From positions 3,699,001 to 3,763,000 of the forward strand of contig NZ_CP027668.1 of the NCBI RefSeq assembly GCF_003008515.1: a stretch of 64,000 bases of DNA. Direction: 5' to 3'. Each line of letters begins with the position of its first letter. Position 1 is the first letter of the stretch. Below the pieces are notes generated by a model. That model was not told where the DNA came from. It worked only from the letters and a program-made list of their open reading frames with translations, and ran no database searches. Source of the stretch: Phreatobacter cathodiphilus. GTDB taxonomy: Bacteria; Pseudomonadota; Alphaproteobacteria; Rhizobiales; Phreatobacteraceae. The translations under genes and the position numbers were made by a program. This document shows, piece after piece, positions 1-64,000 of the stretch.

Positions 1-514
1 GCATGGTGCCGGCGACGTCGCCGGCATTGAGCTTGGCGAGCCGCGTCTGCACGTTGCCGCGGAAGGTGACGACCTGGAGGTCGGGCCGCTCGCGGCGGAT
101 CTGGGCCTGGCGCCGCAACGACGAGGAGCCCACCACCGCGCCCTTCGGCAGGCCCGCGATGGTCGCCGAGGCGCGGCCGATGAAGCCGTCGCGCACGTCC
201 TCGCGCTTCAGGAAGCACACCAGCCCCAGTCCCTCCGGCAGGACGGTGGGCATGTCCTTGGAGGAATGCACCGCGAGATCGATGCGGCCGTCGATGAGCT
301 GCTCCTCGATCTCCCTGGTGAAGAGCCCCTTGCCGCCGGCCTCCGAGAGCGGCCGGTCGAGGATCGCGTCGCCCGTGGTCTTGATCACCTGCACGGCGAT
401 GTCGTCCTCGGCGACGCCGTGCGCAGCGGCGAGAAGCCGTCGCACCAGATGCGCCTGGGCCAGCGCCAGGGCGGAGCCACGGGTGCCGATGCGGAGGAAG
501 GGCGATTGCGCCAT
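1..514 (-). CDS. hemC: Hydroxymethylbilane synthase (porphobilinogen deaminase), 3' end cut by window edge
   Basis: Joins four porphobilinogen molecules into hydroxymethylbilane in cytosolic haem biosynthesis. The 171 visible residues begin [20 protein letters not shown] and carry the family substrate-binding stretches HSSKDMPT and [12 protein letters not shown]. Normal length is about 310 residues, so the part with the dipyrromethane-binding cysteine lies outside the window. The ATG at 514 is chosen because RIGTRGS follows directly. It is divergent from tsaD, a common arrangement in Hyphomicrobiales, with about 95 bases between the two starts. Confidence 0.95.
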
Positions 515-609
515 GGGAAGGTCCGGTGATACGCGGGGGCCAGATCATAGCGAGGGATCGGCGGACAGGAAGACCCGTCGAGCCGCCCGTGGCGGAGGAA
601 CAGGCCTTC

Positions 610-1692
610 ATGCTGGTTCTCGGGATCGAGACCACCTGCGACGAGACGGCGGCGGCCGTGGTGCGCGTCGGTCGGGACGGGCGCGGCACGATCCTGTCCA
701 ACATCGTGCGGACCCAGGTCGAGGACCACGCACCCTATGGCGGCGTGGTGCCGGAGATCGCCGCGCGTGCCCATGTCGAGATCGTCGACCGGGTGACGGC
801 CGAGGCGCTGCGCGCCGCCGGTATCGGTGCGGGCGAGCTCGACGCCGTGGCGGCGGCCGGCGGGCCGGGGCTAATCGGCGGCGTGCTCGTCGGCCTCACC
901 ACCGCCAAGGCCATGGCCCTGGTGCTGGGCAAGCCGCTCGTCGCGGTCAATCACCTCGAGGCCCATGCCCTCACCGCGCGGCTCACCGACGCCGTCGCCT
1001 TTCCCTATCTGCTGCTGCTCGTTTCCGGTGGCCACACCCAGCTTCTCGCCGTCCGCGGCGTCGGCCACTACGCCAAGCTCGGCACCACCATCGACGACGC
1101 CATCGGCGAGGCCTTCGACAAGGTCGCCAAGCTCCTCGGCCTGCCCTATCCCGGCGGCCCCGAGGTGGAGCGACGGGCGCTCGCCGGCAACGGCCGCCGT
1201 TTCGCCTTTCCGCGACCATTGCAGGGGCGGGCCGAGCCTGATTTCTCGCTCTCCGGCCTGAAGACGGCGGTGCGGCTGGCGGCGGAGGACCTCCGGGATG
1301 CCTCGGGCGGGCTCTCCGCGGCGGACGTCGCCGACCTCTGTGCCTCCTTCCAGGCTGCGGTGGCGGACATGGTGGCGGATCGCTGCAAGGTGGCTGTCCG
1401 GCTGTTCCGGGAACGCCACGGCGAACCGACCGCGCTCGTCGTCGCCGGCGGCGTCGGCGCCAACCAGGCGCTGAAGGCGGTGCTCCAGCGCACGGCCGAT
1501 TCGGCGGGCCTGCCGCTGGTGGTGCCTCCGCCGAAACTGTGCACCGACAACGGCGCCATGATCGCCTGGGCCGGGGCCGAGCGGCTGATGGCGGGGTTCA
1601 GCGATCCGCTCGACATCGCGCCGCGGGCGCGCTGGCCCCTCGATGCCGATGCCGTCACGATCGGTTCGGGTCGGCTCGGGGCCAAGGCATGA
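610..1692 (+). CDS. tsaD: tRNA N6-threonylcarbamoyladenosine transferase subunit TsaD
   Basis: Transfers threonylcarbamoyl from TC-AMP to A37 of ANN-decoding tRNAs, working with TsaB and TsaE. The 360-residue protein starts [13 protein letters not shown], the invariant start of the family; the frame is open 84 bases further upstream but nothing conserved lies there. The metal-binding HLEAH (H115, H119) and the SGGHTQL and GEAFDK segments are present, as is [10 protein letters not shown] near the C-terminus. Length is normal. gpsA starts 23 bases after its stop, so the two are probably co-transcribed. Confidence 0.96.
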
Positions 1693-1714
1693 GGTTCTGG
1701 GGAGGGGCGGCGCG

Positions 1715-2707
1715 ATGACGACGGACAGCAGCGTGGCGGTGCTCGGGGCCGGCGCCTTCGGCACGGCCCTCGCCAATGTGGCGGCGCGGGCGGGTCGGCA
1801 CGTCACCCTCTTCGCGCGCGACGCCGCCGTGGTGGCGGAGATCAACGGCCGCCGGACCAATGCGGCGCGGCTGCCGGGTGCGCAGATCCACGAGCGGGTG
1901 ACGGCCACCGCCTCGCTGGCCGAGGCGGCGAGCGCGGGGATGGTCCTCGTCGTCGTGCCGGCCCAGGCCCTGCGGGCCGTGCTGGCCGAGGCGGCGCCCC
2001 ATATCCGGCCGGGAACGCCGCTCGTCGTCTGCGCCAAGGGCATCGAGCGCGGCACCGGCAGCTTCCTCTCCGACATCGTGGCGGCGGAGGTGCCGGCCGC
2101 CCTTCCCGCCATGCTCTCCGGCCCGAGCTTCGCCGCCGACATCGACCGCGGCCTGCCGACGGCCGTGACGGTCGCCGCCGCCGACGAGGCGGTGGCGCGG
2201 CACATCGCCGCGACCCTCGGCTCCCCCGCCTTCCGTCTCTACCACTCCACCGATCTCAGGGGCGTCGAGATCGGCGGCGCGACCAAGAACGTGCTGGCGA
2301 TCGCCGCCGGCATCGTCGCCGGCCGCCAGCTCGGCGCCAGCGCCACCGCTGCCATCACCGCCCGCGGCTTTGCCGAACTGACGCGGTTCGGCACCCGTTT
2401 CGGCGCGAAGCCGCAGACGCTGATGGGGCTCTCCGGCCTCGGCGACCTCATCCTGAGCTGCTCCAGCCTGCAGTCGCGCAATTTCGCCCTCGGCCATGCG
2501 CTCGGCGCCGGCAAGGGGCTGGAACTGGTCGCGGGCAAGGGAGCGCTTGCGGAAGGCGCGCTCACCGCAGAGATATTGGTGGAGAAGGCCCGCGAGGCCG
2601 GCATCGACATGCCGATCGCCGAAGCCGTCGATGCCGTGCTCGGCGGGATCATCGACGTCGACCAGGCGATCGTGCAGCTGATGGCGCGGCCGCAGCGGGC
2701 GGAGTGA
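1715..2707 (+). CDS. gpsA: Glycerol-3-phosphate dehydrogenase [NAD(P)+]
   Basis: Makes sn-glycerol 3-phosphate from dihydroxyacetone phosphate for phospholipid synthesis. The protein has 330 residues. The Rossmann motif [11 protein letters not shown] lies at residues 9-19, [10 protein letters not shown] follows mid-protein, then the [13 protein letters not shown] segment with the catalytic lysine and the C-terminal [14 protein letters not shown]. The ATG at 1715 is preferred over upstream in-frame codons because it puts the nucleotide fold at the N-terminus and clears the tsaD stop. All family residues I can check are intact. Confidence 0.95.
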
Positions 2708-2744
2708 CGACCATGCGAGACGACGAGAGGCGAGGGACGGGACG

Positions 2745-3035
2745 ATGACCAATTTCTTCGACAAGCTGGCGCGCGGCGTCGAGGCCGCCACCAAGGCCAT
2801 GGGCTCGGACCTGGTGGCCGAAACCCATCCCTTCGACCTGAAACATTCGGTGGTCTTTCCCGTCGCCAAGCTGATGAAGCGGCGCACGGGCGGCGAGCCG
2901 ATCGTGGTGATCGAACTCTCCGACGGCAAAACCACCATGACGCTGGCCGAGTTCGACCGCTTCGTCACCGAGCTCGACGCCTTCCGCAAGCTCATTCCGT
3001 CGGTGGCGACCGGTCCGAAGATCGAGGACCAGTGA
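2745..3035 (+). CDS. Small conserved-looking protein of unknown function
   Basis: A 96-residue soluble protein with no signal peptide or membrane segment; I do not recognise the family. It has a basic, amphipathic first half (FFDKLARGVEAATKAMG), then two likely beta-strands around PIVVIELSDGKTTMTL and a helix around FDRFVTELDAFRKL. The TGA stop overlaps the ATG of the EVE-domain gene, so the two are probably translated together. Codon use and GC match the neighbours. Function cannot be stated. Confidence 0.75.
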   Translation: MTNFFDKLARGVEAATKAMGSDLVAETHPFDLKHSVVFPVAKLMKRRTGGEPIVVIELSDGKTTMTLAEFDRFVTELDAFRKLIPSVATGPKIEDQ

Positions 3036-3457
3036 TGGCGCACTGGCTCTACAAGTCCGAGCCCTTCAAATGGTCCTGGGACCAGCAGGTCGCGGCCGGC
3101 GCGAAGGGAACGTTCTGGGACGGCGTGCGCAACCACGCCGCCAAGCTCAACCTGATGCGCATGAAGGCGGGGGACCGCGGCTTCTTCTACCATTCGAACG
3201 AAGGCAAGGAGATCGTCGGCGTCGTCGAGGTCATCCGGGAGGCCTATCCGGATCCGACGGCGGAGGCGGGCGAGCCCTGGGTGGTGGTCGACATCAAGGC
3301 GGTGAAGCCGCTGAAGACCCCTGTCAGCCTCGACGCGGTGAAGCACGAGCCGGCACTCGCCGAAATGGCTCTCCTGAAGCTGTCGCGGCTGTCGGTCCAG
3401 CCGGTGACGGATGCCGAATGGGCCGTGGTCTGCCGGATGGGCGGCATCGACCCCTGA
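3035..3457 (+). CDS. EVE domain-containing protein (thymocyte nuclear protein 1-like)
   Basis: A 140-residue protein that is essentially one EVE domain, a PUA-related fold that binds modified bases in DNA or RNA. The start MAHWLYKSEPFKWSW, the WDGVRNHAAKLNL stretch and GDRGFFYHSNEGKEIVGVVEV are typical of bacterial EVE proteins. The ATG at 3035 gives the conserved N-terminus and overlaps the previous stop (ATGA). Stand-alone bacterial EVE proteins have been linked to modified-base recognition or tRNA modification; the target here is unknown. Confidence 0.88.
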   Translation: MAHWLYKSEPFKWSWDQQVAAGAKGTFWDGVRNHAAKLNLMRMKAGDRGFFYHSNEGKEIVGVVEVIREAYPDPTAEAGEPWVVVDIKAVKPLKTPVSLDAVKHEPALAEMALLKLSRLSVQPVTDAEWAVVCRMGGIDP

Positions 3458-3569
3458 CGGCCGGCATCCGTTCCGCGCGGAGCACGGTCCCGGCGCGGCG
3501 CTTCGCAAGCGCCCGCCCGCCCGCTATCATGGGCGAAACGCCGTTTCGTCTCTCGTCGAGGCTCGACCC

Positions 3570-4778
3570 ATGTCCCAGTCCACCGCGCCGCGCGGCCCGC
3601 TCGCCGGCATCCGCATCCTCGACCTGACCTCGGTCATCCTCGGGCCCTATGCGACCATGCTGCTCGGCGACATGGGCGCGGAGGTGATCAAGGTCGAGAG
3701 CCCGGCCGACGGCGGCGACATCATGCGCAAGCCCGGCGCCTGGCCCGAGGCGGCGGGGCCGGGCATGGGCCCGCTCTACATGATGTACAACAAGAACAAG
3801 AAGTCGGTGGCCCTCGACCTGAAGCGCCCCGAGGACCAGGACGCCTGCATAGCGCTCGCCCGCACCTGCGACGTCGTCTGCTCCAACATGCGGATGGACA
3901 CGGCCGCCCGGCTGAAGATGGACTACGACAGCCTGAAGAGCCGGCTGCCCAACCTCATCTACATCCATGCCGCCGGCTTCGGCGCCGACGGACCCTATGC
4001 CGGGCGTCCCGCCTATGACGACCTGATCCAGGGCGTGTCGGGCGGCGCCGACATCCTGCCGCGCGTCGACGGCAACCCGGCGCCCCGCTACCTGCCCACC
4101 CTCGCCGCCGACAAGACGGTGGGGCTGTTCATGGTGCAGGCGGTTCTCGCCGCCCTGTTCCACAAGCAGCGCACCGGTGAGGGCCAGTTCGTCGAGGTGC
4201 CGATGTTCGAGTGCTACACGCATTTCGTCATGCACGAGAACCTTTACGGCCACGTCTATGACCCGGCGCCAGCCGGCACCGGCTTCGGCTATGGCCGCAT
4301 TCACAATCCCGACCGCCGGCCCTACCAGTCGAAGGACGGCTGGATCGGCATCGTGCCCTACAGCGACCGCAACTGGTCGGACTTCTTCGCCCTGGCGGGG
4401 CGGCCGGAGCTCAATTCCGACCCGAAGTTCGCGACCTACGAGGCGCGGATGCGCAACATCAAGGAGCTCTACTCCATGATGGACGAACTGGTCGCCACCC
4501 GCACCAATGCCGACTGGGAGAAGGTGCTGAGCGAGAAGGCCATTCCCTTCGCGCCGATCAACCGCTTCGACGACCTGATGGACGACCCGCACCTGAAGGC
4601 GGTCGGCTTCTTCCAGAAGCGCGCCCATCCCGACGGCTATACCTGGGTCGACATGAAGCACCCCGTGAACTACGCGGCCTCGCCGGCGTCGACGCGCATG
4701 GCGCCGCCGAAGCTCGGGCAGGACACGGTCGAGGTGCTGCGCGAGGCCGGCGTCGAACTGCCGAAGGCGGCGGAGTAG
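3570..4778 (+). CDS. CaiB/BaiF-family (class III) CoA transferase
   Basis: Moves CoA between carboxylic acids through acyl-aspartyl chemistry. The 402-residue protein has the family N-terminus LAGIRILDLTSVILGPYATMLLGDMGAEVIKVE, the N(K)NKKSVALDLKRPE segment and the PAYDDLIQGVSG segment that carries the catalytic aspartate, then the C-terminal FAPINRFDDLMDDPHLKA. The ATG at 3570 is chosen because conserved sequence begins about 11 residues later; the upstream in-frame 53 codons overlap the EVE gene and are not family-like. The specific acid cannot be inferred. Confidence 0.9.
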   Translation: MSQSTAPRGPLAGIRILDLTSVILGPYATMLLGDMGAEVIKVESPADGGDIMRKPGAWPEAAGPGMGPLYMMYNKNKKSVALDLKRPEDQDACIALARTCDVVCSNMRMDTAARLKMDYDSLKSRLPNLIYIHAAGFGADGPYAGRPAYDDLIQGVSGGADILPRVDGNPAPRYLPTLAADKTVGLFMVQAVLAALFHKQRTGEGQFVEVPMFECYTHFVMHENLYGHVYDPAPAGTGFGYGRIHNPDRRPYQSKDGWIGIVPYSDRNWSDFFALAGRPELNSDPKFATYEARMRNIKELYSMMDELVATRTNADWEKVLSEKAIPFAPINRFDDLMDDPHLKAVGFFQKRAHPDGYTWVDMKHPVNYAASPASTRMAPPKLGQDTVEVLREAGVELPKAAE

Positions 4779-4788
4779 CGGTTCTTCG

Positions 4789-5952
4789 TCATGCCAACCC
4801 GCGATAGACCTCCGCCTCGAAATCCCGGAACAGCTTCACCGCCCGCGGATCGAAGAACGGCACGATCTGCGTGAGGAAGACGCCGGCGAGGCCGGTCTTC
4901 GGGTCGATCCAGTAGAAGGTGTTGGCGAACCCCGCCCAGGACAGGGCCCCCGCCGGCCGCCCCTCCGGCGTCGGCTCGCGGTTCTGCTGGAAGCCGAGAG
5001 TCCAGCCCGTGGGCCGGCCGCGGAAGAAGTCGGCGCTCCTCAGCCCCATGGGCGACATCAGCCCGAGGGCCGGCACCGAGAGCTCAGGGATCTGGTCGGT
5101 CATCAGCCCGGAGATGCTCTCCGCGCCGAGGATGCGCTCACCATCGAGCGTTCCCCCGGCGAGGATCATGCGCAGGAAGGTGAGGTAGTCGCCCGCCGTG
5201 GCATAGAGCCCGCCGCCGCCGGAGGCGAATTCCGGCTCCTGCACCACCACCATCTCGGTCGGCACATAGGTGCCGTCCTCGGTGACGCCGTGCACGGTGG
5301 CGCGCCGCGCCGTCTGGCTCTCGCCGAGGCGGAACATGGTGTCGGCCATGCCGAGCGGTCCGGTGATGCGCTCGCGGAAGACGGTCTCGAGCGGCTTGCC
5401 GGTGACGATCTCCACGATGCGGCCGGCCCAGTCGGTGGAGATGCCGTAGATGAAGGCCTCGCCCGGCTCGCCCACCAGCGGCGCGGCGAGGGAGGCGAGC
5501 TTGCCGGTATTGGTGGCGGGAAGGCCCGTCGCCTTCATGTATTTGCGCAGGGCCGAGGAGGCGAAGTCGTAGGTATAGCCGGCGGTGTGGGTGAGGAGGT
5601 GGCGCACCGTCACCGCCTTAGCCGGCGCCCGCGTCAGCGGCCGGCCCTCGGCGTCGAAATCGTAAAGCAAGGCCGCCTCGCCGATGGCGGGGGCATAGGT
5701 GGCGGCGGGCGCGTCGAGGTCGACCCGGCCCTCCTCGACGAGCTGCAGCAGCGCCACCGTGGTGATCGCCTTGGTCATGGAGGCGATCCAGGCCACCGTA
5801 TCCGGGGTCATCGGGGCGTCGGTCCCGAGGCGCCGGGTGCCGAAGCCGCCCTGGTAGACGAGGCCGTCGCGGTTTCCCACCATGGCGACGACGCCGGGCA
5901 CCGCGCCGGCATCGGCCGCCTGGCGGAGGATGGTGTCGAGAGCGGCTGTCAT
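4789..5952 (-). CDS. Serine hydrolase, beta-lactamase class C / EstB-like family
   Basis: A 387-residue member of the serine beta-lactamase-like superfamily (esterases, DD-peptidases). The nucleophile motif SMTK is at residues 58-61 within AWIASMTKAITTVALLQL. The tyrosine segment reads EAFIYGIS and the third motif is GALSWAGFANTFYWIDP, patterns more like EstB-type esterases than true AmpC lactamases. No signal peptide is seen, suggesting a cytoplasmic esterase. It is convergent with the CoA transferase (10 bases between the stops) and divergent from acs. The substrate is unknown. Confidence 0.85.
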   Translation of the reverse strand: MTAALDTILRQAADAGAVPGVVAMVGNRDGLVYQGGFGTRRLGTDAPMTPDTVAWIASMTKAITTVALLQLVEEGRVDLDAPAATYAPAIGEAALLYDFDAEGRPLTRAPAKAVTVRHLLTHTAGYTYDFASSALRKYMKATGLPATNTGKLASLAAPLVGEPGEAFIYGISTDWAGRIVEIVTGKPLETVFRERITGPLGMADTMFRLGESQTARRATVHGVTEDGTYVPTEMVVVQEPEFASGGGGLYATAGDYLTFLRMILAGGTLDGERILGAESISGLMTDQIPELSVPALGLMSPMGLRSADFFRGRPTGWTLGFQQNREPTPEGRPAGALSWAGFANTFYWIDPKTGLAGVFLTQIVPFFDPRAVKLFRDFEAEVYRGLA

Positions 5953-6196
5953 GGCATGTCGTCCGGGCAGCGGGAGGGGCGGCCACCTTCGGCGGCGGGC
6001 GCCGCGGGGTCAATTCGGCCGAACCGCCAGCCCGAGCGGGCGACCAAAGTGTGAGAGAGCGCCCGCTTGAGCCGCCGGCGGCCGGCGACGTATGGTCGGG
6101 CCGATGAGGGACAAGGGGCCGAACCAAGGCCGCATCCCGGGGAAACGACAGAGTCGCCGGCAAGATCGCGCCGGCGGCCACGGAGAGGGGACAGTC

Positions 6197-8146
<1,950 letters not shown>

Positions 8147-8148
8147 CG

Positions 8149-8880
8149 ATGGGGAGGGCGCCGGCCCTGCTGGCTGCCGCCCTCTGCCTCGCGCCCGCGC
8201 CGGCGCTCGCCTGCGCACCCGAGCGGGTCGAGGAGATCTCCGGGCTCCGCGCCGAGGCGCCCCTGACGCTCGCCGCCGTGGACGGGCGGCGCTTCCGCCT
8301 CGCGGTGCTCTCCGGCGAGGCGCAGGTGCCCGCCGACCGCATTTCCCGCATCGCGCTCCTCGGGCCCGCCGACCGGCACGAGCGCACCCCCGTGCTGGCG
8401 CTCGGACCCGCGGGTCCCGTGGAAACGGAGCTGCTCCGCCGCGGCCTCGCGCGCCTCACCCCCACCCGCCTCGTCCCGCGCGACTGCTGGCGGCTTCTGG
8501 AGGCCGCCGAGACGGAAGCGGCTACCGCCAGGCGTGGCATCTGGGCCACGCCCCGGTCACTTCTTGATACAAACGATGTCGAGGCGCTGAAGGCCGCCGA
8601 GGGCCGCTTCGTGGTCGCGACGGGCCGCGTCCGCAGCGTCCGGACGGTCAATCGCATCACCTACGTCAATTTCGGGGCCCCCCGGGCGGGGGCCCTGACG
8701 GTCACGATCGACGAGCGCGACATGCCGGCCTTTCGGGAGTTCGGGCTTGAACCCGCCGCAATCCGTGGGCACATGCTGCGTGTGCGAGGGGTCGTCACGA
8801 CCCGGCGCGGCCCCTTCATCGCGGCGGCGATGCCGGAGGCGATCACCATCGCGGAGGCACCCGGCCGGGGTGCAAGGTAG
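8149..8880 (+). CDS. Exported nuclease-like (SNase-fold) protein, probably without nuclease catalysis
   Basis: A 243-residue protein with a clear Sec signal peptide (MGRAPALLAAALCLAPAPALA). The middle resembles a staphylococcal-nuclease/OB fold: VDGRRFRLAVL takes the place of the usual DGDTI...RLxGID strand, and the later RRGLARLTPTRL...CWRLLEAAETEA...ARRGIWA matches the C-terminal helix of thermonuclease-like proteins. The acidic metal ligands and the arginines of active SNases are not visible, so it may be a structural relative. It starts two bases after the acs stop. Confidence 0.7.
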   Translation: MGRAPALLAAALCLAPAPALACAPERVEEISGLRAEAPLTLAAVDGRRFRLAVLSGEAQVPADRISRIALLGPADRHERTPVLALGPAGPVETELLRRGLARLTPTRLVPRDCWRLLEAAETEAATARRGIWATPRSLLDTNDVEALKAAEGRFVVATGRVRSVRTVNRITYVNFGAPRAGALTVTIDERDMPAFREFGLEPAAIRGHMLRVRGVVTTRRGPFIAAAMPEAITIAEAPGRGAR

Positions 8881-8889
8881 CCCAGGACC

Positions 8890-10347
8890 GTGTCTCGGTT
8901 CGCCGGAGCAGCGCATGTGCATTGGCCGTCGCCCCGCGCGGCGGCGATGGCGCTCGCGCTGATCCTGACCGGCTGCGCCACCGCGCCGGACGCGACCGCC
9001 CCCGTTCCCGAGCCGGTTCCCACCGAAACGCGCCTGCCGCCGCTGACCAGCCGCGACCACGGCCGCATTCTCACTGCCTTCGGCGGCGAATACAGCGCGC
9101 CCGGCATCGAACGCCTGGCGACCGAAGTGCTCGACCGGCTCGCCGCAGCCTCCGACAAACCCGACCAGCGCTACCGGCTCACCGTCCTCAACTCGCCGAC
9201 CATCAACGCCTTCGCGCTGCCCTCCGGCCATCTCTACATCACCCGCGGCATGCTGGCCCTCATCAACGACATGAGCGAGTTCGCCGCCGTGCTCGGCCAC
9301 GAGATGGCCCATGTCTCGGCCCGTCACGCCAACCAGCGCGAGGATCAGGTGCGCACCAGCGAACTGGTCGCGGTGATGCGGGCGCGCCTCCTCAACGACA
9401 TGGCCGGCGCCGAGGCGCGGCGCGAAGCGGCGCGGGTGTCGCTCGCCAACTTTTCGCGCAGCCAGGAGCTGGAGGCCGACACGATCGGCGTCGCCCTCAT
9501 CGCCAAGGCCGGGTTCGACCCCTACGGCGCCTCGCGCTTCCTTGAGACCATGGACCGCAACGCGGCGCTGCGCACCCCGAGCCAGGCTTCGGGCGGCGGA
9601 CCGGACTTCCTCGCCTCCCACCCCTCGACCCCGGAGCGCATCCGCCAGGCGGTGCTCGCGGCGCGCCAGCACATGGCGCCCGACGGCCGCCCGCGCGACC
9701 GCGAGCGCTACCTGCGCGCCATCGACGGCATCACCTTCGGCGAGGATCCGCGCCAGGGCGTGGTGCGCGGGCGCAGCTTCATCCATCCGCGCCTCGGCTT
9801 CACCGTCACCGCTCCGGAAGGCTTCACGCTGGAGAATTCGCGCCAGGCGGTCACCGGCCTCGGCCCCCACGAAATGGCGATCCGCCTCGACGTGGTCCGC
9901 GTTCCGGCGAGCCAGGCGCTGACCTCCTACCTCTCCTCCGGCTGGATCGACGGGCTCGCTTCCGAAACGGTCGAGGCGGTGACGATCAACGGCTTCCAGG
10001 CCGCCACCGCCGTGGCGCGCGGCAGCGACTGGTCGTTCCGCATCTTCGTGGTGCGTTTCGGCAGCGAGGTCTACCGGATCATCTATGCGGCGCGCGACCT
10101 CAACGCCGAGGTGGACGGCTCCTTCCGCGCCTCGATGGAAACCTTCCGCCGCCTGACCAGCGCCGAGGCGGCGGTGAAGCCTGCCCGCGTGCGCACCCTG
10201 CGCGCCGGCGAGGGCGACACCGTCCTGACCTTCGCGCGCCGCATGCAGGTGCCGGACCGCGCCGAAGAGCGCTTCCGCGTCCTCAATGGGCTCGGCGACG
10301 GCGAGCAGCCCCGCGGCGGCGAACTCGTCAAGATCATCGCCGAGTAG
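8890..10347 (+). CDS. M48-family zinc metalloprotease, lipoprotein, with LysM-like C-terminus
   Basis: A periplasmic, membrane-anchored peptidase of the BepA/LoiP type. From the GTG at 8890 it has 485 residues; an ATG at 8947 is an alternative that shortens the signal peptide. ALALILTGCATAP is a lipobox. The zinc site HEMAH is at residues 137-141 and the third ligand lies in ELEADTIG about 55 residues later. The C-terminal part RVRTLRAGEGDTVLTFARRM looks like a LysM-type module. It probably acts in outer-membrane or cell-wall quality control. Confidence 0.9.
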   Translation: MSRFAGAAHVHWPSPRAAAMALALILTGCATAPDATAPVPEPVPTETRLPPLTSRDHGRILTAFGGEYSAPGIERLATEVLDRLAAASDKPDQRYRLTVLNSPTINAFALPSGHLYITRGMLALINDMSEFAAVLGHEMAHVSARHANQREDQVRTSELVAVMRARLLNDMAGAEARREAARVSLANFSRSQELEADTIGVALIAKAGFDPYGASRFLETMDRNAALRTPSQASGGGPDFLASHPSTPERIRQAVLAARQHMAPDGRPRDRERYLRAIDGITFGEDPRQGVVRGRSFIHPRLGFTVTAPEGFTLENSRQAVTGLGPHEMAIRLDVVRVPASQALTSYLSSGWIDGLASETVEAVTINGFQAATAVARGSDWSFRIFVVRFGSEVYRIIYAARDLNAEVDGSFRASMETFRRLTSAEAAVKPARVRTLRAGEGDTVLTFARRMQVPDRAEERFRVLNGLGDGEQPRGGELVKIIAE

Positions 10348-10380
10348 AAACTACCATACAAGTTGCGGCTGCCTCTTGCA

Positions 10381-10437
10381 TCGGTGCGCGCCTTGGCCTT
10401 TGCTCCTCGCCCACCGAGGAAACGCCAAAGGCACCGA
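10381..10437 (+). promoter_or_regulatory. Nested inverted repeat in the leader of the 10440 SDR gene
   Basis: Outer arms TCGGTGC (10381-10387) and GCACCGA (10431-10437) pair perfectly. A middle stem pairs CCTTGGC (10391-10397) with GCCAAAGG (10424-10431) through one bulged A. An inner hairpin pairs TCCTCG (10404-10409) with CGAGGA (10415-10420) around a 5-base loop. The likely Shine-Dalgarno AAAGG lies in the 3' arm, so the fold would hide it. It could equally be a DNA operator. Confidence 0.45.
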
Positions 10438-10439
10438 CC

Positions 10440-11207
10440 ATGACGCTGAAGACCTTCGACCTGACCGGCCGCCGCGCCCTCATCACCGGATCGGGCAGCG
10501 GCATCGGGCTCGCCTATGCCGAAGGCCTGGCGGGCGCCGGCTGCGAGATCGTCCTCAACGGCCGCGACGAGAGCAAGCTCGCCAAGGCCGAGGCGGCGCT
10601 GAGGGCCCGCGGATTCCGCGTCACCTCCAGCGCCTTCGACGTCACCGACCCGGCGGCGGTGAAGGCCGGCGTCGACGCCGTCGAGAAGGATGTCGGCCCC
10701 ATCGACATCCTCGTCAACAATGCCGGCATGACCATCCGCCAGCCGCTGGAGGACTTTCCGGAGGACGCCTGGCGGCGGGTCATGGCGACCAACATCGACA
10801 GCGTCTTCTACGTCTCCAAGGCAGTGGCGAGGCACATGCTGCCGCGCGGCTACGGCAAGATCATCAACACCTGTTCGGTGATGAGCGAGCTCGGCCGGCC
10901 CTCCATCGCCCCCTATACCGCCTCCAAGGGCGCGGTGAAGATGATGACCCGGCAGATGGCCGTGGAATGGGGCCGCCGCGGCATCCGCTCCAACGGCATC
11001 GCGCCGGGCTATTTCAAGACCGAGCTGACCGACGCGCTGGTGAAGGACGAAAAGTTCTCCTCCTGGCTCGAGGGACGCACGCCGCTCGGGCGCTGGGGCG
11101 ACGTCTCGGAGCTGCAGGGAGCCTGCGTCTTCCTGGCTGCCCCCGCGTCGGACTACGTCACCGGCCACGTCCTCTTCGTCGACGGCGGCCTGACCGCCTC
11201 CGTCTGA
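10440..11207 (+). CDS. SDR oxidoreductase, gluconate 5-dehydrogenase-like
   Basis: A 255-residue classical short-chain dehydrogenase. The nucleotide motif GSGSGIG lies near residues 18-24, NNAG near residue 98, and the catalytic Ser-Tyr-Lys set is in SVMSELGRPSIAPYTASKGA. The C-terminus VDGGLTASV is typical. Overall it looks closest to the gluconate 5-dehydrogenase (IdnO/Gno) group, but SDR substrates cannot be assigned with confidence from sequence. The ATG at 10440 has AAAGG eight bases upstream, inside a predicted hairpin. It is convergent with the L,D-transpeptidase gene. Confidence 0.9.
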   Translation: MTLKTFDLTGRRALITGSGSGIGLAYAEGLAGAGCEIVLNGRDESKLAKAEAALRARGFRVTSSAFDVTDPAAVKAGVDAVEKDVGPIDILVNNAGMTIRQPLEDFPEDAWRRVMATNIDSVFYVSKAVARHMLPRGYGKIINTCSVMSELGRPSIAPYTASKGAVKMMTRQMAVEWGRRGIRSNGIAPGYFKTELTDALVKDEKFSSWLEGRTPLGRWGDVSELQGACVFLAAPASDYVTGHVLFVDGGLTASV

Positions 11208-11212
11208 GCCCC

Positions 11213-11743
11213 CTAGCGCACCACCATCACCGCCTGCCGCGACAGCCGCGGCAGGATCTTGGCGAAATCGGCGATGCGGATGGCGACGCAGCCCGCCGTC
11301 GGGGTGAAGCCGTCGCGCGCGCCGTGCCAGAAAATGGCGCTGCCACGTCGGCGGCGGACGGGCGCGTCGTTCCAGCCGAGCTCGACAATGGTGTCGTAGA
11401 GGCGGTCGGCGCGGGCGAGGCGCTCCTCGGCCGGGCCCGGCGGGCGGCGGATCAGTCGGTTGTAGCGCCGGTCGTCAGCATCGTCGCACCAGGCGTCCTC
11501 CGGGCCGATGGCCCGGACCGGGCGGAGGACCTGCGGCCGGGGGAGCCGATCGGCGCGGAAGAAGACGCGGCGGAGCAGCAGCCGCGCCCGCGGCGTCGCC
11601 CCGTCACCCTCGCGCTTGTCCGAGCGGATGCCGCCGCGGCCGAGGGCGCAGGGAAAGGCCGCGAGACCCACATGCACCACGCCGCGGGAGGGGCGGCCCG
11701 GCAAGGCATGCACAAAAATCCGTGAGACGCGACCTTTCGCCAT
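11213..11743 (-). CDS. L,D-transpeptidase catalytic (YkuD)-type protein
   Basis: About 176 residues from the ATG at 11743 (another ATG lies five codons upstream at 11758). The C-terminal active-site stretch FWHGARDGFTPTAGCVAI fits the YkuD pattern in which a His and a Cys (normally SHGCVR) form the catalytic centre; here the motif reads TAGCVAI. Such enzymes make 3-3 crosslinks in peptidoglycan or attach proteins to it. No clear signal peptide follows the chosen start, although the N-terminus KGRVSRIFVHALPG is basic. Short YkuD proteins of this kind are common in Hyphomicrobiales. Confidence 0.78.
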   Translation of the reverse strand: MAKGRVSRIFVHALPGRPSRGVVHVGLAAFPCALGRGGIRSDKREGDGATPRARLLLRRVFFRADRLPRPQVLRPVRAIGPEDAWCDDADDRRYNRLIRRPPGPAEERLARADRLYDTIVELGWNDAPVRRRRGSAIFWHGARDGFTPTAGCVAIRIADFAKILPRLSRQAVMVVR

Positions 11744-11877
11744 CAAAATGTCATCCATATCTCTACGACCCGGTGCGCCGCCGTTGTGTAACGCGAACGG
11801 CGCAGCGCGCGTAGTGCCTTTCCAAGTCTCGACCTCCGGGCCCGTCCTTGCGGCAGCCCCTCTTTCCGGGTGATCTG

Positions 11878-12564
11878 ATGAGCCAAGTCCGCAAGATCCT
11901 GCTCTGCGACGACGATGCCGACATGCGCGAGGCGCTGTCCGAACAGCTCGCGCTGCACGAGGAGTTCGAGACCGTCAGCGTCGATTCCGCCGCCAAGGCG
12001 ATCCAGACGGTGAAGGGCGATCATTTCGACCTCCTGATCATGGATGTCGGACTGCCGGACATGGACGGCCGCGAGGCGGTCAAGATCATGCGCAAGGGCG
12101 GTTTCAAGAGCCCCATCATCATGCTGACGGGCCACGACACCGATTCCGACACGATCCTCGGCCTCGAGGCAGGCGCCAACGACTACGTGGTCAAGCCCTT
12201 CCGCTTCGCGGTGTTGCTCGCCCGCGTGCGCGCCCAGTTGCGCCAGCACGAGGCCAGCGAGGACGCGGTGTTCCAGATCGGAACCTATTCCTTCCGGCCC
12301 TCGTCCAAGCTCCTGATCACCGACAAGAACGGCAAGATCCGCCTGACCGAGAAGGAGACGGCGATCCTGCGCTACCTCTACCGCCAGGGCATCAAGCCGG
12401 TATCGCGCGAGATCCTGCTCTCCGAGGTCTGGGGATACAATTCCGGCGTCACCACCCACACGCTGGAGACCCACATCTACCGGCTGCGTCAGAAGATCGA
12501 AAAGGATCCGGGCAACGCCTCCCTTCTCGTCACCGAAGGCGGCGGCTACAAGCTGGTTCCCTGA
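11878..12564 (+). CDS. OmpR/PhoB-family response regulator (RR1)
   Basis: A 228-residue two-domain regulator. The receiver starts ILLCDDDADMREALSEQLALH, with the phospho-acceptor D56 in LLIMDVGLPDMDG and the lysine in VVKPFRF. The winged-helix output has ILLSEVWGYNSGVTTHTLETHIYRLRQKI and ends EGGGYKLVP. The ATG at 11878 begins the conserved receiver; an upstream in-frame ATG at 11848 adds only ten unrelated residues. It is divergent from the L,D-transpeptidase. No kinase is directly adjacent; the cyclic-nucleotide-binding gene follows 117 bases later, then a hybrid kinase. Confidence 0.93.
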   Translation: MSQVRKILLCDDDADMREALSEQLALHEEFETVSVDSAAKAIQTVKGDHFDLLIMDVGLPDMDGREAVKIMRKGGFKSPIIMLTGHDTDSDTILGLEAGANDYVVKPFRFAVLLARVRAQLRQHEASEDAVFQIGTYSFRPSSKLLITDKNGKIRLTEKETAILRYLYRQGIKPVSREILLSEVWGYNSGVTTHTLETHIYRLRQKIEKDPGNASLLVTEGGGYKLVP

Positions 12565-12681
12565 CAGCGTTACCGAATTCCAAAGACATTTCGGTACATT
12601 GTTGAAGATCGGCCGCCCGGCCCCCGGCACGGGCGGCTCTATTGCCGTTCGATTCCCTTTCAGTCGTGCTAAGCGGAGCCC

Positions 12682-13131
12682 ATGGCCCTCGACGACGACA
12701 TTGCCCTTCTGGCGCGGGTTCCGCTGTTCGCAAGTCTGGGCGGAGAGCCGGTCCGCCTCCTGGCATTCTCCGCCGAGACGCGCTTCCTGCGCGCCGGCGA
12801 CGTGCTGTTCAAGGAGGGGCAGGCGGCCGATTGCGGCTATGTGATCGGCGAGGGGCGCATTTCGCTGACCAATGACGGCGGCCTCACCGACCATCTCGCC
12901 GGGCCCGGCAGCCTCATCGGCGAGATGGCCCTGATCATCGAGACGTTGCGCCCCGCCACCGCCACGGCGCGCGATCCCGTCACCGTCCTGCGCATTCCGC
13001 GCGCGCTGTTCCGCCGGGTGCTCACCGAGTTTCCCGACGCGGCGCAGCGGGTGCACGAGGATTTCCGCGAGAAGATGCGGGCCACCACCGCCGATCTGCT
13101 GCGCGTCGGCAGGCTGTTCGAACGCGGCTGA
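12682..13131 (+). CDS. Stand-alone cyclic-nucleotide-binding (Crp/Fnr N-domain) protein
   Basis: A 149-residue protein made almost only of a cNMP-binding beta-roll: LARVPLFASLGGEPVRLLAFSAETR, then FLRAGDVLFKEGQAADCGYVIGEGRISL and GSLIGEMALIIETLRPATATA, the phosphate-binding-cassette region. No helix-turn-helix follows, unlike Crp or Fnr, so it is probably a sensor or adaptor that acts through a partner. It lies between RR1 and a hybrid histidine kinase on the same strand, which suggests a link to that signalling pathway. The ligand cannot be stated. Confidence 0.88.
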   Translation: MALDDDIALLARVPLFASLGGEPVRLLAFSAETRFLRAGDVLFKEGQAADCGYVIGEGRISLTNDGGLTDHLAGPGSLIGEMALIIETLRPATATARDPVTVLRIPRALFRRVLTEFPDAAQRVHEDFREKMRATTADLLRVGRLFERG

Positions 13132-13189
13132 GCATTCCGCGCGCGCTTGACGCGAGGTCAGTGCCGCACCAATGTCCCGCCCGGTGCCT

Positions 13190-13206
13190 GGTCACCTGGG
13201 GTGACC
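13190..13206. promoter_or_regulatory. Perfect palindrome upstream of hybrid kinase HK1
   Basis: GGTCACC-TGG-GGTGACC is a perfect 7-bp inverted repeat with a 3-base spacer, ending 18 bases before the HK1 ATG. Its position and symmetry suit an operator for a dimeric regulator or a short RNA hairpin near the ribosome-binding site. No family is assigned. Confidence 0.45.
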
Positions 13207-13224
13207 CTGGCCGCGGAGAAGGCG

Positions 13225-15525
13225 ATGGCCGAAACCGGCACGCGCGGTGGAAGCGCCGGCAACGGCGGCACGGACCTCTCACGCCGCTTCGCCGGCCTCC
13301 TCATCCTGTGCGGACTGCCGCTGTTGCTGCTCGTTGGCGCGCTCGGCTGGTCGACCTACGGGCGGGCCGAGCTCACCGCGCAGGCGCGCGACCACATGGT
13401 CGAGCATGTCCTCCTCGTCGGCGGCATCGTCGCCACCTTCACCGTGCTCGCCGTGGTGGTCTGGCGGCAGTTCGTCGCTCCCGCAGTGGCACTGGCACGG
13501 GCGAGCGCGCTGAGCGGCCGCGGCGAGACGGCGCCGCTGCCGGATGTGCCGACGCCCTGGGCGGGGCTGCGCCACCAGCTCGAACTCTCCATCGGCGAGC
13601 AGCAGGCCAAGATCCACCAGCTCAGGGCGATGATCGACGGCATCCCGCTGCGCACCGTCTATGTCGATCCCGACCTCGTTTACCGCGACGCCAACCGCGA
13701 GTTCCTCGAATTCGTCGGCAAGCCGCGGGACGAGGTCATCGGTCACACGGTGGAGGAAATCCTCGGCCCCAAAGTGGTCGAACAGTACCTGACCCTCGGC
13801 GAGCGGGTCCGCCGCGGCGAGACCATGCGGTGGGAGGGATGGATCCCCTTCGTCACCCGCGGCCAGCGCTACCTGCAGGTCTCGCTCATGCCCTATGTGG
13901 CGGTCGGCGACACCCGCGTCGGCTACCTCACCTTCACCCGCGACCTCACCGAGCTGAAACTGGGCGAGCAGGAACTCGCCCGCAACATGGAGGCGCTGGC
14001 GCGCAGCGAGGCGATGAACAAGGCGGTGGTCGTCTCCTCCCTCGACGCCATCATCGTCTCGGACGAGGACTGGCGGGTGGTCGAGTTCAATCCCGCCGCC
14101 GAGGCCATGTTCGGCTTCGCGCGGGAGGAGGCCATGGGCCGCTACGCCTTCGACATCGTCGTGCCCGACGACATGCGCGACATGCAGATCGGCACCATGG
14201 CGCGCTACAAGGCCAAGGTGGACGTGGGCAGCCTCGCCCGCCGCTTCGACACGGTTGCGAGGCGCCGCGACGGCTCGACCTTCCCGGTGGAATATTCCGT
14301 CAATACGATCCGCACCGGCGACCATCGCCTGTTCATGGCCCATGTCCGCGACCTCACCGAGACCCGGCGGATGGAGGCGGAGGCGCAGGCGAGCCGCGAA
14401 CGCCTGCACCAGGTGGAGAAGCTCTCCGCCATGGGCTCCCTGCTCGCGGGGGTCGCGCACGAGCTGAACAACCCGCTCGCCATCGTCATCGCCCAGTCGT
14501 CCCTTCTGGTGGAGAAAGCCGCCACCGAGGGCGTGAAACGCCGCGGCGAGCGGATCCACGCCGCCGCCGAGCGCTGCGGCCGCATCGTCAAGAGCTTCCT
14601 CGCCATGGCGCGGCAGAAGCCGCCGCAGCGCGAACCGGTCGACCTCGGGCAGGTCGTGACCGGCGCTCTCGACATGGTCGCCTACGGCCTGCGCAGCTCC
14701 GGCATCGACGTGGACATGGACATCACGCCGGACCTGCCGGTGATCAGCGGCGACCGCGACCTGCTGACCCAGGTCCTCGCCAATCTGATGATCAACGCCC
14801 AGCAGGCGCTGATGGACCAGCCGGCGCCGCGGCGGATCGCCCTGCGTGTGCGGCGGGAGGGAGCCGACATCGCCATCCGCGTCGCCGACAACGGTCCGGG
14901 CATTCCCCCCGACATCATGCGGCGGGTTTTTGAGCCCTATTTCACCACCAAGCCGGCGGGGGTCGGGACGGGCATCGGCCTGTCCATCTGCCGCAACGTG
15001 GTCGAGGCCCATGGCGGCAAGGTCTCGTTGAGCAACCGCCCGGAGGGTGGCGCGCAGTTCGACATCACCCTGCCGGTGGCGCCCGCGGGAGCGGAAACCG
15101 CCGAGGCCGGCGCGCCGCCGCTCTCGCGGCCGGGCCTGTCCGTTCTCATCGTCGACGACGAGGTGGACGTCGCCCGCAGCCTCGCCGAGATCGTCGAGGG
15201 GCTGGGGCACCGGCCGGTCACGGTCGACCGGCCGATGGCGGCCCTCGAACAGGTGGAGAACCGCCGCTTCGACGTGATCTTCGCCGACCTGCGCATGCCG
15301 GGCCTCGACGGCATCGACTTCCGCGACCGCATCCACCGCCGCGACCCCGCCCTGGCGGAGCGCACGGTGATCGTCACCGGAGATACCGTGGCCGGGCCCG
15401 ATCGGCTGGCGCGCGCCGAGGGCGCCGAGGCAGTGGTGCTGGAGAAGCCCTTCACCTTCGACGACGTGCGCCAGGTGCTCGCGCGCGTCGCCGGCAGCGG
15501 GACGGCGGAGCCCGCCGCCCGCTAG
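13225..15525 (+). CDS. Membrane hybrid histidine kinase with PAS domains and C-terminal receiver (HK1)
   Basis: 766 residues from the ATG at 13225 (the frame is open from a TTG at 13147). Two membrane segments come first (about residues 24-43 and 66-84) with almost no periplasmic loop. Two PAS-like domains follow, then HisKA with the phospho-acceptor H412 in VAHELNNPLAI. The ATPase domain has DNGPGIP and TTKPAGVGTGIGLSIC, and the receiver has D688 in FADLRMPGLDG. All key residues are intact. It is paralogous to HK2 at 17755, most closely from HisKA onward. It converges with the globin gene. Confidence 0.92.
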   Translation: MAETGTRGGSAGNGGTDLSRRFAGLLILCGLPLLLLVGALGWSTYGRAELTAQARDHMVEHVLLVGGIVATFTVLAVVVWRQFVAPAVALARASALSGRGETAPLPDVPTPWAGLRHQLELSIGEQQAKIHQLRAMIDGIPLRTVYVDPDLVYRDANREFLEFVGKPRDEVIGHTVEEILGPKVVEQYLTLGERVRRGETMRWEGWIPFVTRGQRYLQVSLMPYVAVGDTRVGYLTFTRDLTELKLGEQELARNMEALARSEAMNKAVVVSSLDAIIVSDEDWRVVEFNPAAEAMFGFAREEAMGRYAFDIVVPDDMRDMQIGTMARYKAKVDVGSLARRFDTVARRRDGSTFPVEYSVNTIRTGDHRLFMAHVRDLTETRRMEAEAQASRERLHQVEKLSAMGSLLAGVAHELNNPLAIVIAQSSLLVEKAATEGVKRRGERIHAAAERCGRIVKSFLAMARQKPPQREPVDLGQVVTGALDMVAYGLRSSGIDVDMDITPDLPVISGDRDLLTQVLANLMINAQQALMDQPAPRRIALRVRREGADIAIRVADNGPGIPPDIMRRVFEPYFTTKPAGVGTGIGLSICRNVVEAHGGKVSLSNRPEGGAQFDITLPVAPAGAETAEAGAPPLSRPGLSVLIVDDEVDVARSLAEIVEGLGHRPVTVDRPMAALEQVENRRFDVIFADLRMPGLDGIDFRDRIHRRDPALAERTVIVTGDTVAGPDRLARAEGAEAVVLEKPFTFDDVRQVLARVAGSGTAEPAAR

Positions 15526-15532
15526 GTGGCGC

Positions 15533-15955
15533 TCAGGCGGCGGCGCGCGGCGCTCCCTCGGCCTCGCTCATGGTCTCGGCCAGCATGCCGTAGCAGCGGG
15601 CCCAGGCGGCGCGGGAGGCATCGTCGAACCCGTCGCCGAGATGGTCGCCGAGGGTCTTCAGGAGAGCGATGCCGACCGTGTGATAGTCGGCGGCGGTGAC
15701 GCCGTAGCCGACATGTTTCGCACCGAGGGCGCGGACGTCGTCAATGACGGCGGCGAGGTCGTCGAGCGACAGGATGACGTGGGCCAGCACCTTCACCAGC
15801 TTGCCGCGCTGGGCGGAGAGGTCGGCGGGAAACATCGGCCTGAGCGTGCCGTCGAGGTGGAAGAGATTGTCGTAGAAGTCGGCGGCGAAGGCATCCGCTC
15901 GGCGGGCGACGAGGCCGAACTGGCGGCGGATGAGGGCGATCTGGTCGGGTGTCAT
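15533..15955 (-). CDS. Single-domain globin of the flavohaemoglobin type
   Basis: A 140-residue haem protein: the globin domain alone, without the reductase domains of flavohaemoglobin. The proximal histidine is H81 in AKHVGYGVTAADYHTVG. Y28 (B10) in DFYDNLF and Q49 (E7) in LSAQRGKLV give the Tyr-B10/Gln-E7 pocket common in NO-handling bacterial globins such as Vitreoscilla-type proteins. It could detoxify NO, deliver oxygen, or sense gas for the surrounding kinases. The ATG at 15955 gives MTPDQIALIRRQF; the frame runs on upstream but the added sequence is not globin-like. Confidence 0.9.
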   Translation of the reverse strand: MTPDQIALIRRQFGLVARRADAFAADFYDNLFHLDGTLRPMFPADLSAQRGKLVKVLAHVILSLDDLAAVIDDVRALGAKHVGYGVTAADYHTVGIALLKTLGDHLGDGFDDASRAAWARCYGMLAETMSEAEGAPRAAA

Positions 15956-16217
15956 GGGATGTATCCGCTGGTGGTGGTGGAGTGACCCGAGCCTCGCCGG
16001 GCCGTCCTTCACCCCCATGCCGCCCGTCGGACGCCGCTGTTTCCCCCGTTTCGATGCGTCCGATCGTCCCCCGGCTGAAACACGGATTGACGTTGCACGA
16101 CATGCGGCGGCACGAATGAGGCGGTCAGATCGTCCCGTTCCCAATCGCACCCACCGCAAGCGCAGACCCGATCCGATGCCGCCGCTCCAGACCACCCGCG
16201 AGACCGACCGGTCCGGC

Positions 16218-16925
16218 TCAGGCCGCTTCCCCGCCGGGCTTTTCGCCGGCATGGCTCGGCACGTCGAAGACGTAGCCGTGGCCGCGGACGGTGCGGATCG
16301 CCTCGGTGTCCAGCTTGCGCCTGAGGCGGGCGATGCGGGAATCGACGGCGCGGTCGAAGGCTTCCTCGTCCTCCGCGGGCGCCTGCTCCATGATCTCCTC
16401 GCGGGTCAGCACCTTGCCGGGATTCTCCGCAAAGATGCGGATCAGCGCCACCTCGCCGGCGGAGAGCCGGTCGGTCGAGCCGTCCACCTTGAGGATACGC
16501 GCCGCGACGAGATCGACCGAGGCCTGTTCGAAGACGACGAGGTTGCGCCGCCGTCCCAGCCGGCGCTGCAGGATGCCCGCCACGCGGGCGGCGAGCTCGC
16601 GCAGCTCGACCGGCTTCTGCACATAGTCGTCGGCGCCGAGTTCGAGGCCGAGCACACGGTCGATCGGATCGGGATTGCCGGTGAGGACCAGCACGGCGAC
16701 GTCGCTGGCCAGATCCGTCCGGATCAGGATGTCGATGCCGTTCTCGCCCGGCAGGCCGATGTCGAGAATGATGAGGTCTGGCTTCTCGCGGGCGAGATAG
16801 GGCTCCAGCTCCCAGGCCGCCTTCAGGCAGTCGACGTCGTAGCCGAGATCGGTAAGGTACTCCCGCACCGCGTCGGCCCAGTCGGGTTCGTCGTCCAGCA
16901 CCGCTATCCTGCCGCGCCGCGCCAT
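16218..16925 (-). CDS. OmpR-family response regulator (RR2)
   Basis: A 235-residue regulator. The receiver starts MARRGRIAVLDDEPDWADAV, with acceptor D55 in LIILDIGLPGENG, the LTGN threonine and the lysine in VQKPVELRE. The winged-helix output has DRAVDSRIARLRRKLD and ends TVRGHGYVFDVPS. The ATG at 16925 was preferred over in-frame ATGs further upstream, which add non-receiver sequence. It is divergent from RR3 across 110 bases. The globin gene follows downstream on the same strand after about 260 bases with no gene. Confidence 0.92.
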   Translation of the reverse strand: MARRGRIAVLDDEPDWADAVREYLTDLGYDVDCLKAAWELEPYLAREKPDLIILDIGLPGENGIDILIRTDLASDVAVLVLTGNPDPIDRVLGLELGADDYVQKPVELRELAARVAGILQRRLGRRRNLVVFEQASVDLVAARILKVDGSTDRLSAGEVALIRIFAENPGKVLTREEIMEQAPAEDEEAFDRAVDSRIARLRRKLDTEAIRTVRGHGYVFDVPSHAGEKPGGEAA

Positions 16926-16983
16926 CGTCTTCCCTTCCACAACCCGTCGCCGGACAGCCTCGTCCATGCGACACGTCATCCTA

Positions 16984-17011
16984 ATGCGCAGCCCTCGGGG
17001 CTGTCACGCAT
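16984..17011. promoter_or_regulatory. Inverted repeat between divergent response regulator genes
   Basis: ATGCG-CAGCCC-TCG-GGGCTG-TCA-CGCAT. An inner 6-bp perfect stem is flanked by a matching outer 5-bp pair with a 3-base bulge. It sits in the 110-base divergent interval of RR2 and RR3, 25 bases before the RR3 ATG. Candidate operator, possibly for autoregulation, or a leader hairpin of the RR3 message. Confidence 0.4.
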
Positions 17012-17035
17012 GCTCGCAACCGAAGGGCATCTGCA

Positions 17036-17758
17036 ATGAGAGCCACCGTGGCCATCGTCGACGACGAGGAACATCTGCGCGAGGCGGTCGGGGAATATCT
17101 CGAGCTCCAGGGCTTCGAGGTGATGAGCTTCCGCAACGCCCAGGCCTTCCGTGAGGAAAGCGCCGGCAAGGCGATCGACGTCGCCATCCTCGACATCGCC
17201 ATGCCGGGCGAGGACGGACTGTCGCTCGCCCGCTTCATCCGCAAGTCCGGCCAGACCGGCATCATCATGGCGACGGCGGCCGGGCGCCCCATCGACCGGA
17301 TCGTCGGCCTCGAGATCGGCGCGGACGACTATCTGGTGAAGCCCTACGAGCTCAGGGAACTCCTCGCCCGCATCAAGAGCGTGCTGCGCCGGGTGAACGC
17401 CGCGCCGGCCGCGGCCGAACCGCAGTCGCCGGCGGTACGCGAGGGCCGCAGCCTGCGCTTCGGCGCGCTGACGCTCGACCTCGACGCGCGCCGCCTCACC
17501 GACGCCGCCAACGGGCCGATCGAGCTGACCGCGATGGAGTTCGACCTCCTCCAGGCACTGGCGACGAGGCCGAACCGCGTCCTCTCGCGCGGCCAGCTCC
17601 AGGAATTCGCCCACGGGCGCTCCGCCGACGAGAGCGACCGCTCGATCGACATCCGCGTGACGCGTCTGCGCAAGAAGATCGAACCGGATCCCGAACACCC
17701 GCGCTTCATCAAGACGGTGCGCGGCGAGGGCTATGTCTTCGTCCCCAGCGGAGCGTGA
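17036..17758 (+). CDS. OmpR-family response regulator (RR3), partner of HK2
   Basis: A 240-residue regulator. The receiver begins MRATVAIVDDEEHLREAV, with acceptor D53 in VAILDIAMPGEDG and the lysine in YLVKPYELRELLARI. An Ala/Pro-rich linker leads to a winged helix with LSRGQLQEFAHGR, DRSIDIRVTRLRKKIE and the terminal VRGEGYVFVPSGA. Its stop overlaps the GTG start of the hybrid kinase HK2, so the two are almost certainly translated as a pair. RR2, on the other side, is the divergent neighbour. Confidence 0.94.
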   Translation: MRATVAIVDDEEHLREAVGEYLELQGFEVMSFRNAQAFREESAGKAIDVAILDIAMPGEDGLSLARFIRKSGQTGIIMATAAGRPIDRIVGLEIGADDYLVKPYELRELLARIKSVLRRVNAAPAAAEPQSPAVREGRSLRFGALTLDLDARRLTDAANGPIELTAMEFDLLQALATRPNRVLSRGQLQEFAHGRSADESDRSIDIRVTRLRKKIEPDPEHPRFIKTVRGEGYVFVPSGA

Positions 17759-19740
17759 TCGTGTCCTCGGCCAGCGGGGGGGCCGCTGCAGATTCGGGGA
17801 ACGACCTCGCGGCGATGGTGCGCGACGAGGTCCTGGCGCCCGGTGGCCGGTTCGACACCGGCGTGCTCGGCAGGCTCTTCGACGCCATGCCGATGCGTGT
17901 GACGGCAGCCGATGCCGAGGGCCGGTTCGTCTATGCCAACCGCGCCGCTCTCGCCATGTTCGACCTCAGCCTCGACCAGGTGGTGGGCCGGACCGTGCGG
18001 GAGATTCTCGGCGAGGACATGGCCGCGAGGACCACGCCGCTCATCGCCACCCTCGCCGGCGGCGAGCCGGTGCAGTGGAGCGACTGGGTCACCTATGCCA
18101 ACGGCGCCCGTCGCCATGTCGAGCAGGTCTATGCGCCCTGTTTCGACCGCGGCGGCGGCCTCGTCGGCTTCATCGCGCTGATCCGCGACACCACCGCCCT
18201 GAAGGAGCGGGAGGAGGCACTGGAGGCCCGGCTCGCCGCCCTGAACGTCGCCGAGGCCATCAACACCGCCATCATCAAGACCTCCATCGATCCGATCATG
18301 GTGGTCGACGAGGAGGGCGTGCTGATCGACCTCAACCCCGCCGCCATGGCGACCTTCGGCTATTCCCGCAGCAATTCCGTCGGCCGGCCGATCTCCGAAC
18401 TGATCATCCCGCCGTCCCTGCGGCAGGCCCATGCCGAGGGCATGGCCCGCTATACGGCGAGCGGCATCAGCCGCGTGCTCGACCAGCGGCTGACCCTGGA
18501 GGCGCAGCGGGCCGACGGCTCGGTCATTCCCATCGAGTTGACCATTTCCGAGATCCGCCTGCCGCAGCGGCGGGTGTTCACCGCGCACCTGCGCGACCTG
18601 TCGCAGGCTCGCGAGGCGGAGCGGCAGATGGAGCAGCAGCGCGAGCGGCTGCACCAGGCCGAGAAGCTCTCCGCCATGGGCTCGCTGCTCGCCGGCGTCG
18701 CCCACGAGCTCAACAATCCGCTGGCCATCCTCGTGGCGCAGTCGACCCTGCTGATGGAGACGGCGAGCGATGCCGGCCAGAAGCGGCGGGCCGAACGCAT
18801 CCACGCCGCCGCCGACCGGGCGGGCCGCATCGTCAAGAGCTTCCTCGCCATGGCCCGCCAGCGGCCGGAGAAGCGCGAGACGACCCAGCTCAACGACCTC
18901 GTCCGCTCCGCCGCCGACATGCTCGCCTACGGGCTGCGCAGCCACGACGTGACGCTCGACCTCGACCTCGACCCGAACCTGCCGGTCATCGTCGCCGACC
19001 AGGACTTCATCGGCCAGGTGGTCGCCAACCTCGTCATCAACGCCCAGCACGCTCTCGTCGACATGGAGCCGCCGCGCGTGGTCAGCATCGCCACCCGGCG
19101 CAAGAACGGCCATGTGCGGCTCGTCGTCAGCGACAACGGGCCCGGCGTGCCGGATGCCATCGCGGGGCGCATCTTCGATCCCTATTTCACCACCAAGCCG
19201 GCCGGCGTCGGCACGGGGATCGGCCTGTCGATCTGCAAGTCCATCATCGAGTCGCACGGCGGCTCCATCGCCCTCGACCGCAGCGAGGAGGGCGGCGCCC
19301 GCTTCACCGTGCTGCTCCCGGCCGCTCTGCCCCCGGCCCCGGCCGAGGCGCCCGAGGAGCCGGCCCGGCCGGAGGGCCTCACCATCCTCGTCGTCGACGA
19401 CGAGGCCGACGTGCGCGCCAGCCTCGCCGAGATGCTCGAACTCTTCGGCCACCGCATCCTGCCGGCGCAGACGGCCCGCGAGGCGTTGGAGGAGGGGGCG
19501 ATCCAGGCGGCCGACCTCGTCTTCGTCGACCTGCGCATGCCGGGCATCGACGGCCTGAAGTTCCGTGACCGGGCGGTGGCGCTCAATCCCCGCCTCGCCG
19601 ACCGGGTGGTCATCATGACCGGCGACGCGGTCGAGGGTCCGGGCGCCATCGAGCGCCACGCGGGAGACGAGACGATTCCGGTGATGGAGAAGCCCTTCAC
19701 CTTGGCAGACGTTCGCCGGATCCTCTCGGCCTTCATCTGA
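17755..19740 (+). CDS. Soluble hybrid histidine kinase with PAS domains and C-terminal receiver (HK2)
   Basis: 661 residues from the GTG at 17755, which overlaps the RR3 stop (a second in-frame GTG lies at 17761). There is no membrane segment, unlike HK1. Two PAS domains (about residues 40-145 and 165-285) precede HisKA with H317 in VAHELNNPLAI. The ATPase domain has DNGPGVP and TTKPAGVGTGIGLSIC. The receiver has D592 in VFVDLRMPGIDG. The order and the EKLSAMGSLLAGVAHELNN signature match HK1, implying gene duplication. It probably phosphorylates RR3. Confidence 0.93.
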   Translation: MIVSSASGGAAADSGNDLAAMVRDEVLAPGGRFDTGVLGRLFDAMPMRVTAADAEGRFVYANRAALAMFDLSLDQVVGRTVREILGEDMAARTTPLIATLAGGEPVQWSDWVTYANGARRHVEQVYAPCFDRGGGLVGFIALIRDTTALKEREEALEARLAALNVAEAINTAIIKTSIDPIMVVDEEGVLIDLNPAAMATFGYSRSNSVGRPISELIIPPSLRQAHAEGMARYTASGISRVLDQRLTLEAQRADGSVIPIELTISEIRLPQRRVFTAHLRDLSQAREAERQMEQQRERLHQAEKLSAMGSLLAGVAHELNNPLAILVAQSTLLMETASDAGQKRRAERIHAAADRAGRIVKSFLAMARQRPEKRETTQLNDLVRSAADMLAYGLRSHDVTLDLDLDPNLPVIVADQDFIGQVVANLVINAQHALVDMEPPRVVSIATRRKNGHVRLVVSDNGPGVPDAIAGRIFDPYFTTKPAGVGTGIGLSICKSIIESHGGSIALDRSEEGGARFTVLLPAALPPAPAEAPEEPARPEGLTILVVDDEADVRASLAEMLELFGHRILPAQTAREALEEGAIQAADLVFVDLRMPGIDGLKFRDRAVALNPRLADRVVIMTGDAVEGPGAIERHAGDETIPVMEKPFTLADVRRILSAFI

Positions 19741-19757
19741 ACTGCCGCGATCTTGGC

Positions 19758-20007
19758 GAGTCTCTGCGGTTCCAGACCGAATCCTCGCGGACCCACGCCG
19801 AGTCTTGCGTGAGTCCCTCGTACGGCCAGGAGGCCGGCGCGGAGTCGCCGTTAAGAATTCGTCAACCGAGATGACTCGCGGCGACACCGCGAAGACTCGA
19901 CCCCCCGCGTCTTTCGACTCGGCTAGTGGTCGGATCGACTCGCACCCACCACATCTCGTCGGGAACGAATCGTGACTCGGCACGAGTCAGCGATTCGGGC
20001 CCGATTC
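19758..20007. repeat. Dense, helically phased array of GANTC (CcrM-type) sites
   Basis: The 357 bases between HK2 and the helicase gene hold no credible gene but contain 14 GANTC pentamers, at 19758, 19779, 19800, 19811, 19842, 19873, 19894, 19916, 19937, 19967, 19974, 19984, 19992 and 20003. Steps between the first ten are 21, 21, 11, 31, 31, 21, 22, 21 and 30 bases, close to whole multiples of 10.5, so these sites face one side of the helix. Sites 1-5 read GAGTC/GAATC and sites 6-9 read GACTC. GANTC is the target of the cell-cycle methylase CcrM in alphaproteobacteria. The role is unknown: a regulatory region for the helicase gene or a chromosomal mark are possibilities. Confidence 0.85.
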
Positions 20008-20097
20008 GTTCCTCACCCGTTCCGGGCGTGAATGTGATGACAGCGCGGCGTGAAAAGATGCCCGCGCCCCGTCCCGGCATGATACAGGGATGGAGGA

Positions 20098-23000
20098 ATG
20101 ACCCTTTCGCTTCCGCCATTGCCCCCCGCCCTCCGCGGGCGTGGGGTCACCGCAGTGCTTGGCCCCACCAATACGGGCAAGACGACGCTCGCCATCGAGC
20201 GGATGCTGGCCCATCCCTCGGGGTTGATCGGCCTGCCGCTGCGCCTTCTGGCGCGCGAGGTCTACGGCAAGCTGGTCGCCAGGGCCGGTGAGGGCGCCGT
20301 CGCCCTCGTCACCGGCGAGGAGAAGATCAAGCCTCCGGGCGCGCGCTACTGGGTGGCGACCGTCGAGGCCATGCCCCTCGACCTCGACGTCTCCTTCCTC
20401 GCCATCGACGAGGTGCAGATCGCCGGCGACCTCGAGCGCGGCCACGTCTTCACCGACCGCATCCTCAACCGCCGCGGCCGCGACGAGACCATGCTGCTCG
20501 GCGCCGCCACCATGCGCGGGCTGATCGAGAAGCTCGTTCCCGGCGCCAACATCGTGACACGGCCGCGCTTCTCCAACCTCTCCTTCGCCGGCGAGAAGAA
20601 GATCACGCGGCTGCCGCGCCGCTCGGCCATCGTCGCCTTCTCGGCCGACGAGGTCTACGCCATCGCCGAGCTGATCCGCCGGCAGCGCGGGGGGGCGGCG
20701 GTTGTGCTGGGGGCTCTGTCGCCGCGCACCCGCAACGCCCAGGTGGAGCTCTATCAGGCGGGCGACGTCGACTATCTCATCGCCACCGACGCCATCGGCA
20801 TGGGCCTCAACCTCGACGTCGAGCACGTCGCCTTCGCCGCCGACCGCAAATATGACGGCTACCAGTTCCGCCGGCTGAACCCGGTGGAATTCGCGCAGAT
20901 CGCCGGCCGCGCCGGCCGCTCCAACCGGGACGGCACCTTCGGCACCACGGGTCGCTGCCCGCCGCTGGAGGACGAGCTCGTCCACGCCCTCGAAAGCCAT
21001 GCCTTCGACGGGGTGAAGGTGCTGCAATGGCGCAACACCCATCTGGATTTCGGCTCGGTGGACCGGCTGCGGGAGAGCCTCGACGTGGTGCCGAACGAGG
21101 CTGGCCTCACCCGCTCGCCCATCGCCGAGGACCAAAGGGTGCTGGAACTGGCGCTGCGCGACCCCATGGTGAAGGAGCGCGCCGTCGGTCGCGCCGCCGT
21201 CGCGCGGCTGTGGGAAGCCTGCATGATGCCGGACTACCGCAAGATCTCGCCCGCCAGCCATGCCGACCTCGTCACCACGCTTTTCGGCTATCTCACGGGA
21301 CGTTCGGGCCGGATTCCCTCCGACTGGATCGCCGCGCAGGTCGCCTTCGCCGACCGTACGGACGGCGACATCGACACGTTGTCGGCCCGCATCTCCCACA
21401 TCCGCACCTGGACCTTCGCGGCCAACCGGCCGGATTGGGTCGACGACCCCGTCCACTGGCAGGCCGAAACCCGCCGCGTCGAAGACATTTTGTCCGACGC
21501 CCTCCATGAACGCTTGACGCAGCGCTTCGTCGACCGCAGGACGAGCGTGCTGATGCGGCGCCTAAGGGAAAACACCATGCTCGAAGCCGAGATCACCAAG
21601 ACCGGCGACGTCACCGTCGAGGGCCAGCACGTCGGCCGGCTCGAGGGCTTCCGCTTCGCGCCCGATCCCCAGGCCGGCGACGGCGAGGCCGGCAAGGCTC
21701 TTCGGGCGGCGGCTTCGAAGGCGCTGGCGGGCGAGATCGACTCCCGCGCCGAGAAGCTCGCCGCCTCGGGCGACGAGACCTTCATCCTCTCCAACGACGG
21801 CACGATCCGCTGGCGCGGCGAGGCGGTGGCCAAGCTGGTGGGCGGCGACAAGGTGCTCTCGCCCCGGGTCCGCATCCTCTCCGACGAGCATCTGACCGGC
21901 GGCCCGCGCGACCAGGTGCAGGCCCGCCTCGACCTGTGGGTTCATGCCCAGATCGCCAAGCTTCTCGGGCCCGTCCTGGCTCTGGAGAGTTCGGAGGAAC
22001 TCACCGGCCTCGCCCGCGGCGTCGCCTTCCAGCTCGCTGAGGCCCTCGGCGTCGTCGAGCGCCCGAAGGTCGCCGAGGACGTCAAGCAGCTCGACCAGGA
22101 GGCGCGTGCCGTCCTGCGCAAGCTCGGCGTGCGCTTCGGCGCCTATCACATCTACCTGCCGGCGACGCTGAAGCCGGCGCCGCGCGCCCTGGCACTGCAG
22201 CTCTACATGCTCAAGCACGACATGCTTGAGAAGAAGGGCCTCGCCGAGCTGCCGGCGCTCGCCGCCTCGGGCCGCACCTCCATCGCCGTCGACCCGGAGA
22301 TCGAGAAGGATCTTTACCGCCTCGTCGGCTTCCGGGCGCTGGGCGCCCGCGCCGTGCGCGTCGACATTCTCGAGCGCCTCGCCGACATCATCCGCCCGGC
22401 GCTCGCCTGGCGTCCCGGCACGCCGACGCCGGAGCCGGCCGGCCATTTCCCCGGCGGCGGCTTCACCGCGACGGTCGGCATGACCTCGCTGGTCGGCTGC
22501 TCGGGCGAGGATTTCGCCTCCATCCTGAAGGGCCTCGGCTACCGAATGGAGAAGCGTCCCGCGCCGCCGCCGAAGTCCGCGGTGGAGAGCACCCCGGCCC
22601 CGGCCGAGGCTCCAGCCGAAGAGACGATGGACGAGGCTCCCGCCGAGGCAGCGACGGACGAGGCCGGCTCCGAGGCGGCCCCGATCGCCGAACTCGCCGA
22701 TACCGACGCCGCAGCACCGGTGGCCGAGGAGGCGGTGCCCGCCCCCGCCGTCACGGAGGAGCCGGCAGCGGCGGCCGCCGCCGACCTGCCGCCCGTCGAC
22801 GTGGTGGCGCCCGATTTCGAGGCGCCGGCCATGACCGACACCATGGCGCCCAACGCCGTGATGGATCCGGAGGCGGAACTCGCCGTCGTGCCGGCGCCCA
22901 CCGCCGAAGCTGGCGAGGAGGCCGCGCCGAGTGATTCGGCCGCACCGGCAGAGGCCGCTGCTCCCGCGGAGCCCGCCCTCGTCGAGGTCTGGCGGCCCGG

Positions 23001-23475
23001 TGGCCGCATGGATGGCGAGCGGGGCGGACGCCGCGATTTCCGCCGCGGCGGCGAGCGCGGCGAGGGCGAGCAGCGCCCCCACCAGGGCCGCCCGCGTCAG
23101 GGCCGCAATCCCCGCGAGGGCCAGCGCCAGAACCAAGGTCCGCGCGAGGGACAGCCCGCCGGCGAGGGTCCGGCGCGTGAGGGCGCGCCCGAGGGCGAGC
23201 GCCGCGAGGGCGGCCGGCCGCCGCGCCGCGACTTCTCGCGGTTCAAGGGCCCCGGTGGCCAGGAGAATCGCAATCACGAGAACCGCGGCCGCGACTTCCG
23301 CGGCAAGGGTGGCGACGGCGACCGCCGAGACCGTCCGCAGCGCGACGAGCGGCCCGACCAGCGCGGCCCGCGCCCGCAGCAGGACCGCGCCCCGCGCCGC
23401 GAGAAGGAGCCCGACCCGAATTCTCCCTTCGCCAAGCTCGCAGCGCTCAAGGATGCGCTGACGAAGAAGCCCTGA
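20098..23475 (+). CDS. SUV3-like superfamily 2 RNA/DNA helicase with disordered C-terminal tail
   Basis: A 1125-residue ATP-dependent helicase. Motif I is GPTNTGKTT near residue 23 and motif II is DEVQ in FLAIDEVQIAGDLERGH. Further on come TDAIGMGLNLDVEHVAF and the motif VI region QIAGRAGRSNRDG, all as in SUV3/mitochondrial RNA helicases. From about residue 820 the tail is Ala/Glu/Pro-rich and acidic, then Arg/Gly-rich and basic (EGQRQNQGPREGQPAGEGPA), a likely RNA-binding disordered region. GGAGGA sits just before the ATG. The S4-domain RNA-binding gene follows 18 bases later, which supports an RNA role. Confidence 0.92.
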   Translation: MTLSLPPLPPALRGRGVTAVLGPTNTGKTTLAIERMLAHPSGLIGLPLRLLAREVYGKLVARAGEGAVALVTGEEKIKPPGARYWVATVEAMPLDLDVSFLAIDEVQIAGDLERGHVFTDRILNRRGRDETMLLGAATMRGLIEKLVPGANIVTRPRFSNLSFAGEKKITRLPRRSAIVAFSADEVYAIAELIRRQRGGAAVVLGALSPRTRNAQVELYQAGDVDYLIATDAIGMGLNLDVEHVAFAADRKYDGYQFRRLNPVEFAQIAGRAGRSNRDGTFGTTGRCPPLEDELVHALESHAFDGVKVLQWRNTHLDFGSVDRLRESLDVVPNEAGLTRSPIAEDQRVLELALRDPMVKERAVGRAAVARLWEACMMPDYRKISPASHADLVTTLFGYLTGRSGRIPSDWIAAQVAFADRTDGDIDTLSARISHIRTWTFAANRPDWVDDPVHWQAETRRVEDILSDALHERLTQRFVDRRTSVLMRRLRENTMLEAEITKTGDVTVEGQHVGRLEGFRFAPDPQAGDGEAGKALRAAASKALAGEIDSRAEKLAASGDETFILSNDGTIRWRGEAVAKLVGGDKVLSPRVRILSDEHLTGGPRDQVQARLDLWVHAQIAKLLGPVLALESSEELTGLARGVAFQLAEALGVVERPKVAEDVKQLDQEARAVLRKLGVRFGAYHIYLPATLKPAPRALALQLYMLKHDMLEKKGLAELPALAASGRTSIAVDPEIEKDLYRLVGFRALGARAVRVDILERLADIIRPALAWRPGTPTPEPAGHFPGGGFTATVGMTSLVGCSGEDFASILKGLGYRMEKRPAPPPKSAVESTPAPAEAPAEETMDEAPAEAATDEAGSEAAPIAELADTDAAAPVAEEAVPAPAVTEEPAAAAAADLPPVDVVAPDFEAPAMTDTMAPNAVMDPEAELAVVPAPTAEAGEEAAPSDSAAPAEAAAPAEPALVEVWRPGGRMDGERGGRRDFRRGGERGEGEQRPHQGRPRQGRNPREGQRQNQGPREGQPAGEGPAREGAPEGERREGGRPPRRDFSRFKGPGGQENRNHENRGRDFRGKGGDGDRRDRPQRDERPDQRGPRPQQDRAPRREKEPDPNSPFAKLAALKDALTKKP

Positions 23476-23493
23476 TCCGGACGGACGGGGCGC

Positions 23494-23874
23494 TTGGGCG
23501 AGGCCGGCAAGCTGAGGATCGACAAGTGGCTGTGGTTCGCCCGCGTCGTGAAGACGCGCAGCGCCGCCGCCACCCTCTGCGAGGACGGCTCGGTCCGGCT
23601 CAACGGCACCCGCATCGACCAGGCCCACAAGGCGATCCGGATCGGCGACGTGGTGACCGTGGCGCTCGCCGGCCGCATCAAGGTGCTGAAGGTCGTCTCC
23701 CTCGCCGAGCGGCGTGGGCCCTATTCGGAAGCACAGCACATCTACGAGGATCTGTCGCCCGAGCCGCCGCGCTTCGATCCGCCCTCGCCGGTGGCCGAGC
23801 GCGAGGCGGGCAGTGGCCGGCCGACAAAGGCCGAGCGACGCGATCTCGATCGGCTGCGGCGCGAGGAGGAGTGA
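23494..23874 (+). CDS. S4-domain RNA-binding protein (Hsp15/HslR-like)
   Basis: A 126-residue protein with the S4 fold in its first 65 residues: [20 protein letters not shown], then [25 protein letters not shown]. The tail is charged and basic ([15 protein letters not shown]). Hsp15-type proteins rescue stalled 50S subunits that carry nascent chains. The only suitable start is a TTG at 23494, giving [12 protein letters not shown]. Its place right after the SUV3-like helicase is commonly seen in Hyphomicrobiales and suggests a shared transcript. Confidence 0.88.
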
Positions 23875-23891
23875 GGCGCTCGCGAATCCGC

Positions 23892-23919
23892 TTGCCAGAA
23901 CGGCACTGTTCGGAATAAC
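23892..23919 (+). promoter_or_regulatory. Candidate sigma-70 promoter of metXW
   Basis: TTGCCA (23892-23897) and AATAAC (23914-23919) are separated by 16 bases, in the only AT-richer stretch ahead of metX. An inverted repeat GTTCG-GAATAA-CGAAC overlaps the -10 region and might be an operator. The match is moderate and no start site is proven. Confidence 0.35.
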
Positions 23920-23959
23920 GAACGCTCTGACTGTCTTTCAAAACGCCAGAACCAGACTC

Positions 23960-25135
23960 ATGGCTCGCCCCCGGCGCATCTCCGACGAACTCGCCCGCCA
24001 GCAGGCCGACCAGCCCGCCGGCGAGGTCGCCCGTTTCGGCGTCGACGAACCGCTGCTGCTCGACGCCGGCATCGCGCTGGCGCCCTTCCAGATCGCCTAC
24101 CGCACCTACGGCACGCTGAACGCCGCCCGGTCCAACGCGATCCTCGTCTGCCATGCCCTGACCGGCGACCAGCATGTGGCGAGCGACAATCCGGTCACCG
24201 GCAAGCCCGGCTGGTGGGAGATCATGATCGGGCCGGGCAAGCCGATCGACACCGACCGCTATTTCGTCATTTCCTCCAACGTGCTCGGCGGCTGCATGGG
24301 CACGACGGGGCCGGCCTCCACCGATCCCGCCACGGGCAAGCCCTATGGCCTGTCGCTGCCCCTCATCACCATTCCCGACATGGTCAGGGCCCAGGCCATG
24401 CTGGTGAAGCGGCTCGGCATCGACACGCTGTTCTCCGTCGTCGGCGGCTCCATGGGCGGCATGCAGGTGCTGCAATGGGCGACGCAGTACCGCGACCGCG
24501 TGTTCTCGGCCATGCCCATCGCCACGGCGGCACGCCACTCGGCGCAGAACATCGCCTTCCACGAGGTGGGTCGGCAGGCGATCATGGCCGATCCGGAATG
24601 GCGCGGCGGACGCTACCTCGCCGAGGGCGCGCGTCCCTCGGCCGGCCTCGCCGTCGCCCGCATGGCGGCGCACATCACCTATCTCTCCGACGCCGCCCTG
24701 CACCGCAAGTTCGGCCGCCGCTTCCAGGACCGCGACGCGCCGACCTTCTCCTTCGACGCCGATTTCCAGGTGGAAAGCTATCTGCGCTACCAGGGCGAGG
24801 CCTTCGTCGAGCGCTTCGACGCCAATTCCTATCTCTACGTGACGCGGGCGATGGACTATTTCGACATCGCCGCCGACCACGGAGGATCGCTGGCGAAAGC
24901 CTTCGCCGGCACGACGACGCGGTTCTGCGTCGTCTCCTTCACCTCCGACTGGCTGTTCCCCACGGCGGATTCACGCCAGGTGGTCCACGCGCTCAACGCG
25001 GCGGGCGCCTCCGTCTCCTTCGCCGAGATCACCTCGGACAAGGGCCACGACGCCTTCCTTTTGGACGAGCCGGAGCTCTTCGCCATCACGCGCGGCTTCC
25101 TCGATTCGGCGGCGCGCGCCCGGGGCATCGCATGA
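23960..25135 (+). CDS. metX: Homoserine O-acetyltransferase MetX
   Basis: Activates homoserine with an acyl-CoA in the first committed step of methionine synthesis. The 391-residue alpha/beta hydrolase has the nucleophile elbow [10 protein letters not shown] near residue 163, the acidic residue in SFTSDWLFP and the histidine in [31 protein letters not shown] and [12 protein letters not shown] are family signatures. The ATG at 23960 has no obvious Shine-Dalgarno; the frame is open further upstream but overlaps the S4 gene. metW overlaps its stop. MetX-family enzymes may use acetyl- or succinyl-CoA, so the acyl donor is inferred. Confidence 0.93.
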
Positions 25136-25773
25136 CGACCGATCTGACCATGGCGGCCGTTCCCGGCCCGATCCGCGCCGACTACCTCGTCGTCTCCCGC
25201 CTGATCGCGCCGGGATCGAAGGTGCTGGACGTCGGCTGCGGCGACGGCGGTCTCCTGAAGCTGCTGCGCGACGAGAAGGGCGTCGACGGGCGCGGCATCG
25301 AACTGTCGCGCGAGGGCGTCAACCGCTGCGTCGCCGAGGGCCTCGCGGTGATCCAGGGCGACGCCGACACCGACCTCGCCTTCTATCCGGACGATGCCTT
25401 CGACGTGGTGATCCTGTCGCAGACCATCCAGGCTACCCGCGCGCCGCGCGTGGTGCTGGAGCACATGCTGCGCATCGGCAAGCAGGCAGTGGTCTCCTTC
25501 CCCAATTTCGGGCACTGGCGCCTCAGGCTGCAGCTCGTCACGCGCGGCCGCATGCCGACCTCGGAAAATCTGCCCTACCACTGGTACGACACGCCCAACA
25601 TCCACTTCTGCACCATCCGCGACTTCGTCGATCTGGTGCGCGAGGTGGAGGCGGTGATCGACCATTCCACCGCCCTCGATGGCTGGGGCCGCGAGGTGCG
25701 CGTCAACGCGCCCTGGTGGTTCTGGAATTTCTTCGGCGAACAGGCCGTGTTCAAGCTGCGCGGCAAGCGCTGA
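25132..25773 (+). CDS. metW: Methionine biosynthesis protein MetW
   Basis: A 213-residue methyltransferase-fold protein that works with MetX in many proteobacteria. The SAM-binding loop [15 protein letters not shown] lies near residue 32. [34 protein letters not shown] and the C-terminal [15 protein letters not shown] are MetW signatures. Its ATG overlaps the metX stop (ATGA), so the two are translationally coupled. MetW is thought to aid or activate MetX acyltransfer; a methyl acceptor is not established. Confidence 0.93.
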
Positions 25774-25790
25774 GCCCCGGGAGACATCCG

Positions 25791-26162
25791 ATGACGCTGC
25801 TCGCCAAGGCCCTCGTCGCGCTGGTGGCCCTGCTCCATGCCGGCTTTCTCGTCATCGAGATGTTCTTCTGGAACACGCCGTTCGGGCGGCGCGCGTTCAA
25901 CCTGACGCCGGACTTCGCCGCCCAGTCGGCGGTGCTCGCCGCCAACCAGGGCCTCTACAACGGCTTCCTCGCCGCCGGTCTCGTCTGGAGCCTCGTCGCA
26001 CCGAAGCACCTGGCGGTGCCGCTGCAGATCTTCTTCCTCGGCTGCGTCGTCGTCGCCGGCGTGTTCGGCGCCGCCACGGCCAAGGCGTCGATCCTGTTCA
26101 TCCAGGCGCTGCCGGCGGCGCTGGCCCTCGCGGCCGTCTGGTGGACCCGCGAGCGGGCCTGA
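25791..26162 (+). CDS. DUF1304-family small membrane protein
   Basis: A 123-residue protein with four predicted membrane helices (around residues 3-25, 50-66, 74-94 and 101-117). LHAGFLVIEMFFWNTPFGRRAFN followed by ANQGLYNGFLAAGL is the DUF1304 signature. It starts 17 bases after metW with GGGAGA as ribosome-binding site, so it is probably carried on the metXW transcript. No function is known for the family. Confidence 0.88.
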   Translation: MTLLAKALVALVALLHAGFLVIEMFFWNTPFGRRAFNLTPDFAAQSAVLAANQGLYNGFLAAGLVWSLVAPKHLAVPLQIFFLGCVVVAGVFGAATAKASILFIQALPAALALAAVWWTRERA

Positions 26163-26348
26163 GTCCCACGCCAGACAGACGTGAGGCGGTCCCGAGCGGC
26201 CGCGCCACGCTCCATCATCCGTCGCACCTGCGGCCATCTCGCCTGCACTCGTCCGCGCCCGCCCGGCGGCCGATAGGAACCGCGTGCCGCGCTCAGGGGT
26301 TGACGCTCACCGGCGCCACGCCTGCCGACTTGCCCCAAGGAGGACGCC

Positions 26349-26690
26349 ATGCATTCCGGACAGACCGAAGCCATGACAACCTGCATCGGGGATTGTCTCG
26401 CCTGCTACAGGACCTGCTTGTCCTCGGCCATGGGCCATTGCCTGGAGGCGGGTGGCAAACACGTCGAGAAAGCCCATTTCACGCTGATGATGGCGTGCGC
26501 CGAGATCTGCCGCACCTCCGCTCACTTCATGCTGATCGGCACGCCGCATCACAAGCATACCTGCGCCGAATGCGCGGAGATCTGCACCGAGTGCGCCGAT
26601 GACTGCGAGCGGTTGGGCGGCATGGACGATTGTGTCGCGGCCTGCCGGCGCTGTGCGGAGAGCTGCCGTCGGATGGCGTCCACCCATTGA
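26349..26690 (+). CDS. Four-helix-bundle copper-storage-type protein (Csp / DUF326)
   Basis: A 113-residue protein with 16 cysteines, at residues 12, 16, 19, 23, 31, 50, 54, 72, 75, 79, 82, 86, 95, 99, 102 and 106, mostly spaced CxxxC or CxxC so they face the core of a four-helix bundle. This is the pattern of Csp copper-storage proteins, which bind many Cu(I) ions. The absence of a signal peptide points to the cytosolic Csp3-like group. AAGGAGG precedes the ATG and an intrinsic terminator follows directly, so it is a single-gene unit. No copper pump or regulator gene lies next to it. Confidence 0.88.
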   Translation: MHSGQTEAMTTCIGDCLACYRTCLSSAMGHCLEAGGKHVEKAHFTLMMACAEICRTSAHFMLIGTPHHKHTCAECAEICTECADDCERLGGMDDCVAACRRCAESCRRMASTH

Positions 26691-26696
26691 CGAGAA

Positions 26697-26727
26697 GGCC
26701 GCCACCCGATGGGGCGGCGGCCCTTTT
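26697..26727 (+). terminator. Intrinsic terminator after the Csp-type gene
   Basis: GGCCGCCACCC (26697-26707) pairs with GGGCGGCGGCC (26712-26722), with one A-C mismatch, around the loop GATG. CTTTTG follows directly. It begins seven bases after the stop codon. Confidence 0.75.
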
Positions 26728-26732
26728 GCCCG

Positions 26733-27002
26733 TCAGATGCCCGTGGGGCGCGTCTGGCGCTGACGCGAGGCGCCGCCCTGGCTGTCCTGATTCGTTGCGT
26801 CGACATCCTGCGGGTCGCGGAGCAGGTCCTCCTCGGCCTGGCCCCAGCCGCCGTTCTCGTGTGGGAAGCCGCCCTGTTGCTGGCCGCTGCCGCCGCCCTG
26901 GTTCTGCTGGGACTGGTTCTGCCGAGGCTGGTTCGGCTGCGCCTGATCGAAACGCGGCGCGTCCTTGGCCGAGCGGCCGTCGTCACGTGAGCCGTTGGTC
27001 AT
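26733..27002 (-). CDS. Small Gln/Asn/Gly-rich hydrophilic protein of unknown function
   Basis: An 89-residue protein starting MTNGSRDDGRSAKDAPRFDQ. The middle is a low-complexity run of Gln, Asn, Gly and Ser, followed by an acidic segment (EEDLLRDPQDVDATNQD). It has no membrane segment, signal peptide or cysteine and is expected to be disordered. A strong AAGGAGG lies nine bases before the ATG at 27002, which is the main reason to believe it is expressed. It converges with the Csp-type gene. I do not recognise a family. Confidence 0.65.
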   Translation of the reverse strand: MTNGSRDDGRSAKDAPRFDQAQPNQPRQNQSQQNQGGGSGQQQGGFPHENGGWGQAEEDLLRDPQDVDATNQDSQGGASRQRQTRPTGI

Positions 27003-27077
27003 CGCGGATCCTCCTTGCCGAGCCCCCCATGGAGGAACCGGCCGGCCCGGCCGAGGTTCCCGCGCGGTCGAGGCCGC

Positions 27078-27857
27078 TCAATAGGTCCCGGGATATTGGC
27101 CGCCGTCGACCAGCAGGCTCTGCCCGGTGATGAACCCGGCATGGGCCGAGCAGAGGAAGGCGATGGTGGCGCCGATCTCCGCCGCTTCGCCATAGCGGCC
27201 GGCGGGGTTCTGGGCGGCGCGCTCGGCCCAGATCTCGGCGTAAGGCCGCCCGGTCATGGCGCTGAGCTTCTCGACATGATGCTTCTGGGCGTCGGTGGCG
27301 ACGATGCCGGGCAGCACGTTGTTGATGGTGACGCCGCGCCCGACGGTCTGGCGGGAGAGGCCCGCCACGAAGCCGACGAGGCCGGAGCGGGCGCCGTTGG
27401 ACAGGCCCATCTCGGCCTGCGGGCTCTTCACCGAGCGCGAGACGATGTTGACGATGCGGCCGAAGCCGCGCGCCATCATGCCGTCCACCGTCGCCTTCAT
27501 CAGGTCGATGGGGGCGAGCATCATGGCGTCGAGGGCGGCGATCCAGTCCTCCCGCGACCACGCCCGGAAGTCGCCGGGCGGCATGCCGTCGGCATTGGTG
27601 ACGAGAATATCGGGTGCCGGGCAGGCGGAAACCAGCCGCGCCCGGTCGGCGGGAAGGGTGACGTCGCCAGCGACGGTCGCGACCGGAACGCCGAAGCGGG
27701 CGCGGATCTCGGCGGCCGCCGCGTCCAGCCGCTCGGGATTGCGCGCGAAGAGGATGAGCGCGACACCTTCGGCCGCCAGCATCTCCGCCGCGGCGCGGCC
27801 CATGCCGCGGCTGCCGCCGCAGACGATGGCCGATCTGCCCTTCAGTCCCAGGTCCAT
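27078..27857 (-). CDS. SDR-fold protein lacking the catalytic Tyr-Lys pair
   Basis: A 259-residue short-chain-dehydrogenase fold protein. The nucleotide loop GGSRGMG near residue 14 is intact. The NNAG motif reads TNADG, and where YxxxK should stand after SRSVKSP the sequence is GLSNGARSGL, so both Tyr and Lys are absent. A subgroup of SDR proteins annotated as oxoacyl reductases shares this SNGARSG pattern, so it is a family feature and not recent decay. The ATG at 27857 gives MDLGLKGRSAIVCGG; upstream in-frame sequence is not SDR-like. It follows nasA on the same strand after 55 bases and could be read through from it. Confidence 0.85.
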   Translation of the reverse strand: MDLGLKGRSAIVCGGSRGMGRAAAEMLAAEGVALILFARNPERLDAAAAEIRARFGVPVATVAGDVTLPADRARLVSACPAPDILVTNADGMPPGDFRAWSREDWIAALDAMMLAPIDLMKATVDGMMARGFGRIVNIVSRSVKSPQAEMGLSNGARSGLVGFVAGLSRQTVGRGVTINNVLPGIVATDAQKHHVEKLSAMTGRPYAEIWAERAAQNPAGRYGEAAEIGATIAFLCSAHAGFITGQSLLVDGGQYPGTY

Positions 27858-27912
27858 GGCGGGGTGATAGGATGCGGCGCGGCCTTTGTCTCGTCCCGCC
27901 GGCGCCGGCCGC

Positions 27913-30594
27913 TCATGCGGGAACGGGGCTCCTCGCCTGCAGGATCTTGCGGATCTCCGAGCGGCATGAACCGCAATTGGTGCCGGCCTTCGTAGCGCGG
28001 CCGACGGCGTCGACATCGCCGGCCCCCGCCGCGATGGCCGCGGCGACGGCGGTGAGGCCGACGGAGAAACAGGCGCAGAGCGTCGGGCCGGGATCGGGCA
28101 GGCCGTCGGCCGGTCGGCCGGACAGCAGCGCGCGCCGGGTGGCCGGGTCGAGGGTCGGGCGGGCGAAGAGCCCCTCGACGGCGCTCCAGGCGGCGCGGGC
28201 GCCGGGCCCGATGAAGACCACCGCCTCCAGCGCCTCGCCGCGGTAGGCGGCCGCCCGGTAGAGCCCGCGGGCGGGATCGCAGACCTCCGCGATGGTGCCG
28301 TCCTCGCCCGCGAGGCGGCGGATCAGCGCCGGCGCATCCGGGGGTTCCGTTGCGGCGAAGAGCAGCCCCGCCCCGCCGGCCACGGCGACCTTCGTCCAGA
28401 TCAGACCCTCCGGAGCCTCGGCGGCACCACGGGCGACGAGGAAGCCGTCGGTCGCGACCTCCACGCGCGACACCGACACCGGCGTCGCCTTCATCTCCGG
28501 CTGGCCGGAGAAGGGGTCGGTCGCCGCCTGGACCAGCGCGCCGATCCGCGCCGCGGCAGCGGTCTCTCCAGTCCAGTGGATCGGAGCGAAGACCTCGCCG
28601 CGGGCCTGGCCCGGATCGAGCGTGACGCGCAGCCGCGCCGCCCCGTGGGCGGTGTCGAGCCGCGCCACGTCTCCCTCGCAAAGGCCGAGGTGGGCGGCAT
28701 CGCTCGGATGGAGGGCGAGGAGGGGTTCGGGGCTGTGGCGGCCAAGGGTCGGCGCCTTCCCCGTCCGCGTCATGGTATGCCACTGGTCGCGCAGGCGCCC
28801 CGTATTGAGCAGGAGGGGCCGCCGGGCGTCCGGGCTCTCGGCGAGGACCGGCGAGGCGATGGCGACGAGACGGGCGCGCCGGTCCGCGGTGAAGAAGCCG
28901 CCGGCGGCGAAGAAGCGCGTCTCGGTGCGGTCGCCCGGCCTGCGCACCGGCCACTGCACCGGCTGGAGAGCTTCGTAATCGGCATCGGACAGGCCGGCGA
29001 GGCCGGAGAGGTCGAAGTCGCGCGTGCCGCGGTTCTCGAAGGCCGAGAGCGCCGCGTGTTCGCGGAAGACGGCCGCGGGTCCGGTCCAGGAGAAGGCCTC
29101 GCCGAAGCCGAGCCGCCGGGCGACGCCGGCGATGATCCACCAGTCGGGCCTTGCTTCGCCCGGCAGCGCCAGGAAGGGCCGCTGACGGGTGATGCGGCGT
29201 TCGGAATTGGTGACCGTGCCGTCCTTCTCGCCCCAGGCGGCGGCCGGCAGGAGGATATGCGCCCCCGCGTTCACCGTGTCGTTGGACAGCATGTTCTCGG
29301 AAACGACGAGCAGATCGAGCCCGGCCATGGCGCGACGCACGTGATCGGCACGCGGCATGCTGGCGGCCGGGTTGGTGCCCATGACCCAGAGCGCCCTGAT
29401 CGCGCCGCGGGCGACGGCGTCGAACATCTGCACGGCTTTCAAGCCCTCGCGCTCGGCCATGCGCGGCGCGCCCCAGAAGCGGCGGACGCGATCGATGTCG
29501 CTGGCGGTGAAGCCCATATGGGCGGCGAGCATGTTGGCGAGGCCGCCGACCTCCCGCCCGCCCATGGCGTTGGGCTGGCCGGTGAGCGAGAAGGGCCCCA
29601 TGCCCGGCCGCCCGATGCGACCGGTGGCGAGATGCACGTTGAGGATGGCGGAGACCTTGTCGGTGCCCTGGGCCGACTGGTTGACGCCCTGGCTGTAGAG
29701 CGTCACCGCCCTCCCGGTCGCCGCGAACCAGGCGAAGAGCCGCGCCACGTCGTCCGCGGGCAGGCCCGTCGCGGCCGCCGTGGCCGCAAGGGTCGGGGCG
29801 ATCTCGCGGGCGCGGACCAGCGCCTCGTCGAACCCGGTCGTGTGGGCGGCGAGCCAGGCCTCGTCCAGCCCGCCGGTATCCGCCAGGTTGACCAGGAGCC
29901 CCGCGAAGAGCACGGCGTCGGTGCCCGGCCGGATCTGCAGCACCAGATCGGCCTCGGCCGCGGTCGCGGTGCGGCGCGGGTCGACGACGACGATGCGGGC
30001 GCCGCGCGCCTGCTGGTTCGCCACCATGCGCTGCCAAAGGATCGGGTGACACCAGGCGGCGTTGGAGCCGACAAGGACGAGGAGGTCGGCCTCGTCGAGG
30101 TCCTCGTAGGTGCCCGGCACGGTGTCGGAGCCGAAGGCGCGGCGATGACCGGCGACTGAGGAGGCCATGCACAGGCGCGAATTGGTATCGACGTTGGCGG
30201 TGCCGACGAAGCCCTTCATCAGCTTGTTGGCGACGTAATAGTCCTCGGTCAGGAGTTGGCCCGAGAGATAGAGCGCGGTCGCATCAGGCCCGCCCTCCCG
30301 GATGGCGTGCTGGAACCCCTCGGCGACGCCATCCAGCGCCGTGTCCCAGGACACACGTTCCATGCTGCCGGACCGCGTCCGCATCATCGGATGGAGAAGG
30401 CGGCCCTCGAGGTCGAGCGTCTCGCCGAGGGCCGAACCCTTGACGCAGAGCCGGCCGCGATTGGCGGGATGAGCCGGATCGCCGGCGATGGTGACGCCGC
30501 CGCCGGCATCGACGCCGGCGAGGACGCCGCAGCCGACGCCGCAATAGGGGCAGGCCGTGGCGACCGGGCGGGGCAGAGGCGATTGTGCCGTCAT
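27913..30594 (-). CDS. nasA: Assimilatory nitrate reductase, molybdenum catalytic subunit
   Basis: Reduces nitrate to nitrite in the cytosol. The 893-residue protein starts with a [4Fe-4S] site, C15, C18, C22 (ACPYCGVGCGV) and C50 (RLCVKG), followed by the molybdopterin-guanine-dinucleotide domains of the NarB/NasA type. The C-terminus carries a BFD-like [2Fe-2S] module (LCACFSVGL ... TNCGSCRSEI), as in Klebsiella NasA. The ATG at 30594 lies two bases after the nasB stop. It is the last nitrate gene in the leftward unit. No nirB or nirD follows. Confidence 0.95.
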   Translation of the reverse strand: MTAQSPLPRPVATACPYCGVGCGVLAGVDAGGGVTIAGDPAHPANRGRLCVKGSALGETLDLEGRLLHPMMRTRSGSMERVSWDTALDGVAEGFQHAIREGGPDATALYLSGQLLTEDYYVANKLMKGFVGTANVDTNSRLCMASSVAGHRRAFGSDTVPGTYEDLDEADLLVLVGSNAAWCHPILWQRMVANQQARGARIVVVDPRRTATAAEADLVLQIRPGTDAVLFAGLLVNLADTGGLDEAWLAAHTTGFDEALVRAREIAPTLAATAAATGLPADDVARLFAWFAATGRAVTLYSQGVNQSAQGTDKVSAILNVHLATGRIGRPGMGPFSLTGQPNAMGGREVGGLANMLAAHMGFTASDIDRVRRFWGAPRMAEREGLKAVQMFDAVARGAIRALWVMGTNPAASMPRADHVRRAMAGLDLLVVSENMLSNDTVNAGAHILLPAAAWGEKDGTVTNSERRITRQRPFLALPGEARPDWWIIAGVARRLGFGEAFSWTGPAAVFREHAALSAFENRGTRDFDLSGLAGLSDADYEALQPVQWPVRRPGDRTETRFFAAGGFFTADRRARLVAIASPVLAESPDARRPLLLNTGRLRDQWHTMTRTGKAPTLGRHSPEPLLALHPSDAAHLGLCEGDVARLDTAHGAARLRVTLDPGQARGEVFAPIHWTGETAAAARIGALVQAATDPFSGQPEMKATPVSVSRVEVATDGFLVARGAAEAPEGLIWTKVAVAGGAGLLFAATEPPDAPALIRRLAGEDGTIAEVCDPARGLYRAAAYRGEALEAVVFIGPGARAAWSAVEGLFARPTLDPATRRALLSGRPADGLPDPGPTLCACFSVGLTAVAAAIAAGAGDVDAVGRATKAGTNCGSCRSEIRKILQARSPVPA

Positions 30595-30596
30595 GG

Positions 30597-31805
30597 TCAG
30601 GCGGCCTCCGCCAGGGCGCGGCCGAAGATGAGGCCGTCGCGCAGGGCCCCGAGGGGACGGCCGGAACGGATGAGGTCGAGATACCAGGGCCCGTCGCCGG
30701 TCTCGCCGTAGAGCAGGGCGCCAGCGAGGGCGCCGCCGCGCAGCACCAGCTTGCGGTAGGTGCCGAGGGCCGGATCGCGCCAGATCACGGTCTCGGCGCC
30801 CGGCCCGCCCTCGAAGTCCCCGGCGGAGAAGACGGGGATGCCGGAAACCTTGAGGTTGGTGGCCAGCACCGTGCCCTCGTAGGTCGCGGGCCGGCCGGAC
30901 AGGTTCCGGGCGAGCGCGGCGGCCTGCTGCAGGGCCGGCTCCACCAGGCCGTAGCAGATGCCACGATGCTCGGCGCATTCGCCGATGGCGTGGATGGCGG
31001 GATCGGATGTGGCGAGACGGTCGTCGACGAGGACGCCGCGGCCGGTGGCGAGCCCCGCCTCGCGGGCCAGGGTGGCGTTGGGCCGGATGCCGACGGCGCA
31101 GACCACGAGGTCGGCGGGAAGCAGCCGGCCGTCGGAGAGGCGGAGACCCGTGACGTGCCCGTCGCCCTCCACCGCGGCGGTGTCGGCACCGAGTTCGACC
31201 GTAATGCCGCGCGCCGCCAGCGCCGCCTTCAAGAGGGCCGCGGCCTCGGCGTCGAGCTGGCGCTCCATCAGCCGGTCCATCAGATGGACGAGGGTGACCC
31301 GCGTGCCACTGGCGGCGAGGCCCGAGGCCGCCTCGATGCCGAGGAGGCCGCCGCCGATCACCACGGCCCGCCGCGCCGGACCCGCGGCGGCCAGCATGGC
31401 GTCGACGTCGGCATGGTCGCGGAAGGTGACGACGCCGGGCAAGTCCATGCCGGGCTTGGGCAGGCGAATCGGATCGGAGCCGGTGGCGAGCACGAGCTGC
31501 GCGTAGGGCAGGCGAGCGCCGTCCTCCAGCACGACCTGGCGGTTATCCCGGTCGACGGCGACGGCGCGGCGGCCGTAGACGAGGGTGACGCCCTGGCGCT
31601 CCCACCATGTCAGAGGCTTCAGCTCGGTCTCCTCGCGGGCCATCTCGCCTGCGAGAACGGAGGAGAGCAGGACGCGGTTGTAGGCGAGATGCGGCTCCGC
31701 CCCGACGACGAGGATGGAATAGCGGCCGAGCGCCACCCGCCCGAGCTCCTCGACGAGCCGCGCGGCGGCCATGCCGTTGCCGATGACGACGAGCGGTTCG
31801 GACAT
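30597..31805 (-). CDS. nasB: FAD/NAD(P)H-dependent electron-transfer subunit for assimilatory nitrate reductase (NirB N-terminus-like)
   Basis: A 402-residue flavoprotein that resembles the FAD/NADH-binding front of nitrite reductase NirB and the small subunits of nitrate reductases. The FAD loop is VIGNGMAAARLVEEL at the N-terminus, HLAYNRVLLSSVLAGE follows, and the NAD loop is VVIGGGLLGIEAASGL. No sirohaem/4Fe-4S nitrite-reducing domains or BFD module are present, so it cannot reduce nitrite itself. Next to nasA, it most likely passes electrons from NAD(P)H to NasA. The symbol follows the NasB usage of Bacillus; Klebsiella calls the counterpart NasC. Confidence 0.87.
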   Translation of the reverse strand: MSEPLVVIGNGMAAARLVEELGRVALGRYSILVVGAEPHLAYNRVLLSSVLAGEMAREETELKPLTWWERQGVTLVYGRRAVAVDRDNRQVVLEDGARLPYAQLVLATGSDPIRLPKPGMDLPGVVTFRDHADVDAMLAAAGPARRAVVIGGGLLGIEAASGLAASGTRVTLVHLMDRLMERQLDAEAAALLKAALAARGITVELGADTAAVEGDGHVTGLRLSDGRLLPADLVVCAVGIRPNATLAREAGLATGRGVLVDDRLATSDPAIHAIGECAEHRGICYGLVEPALQQAAALARNLSGRPATYEGTVLATNLKVSGIPVFSAGDFEGGPGAETVIWRDPALGTYRKLVLRGGALAGALLYGETGDGPWYLDLIRSGRPLGALRDGLIFGRALAEAA

Positions 31806-31816
31806 GGCCGCGTCCG

Positions 31817-32617
<801 letters not shown>

Positions 32618-32628
32618 CGCAGCGCTCC

Positions 32629-33537
32629 TCAGTTCGCGGCCGTGCCGCGGGTGACGATGGTCGCGAGCGCGGCGATCAGGCGGTCGAGGACGAAGCCGAC
32701 CAGGCCGATATAGACGAGCGCGACGATGATGTCGGAGAGCTTGGAGGAGTTCCACGCGTCCCAGATGAAGAAGCCGATGCCGATCCCGCCGGTGAGCATC
32801 TCGGCGGCGACGATGGCGAGCCAGGCGAGGCCGACGCCGATCCTCAGGCCCGTGAAGATGTAGGGCGCCGCGGAGGGCAGCATGATCTTCCAGAAGAACT
32901 CGATCTGGTTCAGCCGCAGCACGGCGGCGACGTTGCGATAGTCCTGCGGGATGTTGCGGATGCCGACCGAGGTGTTGATCAGGATCGGCCAGATCGCCGT
33001 GATGAAGATGACGAAGATGGCGCTGGGATTAGCGTCGCGGAAGGCAGCGAGCGAGATCGGCAGCCAGGCCAGCGGCGGCACCGTGCGCAGCACCTGGAAG
33101 ATCGGATCGAGGCCGCGCATGGCCCATGTCGACTGGCCGACGATGGTGCCGACGACGATGCCGACGATCGCAGCGAGACCGAAGCCGATGGCGACGCGTT
33201 GCAGCGAGGTCATGACGCGCCAGCCCAGCCCCATGTCCTGGCTGCCGGCGACGAAGAAGGGATCGAGGATCAGGTCGCTTGCATCGCGCCAGACCTGGCT
33301 CGGCGAGGGCAGGGTGGCACCCGAGCCGGAGCAGAGGATCTCCCAGACGAGCAGGATCAGCGCCAGGGTCAGGAGGGGTGGCACCACTGCGCTCGTGACG
33401 GCGACGAGCCGCGGCGTCAGCCGCTCCAGCCGGCTCGGCGCAAGGGCGGGCGACAGGGCCACCACCTCCGCCTTGGGCGGCGGCTCTGCGGCGACATCGG
33501 GCATGGTGTCGACGGCTCTCAATGCGGGTCGGGACAT
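32629..33537 (-). CDS. nrtB: Nitrate/nitrite ABC transporter permease
   Basis: A 302-residue inner-membrane permease of the NrtB/SsuC type, with six or more membrane helices after a Pro/Ala-rich cytosolic N-terminus of about 45 residues. The EAA-type loop NVAAVLRLNQIEFFWKIMLPSAAPYIFTGLRIG is present, as is VLRTVPPLAWLPISLAAF. It assembles with NrtC and receives nitrate from NrtA. A strong hairpin separates it from nrtA, likely letting the binding protein be made in excess. Confidence 0.93.
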   Translation of the reverse strand: MSRPALRAVDTMPDVAAEPPPKAEVVALSPALAPSRLERLTPRLVAVTSAVVPPLLTLALILLVWEILCSGSGATLPSPSQVWRDASDLILDPFFVAGSQDMGLGWRVMTSLQRVAIGFGLAAIVGIVVGTIVGQSTWAMRGLDPIFQVLRTVPPLAWLPISLAAFRDANPSAIFVIFITAIWPILINTSVGIRNIPQDYRNVAAVLRLNQIEFFWKIMLPSAAPYIFTGLRIGVGLAWLAIVAAEMLTGGIGIGFFIWDAWNSSKLSDIIVALVYIGLVGFVLDRLIAALATIVTRGTAAN

Positions 33538-33563
33538 GAGCGCTCTCTTGCCGGAGGTGGGGA

Positions 33564-33584
33564 GCCGCCCGGCATCCGGGCGGC
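33564..33584 (-). repeat. Perfect hairpin between nrtA and nrtB
   Basis: GCCGCCCGG and CCGGGCGGC form a perfect 9-bp stem around a 3-base loop in the 66-base gap between the two genes. No U-tract follows, so it is unlikely to be a full terminator. Hairpins in this position often protect the upstream binding-protein message from 3' decay. Confidence 0.6.
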
Positions 33585-33603
33585 AGGGTGGTGACGGGGG
33601 CCG

Positions 33604-34929
33604 TCAGACCTGGGCGCGCTTGATCTTGAGCGCGCGCAGATAGGCCTGCGGGTCGGCGGGATCGAACTTCACGCCGTCGAAGAAGGTCTCGACGCCGCGG
33701 CTGTCGGAGGTCGGGACGCCAGCGACGCCGAGGGTCTTGGCGGCGGCGAGCCAGAGGTCCGAGCGGTTGGTCTTGTCGACGAGCGCCTTGATGTCGGTGT
33801 TCGGCTCGAATTTGCCCCAGCGGATGTTCTCGGTGACGAACCAGCTGTCGAGGCTCTTCCAGGGATAGGAGACGGCGCCGCCCTCGCCCCAGAACTTCAT
33901 GCGCAGCGGCGAATCCGACACCTTGCGGCCGTGGCCGTAATTGATGTTGCCCTTGAGGCGTCCGTTGATGTCGTTGACGGGCACGTTGAACCACTGGCGG
34001 CGGCCGACGATCTGCGCCAGCTCCTCCTTGTTCTCCATCTTCTCGCACCACTGCTGGGCTTCCATCACCGCCATGAGGATGGCCTGGGTCGCCTTCGGAT
34101 GGGCGTCGACCCAGTCGGCGCGCATGCCGAGGATCTTCTCGGGGTGCTTGAACCAGAGCTCGCCGGTGGTGATGGCGGTGTAGCCGATGTTCTGGTTGAC
34201 GAGCTGCTCGTTCCACGGCTCGCCGACGCAGAAGCAGTCCATGGTGCCGACCTTCATGTTCGCCACCATCTGAGGCGGCGGCACGACGATCACCTTGATG
34301 TCGCTGTCCGGATCGATGCCGCCGGCGGCGAGCCAGTAGCGGATCCACAGATCGTGGGTGCCGCCCGGGAAGGTCATGGCGGCGGTGAGCTCCTTGCCCT
34401 GCGCCTTCTTGCGCTCGAAGGCGGCCTTCAGCGGCGAGGAATCCTTCTGAATCGCCAGATCCTTGTACTCGTTGGAAATCGAGATCGACTGGCCGTCCTC
34501 GTTGAGGTTGAGGAGGGTGTACATCGGCAGCGACTGGCCGTTCTGCATCACCTTGCCGGTGGTATAGAGATGGACCTTGGGCCTGAGGATGTGGCCGCCG
34601 TCGATGCCGTTGGCCTTGGTGCCTAGGGCCATGTTGTCGCGCGTCGCGCCCCAGGACGCCTGTTTGGCGATGTCCATGTCGGGCACGCCGTGCTTGGCGT
34701 AAAAGCCCTTCTCCTTGGCGATGATGAGCGGCGCGGCGTCGGTGAGGGCGATGTAGCCGAGCTTGGTGCCCTTCACCTCGGGACCCGCTCCTTGCGCGAA
34801 GGCGCCGGCCGGCAGGGCGGCCTTGGCGGCGGCAAAGAGCGCGGCGGTCGCGGCGGTCTGCTTCAGAAAGGCGCGGCGGCTGGTGCGGCCGGCGGCAGCG
34901 GGGGACTTGGCCTGGAAGGTCGTTGTCAT
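33604..34929 (-). CDS. nrtA: Nitrate/nitrite ABC transporter substrate-binding protein, Tat-exported
   Basis: A 441-residue periplasmic nitrate-binding protein. The N-terminus has a twin-arginine signal (SRRAFLKQTAATAALFAAA) ending near PAGAFA. The mature part has the NrtA-type pattern IALTDAAPLIIAKEKGFYAKHG, GGTHDLWIRYWLAAGGIDPD and the CVGEPWNEQLV segment around the anion pocket. The ATG at 34929 is preferred; an in-frame ATG twelve codons upstream is possible. It is the first gene behind the regulated leader. The sensor NasS, encoded upstream, is a paralogue without a signal peptide. Confidence 0.94.
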   Translation of the reverse strand: MTTTFQAKSPAAAGRTSRRAFLKQTAATAALFAAAKAALPAGAFAQGAGPEVKGTKLGYIALTDAAPLIIAKEKGFYAKHGVPDMDIAKQASWGATRDNMALGTKANGIDGGHILRPKVHLYTTGKVMQNGQSLPMYTLLNLNEDGQSISISNEYKDLAIQKDSSPLKAAFERKKAQGKELTAAMTFPGGTHDLWIRYWLAAGGIDPDSDIKVIVVPPPQMVANMKVGTMDCFCVGEPWNEQLVNQNIGYTAITTGELWFKHPEKILGMRADWVDAHPKATQAILMAVMEAQQWCEKMENKEELAQIVGRRQWFNVPVNDINGRLKGNINYGHGRKVSDSPLRMKFWGEGGAVSYPWKSLDSWFVTENIRWGKFEPNTDIKALVDKTNRSDLWLAAAKTLGVAGVPTSDSRGVETFFDGVKFDPADPQAYLRALKIKRAQV

Positions 34930-35028
34930 CGTCGGGTCCCGGTTAAGGTCAGGTGGCAGGTTCATGATCGGCCGCGCAGACCGCGGCTCTGTTCGTTCCT
35001 CAAAGGCCGCCCGGCTGGTTCCGGGCAC

Positions 35029-35106
35029 AAAAAAACCGCCGACAAAGGTCCTGTCGTCACCATGTCTTCCCTTGGGGAAGACGGCACGTCGGACTTCTGT
35101 CAGCGG
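35029..35106 (-). terminator. Leader intrinsic terminator of the nitrate operon
   Basis: Reading leftwards, CCGCTGACA (35106-35098) pairs with TGTCGGCGG (35044-35036) with one G-U pair, helped by an inner GTCC/GGAC pair. A separate internal 8-bp hairpin GTCTTCCC/GGGAAGAC occupies 35064-35082. Seven U residues (35035-35029) follow the main stem. It lies about 100 bases before nrtA, so unless it is melted, transcripts should stop here. Its 5' arm shares bases 35100-35106 with hairpin P2 of the ANTAR element, so the two folds exclude each other. Confidence 0.8.
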
Positions 35107-35134
35107 CGTTGCTGATGGACCCTGCGCTGGGTCC
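35100..35134 (-). promoter_or_regulatory. Two-hairpin ANTAR (NasT/NasR-type) antitermination element
   Basis: Hairpin P1 is GGACCC-AGCGCA-GGGUCC (35134-35117). After one base, hairpin P2 is UCAGC-AACGCC-GCUGA (35115-35100). Both loops have six bases with A at position 1 and G at position 4, the signature of RNA bound by ANTAR-domain antiterminators. The 3' arm of P2 is also the 5' arm of the downstream terminator. With nasT and nasS directly upstream, this is the expected target: NasT, freed from NasS when nitrate is present, stabilises P1-P2 and prevents termination. Confidence 0.82.
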
Positions 35135-35170
35135 GGTGGCGGCCCTGCGGCCACTCTCGCCACAAAGGCA

Positions 35171-35187
35171 TTCAAGCCCCGTGCCAA
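35171..35187 (-). promoter_or_regulatory. Sigma-54 (-24/-12) promoter of the nitrate operon
   Basis: The leftward strand reads TTGGCACGGGGCTTGAA against the consensus YTGGCACGrNNNTTGCW, with one mismatch (A for C in the -12 element). Transcription would start near 35160, which places both ANTAR hairpins and the terminator in the leader. This predicts NtrC-dependent control by nitrogen supply. Confidence 0.7.
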
Positions 35188-35291
35188 GTGCGTTTCGGTC
35201 CGGAAAGGCGGGATTGTGGGCGCTCCGCGGCCGGTCGCCGGGCGGCCGGAGCCTGGAAACGTTCGAAACGGCGGCAGCGGCGCGGCGTGGC

Positions 35292-35308
35292 TGCCGATTC
35301 GTTGTGCA
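35292..35308. promoter_or_regulatory. Possible NtrC enhancer site
   Basis: TGCCGATTCGTTGTGCA matches the outer bases of the NtrC consensus TGCACC-N5-GGTGCA (TGC at one end, GTGCA at the other) but not the middle. It lies just beyond the nasS stop, about 105-120 bases upstream of the -24 element, a normal enhancer distance. The match is partial. Confidence 0.3.
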
Positions 35309-35321
35309 GCGCAAACTTCGC

Positions 35322-36479
35322 TCAGCCGCGCGACTTCGGCAGGCCCCGGGCGTCGAAACGGGCGAGATAGCCGGCGAGATCGGCGGGATCGAAGGCCGGT
35401 TCGAGAATGCTGCCGATCGGGTCGGCATCGGCCGCCGCACCGTCCCCTCCCACCGCCGCGTCGAAGAGGTCGGTGCGGATGAGGGCGGCGATGCGGGCCG
35501 CCGCGCCGGGGTCGAGCCGCGTCTGGCCCCAGCGCACCATCTGAGCGTAGAGCCAGGCATAGCGGCCAGCGTCCGGGCGGGCGGCGCCGGGCACGTCGTA
35601 GCGAATGAAGTCCGGTACCGAACGGGAGGGACCGCCGGGGGTGAAGATCAGCCGGCCCTCGATGGTGCGCAGCACCAGCGGGGCGGCGACGCTGAGATAA
35701 TGCGGCGCCGAGAGCATGGCCGCGAGTTCGAGGGCATTGCCCGGGTCGGCGCACCAGGCCGCCCCCTTGGCCGTGGCGGCGACGATGGCGCGCAGCGTGC
35801 CGGCATCACCCGCCGCCAGCGTGTCGCCGATCACCAGCGTCTTCTCGGGGATCCGCGAGAACAGGGCCGAACTCGGCGCGAGAATGTGGCCGACGCCGCG
35901 GTCGACGGCCACCGAGTTCCAGGGCGAGCCGACGCAGAAGCCGTCGATGAGGCCCTTTTCCAGCGAGCCCGCCATGAGAGGCGGCGGAATGACCACGAGC
36001 TGGACGTCGCGGTCCGGATCGATTCCGCCGGCGGCGAGATAGGCGCGCAGGATGTAGTTGTGGGTGGAGTAGGGGAAGGTCGACGCGAAAACCGGGGGGC
36101 TGAGGCCAGCGCTCTCGCGGCGCTTGATGGCGGCGGCGAAGAGCGGCAGGGCCGCGACGGGGTCCTCGGGAAGCTCGCCCAGTTCGCGCACGAAGGCGGC
36201 CGACAGAGTGATGGCGTTGCCGTTGAGGGCGAGCGTCACCGGCGCGATCATCGGAACCTTGACGTGGCCGATGCCGAGCGCGCTTGCCAGCGCCAGGGGG
36301 GTGAGCATATGGGCGGCGTCGAACAGGCCGATGGAGAGCTTGTCGCGGATGTTGGCCCAGGAGACCTCGCGGACGAGATCGAAGGACAGGCCCTCCTCGG
36401 CGGCAAAACCGCGCTCGTGGGCGGCGATGAGCGGCGCTGCGTCGGTGAGCGGGATGAAGCCGATGGTGATCCGTTTCAT
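35322..36479 (-). CDS. nasS: Nitrate sensor NasS (NrtA-like, cytoplasmic)
   Basis: A 385-residue protein related to NrtA but with no export signal: it starts MKRITIGFIPLTDAAPLIAAHERGF. The same anion-pocket region is present (GFCVGSPWNSVAV, ASTFPYSTHNYILRAYLAAGGID). In Paracoccus, Azotobacter and Bradyrhizobium, NasS holds NasT inactive until it binds nitrate or nitrite. Its ATG overlaps the nasT stop (ATGA), fitting a stoichiometric complex. After its stop comes a 392-base interval with the sigma-54 promoter and RNA leader. Confidence 0.92.
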   Translation of the reverse strand: MKRITIGFIPLTDAAPLIAAHERGFAAEEGLSFDLVREVSWANIRDKLSIGLFDAAHMLTPLALASALGIGHVKVPMIAPVTLALNGNAITLSAAFVRELGELPEDPVAALPLFAAAIKRRESAGLSPPVFASTFPYSTHNYILRAYLAAGGIDPDRDVQLVVIPPPLMAGSLEKGLIDGFCVGSPWNSVAVDRGVGHILAPSSALFSRIPEKTLVIGDTLAAGDAGTLRAIVAATAKGAAWCADPGNALELAAMLSAPHYLSVAAPLVLRTIEGRLIFTPGGPSRSVPDFIRYDVPGAARPDAGRYAWLYAQMVRWGQTRLDPGAAARIAALIRTDLFDAAVGGDGAAADADPIGSILEPAFDPADLAGYLARFDARGLPKSRG

Positions 36480-37063
36480 CCCAGCATCTCCAGTCCGGTA
36501 ACCACCGCCTGGGCAATGTCGGCGAGCTTCTTCTTCTCGTTCATGGCGCGGCGGCGCAGCAGCGTATAGGCCTCGTCCTCCGAAATGCCCTTGTGGCGCA
36601 TCAGCAGGCCCTTGGCCTTCTCGACGATCTTGCGCTCCTCCAGCGCCGACAGCGCCTGGTCGAGCTCGTTCTGCAGCCTGGCGAAGGCCTGGAAGCGGGC
36701 GACGCACATGTCGAGGATCGACTTCACCCGCTCCTTCTTCAGCCCGTCGACCACATAGGCCGAGACGCCCGCCTCGATCGCCTTGTTGATCATGCCGGTG
36801 TCGGACTGGTCGACGAACATGGCGACCGGCCGCTTCACCAGCCGCGAGACCTGAAAGAGCTGTTCCAGCACGTCGCGCGAGGGGTTTTCGAGGTCGATGA
36901 CGACAACGTCCGGGTCGGTGGCGTAGAGGCGGGCGAGAAGGTTGGTCATCTCGTCGATATGCACGATGCGGGAATAGCCCGCGTCGCGCAGCCCCTCCTC
37001 GATGATGGCGGCGCGGGAGCGGCTCTCGTCGACGATGGCGATGGTGAGACTGAGGTCACTCAG
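36476..37063 (-). CDS. nasT: ANTAR-domain transcription antiterminator NasT, probable CTG start
   Basis: An RNA-binding antiterminator with a receiver-like domain (IAIVDESRSRAAIIEEGL ... VVVIDLENPSRD) and a C-terminal ANTAR domain (ALEERKIVEKAKGLLMRHKG, then AYTLLRRRAMNEKKKLADIA). Full length, 195 residues, needs a CTG at 37063 preceded by GGAG eight bases away, giving MSDLSLTIAIVDES. Upstream to an in-frame stop at 37091 there is no ATG, GTG or TTG. The next normal start, GTG at 36964, would remove the first 33 residues including the acidic pocket. It overlaps nasS by three bases. Confidence 0.85.
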   Translation of the reverse strand: MSDLSLTIAIVDESRSRAAIIEEGLRDAGYSRIVHIDEMTNLLARLYATDPDVVVIDLENPSRDVLEQLFQVSRLVKRPVAMFVDQSDTGMINKAIEAGVSAYVVDGLKKERVKSILDMCVARFQAFARLQNELDQALSALEERKIVEKAKGLLMRHKGISEDEAYTLLRRRAMNEKKKLADIAQAVVTGLEMLG

Positions 37064-37128
37064 GGGCGGAACTCCGTCGGCGGACTTCGCTCATGGTGCA
37101 CCGCACAAGGAAAGCCGGCAAGGGCCCT

Positions 37129-37881
37129 TCAGTAAACGGCGCGGCCGCCCGAAATGTCGAAGACGGCGCCGGTCGAGAAGGCGCAGTCCTCGGAGGAAAG
37201 CCAGGCGATCATGGCGGCGGCTTCCTCGACCTGGAGGAAGCGGTTCATCGGGATCTTCGAGAGCATGAAGTCGATGTGCTCCTGTTTCATCTGGTCGAAG
37301 ATCTCGGTCTTCGCCGCCGCCGGGGTGATGCAGTTGACGAGGATGCCGGAGGTGGCGAGCTCCTTCGCCAGCGACTTGGTGAGGCCGATCAGGCCCGCCT
37401 TCGACGCCGAATAGTGCGAGGCGTTGGGGTTGCCGTCCTTGCCGGCGATGGAGGCGATGTTGACGATGCGCCCGTAGCCGGCCTTCAGCATCACCGGCAC
37501 CACGGCGCGGCAGGTGAGATAGGGCCCGACGAGATTGACCTCGACGACGCGGCGCCAGACGTCCGGGGCGAGCTCCCAGGTCTTGCCGTTGCCGCCGGTG
37601 ATGCCGGCATTGTTGACGAGGATGGCGATGGAGCCGTGGGCGGCGGCGGTGGCATCGGTCGCGGCCTGGACGGAGGCCTCGTCGGTGAGTTCGACGACAT
37701 GGGTGGAGACGCGGCCCTTGGCCTTCAGCTTGCCCTCGGCCTCCGCGAGCCTCGCCGCATCGACGTCCCAGAGCGCGACGGCGGCTCCGGAGTCGAGCAT
37801 GCGCTCGGCGGCGGCGAAGCCGATGCCGCGCGCCCCTCCGGTGATGACGGCGGTGCGGCCGGCGAGATCGATGCGGTTCAT
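37129..37881 (-). CDS. SDR-family NAD(P)-dependent oxidoreductase
   Basis: A 250-residue classical short-chain dehydrogenase with all motifs: GGARGIG near residue 15, NNAG near residue 90, and the catalytic Ser and YxxxK in SIAGKDGNPNASHYSASKAG. The segment GILVNCITPAAAKTEIFDQM and the end FDISGGRAVY are typical of FabG-like reductases acting on hydroxyacyl or sugar substrates. The ATG at 37881 gives MNRIDLAGRTAVITGG. It lies upstream of nasT on the same strand but shows no link to nitrate use. Confidence 0.88.
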   Translation of the reverse strand: MNRIDLAGRTAVITGGARGIGFAAAERMLDSGAAVALWDVDAARLAEAEGKLKAKGRVSTHVVELTDEASVQAATDATAAAHGSIAILVNNAGITGGNGKTWELAPDVWRRVVEVNLVGPYLTCRAVVPVMLKAGYGRIVNIASIAGKDGNPNASHYSASKAGLIGLTKSLAKELATSGILVNCITPAAAKTEIFDQMKQEHIDFMLSKIPMNRFLQVEEAAAMIAWLSSEDCAFSTGAVFDISGGRAVY

Positions 37882-37920
37882 GGGTGTTTCCTCGGGAGTG
37901 TCTTGTCGTTGAAGGCTGGG

Positions 37921-38694
37921 TCAGCGCGTGGCGACGATGAAGAGGCGGGGGAAGGCGAGCAGCACCTTGCCCTCGGCATCGGCCGGATAGTGGGGAGCGA
38001 GCGCCGCGCGATAGGCGGCGAGATAGGCCTCGCGTTCGGCGGGATCGAGAGGGCCGAGATAGCTGCGCAGCCGCGAGCCCTTGAACCACTCGACGATGCC
38101 GTCGATGCCGTCGAGCGGGTGGTGATAGACGGTGCGCCACACGTCCACCCGCGCCGCATGGGGCTTGAGGAGGCGGTAGTAGTCGCCCGCCGCGGCGATC
38201 GGCGTGTGCGATGCCTCGGCCTCGGCCAGCTTCGCGGCCCAGGGCCCGGCAGCCGCCGCGTCGCGCATCCCGACGTGGCTCGGCTCGTCGAGATTGTCCG
38301 GCATCTGGAGTGCCAGGCTGCCGCCCTCCGGCAGCAGGTGGAGGAGCCGCGGCAGGATGGTCTCGTGGCCGGCGATCCACTGGAACACGGCATTGGAATA
38401 GATGACGTCGACGGGGGCGGCGGGGTCGGGCCGCCAGGTCGTGAGGTCGGCGACCTCGAAGGAGATGCCGCGCAGCCGCGCCCGCGCGTTGGTGATCATG
38501 TCGGGGGAGGAATCGATCCCCATGATCTCCGCCCTGGGATAGGTCTTCAGCAGCAGTTCGGTGGTGTTGCCGGGGCCGCAGCCGAGATCGACGACGCGGC
38601 GCGGCTCGCGCGTCGGCACCGCCGCCAGGAGATCGCGGGCGGGGCGCGTCCGCTCGTCCTCGAACTTGACGTATTGCTTCGCCGACCAGTCCAT
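37921..38694 (-). CDS. tam: Trans-aconitate 2-methyltransferase-like SAM methyltransferase
   Basis: A 257-residue SAM-dependent methyltransferase starting MDWSAKQYVKFEDERTRPARDLL, the characteristic Tam N-terminus. The SAM loop VVDLGCGPGNTTELL is near residue 35, and YSNAVFQWIAGHETILPRLL and LALQMPDNLDEPSH match Tam, which methylates trans-aconitate formed from the TCA intermediate cis-aconitate. The ATG at 38694 is preferred to one 16 codons upstream, because the conserved MDWSAKQY starts here. Confidence 0.88.
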   Translation of the reverse strand: MDWSAKQYVKFEDERTRPARDLLAAVPTREPRRVVDLGCGPGNTTELLLKTYPRAEIMGIDSSPDMITNARARLRGISFEVADLTTWRPDPAAPVDVIYSNAVFQWIAGHETILPRLLHLLPEGGSLALQMPDNLDEPSHVGMRDAAAAGPWAAKLAEAEASHTPIAAAGDYYRLLKPHAARVDVWRTVYHHPLDGIDGIVEWFKGSRLRSYLGPLDPAEREAYLAAYRAALAPHYPADAEGKVLLAFPRLFIVATR

Positions 38695-38755
38695 GATGAC
38701 CGCCTCCCGCCCCAGTCGATCACCGGACCGGGCGGCGGGCAAGAGCGCGGCCGCG

Positions 38756-39865
38756 TCAGAATCGAATGCCGGGAATGGCGAGGGGGTTGTCGGTCAGCGC
38801 CGCCCTGTCGGGCTGGTCGGGACGGGCGATGCCGAGGAAGGCGTCGTGCAGCGCCTGGATCACCGCCGGGTCCATGTCCTTCAGGATGAAGACGATGCGC
38901 GTGCGGGCGTCGCCGTCCGGCCAGGAATCGAGCACGGTTGTGGGGTGGAAGACGTGCTGGGCGCCGTGGACGACCACGGGCCGGTCGGGGAACTCGGCGA
39001 TCTTCACCACGCCCTTGACGCGCAGCAGGTGCGGGCCGTGGGCGCCGCGCAGCAGCTCGAGGAACATGTCGAAGGCGGCCGAGCCCATGGCCTGGTCGCT
39101 GGTCAGGGCGAAGGCGCGGATGCCGTCGTCATGGGTGTGGGAGCCGTCGGCGCCGGCGAGGGCCTCCTCGTTGAGCCAGCGGGCGACGTCGACGATCTTG
39201 GTGACCGGGTCGGTGAGGCCGGCGGCGAGCACCTCCGCGGCGCTGGCCTCGCCTTTCGCGGCGTCGAGCCTGCGGGCGGCGGGGGCGAGCTGCGCCAGGC
39301 GGGTCATCAGCCGGTCGAAGCTCTCGCGGGCCGGCCCATCGGTGATGAGGTCGGTCTTGGTGACGACGATGCGGTCGGCCACCGCCGCCTGCCGCACCGC
39401 TTCCGGATGGGCATCGAGGGTGGCGAGGCCGTTGATCGCGTCGACGACGGTGATCACCGCGTCCAGCCGGTAGCGCAGCACGAGATAGGGGTGCGCCATC
39501 AACGTGTGGATGACGGGGATCGGGTCGGCGAGGCCGGTGGTCTCGATGACCACGCGGCTGAAGGGGTCGATCCGGCCGTTGTCGACGGCGCGCAGGAGGT
39601 CTTCCAGCGCCGCCACCAGATCGCCGCGGACCGAGCAGCAGACGCAGCCCGAGGAGAGCATGACGATGCCGTCCTCGACGGTGCGCACCAGCAGGTGGTC
39701 GAGGCCGATCTCGCCGAACTCGTTGATGAGCACGGCGGTGTCCTTCATCCCCTCGTCGGCGAGCAGCCGGTTGAGGAGCGTCGTCTTGCCGGCGCCGAGA
39801 AACCCCGTCAGCACGGTGACGGGAACGGGCGGGCGGGGCCGGCGGGGTGCGGGTTCAGCGGACAT
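38756..39865 (-). CDS. CobW/G3E-family GTPase (metal chaperone type)
   Basis: A 369-residue P-loop GTPase. Walker A is GAGKTT at residues 24-29, the metal-binding CxCC lies in LSSGCVCCSVRGDL near residue 73, and VIETTGLADP follows. KTDL is the guanine-specificity motif (written VTKTDL). The C-terminal CobW domain includes LLRVKGVVKIA and FILKDMDP. G3E proteins insert or traffic Zn, Co or Ni; which metal cannot be told. The ATG at 39865 overlaps the end of the EamA gene by 11 bases, suggesting translational coupling. Confidence 0.88.
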   Translation of the reverse strand: MSAEPAPRRPRPPVPVTVLTGFLGAGKTTLLNRLLADEGMKDTAVLINEFGEIGLDHLLVRTVEDGIVMLSSGCVCCSVRGDLVAALEDLLRAVDNGRIDPFSRVVIETTGLADPIPVIHTLMAHPYLVLRYRLDAVITVVDAINGLATLDAHPEAVRQAAVADRIVVTKTDLITDGPARESFDRLMTRLAQLAPAARRLDAAKGEASAAEVLAAGLTDPVTKIVDVARWLNEEALAGADGSHTHDDGIRAFALTSDQAMGSAAFDMFLELLRGAHGPHLLRVKGVVKIAEFPDRPVVVHGAQHVFHPTTVLDSWPDGDARTRIVFILKDMDPAVIQALHDAFLGIARPDQPDRAALTDNPLAIPGIRF

Positions 39866-40772
39866 CGGAGGGTGCGGCGGCGGCAAGGGCGGACGGGGTC
39901 TCGCGCTTCAGTTCCGCCAGGGAGGAGGCGACGAGGGCGGCGAGCACGAGGAGGCTCCCCACCATCTGGGCACCGCCGAGCGTTTCGCCAAGGATCAGGC
40001 CGGCGAAGATGATCGCGACGACCGGCTCGAGGCAGAAGACGAGGCCGATGAGAGCGGCGGGGGCGCGCCGCGCCGCGACCATCTGCAGGGCGAAGCCGAG
40101 GAGATAGCCGGCGACCGTCATGGCGCTGGCGAACCAGGCATGGCCGATGGCGCCCCAGCCGATGCCGCCGAGGAGCAGCGCGGCCGTCCCGGCGATGGGC
40201 ATGATGACGATGTGGGACCAGAACATCAGCAGGGCCGGCGGAGCCTGCCGCCCGGCGCGCGCAGCCATGAAGAACTGCCAGGCGGCGAGCATGCTGGCGA
40301 GGGCGGCGAGCGCGATGCCGCGGATGTCGATGCCGCCGAGACCGGGGCCGATGGCGATGGCGAGGCCGGTGAAGGCGAGAGCGAAGACGCCGAGGCGGTG
40401 CAGCGTGAGCCGGCCGCCCTCGACGAAAGGGCTCGCCAGCAGGATGAGCAGGGGAAACGTGTAGAAGATGATCGCCGCGATGCCGATAGGCACGAAGGAG
40501 ACGGCGAAGAAATAGGCGAGGCCGACACCCGCCGAGGCGACGCCGAGGGCGAGGACGGCGGGGCGTCCGGCGCGAGGGATGGCGAGGCTGCGGCCGCGCA
40601 GCGCCACCAGGATACCGACGGCGCCGAGCATGAGGAAGACGCGCAGGAAGACGAGGTCTGCCGCCGACACGCCCTGCTGCGTCGCCATGCGCGCATAGAC
40701 GATGTTGATGCCGTAGGCGGTGGCCGAGGCGAGCGCCGCCGCGATGCCGAGGGCGACCGGGGAGAGGGTCAC
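39855..40772 (-). CDS. EamA/DMT-family transporter
   Basis: A 305-residue inner-membrane protein with ten predicted helices in two EamA repeats. Recognisable stretches are FLRVFLMLGAVGILVALRG, SFVPIGIAAIIFYTFPLLILLASPF and GLVFCLEPVVAIIFAGLILGE. Members export metabolites such as amino acids. The start is a GTG at 40772 within the sequence GTGA, where the TGA ends the carboxypeptidase gene. The two are tightly coupled with no intergenic space. The substrate is unknown. Confidence 0.87.
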   Translation of the reverse strand: MTLSPVALGIAAALASATAYGINIVYARMATQQGVSAADLVFLRVFLMLGAVGILVALRGRSLAIPRAGRPAVLALGVASAGVGLAYFFAVSFVPIGIAAIIFYTFPLLILLASPFVEGGRLTLHRLGVFALAFTGLAIAIGPGLGGIDIRGIALAALASMLAAWQFFMAARAGRQAPPALLMFWSHIVIMPIAGTAALLLGGIGWGAIGHAWFASAMTVAGYLLGFALQMVAARRAPAALIGLVFCLEPVVAIIFAGLILGETLGGAQMVGSLLVLAALVASSLAELKRETPSALAAAAPSDVR

Positions 40773-42262
40773 CTGCGCTCGCGCGGACGCTGCTGGCGGG
40801 GGGCCTGACGCGTGGCGGTCACAGCGGCGGCACGGCCCTGCCGCGCGGCCGGACGGGCGGCGGGGCTGGCGGGCGTATTGCCGGCACGCGGAGGGGCGGC
40901 GGCGGGGCGCTCCGGCGGCAGGGCGCCGTTGAGCATCATCGGCGCGCCGATGGCGCCGTGGCGGACGGAGGGTTCGGCGGCAGGAGCGCCGCGGCGGATG
41001 GCGCCGTGGGTGGGCGCCACGACGGCCGCCGCCGCGGGGGCGGCGGGGACGATGACGGTGCCGGGGCTGGTCGAGGCGGGGAGCGTCACGCTCTGTGAGC
41101 CGGTGGAGGCGAGGGCGGGGGCGGGGTTCGCCATCGGTCCGGCGCCGCCGATGGAGACCGGAACCGGATCCATGGTGGGGCGATAGGGGCCGAGCAGCGA
41201 GACCACCGCACCGGGCATGGCGGCGAGGGCGCCGGCCGGACGGCCCGGGCGACCCTGTCGCTGCTGCGAGGCGGCCATCATCTGCGCATAGGTGAGATTG
41301 CCGGGATCGGTGGGGGCGGCGGCGGCTGGCTCGTTGTCGAGCTCCTCGCCGGCCTCGATGTAGACGGGGCCGCGGCCGCGGCGGCGGCAGGCCTGGTCGC
41401 GGATGTTCGGCGGCGCGGAGGACAGGTCGTTGGCGATGCCGTCGAGGCCGACGCCCGAGCCGCCGGAGACGAAATGGCGCTCGAACAGGCCGGCGGCGGT
41501 CTCGGCCCGGCCGCGCGCCGAGGTGGCGCCGAGGACGACGACGATCAGCTTGCGGCCGCCGCGGGTGGCGGTGGCCACAACGTTGAAGCCGGAGGCGCAG
41601 GTGAAGCCGGTCTTGAACCCGTCGGCGCCCTGGTAGCGGCCGATGAGGTGGTTGGGGTTGCGCATGACGCGGTTGCCGAAGCGGATCGCCGGCATGCGCC
41701 AGAGCAGCGAGTGCTCGGGGAATTCGCGCATCATGGCATAGGCGAGCAAGGCCATGTCGCGGGCGGTGGTCTGCTGGCCGGCGCCGGGCAGACCGTTGGG
41801 GTTGATGAAGCGCGTGCCGCTCATGCCGAGGCGGCGGGCCTCGGCGTTCATCATGGCCGCGAAGTTCTCGACCGACCCGCCCAGGCCCTCGGCGATGGTC
41901 ACCGAGACGTCGTTGGCCGACTTGACCATGATCATCTTCAGCGCATTGTCGAGCGTCACTACCGTGCCGGGCCGGAAGCCCATCTTGGAGGGGGCCGAGC
42001 GGAAGGCGCGCTGGGACACGACGAGGCCGGTGTTCATGGTGGCGCGGCCGGCGCGGACCTGTCGCAGGGCGACATAGGTCGTCATCATCTTGGTGAGGGA
42101 AGCCGGCAGCCAGGCGGCTCCACCCCTGTCGGACTGCAGCACCTGGCCGGTGGCGGCGTCGACGACGATGGTCGGGCCCACCTGCTGGGCGGCGGCCGTG
42201 GTGACGCCGGCGAAGATCGCGAGGGCGCCGGCAAGACAAGGGATGCTGATCCGCAAGAGCAT
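40769..42262 (-). CDS. D-alanyl-D-alanine carboxypeptidase (penicillin-binding protein 5/6 family)
   Basis: A 497-residue exported peptidase that trims the terminal D-Ala of peptidoglycan stem peptides. The signal peptide is LLRISIPCLAGALAIFAGVTTAAAQ. Catalytic motifs are SLTK (S55-K58), SAN in KSANDVS and KTG in DGFKTGF. After the catalytic domain, from about residue 270, a long Ala/Pro/Gly-rich tail of low complexity runs to a basic end (RQQRPRERR). This tail is longer than the membrane-anchoring C-terminus of PBP5 and may interact with the wall. Confidence 0.9.
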   Translation of the reverse strand: MLLRISIPCLAGALAIFAGVTTAAAQQVGPTIVVDAATGQVLQSDRGGAAWLPASLTKMMTTYVALRQVRAGRATMNTGLVVSQRAFRSAPSKMGFRPGTVVTLDNALKMIMVKSANDVSVTIAEGLGGSVENFAAMMNAEARRLGMSGTRFINPNGLPGAGQQTTARDMALLAYAMMREFPEHSLLWRMPAIRFGNRVMRNPNHLIGRYQGADGFKTGFTCASGFNVVATATRGGRKLIVVVLGATSARGRAETAAGLFERHFVSGGSGVGLDGIANDLSSAPPNIRDQACRRRGRGPVYIEAGEELDNEPAAAAPTDPGNLTYAQMMAASQQRQGRPGRPAGALAAMPGAVVSLLGPYRPTMDPVPVSIGGAGPMANPAPALASTGSQSVTLPASTSPGTVIVPAAPAAAAVVAPTHGAIRRGAPAAEPSVRHGAIGAPMMLNGALPPERPAAAPPRAGNTPASPAARPAARQGRAAAVTATRQAPRQQRPRERR

Positions 42263-42537
42263 GGCCTTTTGGGAATGGCGCCGCGACCTTCGCCCTGTTT
42301 ACCCGCTTCGGGCGCGCTTCGCCAAGGGCGAAGACGGCCGGGCGAGGGGACCGGATCCGCGGCGGGTCGTCGTTGATCTGCCTTCGCCGCGAAGAACAAC
42401 CTCAACGCGGCCAAAGCATGGCGACAGCCCTGCCGGGCGCGAGGGCCTTGTCCGCCATGCGCCGGACGGAGGATGGCGAAAGGCCGGCCGCCCGCCTATT
42501 GTGTAACGACACCTCATCAGTTCCGGGAACCGCCACC

Positions 42538-43704
42538 ATGACCGCCTGCATCGTCGGCTGGGCTCACACCGCCTTCGGCAAGCTCGAGACCGAAACCGTC
42601 GAAAGCCTGATCATCCGCGTGGCGAACGAGGCGCTCGACAATGCCGGCATCGGACCGGACGACGTCGACGAGATCCTGCTCGGCCATTTCAACGCCGGCT
42701 TCTCGCCCCAGGACTTCACCGCCTCGCTGGTGCTGCAGGCCGATCCGCGCCTGCGCTTCAAGCCGGCGACGCGCGTCGAGAACGCCTGCGCCACCGGCTC
42801 GGCCGCCGTGCACCAGGCGGTGCGCGCGGTGAAGGCGGGCGATGCCCGCGTCGTGCTGGTCGTCGGCGTCGAGCAGATGACGAAGACGCCCGGCCCCGAG
42901 ATCGGCAAGAACCTCTTGAAGGCCTCCTACCTGCCCGAGGACGGCGACACGCCGGCGGGCTTCGCGGGCGTCTTCGGCAAGATCGCCCACAATTATTTCC
43001 AGCGCTGGGGCGACCAGTCCGACGCCCTCGCCATGATCGCGGCGAAGAACCACAAGAACGGCGTCGAGAACCCCTATGCGCAGATGCGCAAGGATTTCGG
43101 CTTCGACTTCTGCCGCACCGAGAGCGAGAAGAACCCCTTCGTCGCGGGTCCCCTGAAGCGCACCGACTGCTCGCTGGTCTCCGACGGCGCGGCGGCGCTC
43201 GTCATCACCGATACCGCCACCGCGCTCAAGATGAAGAAGGCCGTCGCTTTTCGCGGCCAGGCCCATGTGCAGGACTTCCTGCCCATGTCGAAGCGCGACA
43301 TCCTGAAGTTCGAGGGCTGCACCAAGGCCTGGGGCAAGGCGCTGGCTGAGGCCGGCGTCGAGCTCTCCGACCTCTCCTTCGTCGAGACCCACGACTGCTT
43401 CACGGTCGCCGAGCTGATCGAATACGAGGCGATGGGCCTCACCGCCGAGGGTCAGGGCGCCCGCGCCATCCTCGAGGGCTGGACGCAGAAGGACGGCAAG
43501 CTGCCGGTGAACCCTTCCGGCGGCCTGAAGGCCAAGGGCCATCCGATCGGCGCCACCGGCGTCTCCATGCACGTGCTCTCGTCCATGCAGCTGATGGGCG
43601 AGGCCGGCGGCATCCAGGTGAAGGACGCGAAGCTCGGCGGCATCTTCAACATGGGCGGCGCCGCGGTGGCGAACTACGTCAGCGTGCTGGAGCGCCTACG
43701 CTGA
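42538..43704 (+). CDS. Thiolase-family acetyl-CoA acetyltransferase
   Basis: A 388-residue thiolase fold protein of the SCP-2 thiolase-like type. The nucleophile is C84 in VENACATGSAAVHQAV, the histidine of the NEAF-equivalent motif is in VETHDCFTVAELIEYEA, and GHPIGATGVSMH holds the last catalytic His. It differs from PhaA/FadA thiolases in having HDCF and no C-terminal catalytic Cys-Gly-Gly-G. It could condense or cleave a specific acyl-CoA. The 275 bases upstream, shared with the divergent carboxypeptidase, show no clear operator. Confidence 0.88.
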   Translation: MTACIVGWAHTAFGKLETETVESLIIRVANEALDNAGIGPDDVDEILLGHFNAGFSPQDFTASLVLQADPRLRFKPATRVENACATGSAAVHQAVRAVKAGDARVVLVVGVEQMTKTPGPEIGKNLLKASYLPEDGDTPAGFAGVFGKIAHNYFQRWGDQSDALAMIAAKNHKNGVENPYAQMRKDFGFDFCRTESEKNPFVAGPLKRTDCSLVSDGAAALVITDTATALKMKKAVAFRGQAHVQDFLPMSKRDILKFEGCTKAWGKALAEAGVELSDLSFVETHDCFTVAELIEYEAMGLTAEGQGARAILEGWTQKDGKLPVNPSGGLKAKGHPIGATGVSMHVLSSMQLMGEAGGIQVKDAKLGGIFNMGGAAVANYVSVLERLR

Positions 43705-43719
43705 GGTGCAGGCCGTTCC

Positions 43720-44799
43720 TCAGAACTCGGCCGCCGATGGCACGGCCGGCACGCCCGCCCCCGACACCATCCTCGCCGCCAGCACGGCGCGGATGACCGC
43801 CGCCGCGGTCACCTGAGCGGCGATGGCGCCGAGCGCCATCATGTTGCCGGTCACGCCGCTCTTACCCGTGGCGACGCAGAACATGGTGTCGCCGTCCCAC
43901 ATGGTGTGGATCGGGTCGATGGTGCGGGCAAGGCCGTCATGGCTCTGCTGGGCGATCTTGGTTGCCTGCGCCTTGGTCAACTGGGCGTCGGTGGCGACGA
44001 TGCCGATGGTCGTCGCCATGCCCGCCTGGAGGGCCGGCGGGAGCTCGCCGCGCAGAATCGCCTGGGTCAGGCCGAGGCGCCGGCGGCCGTCTTCCGTGCG
44101 GGTGCCGGCGATCACCTCGCCGGAGCGCGGATCGATGACGTCGCCGACCGCGTTGACCGCCACCAGGGCGCCGACCGTCACCTTGCCCACCTTCACCGAC
44201 GCCGTGCCGATGCCGCCCTTCATGGCGCGGGCGAGACCATAGGCCTTGCCGACGGTCGCTCCGGTCCCCGCGCCGACGGATCCCTCGGCAGGCGCCTCGG
44301 CCGTGGCGGCGGCGCAGGCCCGGTAGCCGGCCTCGGCGTCCGGCCGGATGCGGTGGTCGCCCATGCCGAGGTCGAAGAGGATCGCCGCCGGTACGATCGG
44401 CACGCGGGCGGGGCCGGCAGGAAAGCCGATGCCCTTCTCCTCCAGCCACCGCACCACCCCCGTCGCAGCCTCGAGGCCGAAGGCACTGCCGCCCGACAGC
44501 ATGACCGCGTGGACGCGGTCGACGAGGTTGGTCGGGTTCAGCAGGTCGGTCTCACGCGTGCCCGGCGCTGCGCCGCGGACGTCCACACCTGCCGTCGCGC
44601 CCTCCTCGGCGAGAAGGACGGTGCAGCCGGTGGGCCGACGGGTGTCGGTGAAGTGGCCGATCTTCACGCCCGCCACGTCGGTGATCGCGCCGCCGAGGGG
44701 CGGAACGCGCCCCGCCTGAGCCTGCGCCGACGCGGGCCTCGCGAAGGCGGAGAGCGCCCCGAGGCCGAAGAGAGCTGCGGTCGCGTCGCGACGGTCCAT
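43720..44799 (-). CDS. P1-family (DmpA/BapA-like, S58) peptidase, exported
   Basis: A 359-residue N-terminal-nucleophile peptidase. The N-terminus DRRDATAALFGLGALSAFARPASAQA looks like a Tat-type signal. ITDVAGVKIGHFTD and GGSAFGLEAATGV are family signatures. ARAMKGGIGTASVKVG contains the self-cleavage site at which the new N-terminal residue, here apparently Thr (Ser in DmpA), becomes the nucleophile. Members cleave N-terminal D- or beta-amino acids from peptides. It converges with the thiolase gene, 15 bases between stops. Confidence 0.85.
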   Translation of the reverse strand: MDRRDATAALFGLGALSAFARPASAQAQAGRVPPLGGAITDVAGVKIGHFTDTRRPTGCTVLLAEEGATAGVDVRGAAPGTRETDLLNPTNLVDRVHAVMLSGGSAFGLEAATGVVRWLEEKGIGFPAGPARVPIVPAAILFDLGMGDHRIRPDAEAGYRACAAATAEAPAEGSVGAGTGATVGKAYGLARAMKGGIGTASVKVGKVTVGALVAVNAVGDVIDPRSGEVIAGTRTEDGRRRLGLTQAILRGELPPALQAGMATTIGIVATDAQLTKAQATKIAQQSHDGLARTIDPIHTMWDGDTMFCVATGKSGVTGNMMALGAIAAQVTAAAVIRAVLAARMVSGAGVPAVPSAAEF

Positions 44800-44864
44800 G
44801 GATCATTCTCCCGTGGTGGTGGGAGAGAGGCTAGACCGGCCACCCGGCGCCGTGAAGGCCGCCG

Positions 44865-45404
44865 TCACGCCCCCTTCGGCCGGAAGGCGACGCAATGGGC
44901 CGGGTTGGTCTCCAGCCGCGGCCCCTCGATGAGGTCGATGCAATAGGGAATGGCCGGCATCACCGCGTCGAGACATTCGCGGATGGACGAGGGCTTGCCC
45001 GGCAGGTTGACGATGAGCGAGCGGCCGCGGATGCCGGCCGTCTGCCGCGACAGGATGGCGGTGGGCACCACCTTCAGGCTTACCTGCCGCATCAGCTCGC
45101 CGAAGCCGGGCATCATCTTCTCGCACACCGCTTCCGTCGCCTCGGGCGTCACGTCGCGGACGGCCGGACCGGTGCCCCCGGTGGTGAGGATGAGCGGGCA
45201 GGCCTCGACGTCGGCGAGTTCGACCAGCGCCGCCGCGATGGCGTCGCGCTCGTCGGGGATGACGCGGGCGATCGGGTGCCAGGGCGAGGCGAGGAGATCG
45301 GTCAGCGCCGCGACGATGCCGGGGCCGCCCTTGTCCTCGTAGACGCCGCGGCTGGCGCGATCCGACACGGTGACGACGCCGATGGGGATGGACGGGGTGC
45401 TCAT
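44865..45404 (-). CDS. mog: Molybdopterin adenylyltransferase
   Basis: A 179-residue MogA-type enzyme that adenylates molybdopterin before molybdenum insertion. The start PIGVVTVSDRASRGVYEDKGGP is characteristic; the MPT-binding loop reads LILTTGGTGPAVRDVTPEATE, with AIRGRSLIVNLPGKPSSIRECL later. Length fits Mog rather than MoaB. Its product is needed by the molybdoenzyme NasA encoded 14 kb away. The ATG overlaps the stop of the GNAT gene (ATGA). Confidence 0.92.
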   Translation of the reverse strand: MSTPSIPIGVVTVSDRASRGVYEDKGGPGIVAALTDLLASPWHPIARVIPDERDAIAAALVELADVEACPLILTTGGTGPAVRDVTPEATEAVCEKMMPGFGELMRQVSLKVVPTAILSRQTAGIRGRSLIVNLPGKPSSIRECLDAVMPAIPYCIDLIEGPRLETNPAHCVAFRPKGA

Positions 45405-46000
45405 ACGCCTCCCTTAGCGCTCGCGGGCGCAAGGCTCAACGCCGCGAAGGCCTCGCGCGTCAGTTCCATCTCCACATGGGAGACCGTCGCGCCGCGCGCC
45501 TTGCTGGCGCGCGACGAAAGGCCGGTCCGCACGAAGCCGGTCTTCTCGTGCACCCGGAGCGAGCCCGGATTGTCCTCGAAGGCTCCGGCCTTGAGGAGGT
45601 CGACGGCCGGGTCGCGGAAGGCGAGGCCCGCCATGGCCAAAACCGCCTCGGTGGCGAAGCCGCGGCCCCAATAGGGCTTGCCGAGCCACCAGCCGATGGT
45701 CGCAGCCCTCCCCTGACGGGTGAAGGTGATCATGCCGATGAAGGCGTGGGGCTCGCGCAGCCGTGCGAGCGCGAGCGCCAGCGAATCGCCCGCCAGATTG
45801 GAGGCGATGGCGTCGCCGATGAAGGCCGAGGCATGGGCCTCCGTATAAGGGTGGGGAACCGCGACCAGCATGCGGGCGACGTCGATGTCGCCGGCATAGA
45901 GGGCGAGACGCGGCACGTCCGCGAAGGTCGGCTGGCGCAGAACGAGCCGCCGCGTCGCCAGCGGAACGGCATCGAGCCAGGGAGAGGGATCGGCGGACAA
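45401..46000 (-). CDS. GNAT-family N-acetyltransferase (RimJ/RimL-like)
   Basis: About 199 residues. LATRRLVLRQPTFADVPRLALYAGD opens the GNAT fold, and WWLGKPYWGRGFATEAVLAMAG is the acetyl-CoA-binding loop; ENPGSLRVHEKTGF-like NPGSLRVHEKTGFVRTG follows. The start is uncertain: GGAGG at 46006-46010 is five bases before a TTG at 46000, and a GTG at 46003 is only two bases from it, so TTG is favoured. mog overlaps its stop. This group often acetylates ribosomal-protein N-termini or small amines; the target is unknown. Confidence 0.82.
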   Translation of the reverse strand: MSADPSPWLDAVPLATRRLVLRQPTFADVPRLALYAGDIDVARMLVAVPHPYTEAHASAFIGDAIASNLAGDSLALALARLREPHAFIGMITFTRQGRAATIGWWLGKPYWGRGFATEAVLAMAGLAFRDPAVDLLKAGAFEDNPGSLRVHEKTGFVRTGLSSRASKARGATVSHVEMELTREAFAALSLAPASAKGGV

Positions 46001-46062
46001 CACGACCTCCGTGGTGCGCCCGCCGGTATGGAACCGGCGGGCCGTCCGGCAAGGGCTGGGGC

Positions 46063-46710
46063 TCAGGAGCGCTCGCCGATGAGGACCTTCGGCGCCGAGC
46101 GCCTCAGGATCGGGTCGCGCCAGGCCTTGAGGCTGGCCCAGAGTGTGCGGTCGAGGCGGAACTTGTCGACCGGCACCGAGCTTGCCAGCAGCCGGGAGCG
46201 GGTGAGGCCCGCGCCGATCCACTGGAAGCCGCATTTCTCGATGACGCGCCGGGAGGCCGGATTGACGACCCGGGCGCGGGCCGCCACGGCCTCGGCGCCG
46301 CGGTCGGTGAACAGATGGTCGACGACGGCGCGGGCGGCCTCCGTCGCGTAGCCGCGGCCCCAATGGGCGGTGCCCAGCCAGTAGCCGATTTCGGGATCGC
46401 CGAGTTCGGGCATCACGAAGCCCGTCGCGCCGACGAGCGCGCCGTTGGTCTTCAGGGTGATGAGAAGGGGATGGTCCTGGGAGGTCCAGGCGTTGGCGAT
46501 CCACGTCTCCGCGTCTTTCGCCGCATAGGGATGGGGGAGATTGGCCGTCATCTCGGCAATCCGTCGGTCATTGGCCAGCGCCACGACCGCCGGGACGTCC
46601 TCGAAACGCGGCACACGGAGAACCAGCCGCTCCGTCTCGAGGACGGGCATACAGCTCTCCAGCAATTCGCCGCCGCAGCGGCCTTCCAGCTCGGTTTCCA
46701 GGGCAGTCAT
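46063..46710 (-). CDS. GNAT-family N-acetyltransferase downstream of rpmA
   Basis: A 215-residue acetyltransferase. LETERLVLRVPRFEDVPAVVALAND is the RimJ-like opening, GYWLGTAHWGRGYATEAARAVV is the acetyl-CoA loop, and VVNPASRRVIEKCGFQWIG completes the fold. The ATG at 46710 has GGAAGG upstream. Together with the neighbouring GNAT gene it forms a tandem pair with low similarity. A GNAT gene behind rplU-rpmA is a conserved arrangement in Hyphomicrobiales, but here a terminator separates it from rpmA. Confidence 0.86.
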   Translation of the reverse strand: MTALETELEGRCGGELLESCMPVLETERLVLRVPRFEDVPAVVALANDRRIAEMTANLPHPYAAKDAETWIANAWTSQDHPLLITLKTNGALVGATGFVMPELGDPEIGYWLGTAHWGRGYATEAARAVVDHLFTDRGAEAVAARARVVNPASRRVIEKCGFQWIGAGLTRSRLLASSVPVDKFRLDRTLWASLKAWRDPILRRSAPKVLIGERS

Positions 46711-46766
46711 GGCAGGTTCCTTCCCTTGCCTGTGGCCGGGCCTGGAACCATTTCCAGGACCGAAAG

Positions 46767-46800
46767 AAAAAGGGGCGCCGGCTGTCTCGCCTGGCGCCCC
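46767..46800 (-). terminator. Intrinsic terminator of rplU-rpmA
   Basis: Reading leftwards, GGGGCGCC (46800-46793) pairs perfectly with GGCGCCCC (46779-46772) and UUUUU (46771-46767) follows. It lies 72 bases after the rpmA stop. A second stem-loop, CCTGGAA-CCAT-TTCCAGG (46741-46758), stands between it and the GNAT gene. Confidence 0.88.
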
Positions 46801-46872
46801 TTGATCCTCGATCCTTCGATCAGCGGAGCGGCCTGGCGAACTCGCCGGCGGCTCCGATGTCGGTGCCGCCTG

Positions 46873-47142
46873 TTACTCTGCGGCGGCAATCATCGGAACA
46901 ACCGACACGTAGGTACGGTTATTCGCTTTCGTTCGGAATTCTACGCGGCCGTCGACGGTCGCGAAGAGCGTGTGGTCCTTGCCGAGCCCGACATTGGTGC
47001 CGGGATGGAACTTGGTGCCGCGCTGGCGCACGAGGATGTTCCCCGAGACGACCGACTGGCCGCCGAAGCGCTTCACGCCGAGACGCTGTGCATTCGAATC
47101 GCGACCGTTCCGAGACGAGCCGCCTGCTTTTTTGTGAGCCAT
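46873..47142 (-). CDS. rpmA: Large ribosomal subunit protein bL27
   Basis: An 89-residue 50S subunit protein whose N-terminus reaches the peptidyl-transferase centre. It starts directly with [20 protein letters not shown], without the cleaved leader found in Firmicutes. [21 protein letters not shown] and [11 protein letters not shown] are all conserved, and the length is normal. It is co-transcribed with rplU, from which it is separated by 70 bases, and is followed by a strong terminator. Confidence 0.98.
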
Positions 47143-47212
47143 GAGGAGCTCCCGATTCCGTTATGTCTTATAAGACGTCTGATTCACGAAGATGGCAACA
47201 GCAGGACGCCGC

Positions 47213-47878
47213 TTACCAGTCCTCACCGGATTTCTGCTCGGCCTGATCGGCCTTGGCCCGCGGCGGCTTGCCCGCCAGCAGTTCCTTGGCCTGCTCGACC
47301 CATTCCTCACGCTTGGCGCGGCCACGGAGCGCGAGCTCCTTGTCCTTCGCCTCGAGGTCGGCCTCGCTCCAGGAGGCGATCTGCTCCCAGGAGGTGATGC
47401 CGGCGGCGCGCAGCTTCTTCTCGATCGTCGGGCCGATGCCGGCGATCAGCGACAGGTTGGACGAGTCCAGGCCGCCGGCGGCGGGCATGGCGGCGATGCC
47501 CTGGGGCTTGGCCTCGGCGGCCGGAGTGACCTTCTTCGGAGCGGCGGCCTTGGAGGGCTTGGCGCCGTCGACCAGGATCTCGGAGATGCGGACGATCGTC
47601 AGATCCTGGCGATGGCCCTTCTTGCGCTTGGAATTCTGGCGGCGGCGCTTGCGGAAAGAAATGGTCTTGGGGCCGCGGGCCTGGCGGACGATCTCGGCCG
47701 AAACCGAGGCGCCGGCCACGAAGGGCGCGCCGATGGTGATGCCGGCGTCGCCGCCGACCATGAGGACTTCGGGGAACACGACCACGTCGCCGGCTTCGGC
47801 TTCGAGCTTCTCGATGGTGATCGTGTCGGAGGCGGCAACCTTGTACTGTTTGCCGCCGGTCTTGATGACTGCGTACAT
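47213..47878 (-). CDS. rplU: Large ribosomal subunit protein bL21 with C-terminal helix-hairpin-helix-like extension
   Basis: 221 residues, about twice the usual 103. Residues 1-105 are a complete bL21 ([20 protein letters not shown] ... [15 protein letters not shown]). An Ala/Pro/Lys linker (about 106-135) leads to residues 140-185 with [21 protein letters not shown], a helix-hairpin-helix-type motif, and then a charged helical tail. Extended bL21 is known in Hyphomicrobiales, but the role of the extension is not. The ATG at 47878 is the normal bL21 start. Confidence 0.95.
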
Positions 47879-48321
47879 CGTCTTCGTCCTTGTCTCGACG
47901 GGACCTGGCAAACCCCGGAAGGGCTCGGCCGGCCGTCTTCTTGTTTGGTCTTGCCGCCCCTGGCGGAGCGGTTGGTCTCAATTCCGGAGCACGGCGCCGC
48001 CCGCAGGCATGGGCAGGCTGAACCTCCAAGAGGCGGCTCAATGATGGATAAGGCGACGAGAGTCAAGGAAAACCCTGCATCGAAGGGGCTTTTTCTCAGT
48101 CGCTCGGCCGCCATCGCAGGCCGTGCGACACCGGCGCCGCCCCTCCCCTGCCCCTCCCGCGGCCGGTACCGGGCAGACCGGCGCGTGCCCGCGGCGCGGC
48201 CGGGGCGGCCGGAATTCGTCGCGACGGGCAAGGGAGCGCTTGAATGCGCCGCCCCGTTCCGCTATGTCGCGCTTCGCTTCAACAGCCGGCGGTGGTTCTC
48301 GTCCATCGCCCATGCGACCGC
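47879..48321. other. Non-coding interval between rplU and tRNA-Ser
   Basis: About 440 bases without a convincing gene. The part nearest rplU should hold its promoter and leader. A short stem CCCT...AGGG followed by CTTTTTCT near 48075-48096 on the plus strand resembles a weak terminator. The middle is extremely GC-rich with homopurine and homopyrimidine runs. I found no RNase P, tmRNA or SRP RNA signature. Confidence 0.5.
48038..48066 (-). promoter_or_regulatory. Candidate promoter of rplU-rpmA
   Basis: Reading leftwards, TTGACT (48066-48061) is followed after 17 bases by CATTGA (48043-48038). The -35 is good and the -10 is weak, as is common in GC-rich alphaproteobacteria. It lies about 160 bases upstream of the rplU start. 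Confidence 0.35.
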
Positions 48322-48411
48322 GGAGAGGTGGCTGAGTGGTTGAAAGCACCGCACTCGAAATGCGGCATACGGGCAACCGTATCGGGGGTTCGAATCCCTC
48401 CCTCTCCGCCA
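48322..48411 (+). tRNA. tRNA-Ser (anticodon CGA), CCA encoded
   Basis: GGAGAGG pairs with CCTCTCC as acceptor stem, followed by discriminator G and an encoded CCA (48409-48411). The D arm is TGGCTGAGTGG-like. The anticodon arm GCACTCGAAATGC gives loop CTCGAAA with CGA at positions 34-36. A long variable arm (ATACGGGC/ACCGTAT region) is the class II feature of tRNA-Ser, and GGTTCGAATCC is the T loop. It reads UCG codons. Confidence 0.97.
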
Positions 48412-48486
48412 ATCGCCGCTGAGCGCGTCGACCCGACTGCCTTCGACGAGTGACTTGCCCCGACATTCACCCTGACGGCCGGGGTA

Positions 48487-48513
48487 CACGGTCGCCCCCG
48501 TGGGGCGACCGTG
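48487..48513. repeat. Perfect 12-bp inverted repeat between tRNA-Ser and the OYE gene
   Basis: CACGGTCGCCCC (48487-48498), loop CGT, GGGGCGACCGTG (48502-48513). It stands between the 3' ends of two converging units and could stop transcription from both sides, but no U-tract follows on either strand. Confidence 0.6.
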
Positions 48514-48523
48514 GGAGAGACCC

Positions 48524-49618
48524 TCACGCCGCGTCGGCGAGCGCCGGATAGTCGACATAGCCCTTCTCGCCGCCGCCATAGAGCGTGGCGCGGTCGAGCT
48601 CGTTCAGCGGCCCATCGCGGCGCAGGCGCTCCACCAGGTCCGGATTGGCGATGAAGGCCTTGCCGAAGGCGACGAGGTCGGCCTTGCCGTCACGCACCGC
48701 CTCGATGGCGAGGTCGCGGGTATAGCCGTTGTTGGCGATATAGGCGCCCGAGAAGGACTTGCGCAGCGCCACCCAGTCGAAGGGCACGTTGTCGCGCGGG
48801 CCGCCGGTCGCGCCCTCCACCACGTGGATGAAGGCGATGCCGCGCTTCGACAGCTCCGAGACGAAGAGGCCGAAGACCTGGGCCGGATCGGAGGTCACCG
48901 TATCGTTGGCCGGGCTGACCGGCGACAGGCGGATGCCGAGGCGGGTCTTGGGGAAGACCTTGAGGATGGCGTCGACCACTTCGAGGCCGAAGCGCACGCG
49001 GTTCTCGGCCGAGCCGCCATAGGCGTCCTGCCGCTGGTTGGCGCCGTCCTTCAGGAACTGGTCGATGAGATAGCCGTTGGCGCCGTGGATCTCGACGCCG
49101 TCGAAGCCGGCCTTCAGGGCGTTGGCGGCGGCATCGGCATATTCGCCGACGACGCCCGGAATCTCGTCGAGCGTCAGGGCGCGCGGCGGCGTCACGTCGG
49201 CGAAGCCGCCGGCGATATAGGTCTTCGACTTGGCGGCGATGGCGGAGGGGGCCACCGGCGCGCCGCCGTTCAGGAGCGATTCGTGCGAGACGCGGCCGAC
49301 ATGCCAGATCTGGGCGAACATGCGCCCGCCGGCGGCATGGACCGTGTCGGTGACGGTCTTCCAGCCGGCGATCTGGGCCGGGCTGTAGAGACCGGGGGTC
49401 TGCAGATAGCCCTGGCCCTGGGGCGAGACCTGGGTGCCCTCGGAGATGATGAGGCCGGCACTGGCGCGCTGGCGGTAATAGGTGGCGGTGAGCGCGTTCG
49501 CCGCGTCGGTACCGGGCGTCGCGCGGTTGCGGGTGAGCGGCGCCATGACGATGCGGTTGGGCAGCGTCAGGTCGCCGAGGGTGAAGGGCTGGAACAGCGG
49601 GCTCGGATCCTGGCTCAT
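48524..49618 (-). CDS. Old Yellow Enzyme-family ene-reductase (NemA-like)
   Basis: A 364-residue FMN-dependent alkene or nitro reductase. Family markers are LPNRIVMAPLTRNRA, GRMFAQIWHVGRVSHES, the His-Asn pair in FDGVEIHGANGYLIDQF that holds the substrate carbonyl, DAYGGSAENRVRF, and FGKAFIANPDLVERL. Such enzymes reduce activated C=C bonds of enones, N-ethylmaleimide or nitrate esters. It lies just downstream of an IclR regulator on the same strand, which may control it. The natural substrate is unknown. Confidence 0.93.
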   Translation of the reverse strand: MSQDPSPLFQPFTLGDLTLPNRIVMAPLTRNRATPGTDAANALTATYYRQRASAGLIISEGTQVSPQGQGYLQTPGLYSPAQIAGWKTVTDTVHAAGGRMFAQIWHVGRVSHESLLNGGAPVAPSAIAAKSKTYIAGGFADVTPPRALTLDEIPGVVGEYADAAANALKAGFDGVEIHGANGYLIDQFLKDGANQRQDAYGGSAENRVRFGLEVVDAILKVFPKTRLGIRLSPVSPANDTVTSDPAQVFGLFVSELSKRGIAFIHVVEGATGGPRDNVPFDWVALRKSFSGAYIANNGYTRDLAIEAVRDGKADLVAFGKAFIANPDLVERLRRDGPLNELDRATLYGGGEKGYVDYPALADAA

Positions 49619-49748
49619 GGGGCGTCTCCTGGGAGGGATAGAGGGGTGGCCGCGAAGGCCACGAGGAAAGGGACGAGGCCGATCTGGGGTCTGTGCTGCA
49701 GCGCAGCAAGCCGGGCGGCGGAAGGCGAACGATCACATCGGGGTGTGG

Positions 49749-50564
49749 TCACCCGGACATGGCGCGGGCGGCCTCGATGGCGAGCGGCGCGAAACGCTTG
49801 CGGAACTCCTCCGCCGACCAGTCGGCCAGTGATCCCGCGATGTGGATGGCGCCGGCCGGCATGTTGCGCTCCTTCACCACCGCGGCAGCCACGACGATCT
49901 CGCCCATCAGCGCCTCTTCCTGCACATAGGCATAGCCGTCGCGCCGGGCCTCCTCGATGCGCTGGCGGATCAGCGCCGGGTCGACGAGGGTCTTCGGGGT
50001 GAGCGGGGCGAGCTTGGAGCGGCGGATGATGTCGTCGACGTGCCGGTCGTCGAGGCAGGCCAGCATGGCCCGCCCGCCGGCCGTGGCGAAGGTCGGCATG
50101 CGCCGCCCGGAGAGGGTGGCGTAGAAGGTCTCGCGCTTGCTCTGCAGCCGGATCGCATAGAGGATCGTCACGTCATCGAAGAGGCTCAGATCCACCCGCT
50201 CGCCGCAGGTCTTGCGCAGTTCGGTGAGGATCGGCGTCGCCCGCTCGATCAGCGGGTTCGACCGGAGATAATCGAAGGAGCGGTCGAGGATGCGGCGGCC
50301 CGGCACCACGCCGGTGCCGGTGGGGGAGCGCTCGAGATAGCCGAGAACGAGCAGCGTCTGCACGACGCGCTGCGCCGCGCTCTTCGATATCTTGGCGCCC
50401 TTCGCCACTTCCGCCAGCGACAGCGGCCGCGGGCTGCGGGCGAAGGCCTCGAGCACGTAGAAGGACCGGGCGGCCGACTTCAGGAAGAGGCGCTCGTCCA
50501 CCTCGATGATCGGTTCCCGCTCCGGCGCCTGGTAGCGGCGCTCGAATCCCTGCTGCGTCGACAC
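49749..50564 (-). CDS. IclR-family transcriptional regulator
   Basis: A 271-residue regulator. A winged helix-turn-helix spans about residues 28-92 (FLKSAARSFYVLEAFARSPRPLSLAEVA, then SKSAAQRVVQTLLVLGYL). The IclR effector domain follows, with LSGRRMPTFATAGGRAMLA and GYAYVQEEALMGEIVVAAAVV. The start is GTG at 50564, giving MSTQQGFERRYQ, with GAGAGG upstream. It sits between an MFS transporter gene and the Old Yellow Enzyme gene, all leftward, so it probably regulates one or both. Its ligand is unknown. Confidence 0.9.
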   Translation of the reverse strand: MSTQQGFERRYQAPEREPIIEVDERLFLKSAARSFYVLEAFARSPRPLSLAEVAKGAKISKSAAQRVVQTLLVLGYLERSPTGTGVVPGRRILDRSFDYLRSNPLIERATPILTELRKTCGERVDLSLFDDVTILYAIRLQSKRETFYATLSGRRMPTFATAGGRAMLACLDDRHVDDIIRRSKLAPLTPKTLVDPALIRQRIEEARRDGYAYVQEEALMGEIVVAAAVVKERNMPAGAIHIAGSLADWSAEEFRKRFAPLAIEAARAMSG

Positions 50565-50611
50565 GGCGATGATCCTCTCGACAGGCGCGCTGAACGCCTT
50601 TCGGAACGGTT

Positions 50612-50628
50612 GTATCGATCATCAATAC
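50612..50628. promoter_or_regulatory. Near-perfect palindrome upstream of the IclR gene
   Basis: GTATTGATGATCGATAC (leftward strand) matches its own complement at 14 of 16 positions around a central base. It lies about 50 bases before the IclR start, in the AT-richest stretch of the MFS-iclR gap, so it is a candidate autoregulatory operator. Confidence 0.45.
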
Positions 50629-50683
50629 TCCTGCAAAGACCAGTGGCCTCCGCGGGCAGCCGCCATGCGCCGGATGCGTTCCG

Positions 50684-52138
50684 TCAGTCGATATGGGAGA
50701 GCGGGCGGCTGATATCCTCGAGGGAGCGCCGCTCCGCGGCCACGCCCCAGCGCAGCATGACGCCGGCGGCGATCACCATGAGCACGGCGCCGAAGACATA
50801 GCCGCCGAACAGCGACCAGCGCGAGCCCGTCTCGATCAGCGTTCCGAAGAGCCAGGGGCCGACGATGCCGCCGATGCCCGTGCCGATGGCATAGAAGATG
50901 GCGATGGCGAGGGCCCTGAGCTCCAGCGGGAAGGTCTCGCTGACCGTCAGATAGGCGGCGCTGGCGGCGGAGGAGGCGAAGAAGAAGATCACCATCCAGG
51001 CGATGGTCTGGGTCTGCGCCGTCAGCATCCCCTGCGCGAACATCCAGCCCGTCGCGGCCAGCAGCAGGCCGGACATGGTGTAGGTGAGCGCGATCATCGG
51101 ACGGCGTCCCCAGGTGTCGAAGAAGCGGCCGAGCACGATGGGACCGAGCACGTTGCCGAGCGCGAAGGGCAGGATGTACCAGCCGACCTGGTTGGCGGCG
51201 ATGCCGTAGAAGTCGGTGAGCACCAGGGCGTAGGTGAAGAAGATGGCATTGTAGAAGAAGGCCTGTGCCGCCATCAGCACGAAGCCGACGGCCGAACGGC
51301 CGCGGTGGCGGTGCAGCAGCGTGTGGAACACGTCCGAGAAGGGCGTTGAGGCCCGCGCCCTGAGGCGCACCTTCGGCAGCGGCACGTCGGGAATGACGTG
51401 GCCCTCGGCCCGCATCCGCGCCTCGATGCCGGCGACGATGGCCTCCGCCTCGGCGATGCGGCCGTGGGTCATCAGCCAGCGCGGGCTCTCGGGCAGCCAC
51501 AGCCGCATGAGGAAGATGACGAGGGCGAGCAGCGCGCCGATGAGGAAGGCGGCGCGCCAGCCGTAATCCGGCGCGAGATGGGCGGGGTCGAGCAGCACGA
51601 TGGCCCCGACGGCGCCGAGCGCGGCGCCGATCCAGAAGGAGCCGTTGATGACGAGGTCAGTCCAGCCGCGCACCCGCGCCGGCACCAGCTCCTGGATGGT
51701 GGAGTTGATGGCGGCATATTCGCCGCCGATCCCCGCTCCCGTGACGAAGCGGAAGAGCATGAAGCTCCAGAGGTTCCAGGAGAAGGCAGTGGCGGCAGTG
51801 GCCACCAGATAGACGGTGAGGGTGATGAAGAATAGCTTCTTGCGGCCGAGCCGGTCGGTCAGCCAGCCGAAGAACAGCGCTCCGAGCACAGCCCCGGCGA
51901 GATAGGCACTGCCGGCGAGGCCGACGTCGAGATTGGAGAATTGCAGCACCGGGCTCGCCTTCAGCGCGCCGGCGACGGTGCCCGCGAGCGTCACCTCCAG
52001 CCCGTCGAGAATCCAGGTGATGCCGAGCGCGGCGACGACGAGCGTGTGGAACCGCCCCCAGGGCAGCCGGTCCAGCCGCGCGGGAATGTCGGTTTCGATC
52101 ACCGGATCGTCGCCCGCCTTGGTCGTCTTCGTCGTCAC
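50684..52138 (-). CDS. MFS transporter, sugar porter / metabolite:H+ symporter type
   Basis: A 484-residue inner-membrane transporter with 12 predicted helices. FFGWLTDRLGRKKLFF is the MFS loop 2-3 motif, RFVTGAGIGGEYAAINSTIQELVP is the sugar-porter pattern, and WLPESPRWLMTHGRIAEAEAIV follows helix 6. ILDGLEVTLAGTVAG near the N-terminus is typical of aromatic or dicarboxylate symporters. The start is GTG at 52138 (MTTKTTKAGDD). It is 63 bases behind otsA; trehalose export is conceivable but unsupported. Confidence 0.9.
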   Translation of the reverse strand: MTTKTTKAGDDPVIETDIPARLDRLPWGRFHTLVVAALGITWILDGLEVTLAGTVAGALKASPVLQFSNLDVGLAGSAYLAGAVLGALFFGWLTDRLGRKKLFFITLTVYLVATAATAFSWNLWSFMLFRFVTGAGIGGEYAAINSTIQELVPARVRGWTDLVINGSFWIGAALGAVGAIVLLDPAHLAPDYGWRAAFLIGALLALVIFLMRLWLPESPRWLMTHGRIAEAEAIVAGIEARMRAEGHVIPDVPLPKVRLRARASTPFSDVFHTLLHRHRGRSAVGFVLMAAQAFFYNAIFFTYALVLTDFYGIAANQVGWYILPFALGNVLGPIVLGRFFDTWGRRPMIALTYTMSGLLLAATGWMFAQGMLTAQTQTIAWMVIFFFASSAASAAYLTVSETFPLELRALAIAIFYAIGTGIGGIVGPWLFGTLIETGSRWSLFGGYVFGAVLMVIAAGVMLRWGVAAERRSLEDISRPLSHID

Positions 52139-52201
52139 GCCAGCCTCCTGCAGCCCTTCACGGAACGCGGGCGCAGCCTCCCGGTTTCGCCGGGTGCCCG
52201 C

Positions 52202-54439
52202 TCAATCGCCGTTGGCGAATTCCTGCACCCGTTGGCGCTTGCGCAGGCGCGAGGCGTCGAGAAGGATCTGACCGGCCCAGCGATAGACGTTGCGCTCGCG
52301 GACATGGCTGCGCATGAGCCTCATGCGCTCGCGCTGCTCGGCCTCCGGCATGAGCAGGGCACGGCCGATGGCCTCCGCCATGCCCTGGACGTCGAAGGGA
52401 TTGATGATCAGCGCCTCGGAGAGTTCGCTCGAGGCACCGGCGAAGCGCGAGAGGACGAGGGCGCCCTGTTCGTCGTCGCGGGCAGCGACGAATTCCTTGG
52501 CGACGAGATTCATGCCGTCGTGCAGGCTCGACACCACGCAGATGTCGGCGGCGCGGAAGAGTTCGTAGACGTCCTCCGGCTCGTGGTGGCGGATGACGAG
52601 GTGGATCGGCTGGTAGCCCTCGCCGCCGTGACGGGCGTTGACCTCCGCCGTGATCCGCACGGCGTCCTCCTGCAGGGCGGTGTAGCTGGCGAGCTTCGAC
52701 CGCGTCGGCGCGACGATCTGGATGAAGGTGAACCGTCCCTTCCATTCCGGCTGGCGGATGAGCAACTCGTCGATCGCCTGCAGCCGGTCGAGAATGCCCT
52801 TGGTGTAGTCGAAGCGCTCGATGCCGACGCCGATCTTCATGTCGGGGGCAAGGCCGTAGCGCTCGCGCACCGCCTGCCGGCATACGGCCACCGGCTGCTG
52901 GGAGAGCAGGGCCGCCGGCGGCCATTCGATGGAGATTGGATAGGGCCGGACCATCGTCTCCTCGCCGCCCAAGACCACCGAGCGGTGCTCGCGGTCGATG
53001 CGGCTCTCCATGAACCGGTCCACCGTCTCGAAGAAGTTGTTGCAGTGGGCCTGGGTGTGGAAGCCGAGCACGGTCGATCCGAGCAGACCGGCGATGATCT
53101 CCTCCTTCCACGGGCAGATGCCGAAGGCCTCCGCATTGGGCCAGGGGATGTGCCAGAAGGTGAGGATCGTCGCCTTTGGCAACTGCTCGCGGATCATCCG
53201 CGGCAGCAGCGCGAAGTGATAGTCCTGCACCATGACGACCGGGTCGGGCCGCGTCGCCTCGCGCACGACGGCGTCGGCGAAGCGCTGGTTCACTGCGACA
53301 TAGTGGTTCCAGTCGGCCTCGCGGAATATCGGGCGGACATAGGCGAGATGGCAGAGCGGCCAGAGCCCCTCGTTGGCGAGGCCATAATAATAGCCCTCCT
53401 GCTCCTCTTCGCTGATCCATACCCGGCGCAGGCGATAGGCCGGCTTGCCCGGCGGCACCGCCACATGGTCGTCGGCATCAACGGTTTCGCGGTCGGCCGA
53501 GCCGGAGCCGTGGGCGACCCAGACGCCGCCACAGGCGCGCATGACCGGCTCCAGGGCCGAGACCAGGCCGCTGGCGGGCCGCTGCACCACCACCTTGTCC
53601 CCGTCGCGGTTGTGGATATAGGGCTCGCGATTGGAGACGACGAAGACCTCGGCGTCCGGCAGCTCCTTTTCCAGGAGATCCTGCAGCGTCGAGGGCGACC
53701 ACTCCACCGGCGTGCCGTCTTCCTGCCGGATCTTCTCGCGGAAGTCGCGCAGGAGGCCGCGGATCTCCCGGCTCTCCTCCTGTACCCGCGGGTCCATCAG
53801 GCTGCGCGAGCGTGCCGGACGCCCGGTCTTGAGGTCCTGGATGCTGGACAGCACCGCCCGCATGTAACGTCGCTGCAGGAGGCCGACGATGAGCGCCGCG
53901 ACGGCGCCGACGAGCAGCAACAGCGCCAGGCCGACGATCACGAGATACCAGCGCGCCTCGCCGATGCGGTCTGCGACGAAGCCGAGCTCGTGCAGGATGA
54001 CGAGATGGGCGGACTGGCCGGCCGCCGCGATCGGGAAGACGCCGATCAGCACCCGCTCTCCGGCGATGCGGATGCGAATGAAGCGAGCGCCGGAATCGGA
54101 CACGCCCGCCGCGCCCGGAATCCGGCAGTCCAGGTCGCGCGGCATGCGCGGCGTCGCCACCGTGATGCGCCCCTCAGCGTCACAAAGGCCGAGCGCCATG
54201 ATCCGCTCGTCGGTGGTCAGGCGCTGGAAGAAGGGGATCAGCTCCTGGGTCTGCCCGGCGATCTCCCGCTCCACCCGGTCGCGGATGGAGTTGAAGACGA
54301 GTTCGGAGCGCAGTTCGACGTCACGGCGAGCCCATTGCTCGATCAGCGAGTTCGACAGCGGCACGAGTGCGGCGAAGAGGCCGATCAGGGCCATGACGGC
54401 CAGTGCCAGAACGACGGCCCCTCGGGTGAACTGCTTCAT
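52202..54439 (-). CDS. otsA: Membrane-anchored sensor-like region fused to trehalose-6-phosphate synthase (GT20)
   Basis: 745 residues, against about 460-480 for ordinary OtsA. Residues 7-27 and 164-188 are membrane helices and the 135 residues between them face the periplasm, as in cache-type sensors. A linker (about 189-262) leads to a full GT20 domain from [12 protein letters not shown] onward. [67 protein letters not shown] and [14 protein letters not shown] are intact. It makes trehalose 6-phosphate from a nucleotide-glucose and glucose 6-phosphate. GH15 and otsB lie upstream on the same strand. Confidence 0.92.
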
Positions 54440-54559
54440 CGCGCCTGATCTGGGCTCGGGCCGCCGAAGCGCGACCGCCTTGCCCCCTCCATCTTGCTGC
54501 CGGGCCCGAGCGGGGCCTCCGGACGCCTGTGACATGCCGATCCCGCAAGGGGCCGGCGG

Positions 54560-56386
54560 CTAGTGAATCCAGTCGCGCGACAGCCGCATGGCCGTCACGA
54601 TGATGCCGACCATCGAATAGGTCTGCGGGAAGTTGCCCCAGAGATCTCCGGTCTCGGGGTCGATGTCCTCCGACAGGAGGCCGACATGGTTGCGCCGCGC
54701 CAGCAGCGCCTCGAAGATCTCGCGCGCCTCCTCGACCCGGCCGATGGCGTAGAGCGCGTCGGCGAGCCAGAAGGTGCAGATGGTGAACGACGTCGAGGGC
54801 GTGCCGAAATCGTCGCGCTCGTCGTAGCGCAGCAGGTAGCCCTGGCGCGTCAGCCGCTTCTGCAGCGCCTCCACCGTGCGGACGAAGCGCGGGTCGCTGG
54901 CCTCGACCACGCCGAGTTCGTGGAGGAGAAGCGTGCTGGCGTCGGCGCCGCTGCCGTCGAAGCTGGCGGCGAAGAAGCCCTCGGCCTCGTTCCAGGAGCG
55001 CTCCAGGATAGCGGCCCGGATTCGCTCTGCATGGGCCTGCCAATAGTCCTGCCGCACCCTCAGCTCGAGACGCTCGGCGATCTTCGCCAGCCTGTCACAG
55101 GCGGCGAAGCACATGGCGGCGGAATGCGTGTGGATCGACTGCCGACCGCGATATTCCCAGATGCCGGCGTCGGGCTCGAAGGCCATGGCGGCCGCCGTCT
55201 CGCCCAGCGCCTCCAGCTCGTGGAACAGCGCGGCGTCGCCGAGCTTCGGCAGGCGGTGGTCGTAGAACATCTGCGATGCCGCCAGGATCATGCTCCCCGT
55301 CACGTCGTGCTGGACCTGTTCGGCCGCGGCATTGCCGATGCGCACAGGACCGTCGCCGTCGAAGCCGGTCAGGGATTCCGAAATCCACTCGTGCAGGGAA
55401 TGCTCCGGCACGATGGCGTAGACGGGCTTGAGGTATGGCCCCTTCTCGGTAGCGATGACCGAGCGCATGTAATCGAGGAAGCGCTCCATGGTCAGGGTCG
55501 CGCCGAGCTTGTTGAGCGCATGCACGGTGAAATAGGCGTCGCGCAGCCAGCAGAACCGGTAGTCCCAGTTGCGACCCGTGCCCGGCGCCTCGGGGATGGA
55601 GGTGGTGAGGGCCGCGACGATGGCCCCCGTCTCCTCGCAGGAACACAGTTTCAGCGTCACCGCCGCGCGGATGACAGCGTCCTGCCACTCGTAGGGAATG
55701 GAGAGGTAGCGCACCCAATCCAGCCAGTATTGCCGGGTCGAGCGCAGGAAGGCGAACCAGACGTTCTCGATGGAGTTCGGGAAGGTCTCGTCGGCGTGGA
55801 TGATCAGGGTCATCGGCCGGGTGACGACGAATTGCGCCTCCGACGACAGGTAGGCCACGGGGATGTCCGAGGTGAGCCGCACGGCGCCGGCCTCGGAGAC
55901 GTAGCGGATATGGTTCGATCCGGGGATCGGCCGACCGTCGTGTCGGCCATAGGCCATGGTCGGCCGCATCTTCACCCGGACCCGCGGCGTCCCGGCGATC
56001 GGCTCGATGCGCCTGAGGATCATCGGCGGGCGGAAGATGCGGTCATACTGCTTGAAGCGCGGCGCGAAGTCCGTGACCTTGATGGCCGAGCCGTCGGCCG
56101 CGGTCATGATGGTGATGAGGATCGCGGTATTGCGCTCGTAGGACTGGGTGGACGCGGTCATACCCTCCAGCTCTACCGAAAGGAATCCGCGCTGCGGATC
56201 AGGTCCGCCGACGAGGGCCGAGAACAGCGGATCGCCGTCGATCCGCGGCCAGCACGTCCACAGAATCTGCGCCTTTTGGTCGATCAGCGCGGCGATGGTG
56301 CTGTTGCCGATGATCGCCATGGGCGGCGGCGCCGGGCGCTGGAGGTGGGTCGAGGCGTCTGTCATGGGGCTTGCCTTGATTGTCAT
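54560..56386 (-). CDS. Glycoside hydrolase family 15 protein (glucoamylase / trehalase-like)
   Basis: A 608-residue cytosolic enzyme. The N-terminal beta-sandwich runs to about residue 230 (IGNSTIAALIDQKAQILWTCWPRIDGDPLFSAL). The (alpha/alpha)6 barrel has the GH15 signature NWDYRFCWLRDAYFTV and, near the C-terminus, TFWLADALYAIGRVEEA and LLSEDIDPETGDLWGNFPQTYS. In actinobacteria and some archaea such proteins are trehalases; next to otsBA, turnover of trehalose or control of its level is the likely job. Its ATG overlaps the otsB stop (ATGA). Confidence 0.9.
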   Translation of the reverse strand: MTIKASPMTDASTHLQRPAPPPMAIIGNSTIAALIDQKAQILWTCWPRIDGDPLFSALVGGPDPQRGFLSVELEGMTASTQSYERNTAILITIMTAADGSAIKVTDFAPRFKQYDRIFRPPMILRRIEPIAGTPRVRVKMRPTMAYGRHDGRPIPGSNHIRYVSEAGAVRLTSDIPVAYLSSEAQFVVTRPMTLIIHADETFPNSIENVWFAFLRSTRQYWLDWVRYLSIPYEWQDAVIRAAVTLKLCSCEETGAIVAALTTSIPEAPGTGRNWDYRFCWLRDAYFTVHALNKLGATLTMERFLDYMRSVIATEKGPYLKPVYAIVPEHSLHEWISESLTGFDGDGPVRIGNAAAEQVQHDVTGSMILAASQMFYDHRLPKLGDAALFHELEALGETAAAMAFEPDAGIWEYRGRQSIHTHSAAMCFAACDRLAKIAERLELRVRQDYWQAHAERIRAAILERSWNEAEGFFAASFDGSGADASTLLLHELGVVEASDPRFVRTVEALQKRLTRQGYLLRYDERDDFGTPSTSFTICTFWLADALYAIGRVEEAREIFEALLARRNHVGLLSEDIDPETGDLWGNFPQTYSMVGIIVTAMRLSRDWIH

Positions 56387-57162
56387 CGGCTGTGAGCGGC
56401 AAGCGCCGCGATGAAGTCGCGCACCTCGCCGGCATGCCGGAAGGGCTCGTCGCCGGAGCGGAAATGCTCGCCCGCGACCTTGAGGCCGAACCCGCCCGCC
56501 TCCTGGGCGACGGCGAAGGCGTCCTCGTCGGCCTTGTCGTCACCCATCATCACCGGGACGCGCCCGGCATAGGGCGTCCGGCGCATGAACTCGGCGAGGG
56601 CCGTGCCCTTGGAGGTGCCGTTGGGGATGATCTCGATGACGGCGCGGCCGTCCTTGAGGTGGTGGTCGAGCTTGAGTCGGTCGATGATCTCCTCGAGCGC
56701 CGCACGGAGGCGCCCGCCAGCGGCCGGTACCTGGCGGAAATGGACGGTCAGGATCGCGCCCTTGTTCTCGAGGCGGAAGCCGGGCTCGGCGGCGACGATC
56801 TTCACCACCTCGGCGATGAGGTCGTGCGGGGCCTCGCGCGTCGCCGGCGACCCGCCGGCGGTCAGAGGGAAATTGAACTCGATGCCATGGAGACCCGAGG
56901 CCTCCAGCCCGGCCGCGCCGATATATTCTTCCACCTGTCGCAGAGGCCGGCCAGTGATGATGCCGAGCGCCCCGCCCAGCATCTGCCGCACGCGGCCGAG
57001 ATTGGCGGCGAGGTCGACGGGAACCATCACCTCTTCCGGCCGTTCGGCGATTTCGACGAGCGTGCCGTCGAAATCCGAGAACAGGGCGTAGCGGTCGGGC
57101 CGGGCGGCGATCTGCGCCGTGAGTTCGGCCAGGACCGGATGCGGGCCGGATCTCACCAGCAT
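56383..57162 (-). CDS. otsB: Trehalose-6-phosphate phosphatase
   Basis: A 259-residue HAD-superfamily phosphatase that converts trehalose 6-phosphate to trehalose. The nucleophile motif is DFDGTL (D30, D32). IITGRPLRQVEEYIG, SGLHGIEFNF and the metal site GDDKADEDAF are present, as in OtsB. The ATG at 57162 gives MLVRSGPHPVLAELTAQ; the frame is open upstream but has no family similarity. It is the first gene of the leftward trehalose unit and is divergent from the ROK kinase gene across about 220 bases. Confidence 0.93.
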   Translation of the reverse strand: MLVRSGPHPVLAELTAQIAARPDRYALFSDFDGTLVEIAERPEEVMVPVDLAANLGRVRQMLGGALGIITGRPLRQVEEYIGAAGLEASGLHGIEFNFPLTAGGSPATREAPHDLIAEVVKIVAAEPGFRLENKGAILTVHFRQVPAAGGRLRAALEEIIDRLKLDHHLKDGRAVIEIIPNGTSKGTALAEFMRRTPYAGRVPVMMGDDKADEDAFAVAQEAGGFGLKVAGEHFRSGDEPFRHAGEVRDFIAALAAHSR

Positions 57163-57382
57163 GCGGCGGACCCGGCAACGCCCTGCAGCCTCGCGGCCGC
57201 GTTCAATCCAGACCTGGACAGCGAAAACCACACGGAGATACCGGCCTCTAGCTTCGACCCAATATCCCGACAACGCCGTATCGGCCGCTCTGTTCCCTCG
57301 CCTGCCGCCGCCCCGATGATCCGCCGTCGGAACGCGGTGATCCACCGTGCGTTGATGGCTCCGGTACGAACAGGGGGCTGAC

Positions 57383-58474
57383 ATGGCCAAGGCGGCGGCG
57401 ACGAAACAGAATGGCAAGACGAACGGCAACCGCGAGCCGATCGCCGGCCACGGCGCCGAACAGCTGCCGTCGGTGTCGGTCTCCAGTTACAATCTCGAGC
57501 TGCGCGACAAGGAAGGCTTTATCGGCGACCGCGCCAGCAAGCGCGCTTTCGCCGCCAAGCTCGACGAATGGCGCGACAAGCTCGGCAAGCTCGACGCCGA
57601 CCCCTTCGGCGACGTCGAGACGGCCGAACTGAGCAAGAAGCAGCTCGACAAGGCCATGCAGGGCGAGGACAAGGAGGCGGCAGCCGTGGTCCACGGCGCC
57701 ATCGAGGATTTCGCCCAGGAGCTTTCCGGCGTCATCCGCCGCTTCCGCCGCACCAAGGCCTGGGCGAACGTCGCCCGCATCGCGGTGGGCGGCGGCTTCC
57801 GCAACAGCCGCATCGGCGAGTTCGCCATCGCCCGCACCGCGGTTCTCCTCAAGGCTGACGGTGTCGACGTCGATCTCAAGCCCATCCGCCACCACCCCGA
57901 CGAGGCGGGGCTTATCGGCGCCGCCCACCTCATGCCCGCCTGGACGCTGTCGGGGCACGATGCGATCCTCGCCGTCGACATCGGCGGCACCAATATCCGC
58001 GCCGGGGTCGTGGCGCTCCACATGAAGAAGGCCAAGGATCTCTCGAAGGCCGAGGTCTGGAAGTCTGACCTCTGGCGCCATGCCGACGACGAGCCTTCGC
58101 GGACCGCCACGGTCGACAAGCTCGCCGCGATGCTGGAGGATCTGGTCGGCAGGGCCGGGAAGGAAGGCCTGAAGCTCGCCCCCGTGATCGGGATCGGCTG
58201 CCCCGGCATCATCGACGCGGATGGCTCCATCGACCGCGGCGGCCAGAACCTGCCGGGCGGCAACTGGGAGAGCGAGCATTTCAACCTGCCGACGGCCCTC
58301 GCCAAGGCGATCCCCGAGATCGGCGGCCACGAGACCTTCGTCGTCATGCACAACGACGCCGTGGTTCAGGGCCTCAGCGAGGTGCCGGACATGCAGGACG
58401 TCGCGGAATGGGGCGTCGTCACCATCGGGACCGGCCTCGGCAACGCCACCTACGTCAACCGCGGCAAGGACTGA
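57383..58474 (+). CDS. ROK-type sugar kinase fold with apparently permuted lobes
   Basis: 363 residues. The ROK phosphate motif AVDIGGTNIRAGVV, usually within the first 15 residues, is at 197-210, followed by GIGCPGIIDADGSI, LPGGNWES, HNDAVVQGL and a terminal VTIGTGLGNATYVNR. The region before it (about 125-185) reads VARIAVGGGFRNSRIG ... EAGLIGAAHL, which looks like the end of a normal ROK protein. The protein thus seems circularly permuted, with a charged N-terminal leader. Glucokinase-like activity is plausible beside trehalose genes but not proven. AGGGGG precedes the ATG. Confidence 0.8.
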   Translation: MAKAAATKQNGKTNGNREPIAGHGAEQLPSVSVSSYNLELRDKEGFIGDRASKRAFAAKLDEWRDKLGKLDADPFGDVETAELSKKQLDKAMQGEDKEAAAVVHGAIEDFAQELSGVIRRFRRTKAWANVARIAVGGGFRNSRIGEFAIARTAVLLKADGVDVDLKPIRHHPDEAGLIGAAHLMPAWTLSGHDAILAVDIGGTNIRAGVVALHMKKAKDLSKAEVWKSDLWRHADDEPSRTATVDKLAAMLEDLVGRAGKEGLKLAPVIGIGCPGIIDADGSIDRGGQNLPGGNWESEHFNLPTALAKAIPEIGGHETFVVMHNDAVVQGLSEVPDMQDVAEWGVVTIGTGLGNATYVNRGKD

Positions 58475-58486
58475 TCGCCGGCGGCC

Positions 58487-59164
58487 TCAGCCCCGCGCGC
58501 CGAAAATGGCGCTGCCGACCCGCACGTGGGTCGCGCCCATGGCGATGGCCGTCGGATAGTCCGCGCTCATGCCCATGGAGACGGTCTTGAGGCCGTTCCG
58601 CCGGGCGATGGTGGTCAGCAGGGCGAAATGCGGCGCCGGCGGCTCGTCGGCGGGGGGAATGCACATGACGCCCTCGACATCGAGGCCGTAGGTCTCACGG
58701 CAAGCGCGGATGAAGGCGTCGGCCTCTTCAGGCAGAACACCACCCTTCTGCGGCTCGGCCCCGGTATTCACCTGGACGAGGAAGCGGGGGACCCGCGCCC
58801 CGGCGTCCTTGGCCCTGGCGACCTCCTTGGCCAGCTCCTTCGCTAGCGATGGACGGTCCAGTGTCTCGATGACGTCGAAGAGGGCGACCGCCTCCTTGGC
58901 CTTGTTCGACTGCAGTGGTCCGATCATGTGGACCTCGGCGTCGGGATAACGCTCCCGCAGCTCCGGCCACTTACCCTTGGCATCCTGCACGTAGTTCTCG
59001 CCGAAGACGCGCTGTCCCGCCGCGAGCACCGGCTCGATCGCCTCGATGGGGAACGTCTTCGACACCGCGACCAACGTCACCGACCCCTCGGCACGTTTCG
59101 CTTCCGCCGTCGCGGCGGCGATGGCGGACTTCACCTCGGCGAGGCGGGATACGGCGTCGGACAT
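58487..59164 (-). CDS. PLP homeostasis protein (YggS/PROSC family)
   Basis: A 225-residue single-domain PLP-binding protein with the alanine-racemase barrel. The PLP lysine is K36 in TLVAVSKTFP. FGENYVQDAKGKW, VHMIGPLQSNKAKEAV, FLVQVNTGAEPQKGG and SMGMSADYPTAIAMGATHVRVGSAIFG are all conserved. The family buffers PLP and balances amino-acid pools, without known catalysis. It converges with the ROK gene and is divergent from leuS. Confidence 0.95.
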   Translation of the reverse strand: MSDAVSRLAEVKSAIAAATAEAKRAEGSVTLVAVSKTFPIEAIEPVLAAGQRVFGENYVQDAKGKWPELRERYPDAEVHMIGPLQSNKAKEAVALFDVIETLDRPSLAKELAKEVARAKDAGARVPRFLVQVNTGAEPQKGGVLPEEADAFIRACRETYGLDVEGVMCIPPADEPPAPHFALLTTIARRNGLKTVSMGMSADYPTAIAMGATHVRVGSAIFGARG

Positions 59165-59242
59165 GGCGGTCTCCTCGGACGGCGTCCCCGCTAGCACGCG
59201 GCGTCGGGGAGGGCCAGCACACCCCCCATATGCGCCAAATCC

Positions 59243-59271
59243 TTGACCCGCCGGGCCCTTTCGTGTGTTGT
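59243..59271 (+). promoter_or_regulatory. Candidate promoter of leuS-lptE-holA
   Basis: TTGACC (59243-59248), 17-base spacer, TGTTGT (59266-59271), followed 44 bases later by the leuS ATG. The -35 is good and the -10 is weak. It lies in the 150-base divergent interval with the PLP-protein gene. Confidence 0.35.
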
Positions 59272-59314
59272 CCGCGCTCGCTTTTGCCCTGATTTTCCGG
59301 ACCTGCCGCCCATC

Positions 59315-61933
59315 ATGTCGACCGAACGCTACAATGCCCGCACCGCCGAGCCGAAATGGCGCGCGGCCTGGGACGAGAAGGCCATCTTCGAGACGAAGAA
59401 CGACGATCCGCGGCCGAAATACTACGTCCTCGAGATGTTCCCCTACCCCTCGGGGCGCATCCACATGGGCCATGTCCGCAACTACACGATGGGCGACGTG
59501 GTGGCCCGCTACAAGCGCGCCCGCGGCTTCAACGTGCTCCATCCCATGGGCTGGGACGCTTTCGGCCTGCCGGCCGAGAACGCCGCCATGGCCTCCAAGG
59601 TCCACCCGAAGGAATGGACCTACGCCAACATCGCCACCATGAAGGCGCAGCTGAAGAGCATGGGTCTGTCGCTGGACTGGTCCCGCGAGCTCGCCACCTG
59701 CGATCCCTCCTATTACCGCCACCAGCAGAAGCTCTTCGCCGATTTCATGCGGGCGGGCCTCGTCGAGCGCCGCTCGGCCAAGGTCAACTGGGACCCGGTC
59801 GACCAGACCGTGCTGGCCAACGAACAGGTCATCGACGGGCGCGGCTGGCGCTCCGGGGCGCTGGTCGAGCAGCGCGACCTCACCCAGTGGTTCCTGAAGA
59901 TCACCGACTATTCCGACGACCTGCTGACCGCCCTCGACGGCCTCGACCGCTGGCCGGACAAGGTCCGTCTGATGCAGAAGAACTGGATCGGCCGCTCCGA
60001 GGGCCTGATGGTCCGCTGGGCGCTGAAGGCGGGCACCGCGCCGGCCGGCCATTCGGAGCTCGAGATCTACACGACGCGGCCGGACACCCTGTTCGGCGCC
60101 GCCTTCATGGCGATCGCCCCCGACCACCCGTTGGCCAAGGCCGCCGCCGAGACCAATCCGGAGCTCGCCGCCTTCTCCGAGGAATGCCGCCGCATGGGCA
60201 CCTCGGTCGCGACCCTGGAGACGGCGGAGAAGCTCGGCTTCGACACCGGCATCAGGGCCGTCCATCCCTTCGATCCCTCGTGGGAAGTGCCGGTTTACGT
60301 CGCCAACTTCATCCTGATGGACTACGGCACCGGCGCCATCTTCGGCTGCCCGTCCGGGGACCAGCGCGACATCGAATTCGCCACCAAGTATGGCCTGCCC
60401 TTCAAGACCGTCGTGAAGCCGGCCGACGCCGGCGACGACTTCGCCGTCACCGACACCGCCTATGACGGCGACGGCGTGATGATCAACTCGCGGTTCCTCG
60501 ATGGCCTGACCACCGAGGCCGCCTTCGCCGAGGTCGCCTCGCGGCTGGAGAAGACGACGCTCGGCAATGCCCCCGTCGCCGCCCGCAAGGTCAATTTCCG
60601 CCTGCGCGACTGGCTCATCTCCCGCCAGCGCTACTGGGGCTGCCCGATCCCGGTCGTCCATTGCGACGATTGCGGCGCGGTGCCGGTGCCGGACGCGCAG
60701 CTGCCCGTCCTTCTCCCGGACGACGCCGACTTCTCCAAGCCCGGCAACCCGCTCGACCGCCATCCGACCTGGAAGCACGTCGCCTGCCCGTCCTGCGGCA
60801 AGCCGGCCCGTCGCGAGACGGACACGATGGACACCTTCGTCGATTCGTCCTGGTACTTCGCGAGATTCACCGATCCCTGGCGCACCGACACGCCGACCGA
60901 CCCGGCCGTGGTCGACGCCTGGCTGCCGGTGGACCAGTATATCGGCGGCATCGAGCACGCGATCCTGCACCTGCTCTATTCGCGCTTCTTCACCCGCGCC
61001 ATGAAGGGGACGGGCCATGCCGGCCTCGACGAGCCGTTCCGCGGCCTGTTCACGCAAGGGATGGTGGTCCACGAGACCTATCGCGGCCCCGACGGCGCCT
61101 ATGTGACGCCGGCCGAGGTGACCATCTCCGGCGAGGGCGACCAGCGCCGCGCCGTGCTGAAGGGCTCGAACCAGCCCGTCGAGATCGGCTCCATCGAGAA
61201 GATGTCGAAGTCGAAGAAGAACGTCGTCGACCCCGACGACATCATCGACACCTACGGTGCCGACACCGCCCGCTGGTTCATGCTCTCGGACTCGCCGCCC
61301 GAGCGCGACGTCATCTGGACCGAGGCCGGCGTCGAGGGCGCCAGCCGCTTCGTTCAGCGGCTCTGGCGCATCGTCGGGGAGATCGCCGCGGCCTCGCGAG
61401 GCGCGTCCGCCGCCACTCTCGGCGAGGAGGCGACCGCAGTGCGCCGCGCTGCCCATCAGGCCCTCGCCGCGGTGGAGGCCGATGTCGAGCGTCTCGCCTT
61501 CAACCGCTGCGTCGCGCACATCTACACCCTGGCCAATGCGCTGGCGAAGACGCTCGACGCGGTGCGCGGCGGCACGCCCGCGCCCGACATGGCGGCGGCC
61601 CTGGCGGAGGCCGGCAGCATTCTCGTGCGCCTGGTCGCACCGATGATGCCGCACCTCGCGGAGGAATGCTGGCAGGCCCTAGGCCATTCCGGACTGGTCG
61701 CCGAAGAGCCCTGGCCGGTCGTGGATACCGCCATCCTCGTCGAGGACACGATCACTTTGCCGGTGCAGGTCAACGGCAAGAAGCGGGCGGACTTGACGAT
61801 CCCGCGCGAGGCGGCTCAAAAGGATATCGAGACCGCCGCGATCGCCCTCGACGCCGTCCAGAAGGCGCTCGAAGGCCGCCCCGTCAAGAAGATCATCGTC
61901 GTGCCGCAGAGGATCGTGAATGTCGTGGGCTGA
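59315..61933 (+). CDS. leuS: Leucyl-tRNA synthetase
   Basis: An 872-residue class I synthetase that charges tRNA-Leu. The HIGH-type motif is HMGH near residues 49-52 ([20 protein letters not shown]). KMSKS lies near residue 630 ([13 protein letters not shown]). The CP1 editing domain ([21 protein letters not shown]) and the zinc-binding [10 protein letters not shown] segment are present. The ATG at 59315 gives [15 protein letters not shown]. lptE overlaps its 3' end by 14 bases and holA follows, an arrangement conserved in alphaproteobacteria. Confidence 0.98.
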
Positions 61934-62462
61934 CACCTCCTTCGCACGGATCGGCCGCTTGCTGGCGGTCTGCGCCTGTTCGGCAGCCCTCGCCGGCTGT
62001 TTCACGCCGCTCTACGGCGATCCGACCGCGATCTCCGGCGGGCGCAACGCCCAGGCGGCGCTGCGCGACCTCGAAATTCCGGAGATTCAGGGCCGCAACG
62101 GCGTCATCCTGCGCAACGAGCTGATCTATCTGACCCAGGGCGGTGGCGGCCGGGCCGCCGCGCCGACCCATGTCCTGCGGGTCAGCCTCGTGGTCGACAC
62201 CGTGCCGCTGGCGCTCAACACGGCGGCGGGCCGGCCCTCCGCCCAGGCCATCACGGTTGTCGGCTATTACGCCATCGCCCCGGTCGGAGCTCCCGAGGTT
62301 CTTCACCGCGGCACGGCCTTCGCCTCCGCCTCCTTCGACCGAACGGCGCAGCGGCTGGCCTCGGACCGGGCCGTCATCGAAGCGCAGGAGCGGGCCACCA
62401 AGGCGCTCGCCGAGAACATCGTCACCCAGGTGGCCGGCTGGTACGCGACCCGGCCGCGGTGA
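61920..62462 (+). CDS. lptE: LPS-assembly lipoprotein LptE
   Basis: A 180-residue outer-membrane lipoprotein that plugs the LptD barrel for LPS insertion. A signal peptide ([14 protein letters not shown]) ends in a lipobox with the modified Cys in [11 protein letters not shown], the common CGFxPLYG start of LptE. The rest is beta-rich with a terminal helix ([20 protein letters not shown]). The ATG at 61920 lies inside the end of leuS, implying translational coupling. Sequence identity in this family is low, so the gene order supports the call. Confidence 0.88.
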
Positions 62463-62466
62463 AGGC

Positions 62467-63501
62467 GTGACCATCCTCAAGGGCGCCGAGATCGACCGTT
62501 TCGTCGCCTCCCCCGACCCTGCACGCCCCGTCATCCTCGTCTACGGCCCCGACGGGGGCCTCGTCTCCGAACGAGCCCGGGCGATCGCGGCGAAAATCGC
62601 ACCCGATCTCGACGATCCCTTTTCCGTCACCCGTATCGACGGCGACGCGCTCGCCTCCGATCCGGCGCGGCTCGCCGACGAGGCCGGCACCATCCCCATG
62701 TTCGGCGGCCGCCGCCTCATCTGGGTGAAGGCCGGCGAGAAGCCCATCGCCGCCGCCGTCGCCCCGCTTCTGACCTCGCCCCCGGAGGGCGCCGCCATCC
62801 TCATCGAGGCCGGAGATTTGAAGAAGACCGCGCCGCTGCGCACCGACGCCGAGCGTTCCGGCGCCGCCGCGGTCGTTCCCTGCTATTCGGACGGCGAGGC
62901 GGACCTGAAGCGGCTCGTCGCCGAGGAAGCCCGCCAGGCGGGGCTCCAGGTCGACCCGCAGGCCGCCACCCTGCTCGTCCAGATGCTCGGCGGCGACCGC
63001 GCGGCGTCTCGCGCCGAAATCCGCAAGATCTGCCTCTATTGCCACGGTCAGGGCACGATCACCCCCGCCGACGTGGAAGCGGTGGCGGGCGAAAGCCTGA
63101 CCCTCGGCGTCGACGCCATCGTCGATGCCGCGCTCGGCGGCCAGCCCGACGAACTCGACCGGCTGCTGCTGCGGGCGGAGGGCGCCGGCATCGCCATCCC
63201 TCAGATCATCTCGGCGACGACCCGGCACGCCATGAGCCTGCACAAGGCCCGCCTGGCCGTCGAGAACGGCACGCCGGCCCGCAGCGCGGCGGAGCGTTTC
63301 GAGCCGCCGGTCTTCTTTCGCCGGAAGGTGGCCGTGGAACGGCAGATCGGCCTGTGGACCGCGGACCGCCTGCAGAGGATCATCGTGAGGCTGGCCGAGG
63401 CCGGATTCGAGACGCGCGCCCGCGCTTCCGTCGCGCCGACGCTGGCCGGGCGCCTGCTCATGTCCATCGCGACGACCGCGCGCCAGGGCGCGCGCGGCTG
63501 A
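62467..63501 (+). CDS. holA: DNA polymerase III delta subunit
   Basis: A 344-residue clamp-loader subunit that opens the beta clamp. FVASPDPARPVILVYGPDGGLVSERA is the P-loop-less AAA+ start typical of alphaproteobacterial HolA; TIPMFGGRRLIWVKAG and LLVQMLGGDRAASRAEIRKI follow, and the C-terminal helical domain includes DRLLLRAEGAGIAIPQIISATTRH. The start is GTG at 62467, four bases after lptE. It is the last gene of the leuS unit and converges with parB. Confidence 0.92.
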   Translation: MTILKGAEIDRFVASPDPARPVILVYGPDGGLVSERARAIAAKIAPDLDDPFSVTRIDGDALASDPARLADEAGTIPMFGGRRLIWVKAGEKPIAAAVAPLLTSPPEGAAILIEAGDLKKTAPLRTDAERSGAAAVVPCYSDGEADLKRLVAEEARQAGLQVDPQAATLLVQMLGGDRAASRAEIRKICLYCHGQGTITPADVEAVAGESLTLGVDAIVDAALGGQPDELDRLLLRAEGAGIAIPQIISATTRHAMSLHKARLAVENGTPARSAAERFEPPVFFRRKVAVERQIGLWTADRLQRIIVRLAEAGFETRARASVAPTLAGRLLMSIATTARQGARG

Positions 63502-63514
63502 TCGGCGAGGTCCG

Positions 63515-64000
63515 TCAGCCCCTGAGGCGCTGGCAGATGTCCTCGAGCTGCTCGAGGGAGCGATAGCGGATGCGCAATTCGCCCCCGGAGCCGCGATGGT
63601 CGATGCTCACCGCCATGCCGAGCGCGTCCGACAGGGTCTTCTCCAGCGCCCGGGTATCGGCGTCCTTCTCGGTTCGCTCGCGCTGCTTGGGGGCACGACC
63701 GGCCTTTTCCGACTGCTCCTGCGTCAAGGCCTCGACCTGACGCACGTTGAGGCCCTGGTCGACGATCTGCGAGGCGAGCTTCGCCGGATCCTCGACCGCG
63801 AGCAGCGCGCGGGCATGGCCGGCGGTGAGCTGGCCCTCGCGCAGCATGCCCTGGACCGGATCGGGAAGCTTCATCAGGCGCAGCGTGTTGGCAACGTGGC
63901 TGCGGCTCTTGCCGATGATCTTGGCGAGATCGGTCTGGCTGTAGCCGAACTGCTCGATCAGCTCGTTGTAGCCCATGGCCTCTTCGAGCGGGTTGAGGTC
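63515..64000 (-). CDS. parB: Chromosome-partitioning protein ParB, 5' part outside the window
   Basis: The C-terminal 161 residues of ParB; the frame runs unbroken to the window edge. DLNPLEEAMGYNELIEQFGYSQTDLAKIIGKSRSHVANTLRLM is the helix-turn-helix that reads parS, followed by LTAGHARALLAVEDP and a charged linker. The C-terminal dimer domain includes LSDALGMAVSIDHRGSGGELRIRY and ends EDICQRLRG. The nucleotide-binding GERRxR part is missing only because of the window edge. ParB genes in this order lie near the replication origin, so the origin is expected to the right. Confidence 0.96.
   Translation of the reverse strand, partial: DLNPLEEAMGYNELIEQFGYSQTDLAKIIGKSRSHVANTLRLMKLPDPVQGMLREGQLTAGHARALLAVEDPAKLASQIVDQGLNVRQVEALTQEQSEKAGRAPKQRERTEKDADTRALEKTLSDALGMAVSIDHRGSGGELRIRYRSLEQLEDICQRLRG

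Follow-up and report, generated by a model that had tools for sequence, protein, structure and literature searches.

Genes and GANTC sites at the locus

The window analysed here, a 64-kb stretch of the Phreatobacter cathodiphilus genome (4.49 Mb, one contig), contains a 357-bp gap between a gene for a hybrid histidine kinase and a gene for a Suv3-like DExQ helicase (Table 1). The helicase matched the Pfam model DEXQc_Suv3 (4.6e-22), the Helicase_C domain and the Suv3 structure 6f4a in the PDB (8.8e-36). The Suv3 match covers only the first ~280 residues of the protein, and the remaining ~850 residues gave no match in Pfam or NCBIfam. Elsewhere in the window, a globin-domain ORF (15533-16252, minus strand) overlaps a 369-aa ORF (15930-17039, plus strand) with no Pfam match; both lie between two hybrid histidine kinases and adjoin an OmpR-type response regulator.

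Table 1. Genes and sequence features in and around the GANTC array, numbered from the first base of the window.
Feature	Position	Strand	Remarks
Hybrid histidine kinase gene	17755-19740		
Phased GANTC array, sites 1-10	19758-19971	n/a	Starts at 19758, 19779, 19800, 19811, 19842, 19873, 19894, 19916, 19937 and 19967
CtrA-box-like TTAA-GAATTCG-TCAA	19851-19865	+	From the genus alignment; partly conserved in Phreatobacter; tentative
GAAC half-site fused to GANTC site 10, GAACGAATC	19963-19971	n/a	GAAC at the same offset in 77% of 92 core-bearing loci
GANTC sites 11-14	19974-20007	n/a	Starts at 19974, 19984, 19992 and 20003; out of phase with sites 1-10
Core 15-mer GAGTCAGCGATTCGG	19984-19998	+	Two GANTC 3 bp apart
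GTTC-CTCACCC-GTTC direct repeat	20008-20022	+	11-bp period; LexA-like, putative assignment
-10-like TGATACA	20080-20086	+	Conserved directly before the helicase gene; tentative
Suv3-like DExQ helicase gene	20098-23475	+	1125 aa; always preceded by the element

Direct counting recovered 14 GANTC pentamers within 250 bp (19758-20007), every one of them where the original prediction had placed it, at successive steps of 21, 21, 11, 31, 31, 21, 22, 21, 30, 7, 10, 8 and 11 bp. The array region has a GC content of 64%. The number of sites expected per 250 bp is 0.25 from the genome rate and 0.7 from the composition, and the Poisson probabilities of at least 14 sites are 3e-20 and 5e-14, respectively. 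The remainder of the window holds 64 GANTC with no more than three in any 250 bp, and in 400 kb of sampled stretches of the genome the rate was 0.99 per kb with a maximum of five per 250 bp. The single GANTC that had been noted in the 1.2 kb following the array needs to be corrected, as the next site lies 1.3 kb downstream, at 21312. Equally dense clusters elsewhere in the genome would have spoken against the array; a whole-genome search for GANTC triples (gaps of ≤30 bp), which would overlook a small number of triples in one orientation, detected about two dozen other places with at most five sites each, leaving the claim unrefuted. One five-site cluster (positions 1,874,895-1,874,988 of the genome; steps of 29, 21, 30 and 9 bp) is flanked by a Kelch-repeat gene on one side and a small multidrug resistance gene on the other.

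Sites 1-10 share a single helix face, as had been proposed, with R=0.96 at a period of 10.5 bp. This value was reached by none of 6000 random arrangements of 14 sites in a post-hoc simulation, in which any run of at least 10 sites was considered and the period was free between 10 and 11 bp. Sites 11 and 12 were correctly described as off-phase, and sites 13 and 14 turned out to share this property.

Two possible sources of the array were rejected. Coding sequence is represented there only by the overlapping ORFs of a GC-rich genome, and the region has gaps between species. As for tandem duplication, no repeat was found and the spacers are unrelated to one another. A scan of the helicase upstream region for consensus sigma-70 promoters found none. 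In a literature search of incomplete coverage, we found no description of the array or of the core element described below.

Conservation of the array in Phreatobacter

Of 12 Phreatobacter genomes, 11 yielded the helicase, and 9-15 GANTC precede the gene in all 11 genomes for which the region was recovered. In the genus alignment, identity to the reference amounts to 83% in the GA..TC columns as opposed to 53% in the other columns of the array. The steps are mostly near 21, 31 or 42 bp across the genus, the 21-bp spacing being kept while the spacers drift, and the phase of the upstream sites in each of the 11 species, which are related and hence not independent cases, ranges from R=0.78 to 0.99 at 10.5 bp. 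The central N differs at five of 13 shared sites (A/G, G/A, C/A, C/T and T/C), while GA..TC is kept. A retained GA..TC, a drifting N and a retained phase are as expected if the GANTC word and its phase are selected. The alignment supports the view that the array is under selection, with a constraint that appears to follow the GANTC pattern. Loss of the sites in close relatives had been named as a result that would speak against the prediction; instead, the sites are kept while their flanks change.

The same alignment bears on the idea that the GANTC palindromes act as a structured RNA or hairpin. The plus strand folds better than shuffled sequences (z -3.4) and in this species sites 10-13 can pair into an almost perfect stem, but the Ns of the inner pair are non-complementary in relatives (T/G 13, A/G 7, C/G 6) and the spacers have diverged in the genus. 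As the stem partners are without covariation and an Rfam search of the region gave no match, we rejected this idea as scarcely credible.

A core operator conserved in many families of Hyphomicrobiales

The 15-mer GAGTCASCGATTCGG, the centre of the core element, occurs exactly once per genome in 42 of 199 genomes of the order, with no control matches. The helicase gene is directly downstream in 29 of the 30 loci fetched; in the remaining locus, of which only a short stretch was covered, no helicase was matched. When 92 loci were anchored on the GATTC of the core, a first GTTC followed at +16 in 99% of them and a second at +27 in 96%. Among the non-Phreatobacter loci with the repeat in range, all 91 have GATTC exactly 16 bp before GTTC-N7-GTTC. 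These comparisons show a conserved core, a candidate operator made of GATTC 16 bp before GTTC-N7-GTTC, usually with more GANTC around it. In Phreatobacter, an array of GANTC spaced by multiples of the helical turn lies upstream of this core; the part kept across the order is the region of sites 10-14, not the phased array.

In 69 named loci, GANTC occurs upstream of the helicase gene at a mean of 5.5 per 400 bp, where the contigs concerned would predict 0.66, and in 44 of these loci the 400 bp upstream of the helicase surpass all other 400-bp windows of the locus. When one genome was taken from each of 28 other families, about nine had the core with GTTC-N7-GTTC, about eight had GTTC-N7-GTTC only, and about ten had neither. 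Most Ancylobacter loci are without the element altogether, only GATTC plus the GTTC repeat is kept in Xanthobacter and Azorhizobium, and the element is rare outside Hyphomicrobiales. In Bradyrhizobium and its relatives, a second GANTC cluster is situated about 157-190 bp ahead of the core, independently of how far away the gene is. This second cluster often contains a TTGACTC motif, and in some genera it is shifted by 10-11 bp, i.e., approximately one turn. Outside Phreatobacter, 134 of 270 pair distances (about half) are in phase; as the loci across the order are not independent, we draw nothing from this figure on phase as a general feature. We also considered that the element might belong to another gene in one family, in which it is seemingly separated from the helicase by 740 bp. 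This was rejected, as the helicase of that family has an N-terminal extension; the true distance is ~300 bp upstream of the helicase, with no gene between.

The original prediction had set sites 11 and 12 aside as lying off the phase of the others. They are indeed off phase, but sites 10-14 form the most widely conserved part of the region, a composite operator together with GTTC-N7-GTTC, and the off-phase sites are, to judge from this distribution, the older part. As the core lies upstream of the same helicase in many families and is single-copy where found, the region is, as far as sequence comparison can tell, a conserved composite control region of the helicase gene, which appears to have grown into a phased array in Phreatobacter.

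The GTTC repeat might indicate an SOS promoter, where LexA would bind GTTC-N7-GTTC and the GANTC sites would be conserved through their overlap with LexA sites. The SOS box of Caulobacter is GTTC-N7-GTTC (PMC9578287), overlap between GANTC and LexA sites has been proposed (PMC7987155), the repeat is carried by lexA and recA of the same genome, and both GTTC of the helicase box show the high conservation given above. Nevertheless, the spacer of the helicase box is GC-rich in most genera (35% AT over the core-bearing loci), whereas the spacers at lexA and recA are AT-rich; GANTC at -16 was found in none of 46 other boxes examined; and LexA does not account for the ten phased sites farther upstream. 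LexA control of the GTTC repeat is possible, but it is not favoured because of the GC-rich spacer, and we regard an SOS promoter as a distinctly unlikely explanation of the region as a whole. A count over the whole genome gave 106 GTTC-N7-GTTC, whereas the reversed control pattern numbered 23. The excess points to a fairly large group of putative LexA sites; some of the GTTC-N7-GTTC form close pairs, e.g., 1,592,843/1,592,869 at lexA.

The N of the core sites is fixed (GAGTC and GATTC), and hence part of the constraint is sequence-specific and not due to methylation alone. The array might be bound by a sequence-specific transcription factor with GA-N-TC in its site, for which methylation would be incidental. 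Besides the fixed N, the core sites have extended identity and three 11-bp repeats (GATTCGG/GATTCGTTCC/GACTCGTTCC), such direct repeats being typical of direct-repeat readers like the OmpR-family regulators, and GAGTC/GACTC make up 71% of the array sites versus 29% of those in the genome. At the phased sites, however, both N and the flanks vary while GA..TC stays. A degenerate site of four bases would be hard for a factor to use unless the mark is read, and the bacterium encodes a methylase for exactly GANTC. We consider this reading of the array somewhat unlikely.

Candidate readers of the GANTC mark

GANTC is the word methylated by the cell-cycle methylase CcrM. The genome encodes CcrM, as judged from a RAMA domain (1.1e-19) and a match to the CcrM model (5e-188; 624 bits, below the model cut-off of 830). 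CcrM was present in all 16 other genomes tested, those without the array included. Ancylobacter and its relatives retain CcrM and the helicase, and the array is absent there. Loss of CcrM as the reason for the missing array in Ancylobacter and Xanthobacter was rejected, as the methylase is present there.

The extended GcrA motif YGAKTCK fits eight of the 14 sites, compared with 25% of sites genome-wide (a two-fold enrichment; p=0.012), and 50% of the 137 sites in the genus. This makes plausible the original suggestion of a GcrA-like protein that reads methylated GANTC. The motif was reported for Caulobacter, and little preference for it was seen in Brevundimonas (PMC7987155). Binding of GcrA is promoted by methylation and covers >40 nt of the fully methylated ctrA P1 (PMC3667746). 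A smaller version of the feature occurs at ctrA, a known CcrM-controlled gene: in the genome studied here, where ctrA was recognised from the protein it encodes, its promoter contains five GANTC, with a first step of 21 bp, plus TTAACCATTAGGGCGTAA.

SeqA requires a pair of GATC in phase at a distance of two to three turns (PMC5145175), and the array, with its steps of 2-3 turns, fits such a requirement for two or more phased methylase words. The phased array may, tentatively, be a binding track for a protein that reads GANTC on one face in pairs, hemimethylated or methylated, either SeqA-like or a GcrA polymer, which would gate the Suv3-like helicase by the passage of the fork. To our knowledge, GcrA acts at one or a few promoter sites and not at arrays, and we know of no SeqA-like protein in alphaproteobacteria or of one that reads GANTC pairs.

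In alphaproteobacteria, the usual neighbour of the replication origin is hemE. The array is 51 kb from hemE here and 37-52 kb from it in Phreatobacter, and would remain hemimethylated long if the origin is as near as this distance makes likely. Such a location, together with the SeqA-like spacing, could mean that the array serves chromosome timing or titration, as a GcrA sink or a sequestration site, rather than helicase transcription. In other genera, however, 0.17-2.3 Mb separate the core from hemE, and it is always the helicase gene, not the origin, that the core accompanies, which makes this role very unlikely in our view. The resemblance to the GATC cluster of oriC, which had been pointed out in the original prediction, is not supported for the same reasons, as the element always precedes the helicase gene. 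A replication origin at the array itself was rejected: no exact DnaA box (TTATCCACA) was found in or near the window, the region is GC-rich, and the distance to hemE varies from 37 kb to 2.3 Mb. Four GANTC with steps of 21, 16 and 21 bp were also observed at 3,768,258-3,768,320 of the genome, ~2 kb from hemE, in what we take from the usual gene order to be the rho-mnmE origin region.

A putative methylation-read switch of the helicase gene

On balance, we think it probable that the suv3-like helicase gene is controlled from this region, in which the conserved core operator and the phased GANTC array constitute a replication-linked switch that is read through methylation. The element is single-copy and tied to the helicase gene. 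For the methylation state, the reader of the mark and the regulatory effect, we infer the following course. Methylation of the array by CcrM would take place late in the cycle, and the sites would become hemimethylated once the replication fork has passed. A reader of GANTC, for which GcrA acting with RNA polymerase and a protein with SeqA-like pairing are the most likely candidates, would bind the sites on the same face cooperatively and in this way switch transcription of the helicase with replication. Since many sites would change state together, the array would make the response steep. A second regulator, bound to the GTTC repeats, is probably contacted locally through the off-phase sites of the core.

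The role of CcrM marks in Hyphomicrobiales is only partly understood. A conserved single-copy element in which many GANTC are phased offers a probe for the reader of the mark, for the effect of spacing and for the role of the uncharacterised helicase in the cell cycle.

Comparison with known systems

Three known systems resemble parts of the region. The direct repeat before the helicase gene is alike to the SOS box bound by LexA in alphaproteobacteria, but differs from the boxes found at lexA and recA in this genome in its GC-rich spacer and in the fixed GATTC 16 bp upstream. With ctrA P1 and other CcrM-GcrA promoters of Caulobacter, the region shares the occurrence of GANTC ahead of a gene in an alphaproteobacterium that has CcrM, the enrichment of YGAKTCK and a CtrA-like box nearby. 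Unlike those promoters, it has 14 sites in 250 bp (five in the ctrA promoter of the same genome) that are helically phased, most of them far upstream of the putative promoter, and its core is joined with GTTC-N7-GTTC. Finally, like the hemimethylated GATC pairs bound by SeqA in E. coli, the array presents methylase words that share a helix face and are two to three turns apart; in contrast to the E. coli system, the word is GANTC instead of GATC, and the array stands before a helicase gene rather than at the origin.
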